From Pontiella agarivorans (lineage in GTDB: Bacteria > Verrucomicrobiota > Kiritimatiellia > Kiritimatiellales > Pontiellaceae), in contig NZ_JARVCO010000012.1 in the NCBI RefSeq assembly GCF_034531395.1, forward strand, positions 62,001 to 126,000: 64,000 bases of DNA, read 5' to 3'. A program made the position numbers and the translations under genes. The notes beneath the pieces were generated by a model, which was given only the letters and a program-made list of their open reading frames with translations, ran no database searches and was not told where the DNA came from. Of the stretch, positions 1-64,000 are shown piece after piece. Position 1 is the stretch's first letter, and each line of letters opens with the position of its first letter.

Positions 1-1237
1 TTATAACTGGCTTTTTGCGCGTCATAACGGCGGCGAGTTTGTTCTGCGGGTGGAGGATACAGATATTGAACGCTCTACACCGGAGGCGATTCAGGCCATG
101 CTGGATGCCATGGACTGGCTTGGATTTGATATCGACGGTGAACCCCTTTACCAGACCACCCGTCAGCAGGCGCATCTCGCGGCCGCAGAGCGGCTGCTCG
201 AAAAGGGATTGGCTTATAAAGAGGATAAAGGCGGAACGGGACAGGGTGAGTGCGTTATCTTTAAAATGCCGGGGACGAATGTAACATTTGTGGATGGCAT
301 TAAAGGCAAGATGACCAAGAAGGCCGAGAACATGCAGGACTTTGTGATTGTCCGCTCCAACGGAACCCCGGTGTTCCATCTGGCCAACGTGCTCGATGAT
401 ATTGAGCAGGGGATCACGCATGTGATCCGCGGGGATGACCACGTGGAAAACACATTTCGTCACATTGCGCTCTACGAAGCGCTTGGCGCAGACGTACCCC
501 ATTTTGCGCACCTTCCCATGATTGTTAACCGGCAGGGTAAACCGTATTCCAAGCGTGACGGCGATGCCTTTGTGGGTGATTTCCGGGAAAACGGCTACAC
601 GGCCGATGCGCTGTTCAACTATCTTGCGCTGCTCGGCTGGTCGCCGGGCGATGACCGGGAAGTGATGACGCGTGAAGAAATAGTTGAGGCTTTCACGCTG
701 GAGCGCTGCCAATCATCGCCGGCGCAGTTTGATATGAAAAAGCTGGGCTGGATGAACGGGGAATATCTGCAGAAACTTTCCGATGCCGAATTTGAAACGC
801 TGGCGTTTGCCGAATTGAATAAAGCCGGGGTGGAGGCCGATCCCGACTATGTGAAGTCGGTCATTGCGCTGATTCGCGACCGTGTCAAAAACATCATAGA
901 AATTGTACCTATGACGGGATACTTTTTCACCGAAGATTTTGAATATGATGAAAAAGGCGTGCGCAAAAAACTGCAGAAAGAGGGGGTTGCGGACACCCTC
1001 AGCCGGGTGAAGGAAATTTTCCAGTCGCTGGATGTTTTTGATGAGGCATCCACCGATAAAGCACTTCACGATTTTGTTGAAGAGTCCGGGCTGGGTTTCG
1101 GAGCTGTAATGGCACCGACGCGTCTGGCAGTGTCGGGGGTACAGTCGGGGCCGGATCTTTTTCCGCTGCTGGCCGTACTTGGGCGTGAACGGGTTATTGA
1201 ACGCATGGATCGAACCATCGAACGGTTTTTGACATAG
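1..1237 (+). CDS. gltX: Glutamate--tRNA ligase, 5' end cut by window
   Basis: Class I aminoacyl-tRNA synthetase that charges tRNA-Glu in the cytoplasm. The frame is open from base 2, giving about 411 visible residues; the HIGH signature and the first catalytic strand lie before the window. The visible part starts inside the Rossmann fold (GGEFVLRVEDTD) and continues to the second class I signature, here KPYSKRDGD at about visible residue 180, a variant of the usual KLSKRHGD form. The C-terminal third is the helical anticodon-binding domain. The KRDGDAFVGDF wording resembles PVC-group enzymes (recollection, not a search). It is followed after 35 bases by a histidine kinase on the same strand. 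Whether the enzyme is discriminating or also charges tRNA-Gln cannot be read from this fragment. Confidence 0.95.
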   Translation, partial: YNWLFARHNGGEFVLRVEDTDIERSTPEAIQAMLDAMDWLGFDIDGEPLYQTTRQQAHLAAAERLLEKGLAYKEDKGGTGQGECVIFKMPGTNVTFVDGIKGKMTKKAENMQDFVIVRSNGTPVFHLANVLDDIEQGITHVIRGDDHVENTFRHIALYEALGADVPHFAHLPMIVNRQGKPYSKRDGDAFVGDFRENGYTADALFNYLALLGWSPGDDREVMTREEIVEAFTLERCQSSPAQFDMKKLGWMNGEYLQKLSDAEFETLAFAELNKAGVEADPDYVKSVIALIRDRVKNIIEIVPMTGYFFTEDFEYDEKGVRKKLQKEGVADTLSRVKEIFQSLDVFDEASTDKALHDFVEESGLGFGAVMAPTRLAVSGVQSGPDLFPLLAVLGRERVIERMDRTIERFLT

Positions 1238-1272
1238 GATCCCGCAACGGAGGGCGCAGGGATCTTCCGTGA

Positions 1273-2730
1273 TTGAGATATATGGACCTGATTTTCTTAG
1301 TTTTTCTGTTACTTGCTGCTGTGACGGTGATCACCATTCTGGTGGTTCAGAACCGTTCTCTTCAGCGTTTGCTGAAAGAGGCTAAGGATGTCAGCAAACG
1401 GGATGCGGATATTGCGATCCTGGTCAGTATGAACGAGGATACAGAGGAGGCTCGGGAAAAACTGCAGGAAGCCAACGCGCAACTCCAGAAATCGATTTCC
1501 CGGGCAAACAAACTGGCTATTGATGCTCAGGCGGCCAGCGTGGCCAAAAGTCAGTTTCTGGCGAATATGAGTCATGAGATCCGCACGCCGATGAACGGTA
1601 TCATCGGCGTGACCAATCTGCTGCTCGACTCCAATCTGAATGAGGACCAGCAGGAGCTGGCCTCAACGGTTCACCGAAGCGGTAAAGCCCTGCTTTCCAT
1701 TGTAAATGACATTCTTGATTTTTCCAAAATTGAAGCGGGGCATATGGCGGTGGAAATCCGCGATTTTAACCTGAAGGAAGTTTTGGGGGATCTGAAGGCT
1801 ATGTTGACCGTGCAGGCCGAGAAAAAGGGTATCGGTCTGTGTGTACAGGTGGAACCGGGCGCTCCCGAAAAACTGTGCGGTGATGTGGCCCGGTTGCGGC
1901 AGATTCTTACAAACCTGATCGGGAACGCGATTAAGTTTACCGATGAAGGTGAGGTATCACTGTTTGTGAGGATGGCCAATAATCATGCGGACCACATCCA
2001 TCTCCGGTTCGAGGTGCAGGATACCGGAATCGGGATTGAAGAGGAAAAACTGCGGTATGTATTCGAAGCTTTTCAGCAGCAGGACAGCTCCACTTCGCGG
2101 AAATATGGAGGTACCGGACTGGGCCTGACCATCTGCAAGCAACTGGTCGAAATTATGGGCGGTGAAATCGGTGTGAGCAGTGTTCCCGGGCAGGGATCGC
2201 TTTTCTGGTTTGAAATTCCTGTAAACTTGCAGAAAATCCATGGGCAGGGCGTATTTGACTTTGTCGATACCGCACAACGCCCCGTTAAAGAAGAGCCCTC
2301 CGATACCCAGGATGTCATGGTCATGGCCCGCAGTCGCATTCGTGAAATGGATAGTGAACTGCGCATTCTGGTGGTGGAGGATAATCGTGTAAATCAAACG
2401 GTGGCGGTACGCACACTGGTGAAGATGGGGGTTCATGCCGAAGCGGTCGGCGATGGGGAAGAGGCCATTGAGCGGGTCAAAAGCCATTCTTATGACCTGA
2501 TTCTGATGGATGTTCAGATGCCGAAAATGGACGGGTTGGAAACCACGCAGGTGATCCGGTCATTGGAAAAAGAGAATAACCTGCCGCGGATGCCGATTAT
2601 TGCCATGACGGCCCATGCCCTCTGCGGTGATCGCGAACGCTGTCTGGAATCCGGCATGGACGGCTATATCACGAAGCCGATTAATGTTGCCGATCTTTCC
2701 GGTATTATTTTCCAGACATTGGAAAACTAA
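1273..2730 (+). CDS. Hybrid sensor histidine kinase with C-terminal receiver domain
   Basis: Membrane-anchored two-component kinase of about 485 residues. In order: one N-terminal transmembrane helix (residues about 5-26), a charged coiled-coil linker (30-90), a HisKA dimerisation domain with phospho-acceptor His101 in [11 protein letters not shown], a HATPase domain (N-box around [12 protein letters not shown]1 DTGIGI, G2 GGTGLGLTI), a linker, and a receiver domain with phospho-acceptor Asp413 in LILMDVQMP and a late Lys in YITKP. No periplasmic or PAS sensor is present, so the stimulus is unknown. The TTG at 1273 has GGGA ten bases upstream; an ATG at 1282 is an alternative start without well-placed Shine-Dalgarno sequence. 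No separate response regulator is nearby, so phosphotransfer may go to an unlinked Hpt protein. Its stop codon overlaps that of the convergent globin gene. Confidence 0.93.
2710..2724. repeat. TTCCA-N5-TGGAA dyad at the 3' end of the histidine kinase gene
   Basis: Exact copy with inner bases GACAT, with two further T/A pairs on each side. It ends three bases before the stop codon, at the convergent junction with the globin gene. In frame it encodes F-Q-T-L-E. Confidence 0.65.
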
Positions 2731-3146
2731 GGCCGGTTCTGGATACGCGATGCGGGCGTATTGAGCCGCATCAGCATAAAGGCCTTGAATTCTTCCGGCC
2801 AATCCTGTTTTTCGAGCGCTTTTTCCATGCAGAGCAGCCACATGTCTTTTTCTTTTCCGGAAATCGGTAAATGCGCGTGCGCGGCACCGAGTGCAACGGG
2901 ACCGTATTTTTCTTCAAAAAGCTCCGGGCCGTTCATATAGCCGGACAGAAAACAGGCGAGCTTGTCGCGTGATTCGCTCAGATCGTTCGGATGCATGAAA
3001 AGAATCTTCCGGGCTTCCGGAAGCGTTTCCATAATATCATAAAAATCGTTGGCGAGTTTATAGCAACCTTCCACGCCGCCGGCGATTTTGAACTGGTTGT
3101 CGCCTTCGCGGTAATAGGTGAAAAGTTTTTCCAAATCCTGTGTCAT
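2727..3146 (-). CDS. Truncated haemoglobin, group II (trHbO-like)
   Basis: Small haem protein of 139 residues. The family binds O2 or NO and often serves in NO or oxygen stress handling. Visible family hallmarks are the B-helix Tyr in [12 protein letters not shown], the proximal histidine segment [10 protein letters not shown] and the G8 tryptophan in [12 protein letters not shown], which together point to group II. The start has GAGG about ten bases upstream. It is convergent with the histidine kinase and their stop codons overlap (tag on minus, taa on plus, 2727-2730). The upstream side carries a GGAAATATTTCC palindrome (3190-3201). Physiological ligand unknown. Confidence 0.88.
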
Positions 3147-3246
3147 AAATTTTAAACCTCACTAAAACGGTACTATATACGGCCGAGGCGGAAATATTTC
3201 CAGCCCTTGGATGAATTATTTAACCGGACCGTGCGCGGGCCCCGTG

Positions 3247-5076
3247 CTATGCAAGCACCTTCAGCGCAAGGTCGACGATGCCAAACGGGGCGCTGACCTG
3301 ATAGCCGGCGACGCGGTCGGAAATGGCTTCACAGATTTCGCGGGCAATTTCGATGCCCAGAGCGCGGCCGTCTTCCTTGGTTTTTGCATGGCTCATGCGT
3401 TCGAGAATGGCATCCGGAATTTCCACCCCCGGCACTTCATTCGCCAGGAATTCCGCATTACGCAGGGAGACCAGCGGCCAGACACCGGCGACGACCGGAA
3501 TACTGCCGCCTTTTTCTTCCGCGGCATCCATGAAGCGCAGCAGGGCCTCGGGATCAAAAATCGGCTGGGTGATGGCATATTCCGCACCGGCATTGATTTT
3601 GTTGAGATAATGCTGCAACTCGCGTTCCGGTTCCACGGCGCAGGGATTGGCGCCGACACCGATCAGAATACCTGTGGGAGGATTAATGATGTTTCCGCCG
3701 ACATCGATGCCATGATTCAGGTTGTTCACGACCTGCGTCAGACCGACCGCATCAACATCAAAAACCGCGGTTGAGTCGGGGTAATCGCCGAGTTTCGGCG
3801 GGTCTCCGGTAATGATGAGATAGTTGCGCAGGCCGCCGGCATAGCCACCGAGCAGATCGGATTGCATGCCGATCAGGTTGCGATCGCGGCAGCAGTAGTG
3901 CAGCACCGTTTCAATGCCGACTTCGCGCTCGACTGCCAGCGCAGCAACCATGGGGGAAATGCGGGCTGATGCCCGCGGACCGTCAGGAATGTTGATGGCG
4001 TCAATTCCGGCCTCTTTGCACGTTCGGCACTGGGCGAGCATCGGCTTGAGATCGATGGAGCGCGGCGGTGTGATTTCCACACTGGTCACTTTTTCGCCGC
4101 GGGCCAGTTTGGCGCCGAATCCGCATTTTTCCGCCGCAGGAATGACCTCCACTTCCGGCGCTTCGTGATCGTCGTGCCGGGCAATCGCGATGTGCTGTTT
4201 GACCCCGGTCATCGATTTAATGCTTTTGGCCATTGTGGCGATGTCGGCCGGGGTTGTACCGCAGCATCCGCCGACGCCGCGGACGCCGAGCTGGATCATG
4301 CGTTTAGCGTATTCGGTGAAATATTCCGGGGAAGCCATATAGATCATACGGCCGTCAACTTCCTGCGGAAGGCCGGCATTGGCCATGACCACTAGCGGTT
4401 TTGTGGTATGGGGCAGGGCGCGTTCAGCGTTGCTGTAGGCCGCCGCCGGTCCGACGCCGCAGTTGAGGCCGACGCCGTCGACATTGGAGTCATTTTCCAG
4501 GGTTTGGATAATCTGTTCGATGGGGCGTCCTTTTACGGTTTTGCCTTCTTTCCCGGCTGTCATGGAAACGAAGACCGGTCGCCCGAATTCCTTTGCCACT
4601 TTGGCGGCAAGCTGGGCTTCCTGCACATGCGAGAACGTTTCGAAAAGAAAGAAATCGACGCCTTCATCGGCCAGTACAGCAATCTGTTCCCGGAAAATTT
4701 CCGCCAGTTCACCGGCTTTGGATTCCAGAAAGACGGAAGCGGATTTGAGGATCGGTCCGACTGATCCGGCAACCAGCGCATCTGGTCCGGCCGCATTGCG
4801 TGCGAGCCGGACCGCGGCACGGTTGATGGCTTCGAGCTGGTCGGCCAGACCGTGGCCGGTCAGTTTGAGACGGTTGGCCCCGAACGTGTTGGTTTCAATA
4901 ACGTCTGCGCCGGCGTCGGCATATTCCTGATGTATTCCGGCAATCAGTTTCGGGTTGGTGACACACAGATGTTCGTAGCACGTGTTGATGAATACGCCCT
5001 TCGAATAAATCATCGTTCCCATCGCCCCGTCGAAGATGAGGGGATGTTCTGTCAAACGTTCAAGAATGTTTTTCAT
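3247..5076 (-). CDS. Bifunctional homocysteine S-methyltransferase / methylenetetrahydrofolate reductase
   Basis: Fusion of about 609 residues, arranged like Bacillus YitJ. The N-terminal half is a zinc-dependent homocysteine methyltransferase barrel with [10 protein letters not shown] at the start and the zinc ligands Cys206 (in GLNCGVG) and Cys271-Cys272 (in GGCCGTTP). The C-terminal half (from about residue 335, beginning SVEITPPRS) is a MetF-type FAD barrel that reduces methylenetetrahydrofolate to methyltetrahydrofolate. I chose the ATG at 5074-5076 because AGGA lies nine bases upstream and the protein then begins like its relatives; an in-frame ATG at 5083-5085 is possible. It lies 38 bases after metH on the same strand and is probably cotranscribed, so the pair would make methyltetrahydrofolate and use it for methionine. 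Which methyl donor its own methyltransferase half uses is unknown. Confidence 0.93.
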   Translation of the reverse strand: MKNILERLTEHPLIFDGAMGTMIYSKGVFINTCYEHLCVTNPKLIAGIHQEYADAGADVIETNTFGANRLKLTGHGLADQLEAINRAAVRLARNAAGPDALVAGSVGPILKSASVFLESKAGELAEIFREQIAVLADEGVDFFLFETFSHVQEAQLAAKVAKEFGRPVFVSMTAGKEGKTVKGRPIEQIIQTLENDSNVDGVGLNCGVGPAAAYSNAERALPHTTKPLVVMANAGLPQEVDGRMIYMASPEYFTEYAKRMIQLGVRGVGGCCGTTPADIATMAKSIKSMTGVKQHIAIARHDDHEAPEVEVIPAAEKCGFGAKLARGEKVTSVEITPPRSIDLKPMLAQCRTCKEAGIDAINIPDGPRASARISPMVAALAVEREVGIETVLHYCCRDRNLIGMQSDLLGGYAGGLRNYLIITGDPPKLGDYPDSTAVFDVDAVGLTQVVNNLNHGIDVGGNIINPPTGILIGVGANPCAVEPERELQHYLNKINAGAEYAITQPIFDPEALLRFMDAAEEKGGSIPVVAGVWPLVSLRNAEFLANEVPGVEIPDAILERMSHAKTKEDGRALGIEIAREICEAISDRVAGYQVSAPFGIVDLALKVLA

Positions 5077-5114
5077 ATCTGTCATTCCTATTATTCCACG
5101 ATGGGGAATCAGCT

Positions 5115-8100
5115 TCAGTAATTGTATCCGAGGCTGGGGGCCAGCCATTTTTCGGCGGTTTTCATATCCCAGCCTTTACGTTCGGCATAGTCGGCAACTT
5201 GGTCTTTGTTGATTCGGCCGAGCGGGAAATAGCGGGATTCCGGATGCGAGAAGTAGAGGCCGGACACCGAGCTCGGCGGCGTCATTGCCATGGACTCTGT
5301 CAGTTCAATCCCGGTCCGTTTCGTTGTCTCCAGAAGTTGGAAAATGGTTTTCTTTTCGGTGTGGTCCGGGCAGGCCGGATACCCGGCCGCCGGGCGGATG
5401 CCCTGATATTTCTCTTTGATCATCTGCTCGATTGTGCAGGTTTCTGCTTTTCCGTAGCCCCAGGCATCGCGCGTCTGTTTATGCAGGTATTCTGCAAACG
5501 CTTCGGCAAGCCGGTCGGAGAGCGCCTGAACCATAATGGCGTTATAGTCGTCGTGATCGGCTTTAAATTCTTCGGCTTTCACGACGGCTTCGGGGCCGGC
5601 CGTGACGGAGAATGCGCCAATGTAGTCAGCACAGCTGGAATCCTTCGGCGCAATGAAATCGCACAGACTGCGGTTCGGCGTTTCATCCTTTTTGATCATC
5701 TGCTGCCGTAGAAAATGCAGGGTATTAATTTTTTCGGTACGTGATTCATCGGCATAGACTTCAATGCTGTCGCCGACGCGCGCGGCCGGGAAGAAGGCGT
5801 GCACACCTTTCGGGGTGAACCAGTCCTCTTCAATAATCTGCTTCAGCATGGCCTGGGCATCGTCGAAAACCTCGCGAGCGCGAGCTCCGGGTTCGCCGGG
5901 TTTTTCAAGAATGGTCGGGTATTTCCCTTCCAGTTCCCAGGTCCAGAAAAACGGAGTCCAATCGATCCATTCGGCCAGTTCTTTTATCGTGATGTTGACC
6001 TCGCGAGTGCCGATAAATTCCGGGGTGGGCGGCACGTAGCCTTTCCAGTCGAAGGGCAGGGCGCGTGCGCGTGCATTTTCCAGGCTTCGGAACTCGCGGA
6101 CTTCCTGCGAGGCTTCGTGCTGCTCTTTGATGGCGTTGTATTCAAACTTCACCGCTTTCTGGAATTTTTCATCGCCACTGAGGATGGACTGTACCACGGT
6201 GACGGCGCGCGAGGCATCGAGCACATGCATGGAGAGTCCGCTGAATTCGGGCGCAATTTTGACCGCGGTGTGTTTTTTACTGGTGGTGGCTCCGCCGATC
6301 AGCAGCGGTGTTTTCAGGCCTTCGCGTTCCATCTCTTTGGCGACGTGCACCATTTCATCGAGCGACGGGGTAATTAGACCGGAAAGGCCAATGATATCTG
6401 CTCCCCATTCACGGGCTTCTTTCAGAATGGTTTCCCACGGCACCATAACGCCGATGTCTTTTACTTCGAAATTGTTGCAGGCGAGTACGACGCCGACGAT
6501 GTTCTTTCCGATGTCATGCACGTCGCCTTTTACCGTAGCGAGCAGGATTTTTCCGGCCGAGGAAGCTTCTCCTTCTTCTTTTTCCTCCTCCATATAAGGC
6601 AGGAGGTGAGCCACGCCTTTTTTCATGACCCGGGCGGATTTTACCACCTGCGGAAGGAACATTTTTCCGGATCCGAACAGGTCGCCGACCACATCCATGC
6701 CGGCCATCAGCGGACCTTCGATCACGTGAAGCGGCCGATCGTATTTCTGCCGGGCTTCTTCCACATCGTCTACAACATATTCGACGATGCCTTTCACCAG
6801 GGCGTGTTTGAGCCGTTCTTCCACGCTGGCTTCGCGCCAGGCCTGGGTTTCGACTTCTTTTTTTGCACCGCTACCTTCGGCTTTAATCTTTTCGGCATAG
6901 TCGATCAGTTTTTCGGTGGCTTCTTCATTGCGGTTGAGCACCACATCCTCGACGAGAGTCATCAGTTCTTTCGGAACCTCGTCGTAAACTTCGAGCATGC
7001 CCGGGTTGACAATTCCCATATTCAGACCGGCTTCCGTGCCATGGTAGAGGAAGGCGGCGTGAATGGCTTCGCGAACCCGGTTGTTGCCGCGGAATGAAAA
7101 CGAGACATTACTGATGCCGCCGCTGACGGAGACGCCGGGAAGCGTTTGGCGAATGACTTTGGTGGCTTCAAAGAACGAAACAGCGTTGATGCGGTGTTCT
7201 TCCATGCCGGTGCCGACCGGGAAGACGTTGGGATCAAAAATAATGTCGGTCGGGTCGATGCCGATTTCGTCCACAAGGATCCGATAAGCTCTGGTGCAGA
7301 TTTCGATCCGCCGTTCGGTGGTGTCGGCCTGGCCTTTTTCGTCGAAGGCCATAACCACCATACCGGCACCGTAGCGCTGAATTTTCCGTGCATGTTCGCG
7401 GAACTGGTCTTCGCCTTCCTTCATACTGATTGAGTTGACGATGCCTTTGCCCTGAATGCATTTCAGGCCGGCTTCGATGACCTCCCATTTTGAAGAGTCG
7501 ATCATGATCGGAACGCGGCAGATGTCCGGTTCGGATGCGACCAGATTCAGAAATTTAACCATCATATCGACGGAATCGATGAGGCCTTCATCCATGTTGA
7601 TATCAATCAGATTGGCCCCGGCTTCCACCTGCTGAAGGGCAATCTGAAGGGCTTCATCGAGATTACCTTCGCGAATCAGGCGTGCAAATTTCGGCGAGCC
7701 GGTAATGTTGGAACGCTCGCCGACCATCACCAGATTCATTTCGGGGGTGATGCGCAGCGGTTCAAGTCCGCTGAAGCGCGGTGTGCTAGACCGTGCCGGA
7801 GGAATACGCGGCGGATATTTTTTTACGGCAGCGGCAAGTCCCTGAATGTGGGCGGGCGTGGTGCCGCAGCATCCGCCCCAGATATTGGCAAGACCGTGTT
7901 TGGCAAAGTCGTCATAAACCCGGGCCATGTCTTCGGGCGTGTCATCATAGCCCCCGAATGCATTCGGCAGTCCGGCGTTGGCATAAATGCTGATGTAGCA
8001 GTGGGCCACATTGGAAAGCTCTTCGAGATAGGGGCGCATATCTTCAGCACCTAATGCGCAGTTAAGGCCGACCGAAACCGGATTGGCGTGTTCGATGGAA

Positions 8101-8816
8101 TACCAGAATGCTTCCGGAGTCTGACCGGAAAGGGTGCGGCCTGATCTGTCAGTGATGGTTACCGAGATCATCACCGGAAGCCGGGTGCCGGTTTTTTCAA
8201 AGACCTCCTCAATGGCAAAGAGGGCGGCTTTAGCGTTAAGCGTGTCGAAGATGGTTTCAACCAGCAGGAGATCCACCCCGCCTTCGATCAGGGCTTCGGT
8301 CTGTTCCGCGTAGGCCTCGACCAGGTCATCGAAAGAGACCGCACGATATCCGGGATCATTGACGTCCGGGGAAATGGAGGCGGTCCGATTGGTGGGGCCA
8401 ATGGATCCGGCCACAAACAGCGTACGTTCCGGATTGTTTTCAAGTACGCGGTTTACCGCATTTCGTGCGATGCGGGCGGCGGCGATATTCAACTCCCGAA
8501 CGAGCGGTTCAAGTCCATAGTCGGCCTGGGAAATTGTGGTGGAGCTGAAGGTGTTGGTTTCGATGATGTCCGCACCGGCTTCGATGAATTCTACATGAAT
8601 ATCTTCAATGATCTGTGGTTTGCTGAGTACCAGCAGGTCGTTGTTGCCCTTCAGGTCGGAAGGGTGGTCGGCAAACTGTTCGCCGCGGAAATCGGTTTCT
8701 TCGAGCTTGTGTTGCTGAATCATGGTGCCCATGGCGCCGTCGAGCATTAGGTGCTGGTCTTTCAGCAGGGCGGCAAAGCGGTTGGCGGCATCGGATGTGT
8801 ATTTAATTTTTTTCAT
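5115..8816 (-). CDS. metH: Cobalamin-dependent methionine synthase
   Basis: Full-length 1233-residue MetH, transferring the methyl group of methyltetrahydrofolate to homocysteine through cob(I)alamin. Domains in order: homocysteine barrel (about 1-325; zinc cysteines in GLNCALG and GGCCGTTP), pterin-binding barrel (about 355-640), B12 cap and B12-binding Rossmann domain with the cobalt-ligand motif DVHDIGKN (His767), and a C-terminal AdoMet-dependent reactivation domain (from about 900; [22 protein letters not shown]). The first gene of a two-gene operon with the downstream Hcy-MTHFR fusion. No cobalamin, SAM or SAH riboswitch is recognisable upstream; instead there are short inverted repeats and a TTCCA-N5-TGGAA dyad 17 bases before the ATG. 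It depends on B12, which the btuFDC-cobQ operon near the other end of the window would help supply. Confidence 0.97.
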
Positions 8817-8832
8817 AACAGAAAACCTCGAA

Positions 8833-8847
8833 TTCCAAAGATTGGAA
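8833..8847. repeat. TTCCA-N5-TGGAA dyad, perfect TTCCAA/TTGGAA form
   Basis: Exact copy of the dispersed 15-bp palindrome with spacer AGA between TTCCAA and TTGGAA. It sits in the metH leader, 17 bases before the metH ATG on the minus strand. Confidence 0.8.
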
Positions 8848-8853
8848 GGGTGT

Positions 8854-8881
8854 ATATCCGTTTATCCGGATATTGCAATAT
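8854..8881 (-). promoter_or_regulatory. Inverted repeats upstream of metH, candidate operator
   Basis: Two adjoining dyads: ATATCCG (8854-8860) and CGGATAT (8867-8873) around a six-base loop, and the perfect palindrome ATATTGCAATAT (8870-8881). They lie 38-65 bases before the metH start, where a transcriptional repressor or activator of methionine genes could bind. The symmetry is seen directly; the regulatory role is inferred. Confidence 0.35.
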
Positions 8882-8987
8882 AAAAGCGTAATGCAATTAA
8901 AAGGCGCGTTTTTAAACCGTATTTTTGAAAGGGGGAAGATTTTTCGGGATGAGTTTGAGGGGATCGGTCCGGGGATGCCTTTGAATG

Positions 8988-9035
8988 ATAAAAAGAGAGG
9001 GCGCCGCAGGAAGAGGGGTATATCCTGCGGCGCCC
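8988..9035 (-). terminator. Rho-independent terminator of dinB
   Basis: Perfect 13-bp stem (GGGCGCCGCAGGA at 8999-9011 with its complement at 9023-9035), an 11-base loop, and on the minus strand a following CTCTCTTTTTATC tract. It is placed 86 bases after the dinB stop. Confidence 0.88.
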
Positions 9036-9120
9036 ATAGGAAGAAGAAACCATAAAAGTCTCTGCACATGAAACGTGTGGATGGGGGCATAATGGACAAA
9101 AAAGGTTTTAAATGTAAAAT

Positions 9121-10314
9121 TCAGTCTAAGTCTGACCCGCGGCGCAGACTGCTGATGCCGTACTTTTCTCTGATGGCATCGGCGGCCCGGCTGAGGCGGT
9201 TTCGTTTTTCGTGGCGTGCGGTGTCGGGGGAATCGAACAGATTCATCTGGAGGGTCCGGGGTTTGTCGGATTCGGTGAGTCCGCTGGTGCCGAAGCCGAT
9301 CAGCCGGACGGGACGGTGGCGGAGGTGTTCGTTGAGCAGTTCCATACCGACTTCCCGCAGGGTGATGTCGTCGTTGGCCGGAATGGCGATTTTGGTCTGG
9401 CGGGTGATGGTGGTGAAGTCGCTCCATCGTAAACGCAGGTGAACGGTGGTCGCATAAAAACCGGCTTTGCGGAGTCGTGCAGCAACTTTATCGATCAGGC
9501 GTTTGTACGTTGCTTCGATCTGTTCCCGATCGGTGATGTCATGTCGGAAGGTGGTTTCGTTGGAAATGCTTTTTTCATCGGCCCCGGTGCCGATTTTCCG
9601 GTCGTCAATTCCGCGGCACAGGCGGGAGAAGCCATAGGCGGATTTTGGGCCGAGGACCTTTTCCAGACGTTGGAAGTCGAAGTTTTGGAGATCGCCGATG
9701 GTGGAGATGCCAAGGGAGAGCAGCTTTTTCTGTGTCACTTTACCTACGCCCCACATACGGCCGATGGGCATGGGGGCGAGCATTTTCTCGATGGCTTCCT
9801 GATTGAACGGAACGACGGTGAGGCCGTCCGGTTTATTCATATCGGAGGCGAGCTTGGCGAGAAACATATTCGGTGCAACGCCCACGGATGCGGTCAGCTG
9901 TGTCTGTTCCCTGATGTGGTTACGGATTTTTTCGGCCATGGTTTTTCCATCGCCGAAGAGGTGCCGGGCACCGGTGACATCGAGAAAGGCTTCATCAATG
10001 GAAAGGGGCATGACGTGAGGGGTATATGATTCGAAGATGCGCATGATTTCGCGCGAAACAGCTTTGTAATTGGCCATGTTGTTCGAAACGAAAACTGCAT
10101 GCGGGCATTTTTGTTTTGCGATGCGGGAGGGCATGGCGGAGTGTATGCCGTATTTGCGCGCTTCGTAAGACGCGGCTGCCACAACGCCGCGCTGGTCGGC
10201 CGCCGCCCCGACAACAACGGGTTTGCCGCGGAGTTCCGGATGGTCGCGTTGTTCCACGGAGGCGAAAAAGGCATCCATGTCGACGTGCAGAAAGGTCTGG
10301 GGATTTTGTTTCAT
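9121..10314 (-). CDS. dinB: DNA polymerase IV (Y family)
   Basis: Error-prone translesion DNA polymerase of 397 residues. The N-terminal metal-binding motif FLHVDMDAFFASVE (about residues 8-21), the second catalytic motif PLSIDEAFLDVTG (about 103-115), the helix-hairpin-helix thumb (MWGVGKVTQKKLLSLGI) and the little-finger domain are all in place; the length is slightly above the usual 350. No C-terminal clamp-binding QLxLF-type peptide is unambiguous, though LQMNLF at about 351-356 fits one. The start lies two bases after a TTCCA-N5-TGGAA dyad whose GGAAG also serves as Shine-Dalgarno sequence. It stands alone on the minus strand and ends in a strong terminator. No LexA-type box of a known kind is visible. 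Confidence 0.96.
   Translation of the reverse strand: MKQNPQTFLHVDMDAFFASVEQRDHPELRGKPVVVGAAADQRGVVAAASYEARKYGIHSAMPSRIAKQKCPHAVFVSNNMANYKAVSREIMRIFESYTPHVMPLSIDEAFLDVTGARHLFGDGKTMAEKIRNHIREQTQLTASVGVAPNMFLAKLASDMNKPDGLTVVPFNQEAIEKMLAPMPIGRMWGVGKVTQKKLLSLGISTIGDLQNFDFQRLEKVLGPKSAYGFSRLCRGIDDRKIGTGADEKSISNETTFRHDITDREQIEATYKRLIDKVAARLRKAGFYATTVHLRLRWSDFTTITRQTKIAIPANDDITLREVGMELLNEHLRHRPVRLIGFGTSGLTESDKPRTLQMNLFDSPDTARHEKRNRLSRAADAIREKYGISSLRRGSDLD
9661..9675. repeat. TTCCA-N5-TGGAA dyad inside dinB
   Basis: Exact copy with inner bases GACGT, inside the dinB coding region. On the minus strand it reads in frame as codons for F-Q-R-L-E, so codon choice alone could produce it. Confidence 0.6.
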
Positions 10315-10316
10315 TC

Positions 10317-10331
10317 TTCCAAAGGCTGGAA
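10317..10331. repeat. TTCCA-N5-TGGAA dyad abutting the dinB start
   Basis: Exact copy, TTCCAAAGGCTGGAA, ending two bases before the dinB ATG on the minus strand. The same 15 bases recur inside pta at 49489. Confidence 0.8.
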
Positions 10332-10410
10332 ATCTACATTGGGTTAATGCTTTTCATAGAGCGAATATCATTTAGACTGATTTGCAATTCACTTATTAAA
10401 ACACACGGTT

Positions 10411-11709
10411 ATGGCCATGGAAGATAAAACACATTCCCAGGAAGTGCGGGATGCCCGCGACGTGATTTTGGATCTGAACTTTGTTCCGCAGTGGGCCAGG
10501 AAGCCGCCGGGAGAAAATCATTATTCCAGAAAGGATTTTGATGAGCGCCCGAGGCGCGAAGGCCGGCCCCGCCGGGAGGGGAACCGGGATGACCGTGACC
10601 GCTCTAAACGACCGCGCCGGGATGATCGTCCGCGCGATGATCGACCGAGACGGGAGTCGCGCGAGCCGGTTAAAGAGTTGCCGATCAGCGTTTCATTTCT
10701 GCCGGAGCAAAAGCGGCTGGCCTCGCTGGTCCGTCAAATTCACCATTCGCGCCGTGCCTATCCGCTGATGGACCTGGCCAGTCTGCTGATTCATGATGCT
10801 GAAGGTTATCTGGTTAAAATTGAAGTGAACAAAGAGGCGCCTGATTTTCATCTCTACCAGTGTAAAGCGTGCAAGGCGGTGGCGGCATCGCAAGAGCTGA
10901 TTGAGCAGCATATTCTATCGAGCCATCTGGAAGACCGATATGAAAAAGAGGAGATCGAGGTCGATCCGCCTTCGGGAAGTTTTCCTGGGGTTGCGCGTTG
11001 TACAAAAACCGGAATTCTCCTGGGGCCGCCGAATCATCACAGTTATAATGACAAGGTGGCGGAAGTGCATGCGGCACGCTTTTCGAATATGCCGTTGGAG
11101 GACTACAAGCGTTTTATTGAAATTGTGAAAGATGAAGAGCTTGTGGAGCAATGGAAAGATGAGAGCCGGAAGCAGACGGTTTATCGGTTGAAGTCTGATC
11201 CTGAAGCGGAACCGGTGGATTTGAAAAAAGCTGAAATTGAGTTTAAAAAACAGCTGCCTTCCATGATCGAGAAAACGCACCGTGCCATTGTGCCTTCTGT
11301 AATTGCGCGGGAGCTGGATGACCGGGATATTACGTTTGCAATCAAGCGGGTCTGGAGTAAAGAGAGCCGGTTTCCGCTGACGATGTCTTTTTCGATGCGG
11401 GCCGCATTCCGGCATATGCATCTGCATTTGTTTAAAGCCGGAAAAATCAACTTTGTAACGCATATTAAACCGCATCCGATTAAGCCGCAGGACACGGTGC
11501 CGAATATTGCCGAGGTGCTGATGTTTCTGAAGGAAAATCCCGGATCAACACGAGAGCAGCTGCTGGAAGTGCTTCATCCTTCGCTCGATCCGAAATCGGC
11601 CGAGGCCAAGGATGCTCTGAAGCCGATCAGCTGGCTGGTTGAACGCGGCCATTTGATTGAATTCTTCAACGGAACCCTGTCGGTGCCGATTGGTCGTCAG
11701 CGCCGGTAA
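10411..11709 (+). CDS. Basic protein with RD/RE-rich N-terminus and a C2H2-like zinc finger
   Basis: 432 residues; I do not recognise a named family, although similar conserved hypotheticals exist in PVC bacteria as far as I recall. Residues about 35-90 are a low-complexity string of Arg-Asp-Arg and Arg-Arg-Glu units, typical of RNA-contacting disordered tails. A Cys-X2-Cys-X12-His-X4-His pattern follows (Cys151, Cys154, His167, His172), the spacing of a classical C2H2 finger. The C-terminal third (about 335-432) looks like a compact helical, winged-helix-type fold (STREQLLEVLHPSL, WLVERGHLIEF). The start could be the ATG at 10411 or at 10417; neither has a clear Shine-Dalgarno sequence. A nucleic-acid-binding role is inferred. 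The last 44 bases overlap the 3' end of the convergent dehydrogenase gene. Confidence 0.8.
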   Translation: MAMEDKTHSQEVRDARDVILDLNFVPQWARKPPGENHYSRKDFDERPRREGRPRREGNRDDRDRSKRPRRDDRPRDDRPRRESREPVKELPISVSFLPEQKRLASLVRQIHHSRRAYPLMDLASLLIHDAEGYLVKIEVNKEAPDFHLYQCKACKAVAASQELIEQHILSSHLEDRYEKEEIEVDPPSGSFPGVARCTKTGILLGPPNHHSYNDKVAEVHAARFSNMPLEDYKRFIEIVKDEELVEQWKDESRKQTVYRLKSDPEAEPVDLKKAEIEFKKQLPSMIEKTHRAIVPSVIARELDDRDITFAIKRVWSKESRFPLTMSFSMRAAFRHMHLHLFKAGKINFVTHIKPHPIKPQDTVPNIAEVLMFLKENPGSTREQLLEVLHPSLDPKSAEAKDALKPISWLVERGHLIEFFNGTLSVPIGRQRR

Positions 11710-12574
11710 AGGTAACGGCGGGCGCGATGCCCAGTTGCCGGTATGTGAGACTCATGACCCGCTCAATGCAGAGCGGGTCTTTTGCGTAGGCCGGGAACGG
11801 TACCTGTTTTCCTGAATGGCTGATGAGGGCGCCGGAGATGTTTCTGAATCCGGGATCGAGCACGGCTGCTGCATAGGTTTCCGCCATTTTTTCGGGGGTA
11901 ATGGAAAACAGTGCTTTTAAGGTGTAGAGGTTTTTCAGTCCCTGCGGCAGATCCGGAAAGCGGTTGATGTCGATTTTTACATTGGTGACGCGGATGCAGT
12001 TGGCGGTGGCCATGGTTCCGGTAAGCTGCTGCGCCAGCCAGACGGTATAGATGCTTTGGGCCATTTTGGATTGATAGTAGGCTGCTGCCGGAGTGAAATG
12101 GCGGTTTCCAAACGTGGGATCTTCCGTGTCCACGGTCTGGAAGGGGCGGGCGAGTAAACCTTTGGAGGAAATATTGATAATTCGTCCCTGAGGACTGGCG
12201 ATGATGTAATCCATCAGGCGGTCTGTCAGCAGGACCGGTGCGAGATGATTGGTGAACCAGATGCGTTCAAAGCCGTCGGAGGTCAGTTCGCGTTCGGTTT
12301 CGGAAAGGTTGAAGTCCGCGGCATTGTTGATCAGGCCGTCGATCCGGTTGAGTTCGCGGTGGGCCCAGTCGGTGAATTCATGGATGCTGCGCCGGGAGGC
12401 CAGATCGAGTTCGGCTGCGATTGTGTTTTTTCCTATTTCATGCCGGACCTGCTCGGCTTTTTCCCGACTGCGGCAGGCGAGAATTACGACGTGGCCGGCA
12501 TTGGCGAGATGTTTTGCGGCTGCTTTGCCGATCTCGGAGTTGGCTCCGGTGAGTATAATGGTTTTTGCGGGCAT
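11666..12574 (-). CDS. Short-chain dehydrogenase/reductase
   Basis: 302-residue NAD(P)-dependent oxidoreductase with a single Rossmann domain. The cofactor motif is TGANSEIG (residues 9-16), followed by CRSREKAE, whose Arg suggests NADP preference. The NNAA motif is at about 86-89 (LINNAADF), the catalytic Ser lies in INISSKG and the catalytic Tyr-X3-Lys in AYYQSKMAQ. It belongs to the classical or retinol-dehydrogenase-like branch; the substrate cannot be told. The stop lies inside the 3' end of the convergent zinc-finger gene (44-base antiparallel overlap). No operon partner on its strand. Confidence 0.9.
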   Translation of the reverse strand: MPAKTIILTGANSEIGKAAAKHLANAGHVVILACRSREKAEQVRHEIGKNTIAAELDLASRRSIHEFTDWAHRELNRIDGLINNAADFNLSETERELTSDGFERIWFTNHLAPVLLTDRLMDYIIASPQGRIINISSKGLLARPFQTVDTEDPTFGNRHFTPAAAYYQSKMAQSIYTVWLAQQLTGTMATANCIRVTNVKIDINRFPDLPQGLKNLYTLKALFSITPEKMAETYAAAVLDPGFRNISGALISHSGKQVPFPAYAKDPLCIERVMSLTYRQLGIAPAVTFTGADDQSAPTGFR

Positions 12575-12633
12575 TGAAGGAGGGTAGAAGAATCCGATGG
12601 CGGCGGCAATGTTCCTGGGCCGGGAACGTTGTT

Positions 12634-12648
12634 TTTCAAGGATTGGAA
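12634..12648. repeat. Degenerate TTCCA-N5-TGGAA dyad
   Basis: TTTCAAGGATTGGAA: one mismatch (T for C) to the dispersed dyad. It lies 63 bases before the start of the GspC-like gene, which carries a second, exact copy at its ATG. Confidence 0.5.
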
Positions 12649-12705
12649 GCGGGCTTGACGAACCGCGGGTCAGCGCCCATTGTTTTATGTATTCAATGAA
12701 GGAAT

Positions 12706-12720
12706 TTCCAATGGCTGGAA
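12706..12720. repeat. TTCCA-N5-TGGAA dyad spanning a start codon
   Basis: Exact copy TTCCAATGGCTGGAA; the ATG of the GspC-like gene is bases 12711-12713, in the middle of the dyad. Confidence 0.75.
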
Positions 12721-13427
12721 GACTGATACAGATGATTTTGATGGCGGCCGTGTCGGCGGCTGTTTTTGCTGATGCCGAGGAGTATAAGCGGGAGCGTTAC
12801 GATGTGATTGTGGATCGCTCGCCTTTTGGTGAGGATTCGGGGATTGCTGCGGATCTGGCGCGGGAAGAGGCGCAAAGTAAGAAAGATGCCGCCGAGGCGG
12901 CTAAGCTGGCCAGGGAGATGGAAAAGAAGATACGTCTTTGTTATCTGCTGGAAGCTGATAATGGCGAGTTGCGTGCGGGATTCGAAAATAAAGGGGCAAA
13001 GCCCGGGGATCCCCGCAGTATTATGCTGCGGCTGAATGAGAGTTTTCAGGGCATGAAGCTGACGGCTATTGATGTGTTGAGAAGCAGTGCGACTCTTGAG
13101 ATGAATGGGAAGCCGGTTACCTTTGAATTGACACAGGCGGCAGCGGCCACGCCGGCTAAAAAAGCCGGGCCGGTTGCGCAACGGCGCAAATTCGGCAGCG
13201 GGTTTCGTCGTCCGGAGCAGCCGACAAAACCGGCTGAGCCTGAGTTGACCCCTGAAGAGCAGGCTGCAAAGCGAGAAGAGGTGCGTGAAAATTTGCGCCA
13301 GTACCAGATGGAGGTTATTCGTCAGGGCATGCCGCCTCTTCCGATTCCGCTGACTCAGGAGATGGATGATCAGTTGGTGGAGGAGGGGATTCTTCCGCCG
13401 AGCGGTCCGGCAGCTCCGGGACCGTGA
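12711..13427 (+). CDS. Exported GspC/PilP-like protein, probable type II secretion partner
   Basis: 238 residues. It starts with a signal peptide (MAGRLIQMILMAAVSAAVFADA), continues with an Ala/Glu/Lys-rich helix, then a small beta domain (about 75-140; SFQGMKLTAIDVLRSSATLEMNGKPV) that resembles the homology region of GspC or PilP proteins, and a Pro/Glu-rich tail. I chose the ATG at 12711 over an earlier in-frame ATG (12597) because GAAGGAA lies six bases upstream and the protein then begins with a clean signal peptide. It converges on a GspE-type ATPase with only nine bases between the stop codons, which supports a secretion role. The family assignment is weak; another periplasmic adaptor is possible. 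Confidence 0.6.
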   Translation: MAGRLIQMILMAAVSAAVFADAEEYKRERYDVIVDRSPFGEDSGIAADLAREEAQSKKDAAEAAKLAREMEKKIRLCYLLEADNGELRAGFENKGAKPGDPRSIMLRLNESFQGMKLTAIDVLRSSATLEMNGKPVTFELTQAAAATPAKKAGPVAQRRKFGSGFRRPEQPTKPAEPELTPEEQAAKREEVRENLRQYQMEVIRQGMPPLPIPLTQEMDDQLVEEGILPPSGPAAPGP

Positions 13428-13436
13428 GTCTCCGGA

Positions 13437-15164
13437 TTAAGCGTCTTCGAATTCTTCATCTTCGGAGACGCGCAGGATTTCGTCAATTGTGGTGATGCCG
13501 GCGAGCACTTTGTCCCAGCCGTCTTCGCGCAGGGTTTTCATGCCGCCTTGGTCGAGCGCTCTGTTTTTGATCTCGGCGGCTGATGCGTGGGCAATGATGA
13601 GCGGTCGGATTTCATCGGTGACGTGCAGAATTTCAAAAATCCCTGTTCGTCCTTTATAGCCGCTGCCCCGGCATTCATCGCAACCGACAGCTTCATAAAT
13701 CGGCCCTTCATTGGCGAGGCGCTCAATCGGGAAGCTGTGTTCCTCGAGAAATTCTTTGTCGTATTCTTTGGGCTGTTTGCAGTTGTTGCATAGACCGCGT
13801 ACAAGGCGCTGGGCGACAATGCCTTCTACGGAAGACGCGACCAGGAAAGGTTCAATGCCCATGTCGAGCAGGCGGGTAACGGTGCTTGCGGAATCGTTCG
13901 TGTGAATGGTGCTGAAAACCAGATGGCCGGTCAGCGCTGCACGGATCGCAATTTCGGCGGTTTCTTTGTCGCGGATCTCCCCGACCATAATCACGTCCGG
14001 GTCCTGACGCAGGAAGGTGCGGAGGGTGTTGGCGAAGGTCAGTCCGATTTCCGGGCGCATCTGTACCTGGTTGACGCCGGCCATTTCGTATTCAATCGGG
14101 TCTTCGGCTGACATGATTCGTTTGTCGACGGAATTGATTGTGTGGAGCCAGGCATAGAGGGAGGTGGACTTGCCCGACCCTGTCGGCCCGGTGACCAGGA
14201 GAATGCCGTGAGGGCGGGTGATCATTTTTTTGAGAATGTCGGAATCGTGGTTATTCAGTCCCAGGTCGGCCATGGTTACAAGGCCGCCGCCTCGCATCAG
14301 CAGACGGAGGCTGACGGATTCGCCGTAAACTGTAGGCATGGTCGAGACGCGGACATCAATTTCTGCTCCTTTAATGCGGACGCTGATCCGGCCGTCCTGC
14401 GGAAGACGTTTTTCGGCAATGTCCATATTAGACATTACTTTGATGCGGGAGATGACCGAGGATTGAAAGCGTTTCAGCTGCGGGGGCATCGGTGTTTCAT
14501 GCAGGACGCCGTCAATGCGGTAGCGAATGCGCAGGTCCATTTCCATGGGTTCGATGTGAATGTCTGTGGCCCGATCCTTATAGGCTTCCCAGATAATCTG
14601 GTTCACAAATTTAACTACTGAGGCCTCCTGGTCGAGTTCGCTGAGGTCCTGTTTTAGAAGATCTTCTTCATCGTCCAGGTCCAGCCCGCCGCTTTCCATC
14701 ATACGATCGAGGGTTTCTGCGCCAACGCCGTAGAATTTCTTGGCGGCGGTTTCAATGTCCTCGGATGGGCTGAGTGACAGTCGGATCCGGCTTTCAGCTG
14801 CCAGACGGAGTGCATCAACCAGTCCGGGGGTGAAGGGATCGCTTGTAGCAACCTTTAGATAGCCGTCTTCTTCTTTGAGCGGTATGATGTTGTATTGAAA
14901 AATAGCTTTTGTGGGCAATTTTTCGAGAATGTCGTTATCTATTTCGATTTCCTTCAGGCGCTGAAAGGGCAGTTGCATGGCCTTCGCCAGTTTTGTCAGA
15001 AGTTCCTCTTCCTTGATTTCGGCGTTGTCGATGATAAAACGACATACAGGCGCCCCGTTGGCGCGGGCCTCATTCAGGAGGTCCTGAAGTTTTTTTTCGT
15101 CGATGAGCCCGGTGGCTGCGAGAAAGTCGTATATTCTGAGAGATTTCGTAAGCATCACGCTCAT
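13437..15164 (-). CDS. Type II secretion / type IV pilus assembly ATPase (GspE/PilB family)
   Basis: 575-residue hexameric ATPase that powers assembly of a pseudopilus or pilus at the inner membrane. The N-terminal N1 domain (about 1-150) is the MshEN type that binds the platform protein or c-di-GMP-like ligands. The C-terminal motor has Walker A GPTGSGKS (about 326-333), the Asp box, Walker B (DPDVIMVGEIRD), the His box (STIHTNDS) and a four-cysteine zinc knuckle (CNNC and CDEC). All catalytic motifs are intact. No platform protein (GspF), secretin or pilin gene is adjacent, so whether it serves secretion or pili is open; the facing GspC-like gene favours secretion. The start could be 15164 or the ATG three codons later. 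Confidence 0.93.
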   Translation of the reverse strand: MSVMLTKSLRIYDFLAATGLIDEKKLQDLLNEARANGAPVCRFIIDNAEIKEEELLTKLAKAMQLPFQRLKEIEIDNDILEKLPTKAIFQYNIIPLKEEDGYLKVATSDPFTPGLVDALRLAAESRIRLSLSPSEDIETAAKKFYGVGAETLDRMMESGGLDLDDEEDLLKQDLSELDQEASVVKFVNQIIWEAYKDRATDIHIEPMEMDLRIRYRIDGVLHETPMPPQLKRFQSSVISRIKVMSNMDIAEKRLPQDGRISVRIKGAEIDVRVSTMPTVYGESVSLRLLMRGGGLVTMADLGLNNHDSDILKKMITRPHGILLVTGPTGSGKSTSLYAWLHTINSVDKRIMSAEDPIEYEMAGVNQVQMRPEIGLTFANTLRTFLRQDPDVIMVGEIRDKETAEIAIRAALTGHLVFSTIHTNDSASTVTRLLDMGIEPFLVASSVEGIVAQRLVRGLCNNCKQPKEYDKEFLEEHSFPIERLANEGPIYEAVGCDECRGSGYKGRTGIFEILHVTDEIRPLIIAHASAAEIKNRALDQGGMKTLREDGWDKVLAGITTIDEILRVSEDEEFEDA

Positions 15165-15551
15165 GAATGTGCCATCCGAGGTTTGGAAAAAGCAACAGTT
15201 TAATATTTCCGGTTGGCTGCTCGCTGAATTCGGAGCTGGAGGGTGGGGTGATTATTGTTTATTAAAAATGAAGCCGGATTGAGCTTCCTTTTTGTGGGCA
15301 GTGTAAAGGATGTCGGCGGTCGCTGATTCATCTGTATTTGCAGGGCTGATGCGGTTGCTGCTGAAATTACTAAAGTTTTTTGGGCTTCGGGGTTGACTAT
15401 GTCACGGGGTTCTATATATTGCGCCGTCTTATTTGCCAAATCCCCCTTCGGGCGGCAGGTGGGACGATTTTGAGGGAACAGGCTTTCGAGCGCATTTATT
15501 TACCGGTGTGCAAGGGGTTTGTTTGTATGGTTTTTTTATTTGGATAAACAG
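15165..15551. other. Intergenic region carrying the tuf-operon promoter
   Basis: 387 bases between the divergent GspE gene and tRNA-Thr. It contains a strong sigma-70-like promoter (15393-15420) and an untranslated leader of about 125 bases to the tRNA, with a T-rich end. No credible ORF is present; the minus-strand frame through 15200-15439 runs across the promoter and has no family resemblance. Confidence 0.7.
15393..15420 (+). promoter_or_regulatory. Promoter for tRNA-Thr-tuf-rpmG-tRNA-Trp-secE-nusG
   Basis: TTGACT at 15393-15398 and TATATT at 15415-15420 with a 16-base spacer, each one or two bases from the sigma-70 consensus. Placed upstream of the first gene of the plus-strand block. 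Confidence 0.75.
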
Positions 15552-15627
<76 letters not shown>

Positions 15628-15680
15628 TTTATTCGATTTGTAAAGTGTGAATAACTGAGAGATATCAGGAGGTAAACAAA

Positions 15681-16880
15681 ATGGCTAAGGATAAGTTCGA
15701 ACGGACAAAGCCCCACGTGAATGTGGGCACGATTGGTCACGTTGACCATGGTAAAACGACCACGACCGCTGCAATCACCTGTGTACAGGCTGCTAAAGGT
15801 CTGGCTGAGTATATTGCGTACGACAGCGTTGCTAAAGCATCGGAATCCCAGGGTCGCCGTGACTCGACAAAGATTCTGACCATCGCGACTTCGCATGTTG
15901 AGTACGAATCCGATAACCGTCACTACGCCCACGTTGACTGCCCGGGCCATGCTGACTACGTTAAAAACATGATTACCGGTGCTGCGCAGATGGATGGCGC
16001 GATTCTGGTGGTTGAAGCTCCGTCCGGTCCGATGCCGCAGACTCGTGAGCACATCCTTCTGGCCCGCCAGGTTGGTGTTCCGAAAATTGTTGTTTTCCTC
16101 AACAAGTGCGACCTGGTTGACGACGAAGAGCTGATCGAGCTCGTTGAGATGGAAATTCAGGAACTCCTCGCGAAATATGATTTCGAAGAAGATTCCCCGA
16201 TTATCCGTGGTTCTGCACTGGGTGCTATCAATAATCCGGAAGGTCCGGAAGCTGATTGTATTCAGGAACTCATGGATGCACTTGATGCATGGATTCCGGA
16301 GCCGGAACGTTTGACCGAGCAGGACTTCCTGATGCCGATCGAAGACGTATTCTCCATCGAAGGTCGTGGTACGGTTGTTACCGGACGTGTTGAGCGTGGT
16401 TCTATTCATACCGGCGACGAAATCGAAATTGTCGGCATTAAAGATACTGCAAAAACGACCTGCACCGGCGTTGAAATGTTCCGCAAGATCCTCGATGAAG
16501 GTCAGGCTGGCGACAACGTGGGTATTCTGTTGCGCGGCACCAAAAAAGAAGATGTGCAGCGCGGTCAGGTTCTGGCTAAGCCGGGTACAATTAACCCGCA
16601 CACCAAATTCAAGGGCGAAGTATACGTTCTGTCCAAAGAAGAAGGCGGTCGTCATACGCCGTTCTTTAAAGGTTACCGCCCGCAGTTCTACTTCCGTACA
16701 ACGGACGTTACCGGCGATATCCAGTTGCCGGAAGGTGTTGAAATGGTAATGCCTGGCGACAACGTGACAATGAATGTTGAGCTCATCACCCCGATCGCGA
16801 TGGAACAGCACATGCGCTTCGCAATTCGCGAAGGCGGCCGCACCGTTGGTGCCGGACGTGTTATTGAAATCGTTGAATAA
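15681..16880 (+). CDS. tuf: Elongation factor Tu with unusual switch I
   Basis: 399-residue GTPase that delivers aminoacyl-tRNA to the ribosome. Domain 1 has GHVDHGKT (P-loop), DCPGHAD (G3), NKCD (G4) and GSAL (G5); domains 2 and 3 are standard ([21 protein letters not shown]). Switch I is odd: instead of the nearly universal EEKARGITI it reads [13 protein letters not shown] (residues 56-68). Compared with the E. coli protein it is five residues longer here and the Arg-Gly before the key Thr is replaced by Lys64-Ile65-Leu66, while the Mg-binding Thr (Thr67) and the following TSHVEY are kept. The frame is intact on both sides, so this is not an indel artefact. AGGAGG precedes the ATG. Only one tuf gene lies in the window. 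Confidence 0.98.
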
Positions 16881-16891
16881 CATCGGTAATT

Positions 16892-16928
16892 AACCGGGAC
16901 GGGCGGGGTTAACCGCCCGTAGCCGGTT
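16892..16928 (+). promoter_or_regulatory. Strong hairpin between tuf and rpmG
   Basis: Two stacked stems: AACCGG (16892-16897) with CCGGTT (16923-16928), and ACGGGCGG (16899-16906) with CCGCCCGT (16913-16920), loop GGTTAA. Only a short T run follows, so partial termination, an RNase processing site or 3'-end protection of tuf mRNA are all possible. Confidence 0.6.
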
Positions 16929-16952
16929 TATCATCTAACAGGATAAAATCAC

Positions 16953-17105
16953 ATGCCAAGAGATATTATTACTCTGGCCTGCACCGAGTGCAAAGAGCGC
17001 AACTACACCGGTACACGCAATAAGAAGCTGGAAACACAGCGTCGTGAAGTAAAAAAATACTGTACACGCTGTCGTACACATACACTTCACCGCGAAACCA
17101 AATAG
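16953..17105 (+). CDS. rpmG: 50S ribosomal protein L33, zinc-ribbon type
   Basis: 50-residue large-subunit protein ([20 protein letters not shown] at the start). It keeps both Cys pairs (CTEC and CTRC), so it is the zinc-binding C+ form rather than the zinc-free paralogue made under zinc starvation. It is placed between tuf and tRNA-Trp, a common order in bacteria. AGGAT precedes the ATG by about nine bases. Confidence 0.95.
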
Positions 17106-17122
17106 TTGATCAATTTGACGAC

Positions 17123-17198
17123 AGGACGGTAGTTCAATTGGTAGAGCACCGGTTTCCAAAACCGGCTGTTAGGGGTTCGAGTCCCTTCCGTCCTGCCA
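17123..17198 (+). tRNA. tRNA-Trp (anticodon CCA)
   Basis: 76 bases. Acceptor AGGACGG pairs with CCGTCCT, discriminator G, encoded CCA; D arm AGTTCAATTGGTAGAGC; the anticodon loop TTCCAAA gives CCA; the T arm carries GGTTCGAGTCC. It lies between rpmG and secE as in many bacteria. Confidence 0.97.
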
Positions 17199-17223
17199 CT
17201 ATCTTGAAACTGGAAAGCATAAA

Positions 17224-17427
17224 ATGAGTAAACTAAACGAAGGTGTAGGCAGTCTGCGGACATTTCTCGAAGAGGTTAAGGTCGAGTTGCTTAAGTGCAC
17301 ATGGCCTACTAAGAAAGAACTGATCGGTCAGTCTATCGTGGTGATTGTATCAGTCATCATTCTCGGCGCATTTGTCGGCCTTTGTGATCTGGTTAATATG
17401 AACTTTTTACAGTTCATCATCCATTAA
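17224..17427 (+). CDS. secE: Preprotein translocase subunit SecE
   Basis: 67-residue inner-membrane protein that clamps the SecY channel. The single-span form: an amphipathic N-terminal helix with the conserved LLKCTWPTKKEL segment (about residues 22-33), then one transmembrane helix (about 36-57, IVVIVSVIILGAFVGL). It lies 22 bases before nusG, the usual pair. Its partner secY is encoded at 43382. Confidence 0.95.
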   Translation: MSKLNEGVGSLRTFLEEVKVELLKCTWPTKKELIGQSIVVIVSVIILGAFVGLCDLVNMNFLQFIIH

Positions 17428-17449
17428 GTTTATTCGGGGATACGAAATC

Positions 17450-18004
17450 ATGCCAAAACAGTGGTTCATCCTACATGCCCTTTCCGGTCACGAGCTGAAA
17501 GTTCAGAAGAACATTGCCAGCCGCGTGCAGCAGGAGGAGATGGAAGATCTTATCGGAGAGGTTCTGATCCCCTCTGAAAAGGTCTCGGAAGTTAAACAAG
17601 GCAGAAAGACAACGGTTAACCGTAAGTTTTTCCCGGGGTACCTGCTGATTAATATCAGTTTGTACAACGAGGATAGGTCGGTTAATGCGGAAGCCTGGAC
17701 GTTTATTCAGAACACCCCAGGTGTAATCGGGTTCCTCGGCGGAGAAAGACCGCCGGCGATGAGTGATGATGAAGTTAGTGCCATCGTCAATCAGATCGAA
17801 GAGAAAAAGGAAGTCGTTGCGCCGAAGGTGATGTTCGAACCGGGCGAAACCGTGAAAGTTACCGACGGACCGTTTACCAGTTCCAGCGGTATTATCGATG
17901 AAGTCGATCCAGAACGCGGTGTCTTGAAAGTGCTTGTTTCTGTCTTCGGTCGCGAAGCGCCGGTTGAGTTGGAATACTGGCAGGTTGAGCGTTCGGCCGA
18001 ATAG
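17450..18004 (+). CDS. nusG: Transcription termination/antitermination factor NusG
   Basis: 184 residues. It binds the RNA polymerase clamp and couples to Rho or ribosomal protein S10. The NGN domain ([19 protein letters not shown] to about 115) is followed by a KOW domain (about 130-184, with [14 protein letters not shown]). Length and order are standard. Sits directly before rplK, 20 bases from its start. Confidence 0.97.
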
Positions 18005-18024
18005 AAAATTTATTGAGGATAGTT

Positions 18025-18450
18025 ATGGCTAAGGAAATCACAGGGTATATTAAATTGCAGATCCCGGCAGGGGGAGCAAACCCTGCACCGCCGGTAGGTC
18101 CCGCCCTGGGTCAGCACGGCGTTAATATTATGGAATTCTGCAAGGCTTATAATGCCGCAACGCAGGATAAAGCTGGAATGGTTATTCCGGTGGTCATCAC
18201 CGTATATAACGATCGCAGCTTTTCGTTTGAAACCAAAAGCCCCCCGGCCGCGGTTCTTCTGAAGAAAGCAGCCGGCCTGGCTAAAGGTTCCGGAGTTCCT
18301 AACCGCGACAAAGTTGGTAAGGTAACCCGCGCTCAGATCGAGGAAATTGTTGAGACCAAAAAAGACGATCTCAACGCCAGCGACATCGACGCCGCCGTCC
18401 GTATTATTGAAGGTACTGCGCGCAGCATGGGAATCGAGGTGGAAGGATAA
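18025..18450 (+). CDS. rplK: 50S ribosomal protein L11
   Basis: 141-residue stalk-base protein that binds 23S rRNA at the GTPase centre. Pro-rich N-terminal domain ([20 protein letters not shown]) and rRNA-binding C-terminal domain are complete. I chose the ATG at 18025, preceded by GAGGA, rather than an in-frame TTG at 18013. Overlaps rplA by one base (TAATG), so the two are translationally coupled; in other bacteria L1 represses this pair. Confidence 0.97.
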
Positions 18451-19142
18451 TGGCTATTCACGGAAAAAAATACAGTGCTGTTTCGGAGAAGGTACTGAAG
18501 GACGATTACACCATGGATGGTGCTATTGCTTTCCTGCAGGAGAACCCGACCGCTAAGTTTGATGAAACATTGGAATTCGCTTTCCGTATGGGTGTTGACC
18601 CGTCCAAATCGGATCAGGCGATCCGTTCCACTGTTGCGTTGCCGCACGGAACGGGTAAAGATGTCCGGATCATTGTTTTCGCAACCGGCGATGCTGCTGA
18701 AGCTGCCCGCGAAGCGGGTGCCTTGGAAGTGGGTTTTGAAGACCTGATTAAAAAAGTACAGGACGGCTGGACGGATTTTGATGCCGCTGTTGCCACGCCG
18801 GACGCCATGAAAGAAGTCCGTAAAGTGGCCCGTGTGCTGGGTCCCCGCGGTCTGATGCCGAATCCGAAAACAGGAACCGTCACCGATGACACTGCTGCGG
18901 CTGTAAATCAGCTTAAGGCAGGTCGTGTCGAGTTTCGTATGGATCGTAACGGGAACATCGCTGTTCCTTTCGGTAAGCGTTCTTTTGAAAAAAACGCACT
19001 GCTGGAAAACGCCCAGGCCATCGTTGATGCGATCAACGGAGCAAGACCGGCCAGCGCGAAAGGCACCTACATTAAACGTGTTACGATTTCTTCCACAATG
19101 GGACCGGGTCTTCGGATCGCCCTGAAGGAAATCTCCGCATAG
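18450..19142 (+). CDS. rplA: 50S ribosomal protein L1
   Basis: 230 residues, the usual length. L1 stalk protein and, in many bacteria, translational repressor of the rplKA mRNA. The signature GPRGLMPNPKTGTV is present (about residues 130-143), with the two-domain layout intact. The start codon shares an A with the rplK stop. Confidence 0.97.
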   Translation: MAIHGKKYSAVSEKVLKDDYTMDGAIAFLQENPTAKFDETLEFAFRMGVDPSKSDQAIRSTVALPHGTGKDVRIIVFATGDAAEAAREAGALEVGFEDLIKKVQDGWTDFDAAVATPDAMKEVRKVARVLGPRGLMPNPKTGTVTDDTAAAVNQLKAGRVEFRMDRNGNIAVPFGKRSFEKNALLENAQAIVDAINGARPASAKGTYIKRVTISSTMGPGLRIALKEISA

Positions 19143-19161
19143 GGAAGGGTAAGGGATTTAA

Positions 19162-19692
19162 ATGAAACCTGAAGAAAAAGGCGTACGGCCGGAAAAAGTG
19201 TCGGAAGCGGCTGAGCTTGATCAGCGCGTTGCAGGTGCACTCTACATGATCATTGCCGACTATACCGGCATGGACATGCCCACCACCACTGCATTAAAGG
19301 ACTCGCTGCGTGAACGCGGTGCCTCCTTCAATGTTGTAAAGAAAACCATGCTCAGCCGTGCGGTTGATGCAGATATTGCCGAGCTCCTCCAGGGGCAGAC
19401 CGCCATGATTCATGGTGATGGCGATGTGGTTGAAGTGGCCAAGGTGATTAAGAAATTTACTGCGAAGAATGAAAAGCCGGTGGTAACCGGTGGATTCGTA
19501 GAAGGCAAAGCGGTAACTGCCAATGACGTTGTAGCACTTGCAAAACTTCCTTCCAAGGATGTCCTGCGTGCACAGTTGCTCGGCACTCTGCAGGCACCTT
19601 GCAGTCAGTTGGTCGGTGTGATGGACCAGAAGGTTTCTACACTGGTTTACGTGCTGAGCGCAGTAAAAGAAAAAAAAGAACAAGAAGCATAA
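19162..19692 (+). CDS. rplJ: 50S ribosomal protein L10
   Basis: 176 residues. It forms the base of the L7/L12 stalk: the N-terminal globular domain binds 23S rRNA with L11 and the C-terminal helix carries L12 dimers. The N-terminus is modestly extended (MKPEEKGVRPEKVSEAAE) relative to E. coli. Followed by rplL after 44 bases, giving the usual rplJL pair; the L10-L12 complex often autoregulates it. Confidence 0.96.
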   Translation: MKPEEKGVRPEKVSEAAELDQRVAGALYMIIADYTGMDMPTTTALKDSLRERGASFNVVKKTMLSRAVDADIAELLQGQTAMIHGDGDVVEVAKVIKKFTAKNEKPVVTGGFVEGKAVTANDVVALAKLPSKDVLRAQLLGTLQAPCSQLVGVMDQKVSTLVYVLSAVKEKKEQEA

Positions 19693-19736
19693 CAACATTT
19701 AATTTGAATTAGATAGCAGTTCATAGGAGGTATCAA

Positions 19737-20150
19737 ATGTCCGAAGAAGTAAAAGATGAAGTAGTACTCGAAGGTAAAATGGCCGAGTTTGTTGACTGGG
19801 TTGAAACCATTTCTGTTCTGGAACTTTCTCAGCTCGTTAAAGCGCTCGAAGATCGTCTGGGGGTTACAGCTGCCGCTCCGGCCGCCGTAGCAGTTGCTGC
19901 ACCGGCAGGTGACGAAGAAGGCGGCGGTGCCGCTGAGCAGACTGAATTCGAAGTTGTTCTTACCGCTGCAGGCGGATCAAAAATTCAGGTCATCAAAGAG
20001 CTCCGCGGTATTACCGGTCTGGGTCTGAAAGAAGCAAAAGAACTGGTAGACGGTGCTCCGAGCAGCATCAAAGCCGGCGTTTCCAAAGAGGACGCTGAAT
20101 CCATGAAAGAAAAACTCGAGGGTGTTGGAGCATCTATCGAGCTCAAGTAA
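19737..20150 (+). CDS. rplL: 50S ribosomal protein L7/L12
   Basis: 137 residues, a little longer than the usual 120-128. The N-terminal dimerisation helix ([20 protein letters not shown]), an Ala/Gly-rich hinge (about 45-67) and the C-terminal factor-binding domain ([15 protein letters not shown]) are all present. Multiple copies recruit EF-Tu, EF-G and other GTPases to the ribosome. AGGAGG precedes the start. Confidence 0.97.
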
Positions 20151-20182
20151 AACCCCTTGTTTTCTTGATCTTTGACAGATTG

Positions 20183-20200
20183 TGCCGCCTTTGTGCGGCA
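20183..20200 (+). promoter_or_regulatory. First hairpin in the rplL-rpoB gap
   Basis: TGCCGC (20183-20188) and GCGGCA (20195-20200) around loop CTTTGT. Together with the next hairpin it fills the 120-base gap where E. coli has the rpoBC attenuator and an RNase III site. Confidence 0.5.
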
Positions 20201-20208
20201 TGTGTATT

Positions 20209-20235
20209 GTTCCCCTTTGAGAACCAAAGGGGAAC
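20209..20235 (+). promoter_or_regulatory. Second, 11-bp hairpin in the rplL-rpoB gap
   Basis: GTTCCCCTTTG (20209-20219) pairs perfectly with CAAAGGGGAAC (20225-20235), loop AGAAC. No U-tract follows, so attenuation with partial read-through or mRNA processing is more likely than full termination. It ends 35 bases before rpoB. Confidence 0.6.
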
Positions 20236-20270
20236 ATGCGTTATCCAACAACAACCCTTGAAGGTGCGGA

Positions 20271-24038
<3,768 letters not shown>

Positions 24039-24085
24039 TCACGTAACGTAGATACCAACACATTATACTGCAGGAGGAATACCTC

Positions 24086-27000
24086 GTGGAAAATTCAAGC
24101 AATGTTGCCGACATCTTCGGTATCAAGCAACAGGAACAAAGTGATTACGCGAATATCACGCTCGCTTCTCCGGAAGCGATCCGCTCGTGGAGTCACGGTG
24201 AAGTCAAGAATCCGGAAACGATTAACTACCGGACCTTCAAGCCTGAAAAGGGCGGCCTGTTCTGTGAGCGCATTTTCGGTCCGACCAAGGACTGGGAGTG
24301 TTCGTGCGGCAAATACAAGCGCATCAAACACAAAGGGGTCATCTGTGACCGTTGTGGTGTTGAAGTGACTTTGTCGCGAGTGCGCCGTGAACGCATGGCG
24401 CACATCGAGCTGGCCGTGCCGGCTTCGCATATCTGGTTCTTCAAAGCGACGCCGTCGCGTATGGGTCTGATTCTGGACATGACCATGCGTAACCTCGAGC
24501 GCGTGCTCTACTACGATAACTATATCGTGGTTGACCCGGGCGAAACGCCGCTCAAGGAAAAGCAGCTTCTCTCGGAAGAGGAATACCGAGAAGCCATGGA
24601 TAACTACGGCATGGACAGCTTCGTTGCTAAAATCGGTGCTGAAGGTGTGCGCGAACTGCTGACTAAAATCGATCCGGTCAAGATGCTTCAGGAACTTGAA
24701 GAAGCGATGATGAATACCCGCTCCAAGCAGACCCGTAAAAAACTGGTTAACCAGATGAAGGTCATGGAAGGGTTCATAAAATCCGGATCCCGTCCGGAAT
24801 GGATGGTAATGGAAGTGCTACCGGTAATTCCGCCGGACCTGCGCCCGCTTGTTCCTCTGGAAGGCGGTCGTTTTGCTACTTCAGACCTAAATGACCTGTA
24901 TCGGCGTGTGATCAATCGGAACAACCGCCTGCGTACGTTGCTGGCCCTTAAAACGCCGGAAGTGATCATCCGTAACGAAAAACGGATGTTGCAGCAGTCG
25001 GTGGACGCGCTGTTCGATAACGGCCGTCATGGTCGTGCCGTGACCGGTCCGGGTAACCGCCCGCTGAAATCGCTCTCGGATATGTTGAAAGGTAAACAGG
25101 GCCGTTTCCGTCAGAATCTGCTCGGTAAACGTGTCGACTATTCCGGACGTTCCGTAATTGTTGTGGGACCGACTCTGAAACTGAACCAGTGCGGTTTGCC
25201 GAAGAAAATGGCTCTTGTGCTGTTCGAGCCGTTTATTATCCGCCGTCTGAAAGAGCGCGGTGTGGTGCATACCGTGCGCAGCGCGAAGAAAATGATCGAG
25301 CGCGAGGTGGATGAGGTTTGGGATATCCTTGATGAAGTGACCCGTGGGCATACCGTAATGCTTAACCGCGCGCCGACCCTCCATAGGCTTTCTATTCAGT
25401 CGTTCGAACCGATCCTTATTGAAGGAGAGGCCATTCAGTTGCATCCGTTGGTCTGTACGGCTTACAACGCCGACTTTGACGGTGACCAGATGGCGGTACA
25501 TGTGCCGCTTTCTGTGGAGGCGCAGGTTGAATCCAAGAGCCTCATGCTGGCGTCCAACAACATCTTCTCGCCGTCGTCCGGTAAGCCGGTAACGACGCCG
25601 ACGCAGGATATTGCGCTGGGTTGCTATTTCCTGACTTCGGAATCCCAGACCTACATGATGAAGCGCAAGCACGGTGAAAAGGTCGATGAGCAGTTGCGGA
25701 TGATGAACGATATCATGGAAGTGCACACAGCTTATGATGAAGGTGTGGTGCACCTGCACAATCGTATCCGTTTCCGTAATCCGGACTATCAGCGTGAGAC
25801 GCGTCATGGAGACATGGAACGTTCTGTGATCACCACTACGGTTGGGCGTGTATTTTTTAACGAAGTCTGGCCTGATGAGCTCGGTTTTGTGAATAAAACG
25901 GCCACCAAAAAAGTTGTGGGGCAGTTGATTGAAGCCTGTTATGAAATTTCGGGTCATAACGTTACGGTTGGCGTACTTGACGCGTTGAAAAACCTGGGTT
26001 ACGAACAGGCGACCCGCTCGGGAATGTCTATCGGTTTGACCGATATGATCATTCCGCAGGATAAAGCGCCGATGGTTGCTGCCGCTCGAAAAGAGATTGA
26101 AGAGGTTGAGGCGAAGCACCGTAAGGGGCTGATCACCGAGGGTGAGCGCTACAACATGATCATTGATATCTGGACGGATACGAATGATAAGCTGACCAAC
26201 AAGCTGTTCGAGGTTCTGGAAGAAAATGATGATCCTAAAAATGCGAGATCAAAAGAAGAGCTCAATCCGGTTTACGTGATGGTGGATTCCGGGGCCCGTG
26301 GTTCCCGTCAGCAGATTCGTCAGCTGGCCGGTATGCGCGGCCTGATGGCCAAGCCTTCCGGTGAAATTATTGAACGGCCGATTCTTTCAAACTTCCGCGA
26401 GGGATTGTCGGTTCTCGAATACTTCATTTCCACGCACGGTGCTCGTAAGGGTCTGGCCGATACGGCGCTTAAAACGGCGGACTCAGGTTATCTGACCCGT
26501 AAGTTGGTTGACGTATCGCATGATATCATCATTACCGAGGAAGACTGTCATACGTTAAATGGTATTGAGGTTGCAGCCATCACCGAAGGCGATGATGAGC
26601 TCGTGTCGCTGGCCACACGTATAATCGGACGTACTGCTGCGGAAGATATCTGTAATCCGCACACACTGGAGGTTATTGTTGCCGCGGGTGAGCTGATTGA
26701 TAAATATTCGGCCCGCAAGGTGGAAAGCGCCGGCGTTGATCAGGTTGTGATCCGCTCTGTGCTGACCTGTGAGTCACGTCGTGGGGTCTGCGCCAAATGC
26801 TACGGTAAAAATCTGGCAACCGGCAAGGTGGCTCAGCTTGGACAGCCGGTAGGAATTATTGCCGCTCAGTCCATTGGTGAGCCGGGTACGCAGCTGACTA
26901 TGCGTACCTTCCATATCGGTGGTACTGCATCGTCCGTATTTAAACAGCCGAAAGTCACTGCAAAATCGGGTGGTACCGTTCGCTATGAAAATATTCGTTC

Positions 27001-28261
27001 GGTAAAAGTCGAAGAGCAGAATATTGTGCTGAATAAAAACGGCAACATTCTAATTGTGGATGATGAGGGCCGTGAGCTTGAGCGCTATGCCATGGTAATC
27101 GGCGCGCAGGTATCCATTGATGATGGAGCCCGGGTAGAAGCCGGAGACGTCTTTGTAGAATGGGACCCGTACTCGGTTCCGATTCTTTCCGAGCACAATG
27201 GTAAGCTTGAATTCCAGGACTTCATTGAAGGGGTAACCGTTCAGAAGACTGTGGATGAAGCAACCGGCGTTGAAGGGTTGACCGTCATGGAGCATAAAGA
27301 AGACCTGCATCCGGAAATTTTGATTATCAGCAACGACGGAAGTGTTGGTCACTACTCCATTCCGGCCGGTGCACAGGTGATGATTAAAGAAGGGGACGAC
27401 ATTGCTGCCGGTTACACACTGGCCCGTACGCCTCGTAAAACCGTACGTACCAAAGATATTACCGGTGGTCTGCCGCGTGTGGCTGAGCTGGTGGAAGCCC
27501 GTACGCCGAAAGAAGCCGCTGAAATCGCAAAGATTGAAGGTATTGTAGAGTTGGGTGGAATCGCCAAGGGTAAGCGTAAGCTGATTGTTCGTGACGCCGT
27601 GACTGGCGCTGAAGAAGAGCACCTGATCCCGATGAACAAGCACGTAATTGTGTTCCCGGGTGACTTTGTGCACAAGGGGCAGCAGCTGACTGAAGGTCCG
27701 ATTGTTCCGCAGGAACTGCTGGAGGTTTGCGGGCCTCAGGACCTGCAGGAATACCTTGTGAACGAAGTACAGGCCGTGTATCGCCTGCAGGGTGTGGAAA
27801 TCAACGATAAGCATATCGAAGTGATCGTTCGCCAGATGTTGCGCAAGGTCAAGATTACCGACCCGGGCGATACAGAGTTCCTCTGGGGTGAACAGGTTGA
27901 AAAGCAGACCTTCCAGGAAGTCAACCAGAAGGCGGTTGCCGAAGGACGGCGTCCGGCGGAAGCATCTCCAGTGTTGCTGGGTATCACCAAAGCTGCGCTC
28001 GAAACCGAGTCCTTTATTTCAGCGGCGTCGTTCCAGGATACCACCCGCGTACTGACTAAGGCTGCAACCCTCGGCATGGTCGATGGACTGCGTGGTTTCA
28101 AGGAAAATGTGATCATGGGTCGCTTGATTCCAGCGGGTACCGGTTTCCCGATGTACCGCGATATCAAGCCGGTCAAACTTGGCGAAGAAATCTCAGTCGA
28201 AGATGCGCTGGGCGGAGATCCGTTAGCCTTTGTGCAGGAAACGACTGAAGAAAATGCTTAA
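24086..28261 (+). CDS. rpoC: DNA-directed RNA polymerase subunit beta'
   Basis: 1391 residues. Starts at a GTG with AGGAGG upstream. N-terminal zinc site [20 protein letters not shown], the active-site Mg-binding motif [10 protein letters not shown] (about residues 461-470), the bridge-helix and trigger-loop region ([20 protein letters not shown]) and the second zinc site with [13 protein letters not shown] are all present. With rpoA and rpoB it completes the core enzyme. A rho-independent terminator follows, so the rpoBC transcript ends here and the next three genes are separate. Confidence 0.98.
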
Positions 28262-28289
28262 ACGCATGGTTTGTTCGATTCTTGGTAAA

Positions 28290-28318
28290 AGCGTCCCGTA
28301 TGGGGCGCTTTTTTTATT
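28290..28318 (+). terminator. Rho-independent terminator after rpoC
   Basis: AGCGTCCC (28290-28297) pairs with GGGGCGCT (28302-28309, one G-T pair), loop GTAT, followed by a run of seven Ts and more T-rich sequence. Confidence 0.9.
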
Positions 28319-28417
28319 TTAGAGCTGAGGTTGCGGCTCATGAGAAAGCCAATGATCACGAGCTGTGATCGCAAATTTCAGATGGGCGGCGAGAGGCGGC
28401 TGTGCCATATTTGATCT

Positions 28418-29254
28418 ATGAATGACTACAGCTGTATAGCAGAGGTAATCCGTTATATCGAGGAGCACCGGATTGAATCGCCGGACCTTGTAATGCTGGC
28501 GGGTGTGGTCAACTTAACTCCGTCCCGTTTCCGCAGACTCCTGTCACGCTGGGCAGGATTGACTCCGGAGGATTTTATGAAGTGCATGACTCTTGAGGAG
28601 GCACGCGCTCGGTTGCGCGCGGGTCATCGAGTGCTTGATTCCGCTCTGGAGACGGGGCTTCCGGAGCTGGAGCAGGCGCTTAAGCCTTGTGTTGAGCTGG
28701 AGGCTGCATCGCCGGGTGAAATAAAGGCTGGAGGTTCCGGGTGGACGATTCGTGCGGGGATGGCCGCTTCTCCTTTTGGGGAATGCCTGATTGCGGAAGC
28801 CCCACGAGGAATCTGCCATCTTTCATTCTCTCAGTCGTTGGATGCTTCTATCGGCTGGAAGCATTTGGAAGAGGAGTGGCCCAATGCGGCATTGATCAGG
28901 GATGATTCCAGGGCCGGGAAGTGGGCGGACAGTATCTTTATGAATACGAATGTTTCCTGCGGAACTGCTCCACCTTTAAGGCTCTTTGTTCGGGGGACTG
29001 AATTTCAGATACAGGTCTGGCGGACGCTGCTTCAGATTCCGGCAGGCTGTTTGGTCAGTTACAAAAAGTTGGCGGCCCGGATTGATAAGCCGAAAGCTAT
29101 ACGGGCGGTAGGTTCGGCGGTGGGTCGGAATTCAGTGGGGTATCTTATTCCGTGCCATCGGGTTATACGTGAAAATGGCGGGATCGGCGGCTATGCCTGG
29201 GGTGTGGAGCGTAAGCGGGCTATTCTTATTCAGGAGGCCTCCCGGCTCTGTTGA
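28418..29254 (+). CDS. Ada-like O6-methylguanine-DNA methyltransferase with AraC-type N-terminus
   Basis: 278 residues. The N-terminal 80 or so resemble one AraC-type helix-turn-helix unit (VVNLTPSRFRRLLSRWAGLTPEDFM). The C-terminal part is a complete suicide alkyltransferase: FQIQVWRTLLQIPAG, the active-site PCHRVI (Cys at about residue 245) and the downstream NGGIGGYAWG. The N-terminal zinc domain of true Ada, which repairs methylphosphotriesters and triggers the adaptive response, is missing, so sensing of damage must differ. No clear Shine-Dalgarno sequence precedes the ATG; a CATATT box lies ten bases upstream. Sits alone between the rpoC terminator and the flavoprotein gene. Confidence 0.9.
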   Translation: MNDYSCIAEVIRYIEEHRIESPDLVMLAGVVNLTPSRFRRLLSRWAGLTPEDFMKCMTLEEARARLRAGHRVLDSALETGLPELEQALKPCVELEAASPGEIKAGGSGWTIRAGMAASPFGECLIAEAPRGICHLSFSQSLDASIGWKHLEEEWPNAALIRDDSRAGKWADSIFMNTNVSCGTAPPLRLFVRGTEFQIQVWRTLLQIPAGCLVSYKKLAARIDKPKAIRAVGSAVGRNSVGYLIPCHRVIRENGGIGGYAWGVERKRAILIQEASRLC

Positions 29255-29318
29255 CTCTGGGTGATTATTGTGGATTAGTGTCGTTGAATATCTGTCAATA
29301 TTGTACAGTGATTTACCT

Positions 29319-30755
29319 ATGTTTGAGAAATTACCGCAAATTATACAGGGCGGAATGGGCTTTGGAATATCGGACTGGCGTTTGGCCCGTGCCGTGTCGC
29401 AACTCGGTCAGCTGGGTGTCGTTTCGGGAACTGCATTGGATGCAGTCCTGGCCCGTTCTTTGCAGGATGGAGATCCGGGCGGAGAGGTTCGCCGTGCGTT
29501 GGAACACTTCCCTTTTCAGCAGGTGGTTCAGAGGATTATGGATGCCTACTTTGTCGATGGGGGGTTGAAGGCGGGGGTTCCGTATAAAGCGATTCCAATG
29601 CATACGGTGGAGGGCTCTCAAATGGCGGCAGAGCTCTGTGTGGTCGGTAACTTTGTGGAAGTTTTCCTTGCGAAAGAGGGGCACAGCAAGCCGGTCGGGG
29701 TTAATTATCTGGAGAAGATTCAGCTTCCGCATCTGTCGTCCATTTACGGGGCTATGCTGGCGGGGGTCTCTGTGGTGATTATGGGTGCTGGTATTCCGCT
29801 CACGGTTCCCGGGGTTCTGGATGATCTGGCCATGCACCGTTCGGTTGAGTATCCTGTGGCGGTAGCCGGAGAGGCTGGTCGGGTCGAAATTCTTCCGGTC
29901 TCGTTTGATCCCAGTTCTCTGGCGGATGGAGGTGTTAAGCCGGGTATGCTTCAGCGTCCTGATTTTTATCCCATTGTTTCGACGGAGTCGTTGGCTTCCA
30001 TCCTGATGAAAAAAGCGAATGGAAGTATAGAGGGATTTATTGTCGAAGGAAATCTGGCGGGGGGGCATAATGCTCCGCCGCGCGGCAAGGGGCCGCTGAG
30101 TGATTCGGGCGAGCCGGTCTATGGTTTGCGTGATGATGCCAAGTTGGCGAAGTTTCGTGATCTGAGTGTTCCGTTCTGGCTGGCAGGTTGCCGAGGGTCG
30201 GCTGAAGGCTTGAAGGATGCGCTGAGTCAGGGTGCGGCCGGGGTGCAGGTGGGTACCGCCTTCGGGTTGTGTGTCGAGTCCGGTCTAATGCCCGAAACGC
30301 GCCGGGAATTGGTTCGAGGAGCTCTGGATGGCACGTCGCATGTCTTCACGGATCCGGTTGCTTCTCCCACCGGTTTTCCGTTCAAGGTGGCGGATGTGAA
30401 AGGCAGTCTGTCCGATCCTGAAGTATATGAAAAACGACGCCGTATTTGTGATATCGGATTTCTTCGTTCGCCCTATCGAAAGGCAGATGGTCGTATTGGT
30501 TACCGCTGTCCCGCTGAGCCGGTAAAGGCTTATGTGGCCAAGGGTGGGAAGGTTGAGGATACCGTTGGGCGTAAATGTCTTTGTAATGCGCTGGCTGCAG
30601 ATATCGGCTTGCCACAGCGTCTTCCGGATGGTTCAACAGAAAAGCCTCTCATTACTATGGGAGACGATCTGATCAATATCGGCCGCTTCTGTAAAAACGG
30701 TTCGGTTGATTTTTCTGCGGCGGATGTGATTCGTACTATTCTGGATGTCTCGTAA
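29319..30755 (+). CDS. Nitronate monooxygenase-like FMN protein
   Basis: 478 residues, longer than the usual 310-360 of the nitronate monooxygenase / 2-nitropropane dioxygenase / FabK-PfaD barrel family. Family features: IIQGGMGFGIS at the N-terminus, GNFVEV(F/W)-type strand, the active-site region GNLAGGHNAPPRG with its His, and the FMN phosphate loop (GAAGVQVGTAFGL). The last 130 residues (Cys-rich, RRRICDIGFLRSPYRK, GRKCLCNAL) go beyond the barrel and have no assignment I can make. I chose ATG 29319 because the protein then starts MFEKLPQIIQGG as relatives do. It could detoxify nitronates or be an enoyl reductase; substrate unknown. Confidence 0.8.
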   Translation: MFEKLPQIIQGGMGFGISDWRLARAVSQLGQLGVVSGTALDAVLARSLQDGDPGGEVRRALEHFPFQQVVQRIMDAYFVDGGLKAGVPYKAIPMHTVEGSQMAAELCVVGNFVEVFLAKEGHSKPVGVNYLEKIQLPHLSSIYGAMLAGVSVVIMGAGIPLTVPGVLDDLAMHRSVEYPVAVAGEAGRVEILPVSFDPSSLADGGVKPGMLQRPDFYPIVSTESLASILMKKANGSIEGFIVEGNLAGGHNAPPRGKGPLSDSGEPVYGLRDDAKLAKFRDLSVPFWLAGCRGSAEGLKDALSQGAAGVQVGTAFGLCVESGLMPETRRELVRGALDGTSHVFTDPVASPTGFPFKVADVKGSLSDPEVYEKRRRICDIGFLRSPYRKADGRIGYRCPAEPVKAYVAKGGKVEDTVGRKCLCNALAADIGLPQRLPDGSTEKPLITMGDDLINIGRFCKNGSVDFSAADVIRTILDVS

Positions 30756-30775
30756 TTATTCACGGGTTCCGGGTA

Positions 30776-30807
30776 CGAAAAAGGCGTCCGTATGGACGCC
30801 TTCTTTA
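30776..30807. terminator. Bidirectional terminator between the flavoprotein and csp genes
   Basis: AAGGCGTCC (30781-30789) and GGACGCCTT (30794-30802), loop GTAT. On the minus strand the stem is followed by TTTTTCG, on the plus strand by CTTT, so it serves both convergent genes, best the csp gene. Confidence 0.85.
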
Positions 30808-30827
30808 AAGCTATAAAAGCCCTGGTC

Positions 30828-31031
30828 TTACATGGGGGTAACGTTCGTCGCGCACGGACCCTTGCGGCCTTCGCCAATTTCGAAAGAAACTTGCTGGCCT
30901 TCATCGAGGGAGGCGTATCCGGATACCTGAATTTCCGAATGATGCACGAACATGTCTTGTCCGCCGCCGTCTGGAGTGATGAAACCAAAGCCTTTTTCGG
31001 CGTCGAACCATTTAACTGTACCTGTATTCAT
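30828..31031 (-). CDS. Cold-shock protein (CspA family)
   Basis: 67-residue OB-fold RNA chaperone. The RNA-binding motifs are KGFGFI (RNP1) and DMFVHH (RNP2, usually VFVHF). Begins [23 protein letters not shown] lies seven bases before the ATG. Its promoter and any cold-responsive leader would be in the 640-base gap that follows on the plus strand. Whether it is cold-inducible cannot be read. Confidence 0.95.
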
Positions 31032-31672
31032 TGTATGTCCTTAATTGAATGAGCTGTGTGTCTACCCTGTTCCGGAGGGAATAGCGAAGGAAATCGTAAT
31101 TTTATTTGCAGGGAAAAATGACGCGGGGCAAAAAAAAGGAATTTTACGCTGGATTTTATCTGCTGATTCTCTATGTTGCCCATCCTTTCGCGTGAATTTA
31201 TGGGTTGCGGGAAGGTGTTTTCAGTATCTGCTTTATCTACAGTTACGTTTGCATTTTCCTCATTTCTGAAGTGGCTGGTGGCTTGTGAGTACGCATAAGG
31301 GGATCACGGATGCACCGGCAATCGGTTGGCCGATCCGGATTAGGTTTCGATCTGAAATGTGGAAGCAGGTTTGTTCTGCAGATAAGTGAGGGGCAGTTCG
31401 TGATTACAGGGGTTTTCAATGGTTGGAAATCCTAGAGAAAATACAGGCGAAAAAGTTTTGAGTTTCGCTTGCGGTGGTGGATGTAGATCTCTACTGTCCT
31501 CCGTCTGTCTTTTTTAGGTTATGCCGGACTGAATGAGCAGCTGTCCAATCGGGCTCTGCTACACGGTAAGGTATTTTGATTTACGGAAGACGCAGTTTTA
31601 GCAGGAGGTGCTGAGCCCCGGTTTCAGTCACAAATTGTTAAATGTGTATTCTAATTAATAAGGAAAGCAAGT
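31032..31672. other. Long intergenic region between csp and rpsL
   Basis: 641 bases with no convincing ORF. It must carry the divergent csp promoter and leader and the promoter of the str operon, but no box pair is clear; the best -35-like element is TTGATT at 31576, without a good -10. Other structure: a small dyad ATCGG-TTGG-CCGAT near 31334, GTAGA-TC-TCTAC at 31483-31494, a degenerate TTCCA-N5-TGGAA dyad at 31414-31428, and AAGGAAAG before rpsL. A structured leader or small RNA could hide here. Confidence 0.6.
31414..31428. repeat. Degenerate TTCCA-N5-TGGAA dyad in the csp-rpsL gap
   Basis: TTTCAATGGTTGGAA, one mismatch to the dispersed dyad, about 245 bases before rpsL. Confidence 0.5.
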
Positions 31673-32047
31673 ATGCCGACTATTAATCAATTGGTAAGAA
31701 AGCCGCGTGCGCTGCAGAAAAAGAAAAGCAAGTCGCCCGCGCTGGCAACATGCCCGCAGCGACGCGGGGTGTGTTTGTTGGTTAAAACCCAGACGCCTAA
31801 GAAGCCGAACTCGGCTCTTCGTAAAGTTGCCCGTGTACGTCTGACTAACGGTCGTGAGGTCAACGCCTATATCGGCGGTGAAGGCCATAACCTGCAGGAA
31901 CATAGCATGGTATTGGTTCGCGGCGGTCGTGTGAAAGACCTTCCGGGTGTTCGTTATCACATCGTTCGCGGAGCGCTCGACTGTCTCGGAGTTGATGGAC
32001 GTAAGCGCGGCCGTTCGAAATATGGTGCGAAGCGCCCGAAAGCATAA
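31673..32047 (+). CDS. rpsL: 30S ribosomal protein S12
   Basis: 124 residues. Decoding-centre protein. The streptomycin-determining loops are wild type: [11 protein letters not shown] with both lysines and [12 protein letters not shown]. First gene of the str operon (rpsL, rpsG, fusA); here tuf is not part of it but is placed 16 kb upstream. Strong AAGGAAAG ribosome-binding site. Confidence 0.98.
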
Positions 32048-32060
32048 GGATATTTGAACT

Positions 32061-32534
32061 ATGGCTAGAAGACATAGAGCTGAAAAACGAGAGTTGATTC
32101 CGGATCCGCGGTACAATAACCAGCTGGTTGCATACATGATCAACTGCGTTATGGAACGTGGTAAAAAGTCTGTTGCGGCGAAAATTGTATATGGAGCACT
32201 CGAAGATATTCGGGGGCAGTTGAAAGACGAGGATCCGGTAGTTGTATTTACTACTGCGATTGAAAACGTCTCTCCGCGACTTGAAGTTAAATCCCGCCGT
32301 GTTGGTGGGGCAACCTATCAGGTTCCGCTGGAAGTCAAGCCCAAGCGTCAGATTGCATTGGCTACACGCTGGTTGATCGCTTTTGCGGGCAATCGGAAAG
32401 GTGTTCCGATGCAGAAAGCCCTGGCGAATGAAGTGATTGATGCCTACAAGGGCCAGGGTGCGGCCATCAAGAAGCGTGATGACACGCACAAAATGGCTCA
32501 GGCAAACAAAGCCTTCGCCCACTATCGTTGGTAA
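32061..32534 (+). CDS. rpsG: 30S ribosomal protein S7
   Basis: 157 residues, standard length. Head-assembly protein binding 16S rRNA; also the usual repressor of the str operon in other bacteria. MARRHRAEKRELIPDPRYNN at the start, and the characteristic basic arm and NKAFAHYRW C-terminus. 13 bases after rpsL. Confidence 0.98.
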   Translation: MARRHRAEKRELIPDPRYNNQLVAYMINCVMERGKKSVAAKIVYGALEDIRGQLKDEDPVVVFTTAIENVSPRLEVKSRRVGGATYQVPLEVKPKRQIALATRWLIAFAGNRKGVPMQKALANEVIDAYKGQGAAIKKRDDTHKMAQANKAFAHYRW

Positions 32535-32635
32535 TCTGCTTGAAGATTACTGAAATCTGAATACAGCGTATACGGTTTTGCTGTACGAAGATGAGACATA
32601 GGAAACCTTCCCAGGGGGAGGGTCGCCGATTGAAA

Positions 32636-32662
32636 GGAAGCTTCCACTGGGTGGAAGCTTCC
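32636..32662. promoter_or_regulatory. Perfect 27-base hairpin between rpsG and fusA
   Basis: GGAAGCTTCCAC (32636-32647) and GTGGAAGCTTCC (32651-32662) with loop TGG, 12 uninterrupted pairs. No T-run follows. It lies 18 bases before the fusA ATG and embeds an exact TTCCA-N5-TGGAA dyad. Candidate attenuator, repressor-protein target on mRNA, or DNA operator. Confidence 0.65.
32642..32656. repeat. TTCCA-N5-TGGAA dyad inside the rpsG-fusA hairpin
   Basis: Exact copy with inner bases CTGGG, forming the top of the 12-bp stem. Confidence 0.7.
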
Positions 32663-32679
32663 GGTTGTTGAAAGAAAAA

Positions 32680-34812
32680 ATGACTGTTGTGAGTAAAGAT
32701 AAAAGAAAAGATGCAAACGGTTCGGATTCCCGTCGGGAAGCCGAGGGACGTGCGCACCCGCTCGCATCTGTACGCAACATCGGTATCATTGCCCATATTG
32801 ATGCGGGTAAGACAACGACCTCCGAGCGAATTCTGTATTACTCGGGAAAAGTTCATAAAATCGGTGAAGTTCATGACGGTACTGCCACGATGGACTGGAT
32901 GATCCAGGAGCAGGAGCGCGGTATTACGATTACTTCCGCGGCCACGACCTGTTTCTGGCAGGATCATCAAATCAATATTATCGACACCCCCGGCCACGTT
33001 GATTTTACTGTGGAAGTGGAGCGCTCACTTCGCGTCCTTGATGGCGCAGTGGGCGTTTTGTGTGCTGTCGGGGGGGTTCAGCCTCAATCTGAAACAGTCT
33101 GGCGTCAGGCTAATAAATACAGCGTTCCGCGTCTCGCTTTTGTTAACAAAATGGATCGCATGGGTGCTGACTTCTATAATGTTGTCGATCAGATGCAGCA
33201 AAAGCTGAAAGCGCCTGCTGTGGCTATTCAGCTTCCGATCGGTGCAGCGGAAACGTTTAAAGGTCTGATTGATCTCATCTCCATGAAGGCTATGCATTTT
33301 TCCGAAGATGATATGGGTTCGAAGGTGGAATATGTGGATATTCCAGCTGATATGGCTGCCGATGCTGAAGCATATCGGGCTGAGCTGATCGAAAAGGTGG
33401 CTGAAGTCGATGAAGAGCTGCTTGAGGCCTATATGGATGATGCAGGGGTTTCTGAGAGCGCATTGATTGCCGCTCTGCGACGGGCCACTATTGCCAATGA
33501 CATCGTTCCTGTGCTGGTCGGTTCATCGCTGAAAAATAAAGGGGTGCAGCCTCTGCTTGATGCTGTGGTTTCCCTGCTTCCTTCTCCGTTGGATATTCCG
33601 GCTGTTGAAGGGGTGAATCCGAAGTCGGAAAAAGAGCTGTCCCGCGAGGCGTCCGACTTTGAGCCGTTGACGGGTCTTGTCTTTAAAATGGCTACCGATA
33701 AATTTGTCGGAAAGCTGGCCTTTGTCCGTGTTTATGCCGGCCAGTTGAAAAAAGGACAGAATATTTACAATCCGCGCACCAAAAAGCGCGAGCGTATCGG
33801 CCGGCTCCTGCGTCTGCATGCGAATCACCGCGAGGATATCGACGTGCTGTATGCCGGAGAGATCGGCGGCATGGTTGGGCAAAAGCTTTTCACTACAGGT
33901 GATACGGTCTGTGCCGAAAATGATCCGATTGTTCTGGAAAATATCGAGTTTCCGGAGCCTGTGATTTCTATGGCCATTGAGCCTAAGTCCACGGCCGATA
34001 AGGATGCTTTGGTGGATGCACTTAAAGATCTCGCGGAGGAAGATCCGACTTTCCGTACGTCGATTCACGATGAAACCGGTCAGACCATTATCGAAGGTAT
34101 GGGCGAGCTTCATTTGGAAATTATCCGGGACCGGATTCTGCGTGAATATAAAGTGCAGGCTAATGCCGGAAAGCCCATGGTGGCTTACCGCGAATCTGTT
34201 TCTGCTAAAGGCGAGGGTTCGTTCACTTTTGAGCGAACGATTGGTGATGAAAACCACTTTGCTGCACTGACTTTGGCCGTTGAGCCGAATGGCGCCGGTG
34301 CAGGCAATATTATTCAATTTGATGTTTCCGGTAAAATTATTCCCGATGAATACCGAAAAGGTATCGAAGAGGGTATCGCCGATGCGCTGCTCACCGGTGT
34401 CCTCGGAAACTACGCTATCATCGATACCGCAGTTACGGTGATCGGCGGGCAGGCCCACGATATGGATTCTTCTGAAATGGCTTTCCGTTCAGCGGCGGTA
34501 ATGGCGCTTCGTGAAGCGGTCGTTCAGGCGGGTCCGGTTCTTTTGGAGCCGATTATGCTGCTGGAGATAGAATCCCCTGAGGAGCACCTGGGCGATGTTA
34601 TGGGTGACCTCAATAGCCGTCGCGGACGAATCCGCGAAATCAAGGCTTCCAATGATCTGCAGGTCGTGCAGGCGGATGTTCCGCTTGCCGAAGTTTTCGG
34701 ATACGCAACAAGTCTGCGTTCCTTAACAAAGGGTAGAGCGAGCTATTCGATGGAGCCGCAAGCGTTTGATCCGGTTCCGTCGCATATGACAGACGCTATC
34801 CTTAACCGTTAG
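32680..34812 (+). CDS. fusA: Elongation factor G
   Basis: 710 residues from the ATG at 32680. Translocase GTPase. All G motifs are canonical: AHIDAGKTT, switch [32 protein letters not shown]. Domains II-V follow, with the domain IV tip and C-terminal helix. It carries about 20 extra charged residues before the G domain ([18 protein letters not shown]) compared with E. coli. An in-frame TTG at 32665 is a possible earlier start. Its canonical switch I contrasts with the altered EF-Tu switch I. Separated from rpsG by 145 bases with a strong hairpin, so its expression may be set independently. Confidence 0.97.
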
Positions 34813-34825
34813 AAGAGAGAAAATA

Positions 34826-35134
34826 ATGACAAACCAGAGAATCAGAATTCGGCTGAAGTCGTTCGACCATCGCGTCCTCGATGTTTCCGCCACTGAAATT
34901 GTCGAAACGGCACGCCGCACAGGCGCCCGCGTTGCGGGTCCTATTCCGCTGCCGACCCGTATCGAACGGTTCACTGTGAACAAAAGTCCGCACGTGAACA
35001 AGAAGTCGATGGAACAGTTCGAGATCCGCACGCACAAGCGTCTGCTCGACATCATTGATCCCACCATCAAAACCGTGGATGAGCTGAAGAAGCTCAATCT
35101 TCCGGCCGGTGTGGATATCACCATTAAGATCTAA
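34826..35134 (+). CDS. rpsJ: 30S ribosomal protein S10
   Basis: 102 residues. Head protein and NusE antitermination partner of NusB and Nus[15 protein letters not shown] at the start and [14 protein letters not shown] mid-protein are typical. It follows fusA directly, 13 bases apart, so the str and S10 operons are joined with tuf missing between them. Confidence 0.97.
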
Positions 35135-35147
35135 GGAGGTTTCAATC

Positions 35148-35774
35148 ATGAAAGGTTTGATTGGTAAGAAACTGGGCATGACCTCCATCTACACTGAAGA
35201 TGGTGTTGCTGTTCCGGTTACCGTTATCGAAGCGGGTCCATGTGTTGTGACTCAGCTGAAAGATGAAGATAAGGATGGCTATAAAGCGGTACAGCTCGGC
35301 TATGGCGATCAGAAGGAGCAGCGCATGAATAAGCCCGCTCTTGGTCACTTGAAAAAGGCGGGTGTTGCACCGAAGAGCGTACTGCGTGAATTCCGCGTGG
35401 AAGAGGCGGAAGTGAATGTGGGTGACGAAGTTACCGCTGCGGCATTTGAAGGGGTTAATTACGTCGATGTAATTGCCACCGGCAAGGGACGTGGTTTTCA
35501 GGGCGTTGTAAAGCGTTACGATTTCGGCGGCGGTCGTGCATCGCACGGTGGCGGATGGATTCGTCGTACCGGTTCGATCGGTATGTGTGAATTTCCGGCT
35601 CGCGTCTTCAAGGGTAAGAAGATGCCTGGTCAGATGGGCGATAAGCGCGTCACCACGCAGAATTTGAAGGTTGTTCAGGTTCGTCCTGAAGAAAACCTGA
35701 TTCTGGTAAAAGGATCTGTACCGGGCGCTAAAGGCGGAATCGTTACGATCAAAGAAGCCCTCAAGAAAAAGTAA
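35148..35774 (+). CDS. rplC: 50S ribosomal protein L3
   Basis: 208 residues. One of the first assembly proteins of the large subunit. Start chosen at ATG 35148 behind AAGGAGGT, giving MKGLIGKKLGMTSIYTEDG; the central extension GGGRASHGGGWIRRTGSIG reaches towards the peptidyl-transferase centre. 13 bases after rpsJ. Confidence 0.97.
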   Translation: MKGLIGKKLGMTSIYTEDGVAVPVTVIEAGPCVVTQLKDEDKDGYKAVQLGYGDQKEQRMNKPALGHLKKAGVAPKSVLREFRVEEAEVNVGDEVTAAAFEGVNYVDVIATGKGRGFQGVVKRYDFGGGRASHGGGWIRRTGSIGMCEFPARVFKGKKMPGQMGDKRVTTQNLKVVQVRPEENLILVKGSVPGAKGGIVTIKEALKKK

Positions 35775-35786
35775 GCGGGGATTATC

Positions 35787-36410
35787 ATGAGCAAAGTACC
35801 TGTAAAAAATATTAAGGGAGACAGCGTCGGTGATTTCGATGTTGCGGATAATCTCCTCGTTCTCGATAAGGGCGATCACGCGGTGCATGAATCCGTTGTT
35901 GCATACAATGCAGCGCAACGTGCCGGCACCGCATCGACCAAATGCAAATCCGAAGTTCACGGTTCCGGTAAGAAGCCGTGGAAACAGAAGGGTCTTGGCC
36001 GCGCACGTGCCGGTTACAAGCAGTCCAACGTCTGGCGTGGCGGTTATGTTGCGCATGGACCGAAGCCGCGCAGCTACAATAAAAAAGTCAACAAAAGTAC
36101 CGCTCGTTTGGCATTTGCCCGGGCATTCAGTGCCAAAGTCCAGCAGGGCGATATCACTGTGATTGAAGAGCTGACGCTTTCCGCACCGAAGACGAAAGAG
36201 TTTTCGGCTGTGGTGAAAAACCTCGGTCTTGACCGTGGCGGACTTTTCATTGTTGACGAGGCGGGTGAAAATCTTCTGCTGGCGTCCCGAAATATTCAGA
36301 ATGTTGAAGTGACGACTGCTAAGCTGGTCAATATCTACCAGATTCTCCGTTACAAGAACGTGATCGTAACAAAAGCCGGTATGGAAGCGCTCCTCGAGCG
36401 TATCGGATAA
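35787..36410 (+). CDS. rplD: 50S ribosomal protein L4
   Basis: 207 residues. Lines the peptide exit tunnel with its extended loop (KPWKQKGLGRARAGYKQSN). In E. coli L4 also represses the S10 operon; whether it does here is unknown. The start MSKVPVKNIKGDSVGDFDV is preceded by GGGGA. Confidence 0.96.
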   Translation: MSKVPVKNIKGDSVGDFDVADNLLVLDKGDHAVHESVVAYNAAQRAGTASTKCKSEVHGSGKKPWKQKGLGRARAGYKQSNVWRGGYVAHGPKPRSYNKKVNKSTARLAFARAFSAKVQQGDITVIEELTLSAPKTKEFSAVVKNLGLDRGGLFIVDEAGENLLLASRNIQNVEVTTAKLVNIYQILRYKNVIVTKAGMEALLERIG

Positions 36411-36421
36411 GGAGATTATCG

Positions 36422-36706
36422 ATGAAGAATTCAGCCGATATCATTAAAAAAGTTTTGTTAAGCGAAAAGGGCATGATCCTCTCGGAGGAACAGAACAAAT
36501 ATATGTTCAGTGTCGCCATGGACGCTAATAAAGTAGAAATCAAACGAGCTGTTGAAGAGCTCTTCAATGTCCGTGTTATGGCCGTCAATACGATGCGCCG
36601 AAAAGGCAAGAAGAAGCGCCTTCGTACAGCTCGCTATGGAACCACTGCAGCATCGAAACGTGCTGTAGTAACATTGCATGCTGACGACAGCATTAACCTG
36701 GTCTAA
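36422..36706 (+). CDS. rplW: 50S ribosomal protein L23
   Basis: 94 residues. Tunnel-exit protein and docking site for trigger factor and SRP. KVLLSEKGMILSEEQNKY is a variant of the usual PxxTEKS start, and the C-terminal KGKKKRLRTARYG extension is typical. AAGGAG precedes the start. Confidence 0.95.
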   Translation: MKNSADIIKKVLLSEKGMILSEEQNKYMFSVAMDANKVEIKRAVEELFNVRVMAVNTMRRKGKKKRLRTARYGTTAASKRAVVTLHADDSINLV

Positions 36707-36721
36707 TAGGAGTTTGTCGCA

Positions 36722-37549
36722 ATGCCTTTAAAAGCACACAAACCGTACACACCGAGCCGCCGGCATATGGTGTTGTCCGATTTCGCAGAGATCACGAAGA
36801 GCAGCCCTGAGCGCTCATTGATTAAAGCGAAAAAGCAGAAATCCGGCCGTAACAGTGCGGGACGTATTTCGGTGCGTCACCGTGGAGGTGGTCATAAGCG
36901 CCGCTACCGTGTAATCGATTTTAAACGTGACAAGTTCGGCGTGCCGGCAATTGTTGCGGGAATCGAGTACGATCCGAACCGTTCCGCGCGTATTGCCTTG
37001 TTGCATTATGCCGATGGTGAAAAACGTTACATCATTGCCCCGGCGAAACTCGAAGTCGGTTCAACCGTGATGTCCGGTCCTGAAGCCGAACCTACTGTAG
37101 GCAACGCACTTCCGCTGGGTAAAATCCCGGTTGGTATGGCAGTTCATAATATTGAACTGGTCGCTGGAAAGGGTGGTCAGCTGGTGCGTTCAGCGGGAAC
37201 TTCAGCTCAGCTGATGTCCCGTGAGGACGATTGGGCCAATGTGAAGATGCCTTCCGGTGAAATCCGTATGATCCGCACCACCTGCTATGCGACAGTCGGT
37301 CGGGTGGGTAATGTGGAGCATGATAATATTGTGATGGGTAAAGCGGGCCGCAAACGCTGGCTGGGTATTCGGCCTACCGTACGTGGTGTTGCCATGAACC
37401 CGGTTGATCATCCGATGGGTGGTGGTGAAGGCCGTACCTCCGGTGGTGGACATCCGAAGTCCCCGTGGGGTCTGCTGGCTAAGGGTAAACGTACCCGCGA
37501 TAAGCATAAACAGACCAACAAGTATGTTGTTGAGCGGAGGAAGAAATAA
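36722..37549 (+). CDS. rplB: 50S ribosomal protein L2
   Basis: 275 residues. Core protein next to the peptidyl-transferase centre. [20 protein letters not shown] and the C-terminal [17 protein letters not shown] block with its conserved His are intact. Overlaps rpsS by one base (TAATG). Confidence 0.98.
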
Positions 37550-37818
37550 TGAGTCGTTCACTGAAAAAAGGTCCATATGTTGATCTTAAGCTGATTAAGA
37601 AGGTCCGCAAAATGGAAGATGCCGGTCGTAAACAGCCCATCAAGACGTGGGCTCGTGCTTCGGTTATCGTTCCTGAAATGGTGGGGCACACCTTCAACGT
37701 CCACAACGGTAAAGTATTCGTTCCGGTGTTTGTTACGGAGAATATGGTCGGGCACAAACTGGGAGAGTTTTCTCCTACCCGAGCCTTCAGAACTCACGGT
37801 ATGGCGACGGAAAAATAG
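37549..37818 (+). CDS. rpsS: 30S ribosomal protein S19
   Basis: 89 residues. Head protein: [19 protein letters not shown] at the start, [17 protein letters not shown] at the end, all standard. Coupled to rplB through TAATG. The stop codon runs straight into a structured 98-base gap before rplV, which is unusual for this operon. Confidence 0.98.
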
Positions 37819-37872
37819 TCTAGTGGGATTTTTCAACCGAATCTGCTGGATTCGGATTGCGAAATCCCTAGA
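37819..37872 (+). promoter_or_regulatory. Composite hairpin between rpsS and rplV
   Basis: Outer stem TCTA[GT]GGGATTT (37819-37831, two-base bulge) with AAATCCCTAGA (37862-37872); inner perfect stem CCGAATC (37837-37843) with GATTCGG (37849-37855), loop TGCTG. It starts immediately after the rpsS stop codon. No U-tract follows. Candidate binding site for an autoregulatory ribosomal protein or a processing site. Confidence 0.65.
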
Positions 37873-37916
37873 CTGTCCGCCCTTTATCCCCCGTGGAAAA
37901 TTGAGGTTGAAAACAC

Positions 37917-38258
37917 ATGGAAGTTTCAGCAACAACTAAATATATCCGCATGTCGCCTACAAAAGCGCGCGACCTGGCGAACGAGATCAAAGGTCTCTCC
38001 GTTGCCGATGCATTGCGGATTACTGAATTCAATGCCCGTAAGGCAGCTGTTCAGATCGGTAAGACTCTTAAATCGGCTATTGCTAATGCCGAAAATAATG
38101 AAGGTCTCTCCGCTGACAGCCTGTATGTTAAAAACGCTATCGTGGATGGCGGACCGATGATGAAGCGTTATCGTCCGCGTGCCCGTGGCATGGCCAGTCC
38201 GATTCAGAAGAAGACGAGCCACGTAACCATCATTCTGAGCGACAACGCTAAGTCATAA
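37917..38258 (+). CDS. rplV: 50S ribosomal protein L22
   Basis: 113 residues. Lines the exit tunnel with a long beta hairpin (MMKRYRPRARGMASPIQKKT), intact with no macrolide-type deletion. SATTKYIRMSPTKARDLANEI start is typical. Separated from rpsS by the composite hairpin; GAGGT lies nine bases before the start. Confidence 0.97.
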   Translation: MEVSATTKYIRMSPTKARDLANEIKGLSVADALRITEFNARKAAVQIGKTLKSAIANAENNEGLSADSLYVKNAIVDGGPMMKRYRPRARGMASPIQKKTSHVTIILSDNAKS

Positions 38259-38269
38259 GGAGACTTGTT

Positions 38270-38902
38270 TTGGGACAGAAAGTAAATCCAATCGGACTCC
38301 GGCTCGCGCTGACGAAAGACTGGCGTTCGCGCTGGTATGCCGACAAGCGTGATTTCGGTACCATGCTCAAAGAAGATGTGGAAATCCGCAAACTCGTCGC
38401 AGCACGACTTAAAGATGCGGCCGTTTCGGATATCTATGTTGAGCGTTATGCTAATCGTATTCGAGTAACCATCAAAACCGCTCGTCCGGGTCTGGTTATC
38501 GGCCGTAAAGGTGAAGATATTGACAAACTTCGTGAAGTGCTTTCCAAACTCACCAAAAAAGAGGTGTATGTGGAAATCGCGGAAGTCAAGAAGCCGGATC
38601 TCGATGCCACGCTGGTTGCCGCCAATGTTGCTATGCAGCTGGAACGCCGGGTTTCTCATCGTCGCGCCATGAAACGTGCGATTCAGATGGCGATGGATAA
38701 TGGTGCCCTCGGCATCAAAATCCTGGCAGGCGGTCGTCTGAACGGTGCGGAAATCGCCCGTTCTGAAAGCTATAAAGAAGGTAAGATTCCGCTGCATACC
38801 CTGCGCGCCAATATCGACTACGGCGTTGCAGAAGCCAACACCGTTGCCGGTATCATCGGCATTAAGGTCTGGATCTGCAAGGAATCCGAAAAGAAAGCCT
38901 AG
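38270..38902 (+). CDS. rpsC: 30S ribosomal protein S3
   Basis: 210 residues. mRNA-entry protein with a KH domain (VIGRKGEDIDKLREVL) and the C-terminal S3 domain. The start codon is TTG behind AAGGAG, giving MGQKVNPIGLRLALTKDWRS, the family's usual start. On the short side of the family (no long C-terminal tail). Confidence 0.97.
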   Translation: MGQKVNPIGLRLALTKDWRSRWYADKRDFGTMLKEDVEIRKLVAARLKDAAVSDIYVERYANRIRVTIKTARPGLVIGRKGEDIDKLREVLSKLTKKEVYVEIAEVKKPDLDATLVAANVAMQLERRVSHRRAMKRAIQMAMDNGALGIKILAGGRLNGAEIARSESYKEGKIPLHTLRANIDYGVAEANTVAGIIGIKVWICKESEKKA

Positions 38903-38913
38903 GAGATTGAATC

Positions 38914-39333
38914 ATGCCTTTGATGCCAAAGAGAGTAAAATATCGCAAAGTCCAGCGTGGATCACGCCGGGGCCTTGCACAGAAGGGGAACGCGCTTGCT
39001 TACGGCGAGTATGGTCTTCAGTCGCTCGAACGCGGCTGGATTTCGGCCACGCAGATTGAAGCATGCCGTGTTGCCGCAACGCGTGCCATGAAACGTAAGG
39101 GTAAACTGTGGATCCGCATTTTTCCCGATAAACCAATTACCAAGAAGCCGTTGGAAGTCCGCATGGGTAAAGGTAAAGGTGGCGTTGACCAGTGGGTTGC
39201 TGTCATCAAACCGGGTACCATGCTTTTCGAACTGGACGGTGTTCCGGAATCCCTGGCAAAAGAGTGTCTGCGACTTGCAGCCACTAAACTGCCGGTTCGG
39301 GCGCGTTTTGTTCAGCGGCATGCTCACGATTAA
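38914..39333 (+). CDS. rplP: 50S ribosomal protein L16
   Basis: 139 residues. Contacts the A-site tRNA elbow. [16 protein letters not shown] start, [17 protein letters not shown] and the [17 protein letters not shown] segment are standard. AGGAG precedes the ATG; 11 bases after rpsC. Confidence 0.98.
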
Positions 39334-39348
39334 AGGATGGGGCAGACC

Positions 39349-39543
39349 ATGAAGGTAAACGAAATTAAAGAAATGACGGTTGCGGAGCTGGATGCTCAGC
39401 TGGAGGAAATCAAGAAAGAGCAGTTCAATTTGAAGCTGCAACAGGTTTCCGGACAGTTGGAGAATCCGGCACGCATGAAAGAGTTGCGTCGTACGGTTGC
39501 CCGTATCAAGACCATTCAGAATCAGAAGAAAGTTGAAGGGTAA
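39349..39543 (+). CDS. rpmC: 50S ribosomal protein L29
   Basis: 64 residues. Small helical tunnel-exit protein. I chose the ATG at 39349 ([17 protein letters not shown]) because relatives start there and AGGATGGGG lies at a suitable distance; an ATG at 39337 would give four extra residues with no room for a ribosome-binding site. Confidence 0.94.
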
Positions 39544-39548
39544 CGGCC

Positions 39549-39815
39549 ATGGAATCCAATGAAAGAAATCTGCGTAAGAAACGCGAAGGTCGCGTTGTCA
39601 GTAAGTCCGGCGACAAAACCGTTGTGGTTCTGATCGAACGGCGTGTCCGTCACCCCCTTTATGAAAAGGAAATACGGGTGTCTAAAAAGATTCACGTACA
39701 CGACGAAGAAAACAAAGCCGGAATCGGTGATGTTGTGCGTGTGATGGAAACCCGCCCGCTGAGCAAGCTGAAACGCTGGCGTCTGGTGGAAGTTGTTTCT
39801 GTAGCCGCTAAATAA
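39549..39815 (+). CDS. rpsQ: 30S ribosomal protein S17
   Basis: 88 residues. OB-fold protein of the small-subunit body. [19 protein letters not shown] and [14 protein letters not shown] are the conserved blocks. Five bases after rpmC. Confidence 0.97.
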
Positions 39816-39829
39816 GGTAGGGCCGAACG

Positions 39830-40195
39830 ATGATTCAAGAGAATACACGTTTAACAGTTGCCGACAATTCAGGTGCACGTTCTGTAATGTGCATCCGTGT
39901 GCTTGGCACAAAAAGTAAGGTCGCCCGTGTGGGCGATGTGATCCGCGTTAGCGTTAAAGAAGCGCTGCCGAATGGCAACATGAAGAAAGGCGATCTCTGT
40001 AAAGCGGTTGTTGTGCGTACGAAAAGCACAATTCGTCGTGCGGATGGTTCCTGTCTTCGTTTTGATGGAAATGCGGCTGTGATTATTGATGATAACAAAA
40101 ACCCGCGCGGTACCCGTATCTTCGGGCCGGTAGCCCGCGAGCTTCGTGATAACGACTTTATGAAAGTTGTATCGCTCGCTCCGGAAGTACTGTAA
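39830..40195 (+). CDS. rplN: 50S ribosomal protein L14
   Basis: 121 residues. Intersubunit bridge and binding site of the silencing factor Rsf[21 protein letters not shown] start and the [20 protein letters not shown] block are canonical. 14 bases after rpsQ. Confidence 0.98.
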
Positions 40196-40214
40196 TCGCC
40201 GGGAGGAGTTTATA

Positions 40215-40442
40215 ATGAGTAAGGCCAAAATCAAAAAAGGCGATAACGTAAAAGTGATTGCCGGAGATGATAAAGGTAAGGAAGGTAAAGTCCTGGAGGT
40301 TGCGCCGGAAGCCGGTCGTGTTCTCGTTGAAGGAGTTAACCTGGTTAAAAAAGCTATGCGGCAGAGCGAGGAAAACCCGCAGGGCGGGATTGTGGAACGG
40401 GAAGCCCCGATCGCGATTTCCAACGTCAAGGTTTCCGCTTAA
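40215..40442 (+). CDS. rplX: 50S ribosomal protein L24, short form
   Basis: 75 residues, against about 103 in E. coli: the KOW domain ([20 protein letters not shown]) is complete but the usual C-terminal extension is missing. GGGAGGAG precedes the ATG at 40215. Followed by a perfect TTCCAA/TTGGAA dyad in the gap to rplE. Confidence 0.95.
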
Positions 40443-40446
40443 CTCG

Positions 40447-40461
40447 TTCCAAGCATTGGAA
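40447..40461. repeat. TTCCA-N5-TGGAA dyad between rplX and rplE
   Basis: Perfect TTCCAA-GCA-TTGGAA, extended by a further G-C pair (40446 and 40462). It lies four bases after the rplX stop inside the spc operon. Confidence 0.8.
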
Positions 40462-40485
40462 CCGTAATTTTGGAGGAAGGGTGAA

Positions 40486-41034
40486 ATGACCCCAACACTG
40501 AAAACAAAATATAAAGATGCAGTAGCACCTAAGTTGATGGAAACGCAGGGCTACTCGAGCAAAATGCAGGTTCCCGCACTCAAGAAGATTGTACTGAACC
40601 TCTGTGTATCGCTGAACTATGACCGCGATACGCTGACCAATCTGGCCGATGATCTCGGTAAGATTACCGGTCAGAAGGCCGTAATTACAAAGGCCAAGAA
40701 ATCAGTATCAAACTTCAAGTTGCGTGAAGGCGTGCCGATCGGAGCGCGGGTAACCCTGCGTGGTAATCGGATGTATGAATTCATGGACCGTCTCGTAAAT
40801 GTGACGTTGCCGCGTATCCGCGACTTCCGCGGGATTCCGGCTAACTCGTTCGACGGCTCCGGAAACTATTCCATGGGCCTGCAGGAGCAGACTGTTTTTC
40901 CGGAAATTGATCCGGACAAGGTCAAGCACACGCATGGTATGGATATCACTTTCGTCACTTCCGCCACGGAAGACAGCGAAGCCAAAGAACTGCTGAGCCT
41001 GATGGGCATGCCGTTCAAAACGGGCAACGAGTAA
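40486..41034 (+). CDS. rplE: 50S ribosomal protein L5
   Basis: 182 residues. Binds 5S rRNA and the P-site tRNA elbow. [27 protein letters not shown](V/I) and [19 protein letters not shown] are conserved. GGAGGAAGG precedes the start. Followed directly by rpsH: the rpsN gene normally found between them is absent. Confidence 0.98.
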
Positions 41035-41048
41035 GAGAGGTTAGACAA

Positions 41049-41447
41049 ATGGTACTTACAGATCCAATCGCCGATATGTTGACCCGTATTCGCAACGCGA
41101 ACATGGCTGAAAAAATGCAGGTGGCAATGCCGCACTCTAAAATGAAGAGTGAAATTGCACGCATTCTGAAAGCTGAGGGGTTCATTAAGGACTACACGAT
41201 GGAAAATGAGAGCGGAAAACCGGTTCTCAATGTTTTCCTTAAATACACGATCGAGCGCGAGCCGGTCATTCAGGGGCTTCGCCGTATCAGCAAGCCGAGC
41301 TGCCGCAAGTATGTAAATGCCGAAGAGGTTCCGCGCGTTCTGGGTGGAATCGGCATAGCGATTCTCAGCACGTCGTCCGGTGTGATGACCGATAACGATG
41401 CGCGTGAAAAGAAAATCGGGGGCGAAGTCCTCTGCTACGTCTGGTAG
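41049..41447 (+). CDS. rpsH: 30S ribosomal protein S8
   Basis: 132 residues. Central-domain assembly protein and, in E. coli, translational repressor of the spc operon. [14 protein letters not shown] at the start and the C-terminal [20 protein letters not shown] are canonical. 14 bases after rplE, with no room for rpsN. Confidence 0.98.
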
Positions 41448-41459
41448 GGAGATTTTATT

Positions 41460-42002
41460 ATGTCACGTATAGGTAAACAACCCGTATCAATTCCCGGCGG
41501 CGTCACCGTCGAAGTAAACGACAGGACCGTGAGTGTTAAAGGAGCAAAGGGAGAAACATCCTACATGGCTCCAGCCTGCGTATCGGTCAGCATAGAAGAA
41601 GACAGCGTTGTGGTTTCCCGCACCGATGAGTCTAAATTCGGTAAAGCTATGTACGGCACGGTTCGGAGTCTGATTAACAACATGATCGTCGGAGTAAGCC
41701 AGGGTTACAAAAAAGAGCTTCTCATTGATGGGGTCGGTTATAAGGCCGTCATGAAGGGCGCCAATCAGATTGTACTGTCGCTGGGCTATTCTCATGATAT
41801 TGATTACACGATTCCGGAAGGCATCAAAGTTGAAGTCAATGGACAGGGGACAGGTCTTTCAATTGAAGGTATTGACAAGCAGCTGGTAGGTCAGGTTGCA
41901 GCACGCATCCGCGACTACTCGCCGGTTGAGCCGTATAAAGGCAAGGGTGTACGCTACTCTGATGAGCAGGTTCGCCGTAAAGAAGGTAAGGCGGTTGCAT
42001 AA
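41460..42002 (+). CDS. rplF: 50S ribosomal protein L6
   Basis: 180 residues. Two-repeat protein at the factor-binding site near the sarcin-ricin loop. MSRIGKQPVSIPGGVTVEV start and YKGKGVRYSDEQVRRKEGK end are standard. Overlaps rplR by one base. Confidence 0.98.
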   Translation: MSRIGKQPVSIPGGVTVEVNDRTVSVKGAKGETSYMAPACVSVSIEEDSVVVSRTDESKFGKAMYGTVRSLINNMIVGVSQGYKKELLIDGVGYKAVMKGANQIVLSLGYSHDIDYTIPEGIKVEVNGQGTGLSIEGIDKQLVGQVAARIRDYSPVEPYKGKGVRYSDEQVRRKEGKAVA

Positions 42003-42337
42003 TGGCTATTAAAACAAAAAAAGAACTCAGAAAACGCCGTCATTTCCGTGTCCGCAATAAAATTGCGGGTACGGCAGACCGTCCGCGCATGGCTTTTTAT
42101 CGCTCGAATAAGCGTATGGAAGTACAGTTCATCGATGATGATGCGCGTCTGACTCTGGCCGGAGTGTCCATCAACGGTAAAAACGCCGAGGCAGCCAAAG
42201 AACTGGGTGCCAAAGCCGCAGAAGCCGCAAAAGGAAAAGGCATTGAGGCTGTAGTGTTCGACCGTGGCGGATTCGCTTTCGGCAATAATCTTAAAACATT
42301 GGCAGACAGCGCTCGCGAAGCTGGCCTGAAATTCTAG
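42002..42337 (+). CDS. rplR: 50S ribosomal protein L18
   Basis: 111 residues. 5S rRNA-binding protein. [20 protein letters not shown] and [18 protein letters not shown] are the conserved blocks. Coupled to rplF by TAATG. Confidence 0.97.
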
Positions 42338-42347
42338 GAGATTCCCA

Positions 42348-42899
42348 ATGGCAGAAGAACGTAAAGAACGTAGAGGACGCCGTGACAGTGGCGGACGTGG
42401 TCGCCGCGGAAAACGTGATGACAGGAAAGAAGTCCGCGAAAAGCCGGAATTCGAGGAACGGGTAGTGCATATCAGCCGTAACTCCAAGGTGGTGAAGGGC
42501 GGACGTCGTTTCAGCTTTGGTGCGCTGGTAGTTGTGGGAGACCGCAAGGGCCGTGTTGGTTATGGTCTCGGGAAGGCAGCTGAGGTCGCGGAAGCCATTC
42601 GTAAAGCCGGTGATGCTGCAAAGCGGAACCTGCAAACCGTCACGATGCGTGGTACCACACTGCCTCATGATGCGCTTGGTAAATACAGCGGAGCTCAGGT
42701 TCTGATTCGTCCGGCCTCTGAAGGTACCGGTATCATTGCGGGCGGTCCTTGTCGTGCAGTGCTTGAACTCGCCGGAGTTCGCGACGTACTGGCAAAATCG
42801 CTCGGTTCCAACAACCACCTCAATGTAACCAAGGCCACGCTGAAGGCGCTGGACTCCCTGCGCTCTAAGCAGGAAGCACTCGCGCTTCGCAAAGGCTGA
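42348..42899 (+). CDS. rpsE: 30S ribosomal protein S5
   Basis: 183 residues. Fidelity protein at the mRNA entry. The double-stranded RNA-binding-like N domain ([18 protein letters not shown]) and the spectinomycin loop region are normal. The N-terminus is an extended RG/RD-rich tail (about 35 residues, [20 protein letters not shown]). Followed by rplO with no rpmD in between. Confidence 0.97.
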
Positions 42900-42919
42900 T
42901 AAAGGTAGGGGATAAAGTC

Positions 42920-43360
42920 ATGGATTTACATTCACTGAAACCTGCAGAAGGTTCCAAACATCGAAAGATCCGCGTGGGTCGCGGACGTGCTTCGGGAAAA
43001 GGCAAGACAGCCGGTCGCGGTCATAAGGGGCAGATGTCCCGTGCGGGTGCAACCCACAAGCCGCTGTTTGAAGGCGGTCAGATGCCTTACTATCGTAAGC
43101 TTCCTATTCGCGGATTCAATAACATCAATCGTAAAGTGATCCTTCCGGTCAATCTCGATGCTCTGAATGCATTTGAGGACGGTACGGAAGTAACCATCGA
43201 GCTTCTTCAGGAGCGTGGATTGGTTAACGGTCGCTTTGATGGTGTAAAGATTCTGGGCAACGGAAACGTAGAAAAGAAACTGACTGTTAAAGTTAATGCT
43301 TTCTCCGCCTCGGCTAAGGAAAAAATCGAAGCCGCCGGTGGAAACTGCGAAGTTGTCTAA
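42920..43360 (+). CDS. rplO: 50S ribosomal protein L15
   Basis: 146 residues. Late-assembly protein. [20 protein letters not shown] and the [20 protein letters not shown] stretch are typical. 20 bases after rpsE, where rpmD (L30) is normally found. Confidence 0.97.
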
Positions 43361-43381
43361 TTAAAGAAAGGCCACATTGCC

Positions 43382-44725
43382 ATGCTTTCCGCGTTTGCAA
43401 ACACATTCAAGATTCCAGAGCTCAGACAGCGTATTCTGTTTACGCTCGGACTGATCTTTATTTGTCGGCTGCTTGCAGCCGTTCCGCTCCCGGGTGTCGA
43501 TGCCTTGGCGATTCGCCAGTTTATTGAAGCGCAGGGCGGAGCGGAAGGCGGTCTGTTCGGGATCATGAACCTGTTCAGCGGGGGCGCGCTCCTGCAGTGT
43601 TCGGTAGGAACACTGGGTATTATGCCCTATATCAGTGCGTCCATCATAATCCAGCTCATGACTGCGGTCATTCCGCACCTTGAAAAACTGGCAAGAGAAG
43701 GCGATGTAGGCCGTCAAAAAATTACTCAGTATACACGATATCTCACAGTAATAATCTGTGCGGTACAGGGTATTGCCATGGGTGTGGCCCTTGAGTCCGG
43801 CGGCTATTTCGGCCTGCCGGCTGAAGTGGTCCGCATTCCGGGCTTCGGCTTTATCTTGCTAACCGCGCTCAGCTTGGTAACGGGTTCGCTGCTTTTAATG
43901 TGGATCGGTGAACAGATGACGGATCGGGGTATCGGCAACGGTATTTCGGTTATCATTACTGTCAATATCATCAGTGCAATGCCAATGGCAGTTAAAACCC
44001 TGATAGATAAACTGACTCCGGTTGACGGGGTCGCTGAAATCGGGTTTTTTCATGTTGCTCTGATGATTATTCTCATTTTTGCAGTAATTCTCGGTGTTGT
44101 TGCGGTTACTCAGGCGCAGCAGAAAGTGCCGGTTCAATTTGCGAAGCGTATGGTGGGTCGCAAAATGATGAACGGTGGAACATCGCATCTGCCTCTGCGA
44201 GTGAACTACTCCGGGGTGATGCCGATTATCTTTGCGTCGGCAATCCTTCAGATTTTCCCGTCTGTCGCAGGATATCTTCCGTATGAGTGGGCAAAGAAGT
44301 TTGCTTCCAGCTTCACGATGACGTCGGCCAGCTACATGATCGTGTTCGGTCTGATGATTCTGTTTTTCTCCTACTTCTGGGTAGCTACACAGTTTAACCC
44401 GGTTCAGATTGCGGACGATCTGAAAAAACGCGGGGGCTATATTCCTGGGATTCGCCCCGGAACGCCGACCGCGGATTATCTAGATCGCACCATGACTCGT
44501 CTGACGCTTGCGGGAGCCGTCTTCCTGACTGTAGTTTCGATTCTGCCTAGCATTCTTACGTCCTCTTTTAAGGTTCCGTGGATTGTGGCATCGTTCTTCG
44601 GGGGAACCAGTTTGCTGATTATAGTCGGGGTCATGCTCGATACCATGCGTCAGATTGAATCGCATCTTTTGATGCGCCATTACGACGGCTTCCTTAAAAA
44701 AGGTAAAATGCGAAGCGGACGATGA
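43382..44725 (+). CDS. secY: Protein translocase channel SecY
   Basis: 447 residues, ten predicted transmembrane helices. Forms the Sec channel with SecE. Start region RQRILFTLGLIFICRLLAAVP, the plug and pore region SIIIQLMTAVIPHLEKLA, and the cytoplasmic SecA/ribosome-binding loops (QAQQKVPVQFAKRMVG; KRGGYIPGIRPG) are all present. Overlaps adk by four bases (ATGA), beginning a translationally coupled secY-adk-map-infA run. Confidence 0.97.
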   Translation: MLSAFANTFKIPELRQRILFTLGLIFICRLLAAVPLPGVDALAIRQFIEAQGGAEGGLFGIMNLFSGGALLQCSVGTLGIMPYISASIIIQLMTAVIPHLEKLAREGDVGRQKITQYTRYLTVIICAVQGIAMGVALESGGYFGLPAEVVRIPGFGFILLTALSLVTGSLLLMWIGEQMTDRGIGNGISVIITVNIISAMPMAVKTLIDKLTPVDGVAEIGFFHVALMIILIFAVILGVVAVTQAQQKVPVQFAKRMVGRKMMNGGTSHLPLRVNYSGVMPIIFASAILQIFPSVAGYLPYEWAKKFASSFTMTSASYMIVFGLMILFFSYFWVATQFNPVQIADDLKKRGGYIPGIRPGTPTADYLDRTMTRLTLAGAVFLTVVSILPSILTSSFKVPWIVASFFGGTSLLIIVGVMLDTMRQIESHLLMRHYDGFLKKGKMRSGR

Positions 44726-45375
44726 ATGCAGTAATTTTGCTAGGACCGCCTGGAGCGGGCAAAGGAACTGTCGCGGAAGTACTGGTAGGCCAAGGATACA
44801 AACACATTTCAACAGGGCAGTTACTTCGGGAGCAGATTGCCCGGAGGACTGTTCTCGGTATCCAAGCCGAAAAGTTGATGGAACAGGGACGGTTTGTTCC
44901 TGACGATGTTGTGGTGGGGATGATTCGAAATCTGCTGGAAAAGGCGGACGGGACGCAGAAATTTCTATTTGACGGTTTTCCCCGGACGTTACCGCAGGCA
45001 AAGAGTCTGGATAAGCTGCTGAGTGAGTTAGAGGGTACGCTTGAAAGTGTCGTGCTGCTGGATTGTCCCGATGATGTAATTATCAAGCGGCTTTCGGGAC
45101 GGCGTACCTGCGATAAATGCGGAGCGGTCTATCATATAGCATTTAATCCGCCATCGCATGGTGATCGGTGTGATGTTGAAGGGTGTAAACTCGTGCAGCG
45201 TGCGGACGATCGCGAAGAGACGGTGAGAAACCGTTTGAAGGTTTATGAACAGCAAACGGCTCCGCTGATCAGCTATTATGAGGCGAAAAGCCTGGTTGAG
45301 CATATTGATGCGAACCAGAGCATAGAGGCCGTGAGAAATGATGTAAATGAGCGCCTGGTTGGTGTAGCGACATGA
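44722..45375 (+). CDS. adk: Adenylate kinase
   Basis: 217 residues. Interconverts ATP, ADP and AMP. P-loop GPPGAGKGT (8-16), AMP-binding GFPRTLPQA, and a zinc-type LID domain with CDKCGAVYH and CDVEGC supplying four cysteines. Long-form bacterial enzyme. Start overlaps secY and stop overlaps map by four bases each. Confidence 0.98.
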   Translation: MNAVILLGPPGAGKGTVAEVLVGQGYKHISTGQLLREQIARRTVLGIQAEKLMEQGRFVPDDVVVGMIRNLLEKADGTQKFLFDGFPRTLPQAKSLDKLLSELEGTLESVVLLDCPDDVIIKRLSGRRTCDKCGAVYHIAFNPPSHGDRCDVEGCKLVQRADDREETVRNRLKVYEQQTAPLISYYEAKSLVEHIDANQSIEAVRNDVNERLVGVAT

Positions 45376-46139
45376 TAAAGATTAAAAATCAGCAAGAATT
45401 AGCGGCCATGCGTGTAGTAGCACGTAAGACCGGAACTATTTTGCATCAAGTCGCTTCCAAAGTAGCTCCGGGGGTCACGACTAAAGAACTGGATGATTAT
45501 GCTGCGGAGCTTGCCCGCAAACAGGAAGGACGTTGTGCCTTCTACGGGTATCATGGATTTTCAGGACACATTTGCTCATCGGTAAACGAAGAGGTTGTTC
45601 ACGGCATTCCCGGAAAGCGTGTGATACGCGACGGTGATATTGTTAGCATAGATTTCGGTCTGGTGTATGGAGGTTTTGTCGGGGATACCGCGATAACGGT
45701 TCCGGCCGGAGAAATCGATCCTGAAGTTCAGCGTTTGCTGGATGTGACAAAAGAATGTTTGGAAGCCAGTATTTCCAAGGCGGTCGAAGGTAACCGGCTT
45801 GGAGACATCTCCAATGCCTGTCAGGTGGTAGCTGAAGAGGCAGGATTTTCGGTTGTGCGCGATTTTGTAGGACACGGTATAGGTCGTGAAATGCATGAGG
45901 ATCCGCAGATTCCAAACTATGGCCCTCCCGGGCGAGGTCCGGTGCTGAAGGCCGGTATGACCTTTGCTATTGAGCCGATGATTAATCTGGGGGTTCACCA
46001 AACGAAAACGCTTAATGACGGTTGGACGGTTGTTACAAAAGACCGGAAACCTTCGGCTCATTTCGAGCACTCGATTGCGGTGGGCAAGGAAAGAGCTGAG
46101 ATTTTGACCGTACCGGATACGCACTATGCGGATCTGTAA
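45372..46139 (+). CDS. map: Methionine aminopeptidase, type I
   Basis: 255 residues. Removes the initiator Met from nascent proteins. The dinuclear metal site is complete: Asp in VSIDFGL, Asp in FVGDTA, His in GHGIGREMHEDP, Glu in FAIEPMI and Glu in FEHSIAV. Overlaps adk by four bases and infA by one. Confidence 0.98.
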   Translation: MIKIKNQQELAAMRVVARKTGTILHQVASKVAPGVTTKELDDYAAELARKQEGRCAFYGYHGFSGHICSSVNEEVVHGIPGKRVIRDGDIVSIDFGLVYGGFVGDTAITVPAGEIDPEVQRLLDVTKECLEASISKAVEGNRLGDISNACQVVAEEAGFSVVRDFVGHGIGREMHEDPQIPNYGPPGRGPVLKAGMTFAIEPMINLGVHQTKTLNDGWTVVTKDRKPSAHFEHSIAVGKERAEILTVPDTHYADL

Positions 46140-46357
46140 TGGATAAAAAAGAAACAAATTTGCTTGAGGCGCGTATTGTCTCCGTGATAGACAAACACGC
46201 TTTTGACGCAGAACTAAGAAATGGACATCGTCTAGTCGCTTTTTTGAGGCGTGACGATTTTGATAAAGGGCATCCGCAAGTCGGTGCAACAGTTACGGTT
46301 GAGATGTCGCCCTTCGATATGAGCAAAGGGCGTCTTGTGATCGACGAGGAGCAATAA
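46139..46357 (+). CDS. infA: Translation initiation factor IF-1, divergent
   Basis: 72 residues. OB-fold protein that fills the ribosomal A site during initiation. Position between map and rpmJ and the fold pattern ([30 protein letters not shown]) identify it, but the usual HISGKMRMNYIRI segment that contacts 16S helix 44 is replaced by [14 protein letters not shown], and the N-terminus reads [19 protein letters not shown] second, canonical infA could exist elsewhere in the genome. TAATG coupling to map. Confidence 0.88.
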
Positions 46358-46358
46358 A

Positions 46359-46472
46359 ATGAAAGTACGAGCTTCAGTAAAAAGAATGTGTGAACAGTGC
46401 AAAGTGATCCGCCGCAAGGGCGTCGTTCGCATCATCTGCACGAACCCGCGCCACAAACAGCGCCAAGGATAA
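46359..46472 (+). CDS. rpmJ: 50S ribosomal protein L36, zinc-binding form
   Basis: 37 residues: [16 protein letters not shown] at the start, [11 protein letters not shown] at the end. The Cys-Cys-Cys-His zinc ligands (Cys11, Cys14, Cys27, His32) are all present. It begins one base after the infA stop codon. Confidence 0.96.
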
Positions 46473-46491
46473 GGAATCAGGAGTTTAAGAC

Positions 46492-46893
46492 ATGCCACGT
46501 GTACTCGGTATAGACATCCCCGGTAGGAAGAAGCTGGAATTCTCGCTTCGTTATATTTACGGCATCGGCCCGACCACCGCAGTTGAAATCTGCGAGAAGG
46601 CTAAGCTGGATCGCAACATGAAAGCTGATGATTTGAAGGATGAAGACATCCAGCGTCTTGTTGCTGTGCTTCAGAGCGACTACCGCATTGAAGGCGACCT
46701 CCGTCGCGAAATTTCGGCGAATATTCGTCGTCTTATTTCGGTAGGTTCGTATCGCGGTCGTCGTCATCGCGCCGGTCTTCCGGTTCGTGGTCAGCGTACC
46801 AAAACCAACGCCCGTACCCGTAAGGGCGCGAAGCGTACCGTTGGTGTTGTTCGTGGTAAAGAAGCCCGTTCCGCCGCTAAAGCTGCGAAATAA
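46492..46893 (+). CDS. rpsM: 30S ribosomal protein S13
   Basis: 133 residues. Head protein touching the P-site tRNA with its basic tail. MPRVLGIDIPGRKKLEFSLR start and the RHRAGLPVRGQRTKTNARTR block are standard; the tail is slightly extended (KEARSAAKAAK). Preceded by AGGAGT. Confidence 0.98.
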   Translation: MPRVLGIDIPGRKKLEFSLRYIYGIGPTTAVEICEKAKLDRNMKADDLKDEDIQRLVAVLQSDYRIEGDLRREISANIRRLISVGSYRGRRHRAGLPVRGQRTKTNARTRKGAKRTVGVVRGKEARSAAKAAK

Positions 46894-46918
46894 AGCGGCG
46901 TAAAGAAGGATTATTCCC

Positions 46919-47446
46919 ATGGCAGAAGAAAAAGTTGAAGAAGTAAAAGAAGCGGTAGCAGCAGCACCGGTTTCGGAAGAAAAGCCTGCAGCACCGGCAG
47001 AAGCTGAGGTTGAAGAGAAAAAATCGCGTTTGCCTACTGCAGCAGATTTGCTGGCCGATGAAGTCATTGAGCCGATCAAGCGTAAAAAAGGTTCAAAGAA
47101 CGTCCCGGTTGGGATCGCTTTTGTGAAAACGACCTTTAATAACACGATCGTTTCTATTACGGACATGCGCGGCAATGTGGTTTCGTGGTCGAGTGCCGGC
47201 CGTTGTAACTTTAAGGGTTCACGTAAGTCTACAGCATTTGCTGCAACCACGGTTGCTCAGGATGCCGCACGTAACGCGATCAGCCACGGAATGTCTGAGG
47301 TGGAAGTGCGTGTTCAGGGTCCGGGAGCCGGGCGTGAATCAGCAGTGCGCGCTCTGGCGTCAGCAGGTCTCTCTGTAACCTGCATTAAGGACACCACGGC
47401 AATTCCGCATAATGGCTGTCGTCCGCCTAAGCGCCGTCGCGTTTAG
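46919..47446 (+). CDS. rpsK: 30S ribosomal protein S11 with acidic N-terminal extension
   Basis: 175 residues against about 129 usually. The S11 core begins near residue 55 ([20 protein letters not shown]) and ends normally ([16 protein letters not shown]). The first 50 residues are an Ala/Glu/Val-rich, strongly acidic stretch ([20 protein letters not shown]). An ATG-less later start is not apparent, and the ribosome-binding site AAGGA sits before the upstream ATG, so the extension looks real. rpsD, normally next, is absent. Confidence 0.95.
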
Positions 47447-47461
47447 TCAGACTCTGTTTTG

Positions 47462-47488
47462 CAATGCTTCCGGTCGTCGGAAGCATTG
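47462..47488 (+). promoter_or_regulatory. 11-bp hairpin between rpsK and rpoA
   Basis: CAATGCTTCCG (47462-47472) pairs perfectly with CGGAAGCATTG (47478-47488), loop GTCGT. No U-tract. It occupies the position where rpsD normally lies and begins 15 bases after the rpsK stop. Confidence 0.6.
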
Positions 47489-47559
47489 TGCTTGTAACCC
47501 ACAGTATAAACTAACACCATATGATTCGGTTAATGCCCGGATCTGGGAGATTAAATATT

Positions 47560-48564
47560 ATGCCTACTCGTCTCGGTCGATTCGAAATGCCGAAGCAGGT
47601 TGTCAAAGACGACGCCGCTTCCACAGAAAACTACGGTAAATTTTACGCAGAACCGTTTGAAGGCGGCTATGGCCGTACCATGGGTAACTCACTGCGTCGT
47701 GTTTTGCTGTCTTCATTGGAAGGTGCAGCAGTTTCCTCGGTTAAAATCAAGGGTGCGCCGCATGAATTCTGCAGTCTTGAAGGGGTGACTGAGGATGTCA
47801 CTGACATTGTACTGAACATCAAACAGCTTCTTTTCAAAAGCTATTCCCGCGACACTCAGGTTGTGAAAATCAAGGTCGAAGGTCCGGGTGAAGTTAAAGC
47901 CGGAGATATCCAGACTCCGGAAATGATCGAAGTACTGAATCCTGATTTCGTAATCTGCACTCTTCAGGAGGACGGCGTCTTTGAGGCCGAAATGGAAGTT
48001 CGTATCGGCCGGGGTTACTGTCCTGCAGAACTGAACAAAAAAGAGAATCAGGAAATCGGCGTGATTCCGATTGATTGTCTTTTCTCTCCGGTTCGCCGTG
48101 TAAAATACGAAACGGAAAACACTCGTGTGGGCCGTCGTACGGACTACGACAAACTCGTAATCGAAATCTGGACAGACGGACGGGTTACGCCGGACGATGC
48201 TTTGACTATGTCCGCCGCGATTCTTCGCCACCACCTCGATGTATTCGTGTCTTACGATAAGGATCTGATCGAGTTCGAAGAAAGCGAAAAACAGATCGAT
48301 ATGGAGAAGGAAGAGCTCCGTAAGAAACTGAATATCAGTGTCAACGAAATCGAACTCAGTGTACGTGCAGCCAACTGTCTGAATAATGCCAACATCACCA
48401 CTGTCGGGGAGCTTGCGCAGAAGACCGAAGCTGAAATGCTGAAATACCGAAACTTCGGTAAGAAATCGCTGAATGAAATCAAGGCGAAGATCCAGGAAAT
48501 GGGCCTGTCGCTGGGAATGACCTTCGATGCAGACCTGCTTAAGGGTGTGTTCTCTGAAGACTAA
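47560..48564 (+). CDS. rpoA: DNA-directed RNA polymerase subunit alpha
   Basis: 334 residues. The N-terminal assembly domain (YGRTMGNSLRRVLLSSL) and the C-terminal domain that binds UP elements and activators (LSVRAANCLNNANI, GKKSLNEIK) are complete. I chose the ATG at 47560 behind GGGAG, giving MPTRLGRFEMPKQVV; in-frame ATGs at 47521 and 47533 lack ribosome-binding sites. Confidence 0.97.
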   Translation: MPTRLGRFEMPKQVVKDDAASTENYGKFYAEPFEGGYGRTMGNSLRRVLLSSLEGAAVSSVKIKGAPHEFCSLEGVTEDVTDIVLNIKQLLFKSYSRDTQVVKIKVEGPGEVKAGDIQTPEMIEVLNPDFVICTLQEDGVFEAEMEVRIGRGYCPAELNKKENQEIGVIPIDCLFSPVRRVKYETENTRVGRRTDYDKLVIEIWTDGRVTPDDALTMSAAILRHHLDVFVSYDKDLIEFEESEKQIDMEKEELRKKLNISVNEIELSVRAANCLNNANITTVGELAQKTEAEMLKYRNFGKKSLNEIKAKIQEMGLSLGMTFDADLLKGVFSED

Positions 48565-48574
48565 TTTGTAAACT

Positions 48575-48589
48575 ATCCAGAGGTTGGAA
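48575..48589. repeat. Degenerate TTCCA-N5-TGGAA dyad abutting rplQ
   Basis: ATCCAGAGGTTGGAA, one mismatch, ending two bases before the rplQ ATG, the same spacing as the exact dyad before dinB. Confidence 0.5.
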
Positions 48590-48591
48590 CA

Positions 48592-49017
48592 ATGAGACAT
48601 CGTAAAAAAACTGTAAAACTGGGTCGCACCAGCGCGCATCGTAATGAGCTGCTCGCTAATCAGGTCTGCGCGCTCATCGACAACAAGCGTATTAAAACCA
48701 CTGCGCCGAAAGCCAAAGCTGCCCGCAGCCTGGCAGAAAAAATGGTAACCCTGGGCAAGAAGGGCACGCTGGCGGCACGCCGTCAGGCCATTGCAATTCT
48801 GAAAAACGAAGCAGCGGTTAAAGAGCTTTTCGATTCGGTTGCACCGACCTTCGAAAGCCGTAACGGTGGGTATACCCGCATCATTAAACTGGGACGTCGG
48901 ATTTCAGATAGCTCGGAAATGGTTTTGCTCGAGTGGGTGGATGCCGTGGTAACGGCAGCTCCAGCGGCTGATGCTGTACCTGCTGACGAAGAAAAGGAAG
49001 TGGCCGCTGCTGAGTAA
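48592..49017 (+). CDS. rplQ: 50S ribosomal protein L17
   Basis: 141 residues. MRHRKKTVKLGRTSAHRNEL start and the GGYTRIIKLGRRISDSSEM block are typical; an Ala/Glu-rich tail of about 25 residues follows the core. Last gene of the ribosomal protein block, closed by a terminator. Confidence 0.97.
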   Translation: MRHRKKTVKLGRTSAHRNELLANQVCALIDNKRIKTTAPKAKAARSLAEKMVTLGKKGTLAARRQAIAILKNEAAVKELFDSVAPTFESRNGGYTRIIKLGRRISDSSEMVLLEWVDAVVTAAPAADAVPADEEKEVAAAE

Positions 49018-49309
49018 ATCAGTCTTGGTGCTTGCTGCAAAAACCCCGTTGCCTCTAATTCAGGTTGCGGGGTTTTTTCTTGTATAGGGAGGGCTCTTTT
49101 AAAGGTTGGTATTTGATTCTGCGAGCTCTTTAAAAATCGGAATACGGTACAAAGTTACCGTCTTAAGAAAGTGGAGGCGGTTGAATAAGGCAAAATAGGT
49201 GCGAAAGCTGTAAAATTGGGTTGCTTGAAAAATCCCAACTGATAGCTTTGCTTGGATTTTTTGAAAAATCGGGGATGCATAAACTTAATCAGACGGGGAA
49301 TAGAGTACA
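49018..49309. other. Gap between rplQ and pta
   Basis: 292 bases. After the rplQ terminator it is AT-rich, with the dyad ACGGTA-CAAAGT-TACCGT (49144-49161) and a near direct repeat TTGAAAAATC / TTGAAAAATC (about 49216 and 49261). The pta promoter should be here but no clear -35/-10 pair stands out. No ORF. Confidence 0.5.
49042..49080 (+). terminator. Rho-independent terminator after rplQ
   Basis: AACCCCG (49042-49048) pairs with CGGGGTT (49068-49074); the inner part pairs partly (CCT with AGG); followed by TTTTTTC. Confidence 0.85.
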
Positions 49310-50311
49310 ATGGCCAGAAGCGTATTTATTCAGCAACTTATTGATGCTGCTAAACTAAAGAAAAAAAATATTGTTTTGCCGGAGGGCAGCGATGAACGGG
49401 TCTGCGAGGCGGCTCACATCATCAATCAGGAGGGAATCGCGGCGGTTACCCTGCTTGGAGAGATTGCTGCGATACAGGAGCGTTTCGCTTCCAAAGGCTG
49501 GAATCTAGATGGGATCACGGTAATTGACCCGGAGACATCGGATCGGCTTCAGGAATATGCCGATGCTTTTTATGAAATGCGCAAGGCCAAGGGGATTACG
49601 CCGGAGCAGGCGCTGGAAACGGTGAAGCAGGTTACGTATTTCGGCACGATGATTATGCAGGCCGGTGATGCGGATGGGATGGTTTCTGGTGCGGCACACT
49701 CAACGGCCGATACCGTTCGTCCGGCCTTGCAGGTTATAAAATCAGCGAGGAAAGGCGGGACCGTTTCAAGCTTCTTCCTTGAATGTGTGAACGGGGTTCC
49801 GTATGTCTTTTCCGATTGCGGGCTGGTTGAGGATCCTGATGCGGATCAGCTTTCGCAGATTGCGGTGCAGAGTGCGCATTCGGCGATTCAGTTTGATATT
49901 CCGCCGATGACGGCCATGCTTTCCTATTCCACCTACGGTTCGGCCAAAAGTCCGTTGGTTGAAAAGGTTCAGGAGGCCACAAAACTCGCAAAACAGCGGG
50001 TGATTGATGAATGTCCTGATAAAGGGATTGTGATCGATGGCGAGTTGCAGCTTGATGCTGCTATTGTTCCGGCGGTGGCGGCGAAAAAAGCGCCGGAAAG
50101 TCCGCTCGGGGGCGAGGCGCGTGTGTTGATTTTTCCAGATCTGAATGCGGGTAATATTTCGTATAAAATCGTTGAGCGTATGGCCGGAGCGGAAGCGTTC
50201 GGTCCATTGCTTCAGGGCTTGAATAAACCGGTGAACGATCTCTCTCGCGGCTGTTCCGTTGAGGATATTGTGGGTGTTGCAGCCATTACATCGCTACAGG
50301 CAGATAGCTAA
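49310..50311 (+). CDS. pta: Phosphate acetyltransferase
   Basis: 333 residues, the short single-domain form. Converts acetyl-CoA and phosphate to acetyl phosphate. KKNIVLPEGSDERVCEAA start, DGMVSGAAHSTADTVRPAL and the C-terminal RGCSVEDIVGVAAITSLQ are family hallmarks. 18 bases before ackA, the standard acetate fermentation or ATP-forming pair. It carries an internal exact dyad (49489). Confidence 0.97.
   Translation: MARSVFIQQLIDAAKLKKKNIVLPEGSDERVCEAAHIINQEGIAAVTLLGEIAAIQERFASKGWNLDGITVIDPETSDRLQEYADAFYEMRKAKGITPEQALETVKQVTYFGTMIMQAGDADGMVSGAAHSTADTVRPALQVIKSARKGGTVSSFFLECVNGVPYVFSDCGLVEDPDADQLSQIAVQSAHSAIQFDIPPMTAMLSYSTYGSAKSPLVEKVQEATKLAKQRVIDECPDKGIVIDGELQLDAAIVPAVAAKKAPESPLGGEARVLIFPDLNAGNISYKIVERMAGAEAFGPLLQGLNKPVNDLSRGCSVEDIVGVAAITSLQADS
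49489..49503. repeat. TTCCA-N5-TGGAA dyad inside pta
   Basis: Exact copy TTCCAAAGGCTGGAA, the same 15 bases as before dinB (10317). Read in the pta frame it encodes part of FASKGWNL. Confidence 0.7.
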
Positions 50312-50329
50312 TTTACAGGAAAAGAACGC

Positions 50330-51526
50330 ATGAAGATTCTCGTTATCAATTCAGGCTCCTCGTCGATTAAGTTTAAACTCTATGATACCGGCGATGCGGC
50401 CGGTCAGTTCCATGCTCTGTGCGAAGGTCAGGCGGATCGTATTGGCATTGACGGTTCGACGCTGGCTTATGCGAAAGCTGATGAGCCGAAGGAAAAATTC
50501 TTTATAGATCTGACCGATCATAAAGTGGCCATTGATGCCATTCTGAAAAAACTGACGGATGCTGAAGCCGGCGTGTTGTCGGGCCTTGAGGAATTAGGCG
50601 GTGTCGGCCATCGCGTCGTGCACGGCGGAGAAGATTTTACCGGCTCAGTGGTCATTGATCGGGATGTGATCAAGGCCATTGAACGTAACTCCATGCTGGC
50701 CCCGTTGCACAATCCTCCGAATCTTATGGGGATCAAGGCGATGGCTTCATTGCTTCCGGATATGCCACAGGTTGCGGTATTCGATACGGCGGTTCATCAG
50801 TCGATGCCGAAAAAGGCTTACTTGTATGCTTTGCCGCGCGCTCAGTATAAGGAATATAAAATTCGTAAATATGGTTTTCACGGCACGTCTCATGGCTATG
50901 TGGCGCAGAAGGCTGCTGAGCAGCTGGGCAAGGATCTGAAAGATCTGAAAATCATTACCTGTCATCTGGGCAACGGCGGTTCGCTGGCGGCTTTTCTGGA
51001 TGGAGTTTCGGTGGATACTTCGATGGGGTTCACACCCCTTGACGGCATCATTATGGGTACCCGTTCGGGAACGCTGGATCCGTATGTTCCGTTACATATT
51101 ATGGAATCGCAGGAGCTGAAGCCGGCTCAGGTCAGCACCATGATGAATAAGCAGGGGGGGCTGCTGGCTATTTCCGGAAGAAGTGATATGCGGGATAATG
51201 TTCAGGGCGCTCAGGAAGGCGATGCAGATTGCGCGCTGGCGATTGAAATGTTCTGTTACAGTATTCAGAAATATATCGGTTCCTATGCGGCGGCGATGAA
51301 TGGGGTGGACTGCATTGTCTTTACTGCAGGTGTCGGCGAAAATAATGCCATGTTGCGCGAAAAAATTCTGGAGAATTTCACCTTTCTCGGTGTGGAAGTC
51401 GATGCCGCTAAAAACAACGCAAATGAGACGGTGCTGACGACGGAAGCTTCGAAAGTCACTGCGCTTAAAATTCATACGAATGAAGAGCTGGTGATTGCGC
51501 TGGATACGTATAATCTGATTACGTAA
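50330..51526 (+). CDS. ackA: Acetate kinase
   Basis: 398 residues. Makes ATP from acetyl phosphate. VINSGSSSIKFKLYD at the N-terminus, FDTAVHQSMPKKAY with the conserved His and Asp, HLGNGGSLAA, and TAGVGENNAMLRE are the ASKHA-fold motifs. Forms an operon with pta. AGGAAAAG precedes the start. Confidence 0.98.
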   Translation: MKILVINSGSSSIKFKLYDTGDAAGQFHALCEGQADRIGIDGSTLAYAKADEPKEKFFIDLTDHKVAIDAILKKLTDAEAGVLSGLEELGGVGHRVVHGGEDFTGSVVIDRDVIKAIERNSMLAPLHNPPNLMGIKAMASLLPDMPQVAVFDTAVHQSMPKKAYLYALPRAQYKEYKIRKYGFHGTSHGYVAQKAAEQLGKDLKDLKIITCHLGNGGSLAAFLDGVSVDTSMGFTPLDGIIMGTRSGTLDPYVPLHIMESQELKPAQVSTMMNKQGGLLAISGRSDMRDNVQGAQEGDADCALAIEMFCYSIQKYIGSYAAAMNGVDCIVFTAGVGENNAMLREKILENFTFLGVEVDAAKNNANETVLTTEASKVTALKIHTNEELVIALDTYNLIT

Positions 51527-51569
51527 GCCGAAGTGTAATACTGCCCGGTCAGCATGGGCTGATGAAAGG

Positions 51570-51602
51570 GGATGACTGAAGAGGTCATCCTTTTTTCTTT
51601 TC
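51570..51602 (+). terminator. Rho-independent terminator after ackA
   Basis: GGATGAC (51570-51576) and GTCATCC (51584-51590), loop TGAAGAG, followed by TTTTTTCTTTT. Confidence 0.92.
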
Positions 51603-51663
51603 AGTTGGTTTTCAAACCGTGGAGAACTGTGCTTATGTGTATGTCCGTTTCCCGGAGATCTGT

Positions 51664-52284
51664 ATGTCTGAAAATGTAGTGAAGAAAACGTCCGCCTATG
51701 TCTGGTTCGATGCCGAGTTTACCTCGCTGAATCTTGAATCCGCACGCCTTCTGCAGGTGGCGGCCATTGTTACCGATACAGAGTTGAACCGCCTGCATCC
51801 TGAATCTGCTGATCTGAACCTTTGCATTAAATTGCCCGACGGGGAATCGGTCAGCGAATGGGTTGAGGAGAATCTTCCGGGGTTGGTTAAACAGTGCCGT
51901 TCTGCAGAAGCGGTTACACTTGAGGAGGCCGACCGCCAGCTTGCTTCCATGTTGGACCAGTATGCCGGAACTCCGTATGAAGCGATCTCCGGCCGTCCGG
52001 TGCTGGCGGGCAACAGTGTGCATAACGACTGGGTGCTGATGCGGCGGTTTCTTCCAGAGTTTGGAAGTCGTCTGCACTATCGTCTGCTGGACGTTTCGAC
52101 CCTTAAAATCCAGTGGACTGATATCCGTGGCGGGGCGGCGTTCGATAAGGACAGCGTGGCATTGCTGGATCAATATTTTCCGGCGGGCGGAATTAATACG
52201 GCCAATGCGCACGACGCATTGTTCGATATTAAGGCCTCTATTGCCGAGCTGGCGTATTACCGCGCAAACCTGTTTGCTCATTAA
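51664..52284 (+). CDS. orn: Oligoribonuclease (DEDDh exonuclease)
   Basis: 206 residues. Degrades di- to pentanucleotides left by RNA decay, including pGpG from c-di-GMP. DEDDh residues: Asp and Glu in WFDAEFTSLN, Asp in NSVHNDWVLM, His and Asp in NAHDALFDIKASI. The HYRLLDVSTLK and ELAYYRANLF stretches match Orn closely. I chose ATG 51664 behind CGGAGA; an upstream ATG at 51619 is less likely. It stands alone between ackA's terminator and ftsK. Confidence 0.92.
   Translation: MSENVVKKTSAYVWFDAEFTSLNLESARLLQVAAIVTDTELNRLHPESADLNLCIKLPDGESVSEWVEENLPGLVKQCRSAEAVTLEEADRQLASMLDQYAGTPYEAISGRPVLAGNSVHNDWVLMRRFLPEFGSRLHYRLLDVSTLKIQWTDIRGGAAFDKDSVALLDQYFPAGGINTANAHDALFDIKASIAELAYYRANLFAH
52052..52066. 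repeat. TTCCA-N5-TGGAA dyad inside orn
   Basis: Exact copy with inner bases GAGTT, within the orn coding region (frame encodes LPEFGS). Confidence 0.65.
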
Positions 52285-52376
52285 ACTGCTGCTCCAAATC
52301 CTGTGCTGTGCGCAGTGACGGTCCCTGTTGACGGTTGAATCTGTTTGTCCAAATTTCAAATAGGCATTTCTTAGTT

Positions 52377-52405
52377 TTGATTTGGGCAGGGCGCTTCTCT
52401 ATATT
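52377..52405 (+). promoter_or_regulatory. Promoter of ftsK, likely giving a leaderless mRNA
   Basis: TTGATT at 52377-52382 and TATATT at 52400-52405 with a 17-base spacer. The ftsK ATG is at 52412, seven bases after the -10 box, where transcription would normally begin. No Shine-Dalgarno sequence lies between. Confidence 0.7.
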
Positions 52406-52411
52406 CCGGCA

Positions 52412-54838
52412 ATGGCAAAAACAAAGACAGAAGAGCCGGCGCGTTCCGTCTGGCGTGAAATTTTCGGAGTGCTGATCGCATTGATCGGCCTGATGATTCT
52501 TTTGGGGATTCTGACCTATAAACCGGATCAGATTTCAAAATTTACGAATAATCCGAACTGGAGTAATAACCTGATCGGTATTTTCGGTGCAAAAACCGCA
52601 TTTTTTGCATTCATGTATTTCGGGGTGGCGGGCCTGTTTCTTCCGTTCGGTATCATTTGGGTAGGCATCTCTTCGCTGTTATGGTCGGCCCGCAAAATTT
52701 ATCCGAAACTGCTTTGGTTTACTCTGGCACTGTTCTGCCTGGCAGGGCTGGCCGATATGAATGAGCAGTTCTGGATGGACTGGGTTGAGGCCCGGAATGT
52801 CGGAACACCGGGCGGTCTGATGGGGGAAGTGCTCGCACAGCGTTCGCTGGGCTTCTGGATCGGCCATGTCGGAGCCGGGATTGTGTTCTTTGTGCTCGGG
52901 TTTATTGCGGTTGTTCGCATGTTTGATCTGCAGATTGTCGAATTATGCAAACTGGCCTGGGAGAAGGTCCGGGCGCTGAAACTGGAGAAGCCAAGCGAGG
53001 AAGAGGTTTTTGAGAAAAAACGCAAAAAAGGGGTGAAGGCTCAAGCAGCGCCAAAGCCGGAGCCGAAACCGAAACGGGTCCGGAAACCGCGTAAACCCCG
53101 GGCGGAATCCCGGGCGGTCCCCGTCGCTGAAGAGGCGGCCGCGGAACCGGATATAGACATTCGGGCTATCGTCGAAGAACAACAGAAAAGTACCGCAAAA
53201 GCAGAGTCCGGAAAAACCGTACCGCCGAAAGTTGAGAAGGCGAAACCTAAATCGAAAGCCAAGCAGGAAGCCGCCGCTGAAGACGCTGCTTTTTCCAGCA
53301 GGCTCGAAACCGATGGACACGATTACAAGCTGCCCCCGCTGGATTTGCTGGATCCTGCCGTTCCGCAGGCCAAGGGGATGTCGGCTTCCGAGGTTGCCGA
53401 CACCGCGCAGGTGTTGCAGAGCACCCTCGAGGAGTTCGGCGTGGAGGCTAAAGTGACCGGCGTGCAGCAGGGCCCCGTGGTTACCTGCTATGAAATTCTG
53501 CCGGCGCCGGGTGTGCGTGTTGAACGCATCAAAAATCTGGCCGATAATATTGCCCTGAAAATGCATGCGGAAAGTATCCGTATTCAGGCTCCAATTCCGG
53601 GGAAAGGGGTCTGCGGCGTTGAGGTTCCGAATACAACCCGGGCGGCGGTATTCTTCCGCGATATGATTGAAAGCGCGGAATTCCAAAATGGAAAGAGTGC
53701 GCTTCCGTTGGTACTGGGTAAGGACGTCAGCGGCGAAACCATGGTGTATGATCTCGCTAAAATGCCGCATCTGCTGATTGCCGGTGCGACCGGTGCCGGT
53801 AAATCAGTCTGTATGAATTCCATTCTGACCGGCTTGCTCATGAAGCATTCTCCGGATGATCTGCGCATGATTCTGGTCGATCCGAAAACGGTTGAATTTC
53901 ATCAGTATAACAATTTGCCTCATCTGGTGGTTCCCGTCATTACCAACGCCAAAAAGGTGGCGCTCGGCCTCAAATGGGCAATCGATGAAATGGAGCGCCG
54001 TTTCAAGTGGTTCCGCCAGGCCGGGGTGCGCGATTTACCGGGATTCAATGCGCGTGCGGTGGCTAAACAGGAGGAGCTCTTCGGAGAAGAGGTCGTGACT
54101 GATCCGGATAAAAAGAAAGCGGACCTGCCCGACAAACTGCCGTATATCGTAATTGTGATTGACGAGCTTGCCGATCTGATGGCGGTGGCGCAGGCCGAAA
54201 TTGAAGCCGGTATTGCCCGGTTGGCCGCGAAGTCGCGTGCGGCGGGGATTCATATGATTTTGGCGACGCAGCGTCCGGACGTGAAGGTTATCACCGGTAC
54301 AATCAAGGCCAACTTCCCGGTGCGTATTGCCTTTAAGGTTTCGCAGAAAGTGGACAGCCGTACGATTCTCGACCGCATGGGGGCGGATTCGCTGCTGGGT
54401 AAAGGCGATATGCTCGTGCTTCCGCCCGGATCCGATAAGCTGATCCGATCGCAGGGCGCATTTACCGGTGATTCAGAAATTGATAATGTAACCAATTTCT
54501 GGAAGGAACAGAGCCAGCCGGAATTCATTACGGAAATTCACGAAAAAATTGAAAAGCCGAGCACAGACCTTCCTGAAATGGATGATGGCGGCGATGACGA
54601 AATAATTGAGCAGGCGCTGGAGGTGATCCGTCAGACAAAGCGGGCTTCGACCTCTTCATTACAGCGCCGGCTGCGCATCGGTTACACCCGCGCCGCGCGT
54701 GTGATGGATCAGCTTGAAGAACGCGGAATTATCGGGCCGCCGGATGGTGCCGGTCCGCGCGAAATTCTGATTGATTTAGACGGGGAAATTCCCAGGAACA
54801 CAGGAGCAATAGAAGACGATGGAACAAGCGAGTCTTAA
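52412..54838 (+). CDS. ftsK: DNA translocase FtsK/SpoIIIE
   Basis: 808 residues. Couples chromosome segregation to division at the septum. Four N-terminal membrane segments (about 15-180), a Lys/Pro/Glu-rich linker (about 195-290), then the motor: alpha and beta domains with Walker A GATGAGKS (458-465), Walker B YIVIVIDELADLM, LATQRPDVKVITG, and a C-terminal winged-helix gamma domain (RRLRIGYTRAARVMDQLEERG) that reads KOPS sites. No Shine-Dalgarno sequence precedes the ATG; see the promoter entry. Overlaps the next gene by 20 bases. Confidence 0.97.
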   Translation: MAKTKTEEPARSVWREIFGVLIALIGLMILLGILTYKPDQISKFTNNPNWSNNLIGIFGAKTAFFAFMYFGVAGLFLPFGIIWVGISSLLWSARKIYPKLLWFTLALFCLAGLADMNEQFWMDWVEARNVGTPGGLMGEVLAQRSLGFWIGHVGAGIVFFVLGFIAVVRMFDLQIVELCKLAWEKVRALKLEKPSEEEVFEKKRKKGVKAQAAPKPEPKPKRVRKPRKPRAESRAVPVAEEAAAEPDIDIRAIVEEQQKSTAKAESGKTVPPKVEKAKPKSKAKQEAAAEDAAFSSRLETDGHDYKLPPLDLLDPAVPQAKGMSASEVADTAQVLQSTLEEFGVEAKVTGVQQGPVVTCYEILPAPGVRVERIKNLADNIALKMHAESIRIQAPIPGKGVCGVEVPNTTRAAVFFRDMIESAEFQNGKSALPLVLGKDVSGETMVYDLAKMPHLLIAGATGAGKSVCMNSILTGLLMKHSPDDLRMILVDPKTVEFHQYNNLPHLVVPVITNAKKVALGLKWAIDEMERRFKWFRQAGVRDLPGFNARAVAKQEELFGEEVVTDPDKKKADLPDKLPYIVIVIDELADLMAVAQAEIEAGIARLAAKSRAAGIHMILATQRPDVKVITGTIKANFPVRIAFKVSQKVDSRTILDRMGADSLLGKGDMLVLPPGSDKLIRSQGAFTGDSEIDNVTNFWKEQSQPEFITEIHEKIEKPSTDLPEMDDGGDDEIIEQALEVIRQTKRASTSSLQRRLRIGYTRAARVMDQLEERGIIGPPDGAGPREILIDLDGEIPRNTGAIEDDGTSES

Positions 54839-55454
54839 TATAGGAACAATCGGGCAGCGGCTCGAGGCCGCCCGCCAGGCCAAGGGCGTCACAGTTTCCG
54901 AGGCCGGACAGGCCACCAAGATCCTGTCAAAATTTATCGAGGCGATGGAGCACGATGATTTCGGTGCTTTGTCAGCCCCGGTTTATGCCAAAAGTTTTAT
55001 CCGCATGTATGCCCAGTATCTGGGAATGGATGCTGCGCCTTTGGTGGATGAATATATTGCTCAGCATGCCCCGAAGACGAAGTTGAAGCTGACCGAGGAA
55101 GCCCGTCATAATCTGGCCAAAGCTGACCGTGTTCCTGGCGACGCGGGGAATGCGCCGGAAGCGGTGGCCGCCCCACGGTCCGGTGGCGGAGCCCGTGCCG
55201 TATTCGGCGAGGTGAATGACGCGATTACGAATCTTTCCGGGAGTGGTATTCCGCTTAAGCTGATCGGTGCCGTGTTGGGAGGTTTGATTCTGATTGGAAT
55301 TATTGTGCTTTCTGTCTCGCAGTGTTCCGATGAAGAGGCGACGGAGCCTCGTGCCGCCGGTGGTGCGGCTTCGGTGGAGCACCCGTTGATTACGGATGGT
55401 GTTCCGGACGCTTTTCTTGCGCAGCCCGGAGTGGTTGAAACCGATACCAAGTAG
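54819..55454 (+). CDS. RodZ-like helix-turn-helix membrane protein
   Basis: 211 residues. An N-terminal Cro/C1-type HTH domain of the RodZ kind (IGQRLEAARQAKGVTVSEAG, then YAKSFIRMYAQYLGM), a Gly/Ala-rich linker, one transmembrane helix (about 147-167, PLKLIGAVLGGLILIGIIVL) and a short, unstructured outer tail ending the protein early; the periplasmic beta domain of E. coli RodZ is missing. RodZ links MreB to the wall machinery. The neighbours ftsK and pgsA fit a cell-envelope role. Start lies inside the end of ftsK. Confidence 0.85.
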   Translation: MEQASLNIGTIGQRLEAARQAKGVTVSEAGQATKILSKFIEAMEHDDFGALSAPVYAKSFIRMYAQYLGMDAAPLVDEYIAQHAPKTKLKLTEEARHNLAKADRVPGDAGNAPEAVAAPRSGGGARAVFGEVNDAITNLSGSGIPLKLIGAVLGGLILIGIIVLSVSQCSDEEATEPRAAGGAASVEHPLITDGVPDAFLAQPGVVETDTK

Positions 55455-55505
55455 CGGAATGAATTGAATTCGCCCTGTTCCGGAAAACTGAAAATCAGGA
55501 TAATT

Positions 55506-56072
55506 ATGAAAAGCCTCCCGAATCATCTGACCGTAAGCCGTTTCTGGATGACCGCCGTAATGATGGTCTGCATGACGCTGGATTTTCCCTATGCCCGTAT
55601 TGCTGCGCTGGTCATCTTTATTCTGGCAAGTGTTACAGATGCGCTCGACGGCTATCTGGCCCGCAACTTTTTCGGCGTCACTTCATTTGGCAAGCTGATG
55701 GATCCTCTGGCCGACAAGGTGCTGGTTTGTGCCGCCTTTATCGGGTTTGTGGAGCTCGACTGTATTGCCGCATGGATGGTGGTGCTGATCATTGCCCGTG
55801 AATTTATGGTGACCGGCCTGCGTCTGTTGATGATTGAAAAAGGGATTGTAATGCCGGCCGGGCCGTGGGGGAAAATCAAAACCACCGTCCAGATGGTGGC
55901 GATCAGCCTTTATTTCTTCGGCCTGATCTGGGAATCGGAATTTCTTCCAATGCCGGGAACTGCCTATGCCGAATGGCTGGGTATGGGTGCGGCTCTGATA
56001 ACGGCGTGGTCAGGTGTGGTGTATTTCTGGCAGCAGCGGCATACCATCTGGGAGAAGGAAGAAGAAGGTTGA
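55506..56072 (+). CDS. pgsA: CDP-diacylglycerol--glycerol-3-phosphate 3-phosphatidyltransferase
   Basis: 188 residues. First step of phosphatidylglycerol synthesis at the inner membrane. The CDP-alcohol phosphotransferase signature DG-X2-AR-X8-G-X3-D-X3-D is complete (DALDGYLARNFFGVTSFGK, then LMDPLADK). About five hydrophobic helices. ATG 55506 chosen because AGGA lies six bases upstream. Downstream gene starts seven bases after the stop. Confidence 0.95.
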   Translation: MKSLPNHLTVSRFWMTAVMMVCMTLDFPYARIAALVIFILASVTDALDGYLARNFFGVTSFGKLMDPLADKVLVCAAFIGFVELDCIAAWMVVLIIAREFMVTGLRLLMIEKGIVMPAGPWGKIKTTVQMVAISLYFFGLIWESEFLPMPGTAYAEWLGMGAALITAWSGVVYFWQQRHTIWEKEEEG

Positions 56073-56078
56073 TTGGCC

Positions 56079-56687
56079 ATGGGACGTAACAATGTTGAAA
56101 ACTGGCGCGTGCAGAAATGTGCGAAGAGCTGTGCGGTCTGCGAACATGAATTTGAAGATAAAGAACGTCTCTATTCCAAGCTGATTTTTGAAGACGGGCA
56201 GTATGTCCGGCAGGATCTATGCAAAAAATGCTGGGATAAAAAAGATCCCGGTCTGAGTTCCTGGAAAACCACCTTCATTGTGCCGCCGCCACCCGAAGAG
56301 GAAGCGGTGAAAAAAGAAAATGCGGAATCGTTGCTGCGCCGCCTCATGGCCAAAGAAAAAGAAGAGGACTACGCCGCAATTTTTATTCTGACCGTTATGC
56401 TTGAGCGTAAAAAAATCCTCGTTGAGCGCGATGTGCGTAAAAGCGAGGACGGGCAGCGGCTTCGAATTTATGAGCACAAGAAAACCAACGAAAGTTTCAT
56501 GGTGCTTGATCCTGAACTGAAACTCGATGAACTTGAATCGGTACAGGAGCAGGTCGTTGCGCTGCTCAGCGGCCATATGCCGGATGACGAAGAGGTTATC
56601 CCGCTCAAGAACCGGAAGGCCCGTCCTTCGCGCCGTCCCAAACTCTGGAAACGTTGGCGTTACTCTGGCCGCTGGTGCGCATTGTAA
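56079..56687 (+). CDS. Conserved hypothetical protein with N-terminal zinc-ribbon-like cysteines
   Basis: 202 residues; family not recognised, although it resembles uncharacterised PVC-group proteins from memory. The first 55 residues have two Cys pairs, CAVC (with a further Cys just before it) and CKKCW, as in a treble-clef or zinc ribbon (SCAVCEHEFEDKERLYSKL). The middle (about 75-160) is charged and helical (LLRRLMAKEKEEDYAAIFIL), the end is Arg/Pro-rich. Starts at ATG 56079; a TTG two codons earlier is possible. Follows pgsA closely on the same strand. Zinc binding is inferred, function unknown. Confidence 0.8.
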   Translation: MGRNNVENWRVQKCAKSCAVCEHEFEDKERLYSKLIFEDGQYVRQDLCKKCWDKKDPGLSSWKTTFIVPPPPEEEAVKKENAESLLRRLMAKEKEEDYAAIFILTVMLERKKILVERDVRKSEDGQRLRIYEHKKTNESFMVLDPELKLDELESVQEQVVALLSGHMPDDEEVIPLKNRKARPSRRPKLWKRWRYSGRWCAL

Positions 56688-56694
56688 AGGCCGG

Positions 56695-57036
56695 TCAGGC
56701 CTTTTTAACAAATTCGGATTTCAGTTTCATGGGGCCGAAACCGGGGATTTTGCAGTCAATATTGTGATCGCCTTCGACGAGACGGATACTTTTGACTTTG
56801 GTGCCGACTTTGAGCGGTTGTGAAGCGCCTTTGACTTTCAGATCTTTCGCCACCGTGATTGAATCGCCGTCCTGCAATATGTTACCGACAGCATCTTTTA
56901 CGACCGGTTCGTCACTGACGTCTTCCGCTGAGGTCGTTCCGCTCCACTCATGCCCGCAGTCGGGACAGTTGAAGAGATCCTGGACTTCGTAGGCATATTC
57001 TGATCCGCATTCGGGGCAGTTGGGTATATTGCTCAT
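56695..57036 (-). CDS. PhnA/YjdM-family zinc-ribbon protein
   Basis: 113 residues. N-terminal zinc ribbon with [10 protein letters not shown] and NCPDCGHEW, followed by the conserved PhnA domain ([46 protein letters not shown]). Despite the name, the family is not established as a phosphonoacetate hydrolase, and no phn genes are near. I chose ATG 57036 because the zinc ribbon then starts the protein. Convergent with the previous gene, seven bases apart; 105 bases after larE on the same strand. Confidence 0.93.
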
Positions 57037-57141
57037 GATTTTCTTTCTGTGTTCTAAGTTTATTGTGTGTGGGTTAAAGATGGCTTCTGTCAGCACAAAA
57101 TAACGATTCTATTTTGATTTGGCGGGATGCTCTGTCTGCAT

Positions 57142-57933
57142 TCAGGCACTCGATCCCATGGTGTAGCCGCTGAGGTCGAGGGTGACAAATCGGTAACCGG
57201 TTTTTTTTATGGCATTCACGATTTCGATGCGCTCGTTCATCATTTTATCAAAATCGGCTGAATCAATTTCGATGCGGCAGAGATCGTCGTGATGGCGAAT
57301 ACGATACTGTGAATAACCGCGTGCGCGCAAAATAGCTTCGGCCTTTTCAACCTGAGTCATGGCTTCGAGTTCAATGCGGGTTCCTGTGGGAAACCGGGAG
57401 CCGAGACAGGCGAAGGAGGCTTTGCCTGCGGTTGGAAGTCCACGCCGTTCGCTGAGGAGGCGAACTTCCTTTTTATAAAGTCCCGCATTCTGCAGCGGGG
57501 CAATGACGCAGTGGTTGGCGGCGGCCTGGGTGCCGGGACGGACGTCGCCTTTATCATCTTCAATCGCGCCATGTGCCAGGATAATGTCACCGAATTCGGA
57601 AAGGATCATTTCCATTTTGGTGAAGAGTTCGTTCTTGCAGTGGAAGCAACGGTCGCCTTTGTTTTCGAGATAGTCGTCTTTCAGATGTTCTTCGGTTTTG
57701 ATGATGCGGAGGTTCCAGCCGCGGTCGGTGGCCATTTGAACGGCTTCCTGCAGTTCTTCACGGGGGATAGACGGCGAATCGGCGATGACCATCATGGCAT
57801 TATGGCCTAAAGCCTCGTGCGCGACATCGGCGAGGTAGGTGGAGTCTACGCCGCCGGAATAAGCGATGGCTATGGAGCCGTAGGATTTCAGTTCTTCGAG
57901 CAATACCTGCTCTTTTTCATCGATCAAATTCAT
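57142..57933 (-). CDS. larE: Sacrificial sulfur transferase LarE
   Basis: 263 residues. In lactate racemase maturation LarE donates sulfur from its own cysteine to build the nickel-pincer nucleotide. PP-loop ATPase motif SGGVDSTYLA (26-35) and the sacrificial Cys176 in KASFACLGSRFPTGT, the same residue number as in the Lactobacillus enzyme. Two more cysteines (Cys96, Cys99 in DRCFHCK) are family features. Last gene of the btuF-btuD-btuC-cobQ-larE run, 17 bases after cobQ. LarA, LarB and LarC are not in the window, so the client is unknown. Confidence 0.93.
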   Translation of the reverse strand: MNLIDEKEQVLLEELKSYGSIAIAYSGGVDSTYLADVAHEALGHNAMMVIADSPSIPREELQEAVQMATDRGWNLRIIKTEEHLKDDYLENKGDRCFHCKNELFTKMEMILSEFGDIILAHGAIEDDKGDVRPGTQAAANHCVIAPLQNAGLYKKEVRLLSERRGLPTAGKASFACLGSRFPTGTRIELEAMTQVEKAEAILRARGYSQYRIRHHDDLCRIEIDSADFDKMMNERIEIVNAIKKTGYRFVTLDLSGYTMGSSA

Positions 57934-57950
57934 GGCTGAACAGTATCAGA

Positions 57951-59429
57951 TCAGCGTGAAAAGGCGATATCAATCAGCCGTTCCATATCGAGATTTTTTT
58001 CAAAATGTTCTGCCAGCCGGTCGTATTGCTGTTGCTTGAATGTCGCGGAAATCTGCGTGTCTTCGGCGGGATAGTCCGGGTCGAGTTTTTGCAGGAACCC
58101 GTTACGGAAGTCGGGAGAATCAAACAGGCCGTGGAAATAAGAGCCCATGATTCTTCCATTGTTGGAAACTGCGCCGTCCGTATCCGTTTCGTTTTTCCCA
58201 TTTCGGCGGTTGATCCGGAGGAACGGTTGGGCCGTGTGCCGGGTGGTGCGGCCCATGTGGATTTCATATCCTTCAATCGGAGTGCCGTTGGGGAGTTTTC
58301 CTCGGGAACGGGAGAGCTGTTTTTCTTTTGCCAGTACAGTTTCAATATCGAGCAGGTCGAAGCCGGGGGACGTGCCGGGAGATCCTTCGACTCCATGAGG
58401 GTCGGCGATGCTGCAACCGAGCATCTGAAACCCGCCGCAAATGCCCAGTACGGTTCCTTTAAAATTGCGGATAGGTGTTTCCCAGCTTTCGTCTCGAAGC
58501 CACTGCAGGTCGAAACGAACATTTTTCGTTCCGGGGAGAATCAATGCGTCATAGCCGTCCAAGTTCCGGGGTTTGGAAAGGTAGTGAAAACGAACGGCGT
58601 CGTTGCGAATGAGCGGGTTGAAATCGGTGAAGTTGGAGATGTGGGGTAATCGGATGCAGGCTATATTTATTTTTCCGGGAACGGGGCCGTTTGGCGGGTC
58701 AATAACGGTTTCAAGCGGGAGGCCGTCCTCGGAGTCGATTTCAATATGCCGGAAATAGGGAATCAGACCGAGTACGGGGAGCCCGGTCTGTTCTTCCAGA
58801 TAGCGGATGCCGTCGTCGAATAACGAGGCATCGCCGCGGAATTTATTGATGATGAAACCGGCGACCCGTTTGCGGTCTTGGGGCGGCATTACGGCAAGTG
58901 AGCCGATGATCTGCGCAAAAACGCCGCCGCGGTCGATGTCGGCCACCAGAATAACCGGTGCGTCGGCAGCATGGGCGGTTTCAAAGTTCACAAAATCACG
59001 GGATCGAAGATTCACTTCGGCGCACGAACCGGCCCCTTCGATGATCACCAGTTCATATGTGTTTTTCAGTTTTTCCAAGGATTGGAAGGCGGGTACACGG
59101 ATTTTTGACGTGTCTTTAAAGTAGTCGGCCGCCAGTGCGCTGCCGATGGATTTGCCTTGCAGTATGACCTGTGCGCCGGTGTCGGTATTGGGTTTCAGCA
59201 GGACGGGATTCATATCGGTGTGTGGTTCAATTTCACAGGCTTCGGCCTGTACCGCCTGGGCGCGTCCCATTTCTCCGCCTTCGAGGGTGACGTAGGCGTT
59301 GTTCGACATGTTCTGCGCTTTGTAGGGCGCAACAGAATGGCCTCGTTTTTTAAGGATGCGCCCGATCGCGGTGACGACGATGCTTTTGCCTACGTCGGAG
59401 CCGGTGCCGAAAAAGGCGATGGCGCTCAT
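57951..59429 (-). CDS. cobQ: Cobyric acid synthase
   Basis: 492 residues. Amidates four side chains of adenosyl-cobyrinic acid a,c-diamide in B12 synthesis or salvage. N-terminal P-loop-like domain (FFGTGSDVGKSIVVTAIGR), AQNMSNNAYVT, then a class I glutamine amidotransferase domain with the active-site Cys in LGICGGFQMLG and the catalytic His in YFHGLFD. The ATG at 59429 overlaps the btuC stop as ATGA. Its only B12-synthesis companion here is the importer, suggesting salvage of imported intermediates or that the other cob genes are elsewhere. Confidence 0.95.
   Translation of the reverse strand: MSAIAFFGTGSDVGKSIVVTAIGRILKKRGHSVAPYKAQNMSNNAYVTLEGGEMGRAQAVQAEACEIEPHTDMNPVLLKPNTDTGAQVILQGKSIGSALAADYFKDTSKIRVPAFQSLEKLKNTYELVIIEGAGSCAEVNLRSRDFVNFETAHAADAPVILVADIDRGGVFAQIIGSLAVMPPQDRKRVAGFIINKFRGDASLFDDGIRYLEEQTGLPVLGLIPYFRHIEIDSEDGLPLETVIDPPNGPVPGKINIACIRLPHISNFTDFNPLIRNDAVRFHYLSKPRNLDGYDALILPGTKNVRFDLQWLRDESWETPIRNFKGTVLGICGGFQMLGCSIADPHGVEGSPGTSPGFDLLDIETVLAKEKQLSRSRGKLPNGTPIEGYEIHMGRTTRHTAQPFLRINRRNGKNETDTDGAVSNNGRIMGSYFHGLFDSPDFRNGFLQKLDPDYPAEDTQISATFKQQQYDRLAEHFEKNLDMERLIDIAFSR
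59073..59087. repeat. TTCCA-N5-TGGAA dyad inside cobQ
   Basis: Perfect TTCCAA-GGA-TTGGAA. On the minus strand it encodes F-Q-S-L-E, so coding constraint could explain it. Confidence 0.65.
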
Positions 59430-60409
59430 AGATCCAGTCCGCCTTTGCGGTTGAGCAGGAGGATGATGAAGAAGGGCCCGCCGAGCAGGGCGGTAAGCAC
59501 GCCAACGGGCAGCTCTGCACCGGAGGTCAGACCGGACAGTATGCGGGTGGCGGTGTCGCACAGGACTAGAAACAGACCGCCGAACAGGAACGTGGCCGGT
59601 GTGAGGATGCGATGATCGGCACCGAAGATTAAACGGCAGATGTGCGGTGACATCATCCCGATAAATCCAATCGGGCCGCAGACGGCGACTACGCCGCCGA
59701 CCATGAGTGATGCAGCCAGAAAAATCAGTTTTTTGACCCGGCCGGTATGTACGCCGCGGCTGATGGCCATATCTTCGCCGACCATGAATAAATTCATTTC
59801 CCGGGTGATCAGTGCCAGAATTGCGCCGCCGCTTAGAAGGAAGGGCAGCAGGTTGAAGAGCTGGGTGTGGCCGGCGGTTGAAAGGCTGCCCATCATCCAA
59901 TGGACAATGCGGAAGGAGTGGCTGAGCCCGCTGAGGTATTGGATGAAAAGGATCAGACTGGAAAAGAAAAAACTGATGGCGATGCCGGAAAGTAACAGCG
60001 TTGGTGTGGAGAATCCTCCTTTGAGGCGGGTCAGCCCGTAAACGAGCAGAATGGATAGCAGGGCACCAAAGAAGGCCGCCCAGGATACAGCGGATATGCC
60101 AAGCAGGGAAAAGGCGAGACCCAGCCGGATGAAAATGGCGGCACCCAGTGCGGCCCCGCTGGAGACGCCAAGGGTGAACGGGGTGGCCAGCGGGTTGCGG
60201 AAAAGGGCTTGAAAGGCCATGCCGCTGAGGGCGAGCATGGCTCCGGCACTGAATGCGCAGAATACTCGCGGAATGCGGATGCCGGTCAGGATTTCGTGTT
60301 CCTGCCCGCTGGCATTGAGTGGAATGAATTCCATGCCAAACAGCGGCGCTAATATAAGGACTGCTAATGTGATGCCTGCCAGCAACAGAAGTTTGATTAT
60401 CGGTCTCAT
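59426..60409 (-). CDS. btuC: ABC transporter permease, FecCD/BtuC family
   Basis: 327 residues, about ten transmembrane helices. Inner-membrane channel for vitamin B12 or iron chelates. RIPRVFCAFSAGAMLALSGM, NPLATPFTLGVSSGAALG and CGPIGFIGMMSPHICRLIFG are family signatures. Assigned to B12 rather than iron because it is coupled to cobQ (ATGA) and follows the ATPase and binding protein genes with four-base overlap. The substrate is inferred. Confidence 0.88.
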   Translation of the reverse strand: MRPIIKLLLLAGITLAVLILAPLFGMEFIPLNASGQEHEILTGIRIPRVFCAFSAGAMLALSGMAFQALFRNPLATPFTLGVSSGAALGAAIFIRLGLAFSLLGISAVSWAAFFGALLSILLVYGLTRLKGGFSTPTLLLSGIAISFFFSSLILFIQYLSGLSHSFRIVHWMMGSLSTAGHTQLFNLLPFLLSGGAILALITREMNLFMVGEDMAISRGVHTGRVKKLIFLAASLMVGGVVAVCGPIGFIGMMSPHICRLIFGADHRILTPATFLFGGLFLVLCDTATRILSGLTSGAELPVGVLTALLGGPFFIILLLNRKGGLDL

Positions 60410-61191
60410 GTGTCGCCTCCGGTGATTATCAGAGGCAGGGGGTGTGCGGAGGTGAAAGCGCTGATGAAATTCGTATCGTAGATTTTTTTCAGCGTTGTTG
60501 TATCGGTTGCTTCCTGTGCGGTTCCCGAAAAGATAATGGAGCCTGCTTTGAGCGCGATCACTTTGTTGCTGCAGGCTGCGGCCATGTTGATATCGTGGTG
60601 CACGGCGATGATGGTCCGGCCATGGTCCCGGCAGGCGGACTTCAGAATGCTGGAAACCTCGGCCTGGTGTTTGTAGTCAAGGAAGGTCGACGGTTCATCG
60701 AGCAGAAGGATTTTTGTGTCCTGTGCCAGTGCGGCAGCAATGAACGCCATCTGCCGTTCTCCCCCGCTGAGTGAATTCAGACGGCGTTTGCGGAAAGGCT
60801 GAATGCCGGTGCGTTCCAGTGCATCGTCGATAGCGGAAAAATCGCCCTTCGTCATGGTGGTGAATGCGGAAAGGTGCGGGTAGCGGCCGGTAGCTACGAG
60901 CTCTTCGACGGTGAGTGGATTCATGCGCCCTTCAGCTTGAGGAACATAACTCTGCAACCGGGCAATATCGCGGTGACTGAGATTTTTTGAATCGTTTCCT
61001 TCGATGGAGATGGAGCCAGTCCAGTTGCTGTAAATTCCGGACAGGCATTTAATCAGGGTGGTTTTTCCTGCGCCGTTGGGGCCGATAATCGATACATATT
61101 CGCCAGCGGCGGCCTCGAAGGAGATATCTTCTAAAATGGGGGTTCCTGAAAGCCTTACCGAGAGGTTTCTGACCTGGATAATGTTATTCAT
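60406..61191 (-). CDS. btuD: ABC transporter ATP-binding protein, BtuD/FecE type
   Basis: 261 residues. Walker A GPNGAGKTT (38-46), ABC signature LSGGERQM, Walker B ILLLDEPST, switch His in IIAVHHD. Overlaps btuC by four bases and the binding protein gene by eight, so the three are cotranslated. Powers B12 or siderophore uptake; B12 is favoured by the cobQ linkage. Confidence 0.9.
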   Translation of the reverse strand: MNNIIQVRNLSVRLSGTPILEDISFEAAAGEYVSIIGPNGAGKTTLIKCLSGIYSNWTGSISIEGNDSKNLSHRDIARLQSYVPQAEGRMNPLTVEELVATGRYPHLSAFTTMTKGDFSAIDDALERTGIQPFRKRRLNSLSGGERQMAFIAAALAQDTKILLLDEPSTFLDYKHQAEVSSILKSACRDHGRTIIAVHHDINMAAACSNKVIALKAGSIIFSGTAQEATDTTTLKKIYDTNFISAFTSAHPLPLIITGGDT

Positions 61192-62029
61192 AAGTACCCA
61201 ATATTTTTTCGAAGTCGGCGAGAATCCGGGTAAAGCGGGGGCCGGGGATACAGGTATAATCTCCGGTCAGGACATAAATTCGGTTGTGTTTTACGGCGGA
61301 AATGCCGTCGTAGTCGCTCCAGGTTTTTACGGGATTTTCCGGGGGCTGGGTTCCTGGGGCCATTTGGATGATGATTTCCGGGTTTAGCCGGATGACGGCT
61401 TCTCTGGATAGCGTGGAAAAGGCCAAGTTGTTTTCAACGACATTGGTTCCGCCGGCGAGTTCCAGCAGTTCGTTGTGCAGGCAGTCTGAGCCGAAGGCAT
61501 AAATCTGGTCTATTTGCGTGGCGTCACCGCCGAAAGTGATGAGGACCCTCGGGGTATAATCAACTTTGCGGATCCGGGAGATTTGGTCCGTCATCTGAGT
61601 GGTCAGGGTTTCTGCCCGTTTGGGTACTCCGCAGGCTACTCCGACGGCACGGACCGAGTTGATGATATCATCAATATGTTCTGTGTAGGTTTCGAGGTAG
61701 GGTATGCCGAGATCGTTGAGGCGGCCTTTTTCGGACGCATAGTTATGATGCAGTAAAACCAGGTCCGGCTTAAGCGTGACAATTGCCTCGAAATTAAACT
61801 GCCCAAATCCGCCGACACGCGGGATTGTTGCGGCCTCCTCCGGCCAAAGGCAGTATGAGGTTGCGCCGACCAGCCGGTCGCCAAGTCCCAGTAGATAGAC
61901 GGTCTCGGTGATATCCGGTGCAAGCGAGATGATGCGTTCGGGCACGCCGTTCAGCCCGGCCGGGGGCTGCCGGCTGCATCCAGCAATAAGGCCGAGGATA
62001 CAGATCAGAAAATGGATTCGTTTCATCAT
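61184..62029 (-). CDS. btuF: Periplasmic substrate-binding lipoprotein, BtuF-like
   Basis: 281 residues. The N-terminus is a lipoprotein signal with the lipobox LIAGC (Cys at about 18). The helical-backbone binding-protein fold follows (PERIISLAPDITETVYLLG, LKPDLVLL, LNPEIIIQMAPG). Opens the operon; candidate ligand cobalamin or a corrinoid, by context only. Tandem ATGs (62029 and 62026) are possible starts; no strong Shine-Dalgarno sequence. No cobalamin riboswitch is recognisable in the 287 bases upstream. Confidence 0.88.
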   Translation of the reverse strand: MMKRIHFLICILGLIAGCSRQPPAGLNGVPERIISLAPDITETVYLLGLGDRLVGATSYCLWPEEAATIPRVGGFGQFNFEAIVTLKPDLVLLHHNYASEKGRLNDLGIPYLETYTEHIDDIINSVRAVGVACGVPKRAETLTTQMTDQISRIRKVDYTPRVLITFGGDATQIDQIYAFGSDCLHNELLELAGGTNVVENNLAFSTLSREAVIRLNPEIIIQMAPGTQPPENPVKTWSDYDGISAVKHNRIYVLTGDYTCIPGPRFTRILADFEKILGTYE

Positions 62030-62131
62030 GGGTCAAAGGGGAAAACATAGATGGTTTTCCAAGCCTTGAAAAGCGCCTTGCCATTACCTCTTGGCAGAAC
62101 CATCAAATCCGGAGCAGAAATAATGAGCCTG

Positions 62132-62159
62132 AATTTCATACATTGCAATGTATGAAATT
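62132..62159. promoter_or_regulatory. 28-bp perfect palindrome, candidate LacI-family operator 1
   Basis: Half-site AATTTCATACATTG (62132-62145) followed directly by its exact complement (62146-62159), with a central GC step as in LacI-family operators. It lies 103 bases before btuF and 157 bases before the lacI start. Confidence 0.75.
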
Positions 62160-62190
62160 AAAATATCTGTATTTAAAATGGAGTGTTCGG

Positions 62191-62218
62191 TATTTCATAC
62201 ATTGCAATGTGTGAAATA
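62191..62218. promoter_or_regulatory. 28-bp palindrome, candidate LacI-family operator 2
   Basis: Second copy: TATTTCATACATTG (62191-62204) with a complement differing at one position (GTGTG instead of GTATG). Centre-to-centre distance to operator 1 is 59 bp; it lies 98 bases before the lacI start. Confidence 0.75.
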
Positions 62219-62316
62219 ATAGATTGAAAAATATGCAGGATCAGATGCGGGGTTGAGGCAATATCCTTGCTTTATTTTTCACGAAAACCAAGATCGCGAC
62301 TATTTGAGGGATATAA

Positions 62317-63261
62317 ATGGCGGTTAGTCAGAAACAGATTGCGGAGCGGGTTGGGGTTTCCATTGCATTGGTGTCGCGGGTGCTTTCGGGCAAGGCGCGC
62401 GAGGTTGGGATTGCAGAAACAACCATTAAAAAGGTGATACGGGCGGCGGAGGAAATGGGCTATGTGCCGAGTGCGGCGGCACTGACTCTGAAGGGGAAGG
62501 CTTCGCGTACGATTGGTGTGGTGGTTTATGATTTTCGGGATCCTTTTTTTGGGCCGATGATTGAAAAACTGCAGGATTGTGCTCACGAGCAGGATTATTC
62601 TTTGGTGATTGCGGGGTTTAAAGGCCGGCATCCGGCGGCATCGGACCTTGCACCACTGCATAAGCATGCGATTGACGGCTTGATTGTTCTGGGTTCGTCG
62701 GATGAGTCGGAATGGCTGAACGGTTTTAGTGAAATGTCGGTGGTTCGGATCGGACACCGTTCGGCGGATGATCCGGGCACTTGTATTTCGGTGGATGAAG
62801 AAGACGCGGCGAAGCAACTGATGGGGCATCTCATTTCCAGGGGCTGGAAGCGCGGAATTTTTATCGGGGCCAACCTCTATGGCCATTCGTTACGGTATCA
62901 GGCGCTGGAAAAAACCGCGCAGGAGCTGGGCTTTGAGCTGGGCCGTCATATTTGGGCGGTGGATGGATTTGAGGCGGGCGAGCAGTCGGTGAAGTCGTTG
63001 GGAGATGAGATGACGGCATTGATTTGTGCTAATGATCCGGTGGCGATGGGCGCGTTACGGGCGCTGCACGATTCGGGCAGGAAGATGCCGGTGACCGGAT
63101 TTGACGATATTCCGGCGGCGGCGCAGTATATTCCTCCGATTACGACGTATCATCAGCCCATCAATGAGATGGTTCGGCAGGCATTTGATGCGGTGGTGCA
63201 GAAAAGCGAGCCGGTGCGGAAATTTATTAAAGGTCAGTTGGTTATACGGAGTTCATCATGA
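62317..63261 (+). CDS. LacI-family transcriptional regulator
   Basis: 314 residues. N-terminal LacI HTH (QKQIAERVGVSIALVSRVLS, hinge AALTLKGKASRTIG) and a periplasmic-binding-protein-like sensor domain (DGLIVLGSSDE, NDPVAMGALRALHDSG, VTGFDDIPAA). Overlaps the glycerate kinase gene by four bases (ATGA), so the effector is probably related to glycerate or a sugar acid that feeds it. The two palindromes upstream are its likely autoregulatory sites. It contains an exact dyad at 62835. Confidence 0.95.
   Translation: MAVSQKQIAERVGVSIALVSRVLSGKAREVGIAETTIKKVIRAAEEMGYVPSAAALTLKGKASRTIGVVVYDFRDPFFGPMIEKLQDCAHEQDYSLVIAGFKGRHPAASDLAPLHKHAIDGLIVLGSSDESEWLNGFSEMSVVRIGHRSADDPGTCISVDEEDAAKQLMGHLISRGWKRGIFIGANLYGHSLRYQALEKTAQELGFELGRHIWAVDGFEAGEQSVKSLGDEMTALICANDPVAMGALRALHDSGRKMPVTGFDDIPAAAQYIPPITTYHQPINEMVRQAFDAVVQKSEPVRKFIKGQLVIRSSS
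62835..62849. repeat. TTCCA-N5-TGGAA dyad inside the lacI-type gene
   Basis: Exact copy with inner bases GGGGC, within codons for SRGW. Confidence 0.65.
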
Positions 63262-64000
63262 AAATTGTAATCGCACCGGATTCGTTTAAGGGGAATATGC
63301 GCAGTGCCACAGTCTGTGAAATTATCCGGGAAGCTGTTTGGGCCGAAATGCCGGAGGCTGAAGTGGTGATGTTGCCGATGGCCGATGGAGGCGAGGGTAC
63401 GGTTGATGCCGTGGTTGAAGCTGCCGGCGGATGTGTTCAATCGTTGGAGGTGACGGGGCCGCTGGGGGGAACCGTTTCGGCAGAATATGGAATTTTACCG
63501 GATGGAACAGCAGTTATGGAAATGGCGTCGGCTTCGGGGATCGAGCTGGTGGGGGCTGAGCGGCTGAACCCGATGGAGGCGACGACCTATGGTACTGGCG
63601 AATTGTTGCGGCATCTGATTGCTGCGGGTCGGACTTCGATTGTGATGGGAATTGGCGGCAGTGCAACGGTGGATGGCGGTACCGGCATGGCTCAGGCTTT
63701 GGGGGTTCGGTTTCGGACGCCGGAGGGGATGGAGATTCGGGAACGTGGCGGAAAGATTCTTCCAATGATTGGAAGTGTGGATATGCGTGAAGTGATCCCG
63801 GAGTTGGAACATACAAGAATTCGAGTGGCGTGTGATGTAACAAATCCGTTGACCGGAGCGAATGGTGCGGCGGCGGTTTTCGGGCCTCAGAAAGGGGCGA
63901 CACCGGAGATGGTGATGCCGCTTGATGCAGGACTTTCCAATCTGCGTAAGGTTGTGGGTACTCCGGAGGCGCCGGGAGATGGTGCTGCGGGCGGGCTGGG
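63258..64000 (+). CDS. Glycerate kinase (GlxK/GarK family), 3' end cut by window
   Basis: At least 247 residues visible, open to the window end. Phosphorylates glycerate to 2- or 3-phosphoglycerate. MKIVIAPDSFKGNMRSATVC start, PMADGGEGTVDAVV, TGELLRHLI, GIGGSATVDGGTGMAQALG and CDVTNPLTGANGAA are characteristic motifs of the glycerate kinase type 1 family. The ATG overlaps the regulator's stop codon. Probably part of a sugar-acid or glyoxylate utilisation operon continuing to the right. Confidence 0.95.
   Translation, partial: MKIVIAPDSFKGNMRSATVCEIIREAVWAEMPEAEVVMLPMADGGEGTVDAVVEAAGGCVQSLEVTGPLGGTVSAEYGILPDGTAVMEMASASGIELVGAERLNPMEATTYGTGELLRHLIAAGRTSIVMGIGGSATVDGGTGMAQALGVRFRTPEGMEIRERGGKILPMIGSVDMREVIPELEHTRIRVACDVTNPLTGANGAAAVFGPQKGATPEMVMPLDAGLSNLRKVVGTPEAPGDGAAGGL
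63760..63774. repeat. TTCCA-N5-TGGAA dyad inside the glycerate kinase gene
   Basis: Perfect TTCCAA-TGA-TTGGAA within codons for LPMIGS. Confidence 0.65.

Follow-up and report, generated by a model that had tools for sequence, protein, structure and literature searches.

We tentatively interpret one gene in a 64,000-nucleotide stretch of DNA from Pontiella agarivorans (the window, meaning the whole stretch that was analysed) as encoding a nucleic-acid-binding protein of Verrucomicrobiota and Kiritimatiellota that is usually present as one gene per genome, is apparently inherited vertically and is most likely RNA-binding. Taken as a whole, we place this reading close to an even chance, slightly on the doubtful side. 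The protein combines a conserved N-terminal motif, an arginine-rich arm, a conserved core that carries a C2H2-like finger, and a predicted C-terminal winged helix (Table 1).

Gene, family and inheritance

The frame at 10411-11709 on the forward strand comprises 432 codons in the window translation. The sequence-only reading of this DNA had opened the gene at 10411; its reading frame is right, but relatives favour the second ATG (10417) as the start codon. The corresponding residue, M3, lies opposite a methionine in 102 of 106 alignment rows, and ATGGA(A/T) is aligned in all 10 Pontiellaceae-type leaders compared, among which the additional in-frame ATG six bases 5' of the conserved start occurs in the window sequence only. 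Residue numbers given here count from 10411, and numbers in the predicted model are two lower. The leader upstream of the gene is conserved, and the arrangement of CTTTTC, 17 bases and a TAAACT-like element suggests that it is the gene's own promoter; the TAGACT of the window is TAAACT in six of nine relatives. A strict consensus scan of 10200-11800 returned no sigma-70 site.

Table 1. Features of the gene and its product (window positions; residues numbered from 10411)
Feature	Positions	Strand	Details and basis
Whole gene	10417..11709	+	430 aa from the conserved start; start in the sequence-only reading, 10411
Leader, promoter-like	10350..10378	+	CTTTTC, 17 bases, TAGACT; about 140 upstream bases aligned, 10 loci
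Conserved N-terminal linear motif LxxLxFxPxWAR	10453..10506	+	residues 15-32; alignment
Arg/Asp/Glu-rich arm	10507..10674	+	residues 33-88; low pLDDT and composition
Alpha/beta core domain	10675..11202	+	residues 89-264; block pLDDT about 93-98
C2H2-like finger inserted in core	10855..10938	+	residues 149-176; C151, C154, H167, H172; model and alignment
Most conserved core segment, PPxGxFxxVARCxxSGxLLGPPNHHxY	10969..11046	+	residues 187-212; alignment
Possible first winged-helix domain, inferred	11203..11466	+	residues 265-352; secondary structure and weak Foldseek matches
C-terminal winged-helix domain	11479..11697	+	residues 357-429; VIA-align Z up to 8.6

Among 194 sampled genomes of the phylum, 119 carry the gene, a total that was the same with the single sequence and with an 86-row profile. 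Of the 64 genomes that share at least the window's class, 63 are carriers (same genus 4 of 5, including the window's own; same order 5 of 5; same class 54 of 54), as are 56 of the 130 others; this split assumes, from the way the list is sorted, that 55 matchless genomes missing from it belong to other classes. The single-contig genome G018 is without the gene, while most listed genomes of its family, f32, have it. The protein matches a single place in the window's own genome and in 109 of the 119 carriers overall; the other 10 have two or three matches each, to separate portions of the profile. At one locus (L073, G118 C1:1559392-1562887) the family gene lies in three pieces with a stop inside one match, which is either a broken gene or an assembly error. 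The search reached beyond the phylum through one pattern-based scan of genome contigs, which gave 31 loci, including ones from Kiritimatiellales, Pontiella, Lentisphaerae, Verrucomicrobia and Prosthecobacter, and the family may be spread more widely.

A mobile or phage origin was considered and rejected: the window protein had no match in plasmids or phages, one distant relative had none in plasmids, and none of the three stretches of viral contigs that match the pattern encodes a relative. A role as a defence gene was likewise discarded, as PADLOC matched none of the four members scanned; PHROGs also had no family for these four. Pfam and NCBIfam gave no significant family for the window protein, and Pfam gave none for eight relatives. 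The family was not described among the matches listed in literature searches on bacterial C2H2/MucR fingers and on RNA-binding proteins of Verrucomicrobia, Kiritimatiellia and Akkermansia, and three family peptide strings had no match in the searched literature. It is a widely conserved family of which these searches gave no description.

Gene neighbourhood

Neighbours were tabulated crudely, from longest frames, and the table omits loci at which the family gene lost to a longer overlapping frame. In this table neighbours vary between bacterial families and name no functional partner. Here and in close relatives the neighbours include dinB, a gene for a dehydrogenase and one for a protein resembling the type II secretion ATPase (by Pfam). 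The dinB cluster lies immediately beside it in six of the displayed loci, all from close relatives. An operon with dinB was rejected: dinB is divergent here, its cluster occurs in seven loci, and other families have other neighbours. A second divergent neighbour (cluster 1) accompanies the gene in 16 loci from several families of the class, including L062:3966-5708 and L113:7040-8752; it reaches about 620 aa, and two members scanned had no Pfam match at E 0.01. FtsK-, MurJ- or ThiL-like neighbours, names that we read from the ends of sequences, appear in other families.

Two further frames in the window were recorded. At 12597-13427 (+), a 276-aa frame of cluster 3, found near the gene in eight loci of close relatives, has no significant Pfam match. 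At 3247-5148 (-), beside MetH, lies a frame of 633 aa whose translation looks like a fusion between a homocysteine methyltransferase and a methylenetetrahydrofolate reductase.

Domain architecture and nucleic-acid binding

The full AlphaFold model, built from 86 alignment rows, has a mean pLDDT of 88; block values are 48-67 over the first 80 model residues and about 93-98 for model residues 81 to 420. The low-confidence part begins with the linear motif, which is mostly unstructured in the model. That this motif is a docking site shared with other proteins was rejected on a weak test, a DNA pattern for FVPxWA followed by Arg or some Ser codons in one rigid spelling, whose only match in the genome was the gene itself. 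The arm that follows has median contents, over 104 homologues, of 24% Arg, 16% Asp plus Glu, 16% Gly and 6.5% hydrophobic residues, with R, G, D, E and P together making up 72%; it is at least 20% Arg in 84 of the 104 rows, and RGG-like arms occur in some of the distant members displayed. The arm is probably disordered, the low-confidence model region and the Arg-rich composition both agreeing with what the sequence-only reading had said of the N-terminus. Its title had spoken of an RD-rich tail, which was a misplacement, whereas its reasoning correctly set the Arg/Asp-rich part in the N-terminal arm.

The core, modelled alone (residues 87-264, 85 rows), reached a pLDDT of 91 and a pTM of 0.61. 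In the 106-row alignment the strongest sequence conservation lies C-terminal of the finger and not within it, with Gly189 and His210 each in 105 rows and Trp248 in all 106. No convincing solved counterpart of the core was found with Foldseek (search with the isolated core, in which a CTCF finger array came best at E 0.66), a viral fold library (best E 0.41) or VIA-align (28 of 401 chains at Z of at least 2, best 3.2). The last of these barely probed the core outside the finger, so the core may yet have a known fold.

For the C-terminus, a winged-helix-like fold had been proposed from the sequence, and the predicted model bears this out: VIA-align assigns model residues 354-430 (356-432 in gene numbering) to the winged-helix fold, with matches listed at Z 7.1-8.6 and rmsd 1.7-4.3 A over 55-71 residues, although a Z near 8 may mean merely a common arrangement of elements. 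The matches listed include MecI, MarR and BlaI repressors, the N-terminal part of RNase R and Z-alpha domains. A second winged helix may precede this one. The putative tandem pair draws on secondary structure and on weak Foldseek matches to tandem winged-helix fragments of SelB, ESCRT-II, RPC62 and Stn1 (E 0.08-0.7, rmsd at least 10 A), of which the SelB fragment came first (E 0.077, rmsd 13 A).

Arm and winged helix together indicate nucleic-acid binding, and a regulator of RNA or DNA, as the sequence-only reading had suggested, would be plausible. Within this frame we favour RNA binding, given the predicted architecture and the absence of Hfq and ProQ matches. Models of these two proteins matched none of the 194 phylum genomes (in control genomes they found matches in 5 of 14 and 1 of 14, respectively), and this absence makes an RNA-binding role attractive. 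However, the 75 genomes that do not carry the family show the same absence, which therefore does not single the family out. Several other observations count against RNA: the CsrA model matches 21 of the 194 genomes, including the window's own; DNA is a frequent ligand of winged helices, and the VIA-align list is headed by two repressors, MecI and MarR; and the neighbours name no partner.

Some of the same observations favour a DNA-binding transcription factor or nucleoid organiser, whose winged helix or helices would read DNA while the arm adds non-specific affinity. MecI, MarR and BlaI are among the best of the listed matches to the C-terminal domain, and the gene has its own conserved leader. 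However, their Z-scores may reflect the common arrangement only, there is no conserved neighbour or obvious target, and the arm suits RNA at least equally, which leaves this model possible but, on balance, unlikely. We consider it distinctly unlikely that the protein is a ribosome- or degradosome-associated factor, held in place by the N-terminal motif and contacting rRNA or protein through finger and winged helices. The near-invariance of Trp28 in that motif (103 of 104 rows) speaks for such an attachment, as does the top match of a profile search against PDB sequences, the nucleic acid-binding C2H2 protein 6skg_Bo, which we take to be part of an archaeal ribosome. Yet the E-value of 0.055 for this match is not significant and the second match is the unrelated VP6 (E 0.26); moreover, the crude neighbour table shows no recognised ribosomal or RNase gene alongside, and single-contig G018 manages without the gene.

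Together, these features suggest a model for the favoured RNA-binding protein. The Arg-rich arm would provide a loose hold on RNA and the winged helix or helices a structured contact, while the N-terminal motif may dock the protein to a fixed partner. The zinc finger would act as a clamp on a loop of the core; many relatives would manage this without the Cys pair, often by means of an Asp-Gly turn.

The finger and its ligands

The gene encodes Cys151-X2-Cys154-X12-His167-X4-His172, and a check of the translation confirms the four ligands and the eukaryotic-type spacing that had been claimed for them. The classical C2H2 consensus is C-X2-4-C-X12-H-X3-5-H, to which these residues conform. The pattern C-X2-C-X12-H-X3-5-H occurs in 2 of the 451 stop-to-stop frames of at least 60 aa in the window, the other being a 79-aa frame within the span of another gene; residue shuffling gives a mean of 0.11 per window, and 2000 shuffles of the protein itself never produced the motif. 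The observation is therefore correct and better than chance.

A predicted fold with the Cys and His residues far apart had been named as evidence against a finger. In the model, the stretch superposes on the solved C2H2 fingers 5znf, 1klr and 5vmv with a predicted beta-beta-alpha shape. For 5znf, Foldseek gives 0.5 A over 26 residues (E 3.2, probability 0.82; statistically not strong) and VIA-align 2.3 A over 30 residues (Z 3.2); for Kaiso 5vmv, VIA-align gives 1.4 A over 28 residues (Z 2.1). These scores are weak, as is to be expected of matches over 26-30 residues. The hydrophobic core of a classical finger has an aromatic residue two before the first Cys, Phe four after the second and Leu three before the first His. 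Y149 and I164 fit this scheme and A158 does not; position 158 is Phe in 69 of 106 rows, yet among the 43 rows with a complete CCHH set no more than 22 have Phe or Tyr there. Pfam zf-C2H2 was absent from the window protein's matches, which were listed up to E 1, and the best PF00096 score among eight relatives was 12.7 (L012), against a gathering threshold of 25.2 bits. A genuine C2H2-like fold is probable for the finger, although it is other parts of the protein that stay invariant.

Homologues lacking the Cys/His residues had also been proposed as counter-evidence, and here the outcome is divided: 61 of 104 are without full CCHH and 43 keep all four ligands. Both cysteines are present in 43 rows, the first only in 13, neither in 48 and the second only in none, and 64 of the 104 combine His167 with either His or Cys at position 172. 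Of the 61 with an incomplete set, 35 have Asp154-Gly155, 17 have Pro-Asp-Gly and 11 have SVPDG, and 51 retain Phe158. In a tree built without the finger columns, all 40 CCHH rows that it holds fall within one group of 54; this group contains the tree's same-class or same-order rows and, inside it, three sets of rows without full ligands. The tree needs four changes of ligand state, whereas shuffled labels need about 31 on average. Independent losses of the finger were rejected as a conclusion, since four changes are needed and yet the data are compatible with the CCHH rows forming a single clade (not rejected, p 0.18). Because the tree is unrooted, gain and loss of the finger look the same on it.

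Chance spacing without metal, in favour of which stand the many homologues with incomplete ligands and the frequent lack of the classical Phe/Tyr after the second Cys (Ala in the window), is highly improbable in view of the pattern of the Cys pair, whose second member never occurs alone, the retention of all four ligands by 40 of the 54 rows in one tree group, the resemblance of the model to solved fingers and the rarity of the spacing in shuffles.

The finger looks structural rather than DNA-reading. Classical fingers contact bases through helix positions -1, 2, 3 and 6; the corresponding residues (160, 162, 163 and 166) are variable in the 43 CCHH rows and often acidic or Ala, which is why we read the finger as a structural clamp, and its ligands are replaced elsewhere in the family, so that it is dispensable. 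On both grounds a base-reading DNA finger is not our leading interpretation, and the proposal that the finger reads nucleic acid is unsupported.

The conserved core segment may hold a second metal site, for which C197 and H210 are suggestive candidates in the alignment. C197 is replaced by Ser in one of the 43 rows with a full finger; in the 61 without, 5 have His at this position, 1 has Glu and 4 have a gap. Members of family f5 (L109, L110, L111, L112 and L113) have the ligands C-N/D-Y-G together with a change of Cys197 to His, hinting at a link between finger and Cys197 site. In family f2, nearest to the window's in the tree, L037, L038, L039 and L040 have lost both finger Cys (GSQH), and the two displayed, L037 and L040, also have a shortened hairpin in the conserved segment, without Cys197.

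A bolder reading goes further on both counts. The protein would be a phylum-specific global RNA-binding protein standing in for Hfq and ProQ. Its C2H2 finger, specific to the class, would have arisen in a bacterial protein, independently of Ros/MucR, through conversion between a metal-free hairpin with an Asp-Gly turn (most commonly SVPDG) and a zinc knuckle. We regard this combination as quite improbable. If the conversion did take place, a C2H2 finger could be seen within one family in each of its two states.

Significance and comparison with known systems

The family is without a model in the searched libraries, although it is near-universal in the sampled genomes of the class and frequent across the phylum. 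It occurs in bacteria in which models of the two best-known RNA chaperones matched nothing. Its members also form a natural series of C2H2-like fingers with and without metal ligands on the same scaffold, which makes gain and loss of such fingers in bacteria directly testable.

The likeness to the RNA chaperones Hfq and ProQ is one of possible function only, the window protein having no Pfam match to them. With tandem winged-helix proteins (the C-terminal part of SelB, ESCRT-II, RPC62, Stn1) it shares the predicted C-terminal winged helix and possibly another before it, but Foldseek E-values are 0.08 or worse at an rmsd of at least 10 A, and no sequence relation was found. With classical C2H2 fingers such as ZFY-6 and Kaiso it has in common the C-X2-C-X12-H-X4-H spacing and the beta-beta-alpha-like predicted shape; it differs in having one finger, inside a larger domain, with a variable helix surface and scores under the Pfam cut-offs.

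Ros, in the excerpts of PMC9779718, is a protein of 142 aa with C-X2-C-X9-H-X3-H-H in a zinc domain of 58 residues. Membership of Ros/MucR was rejected, as the window protein does not show this spacing, and the Ros/MucR Pfam family was unlisted for it at E up to 1. The sequence-only reading was therefore right to see no resemblance to Ros, judged by these excerpts: the spacer is 12 here and 9 in Ros, whose zinc domain is larger, and the domain differs too. What the two do share, as far as the excerpted sources go, is behaviour. Ros/MucR is the known group of bacterial Cys2His2 proteins, and among its relatives the Ml proteins continue to bind DNA although they have Cys-Asp-His2 ligands or no longer carry zinc (excerpts of PMC9779718), and a C27D mutant of Ros87 has been studied (excerpt of PMC5745721). 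Both families thus have a bacterial Cys2His2-type finger whose relatives tolerate ligand change or loss of zinc.
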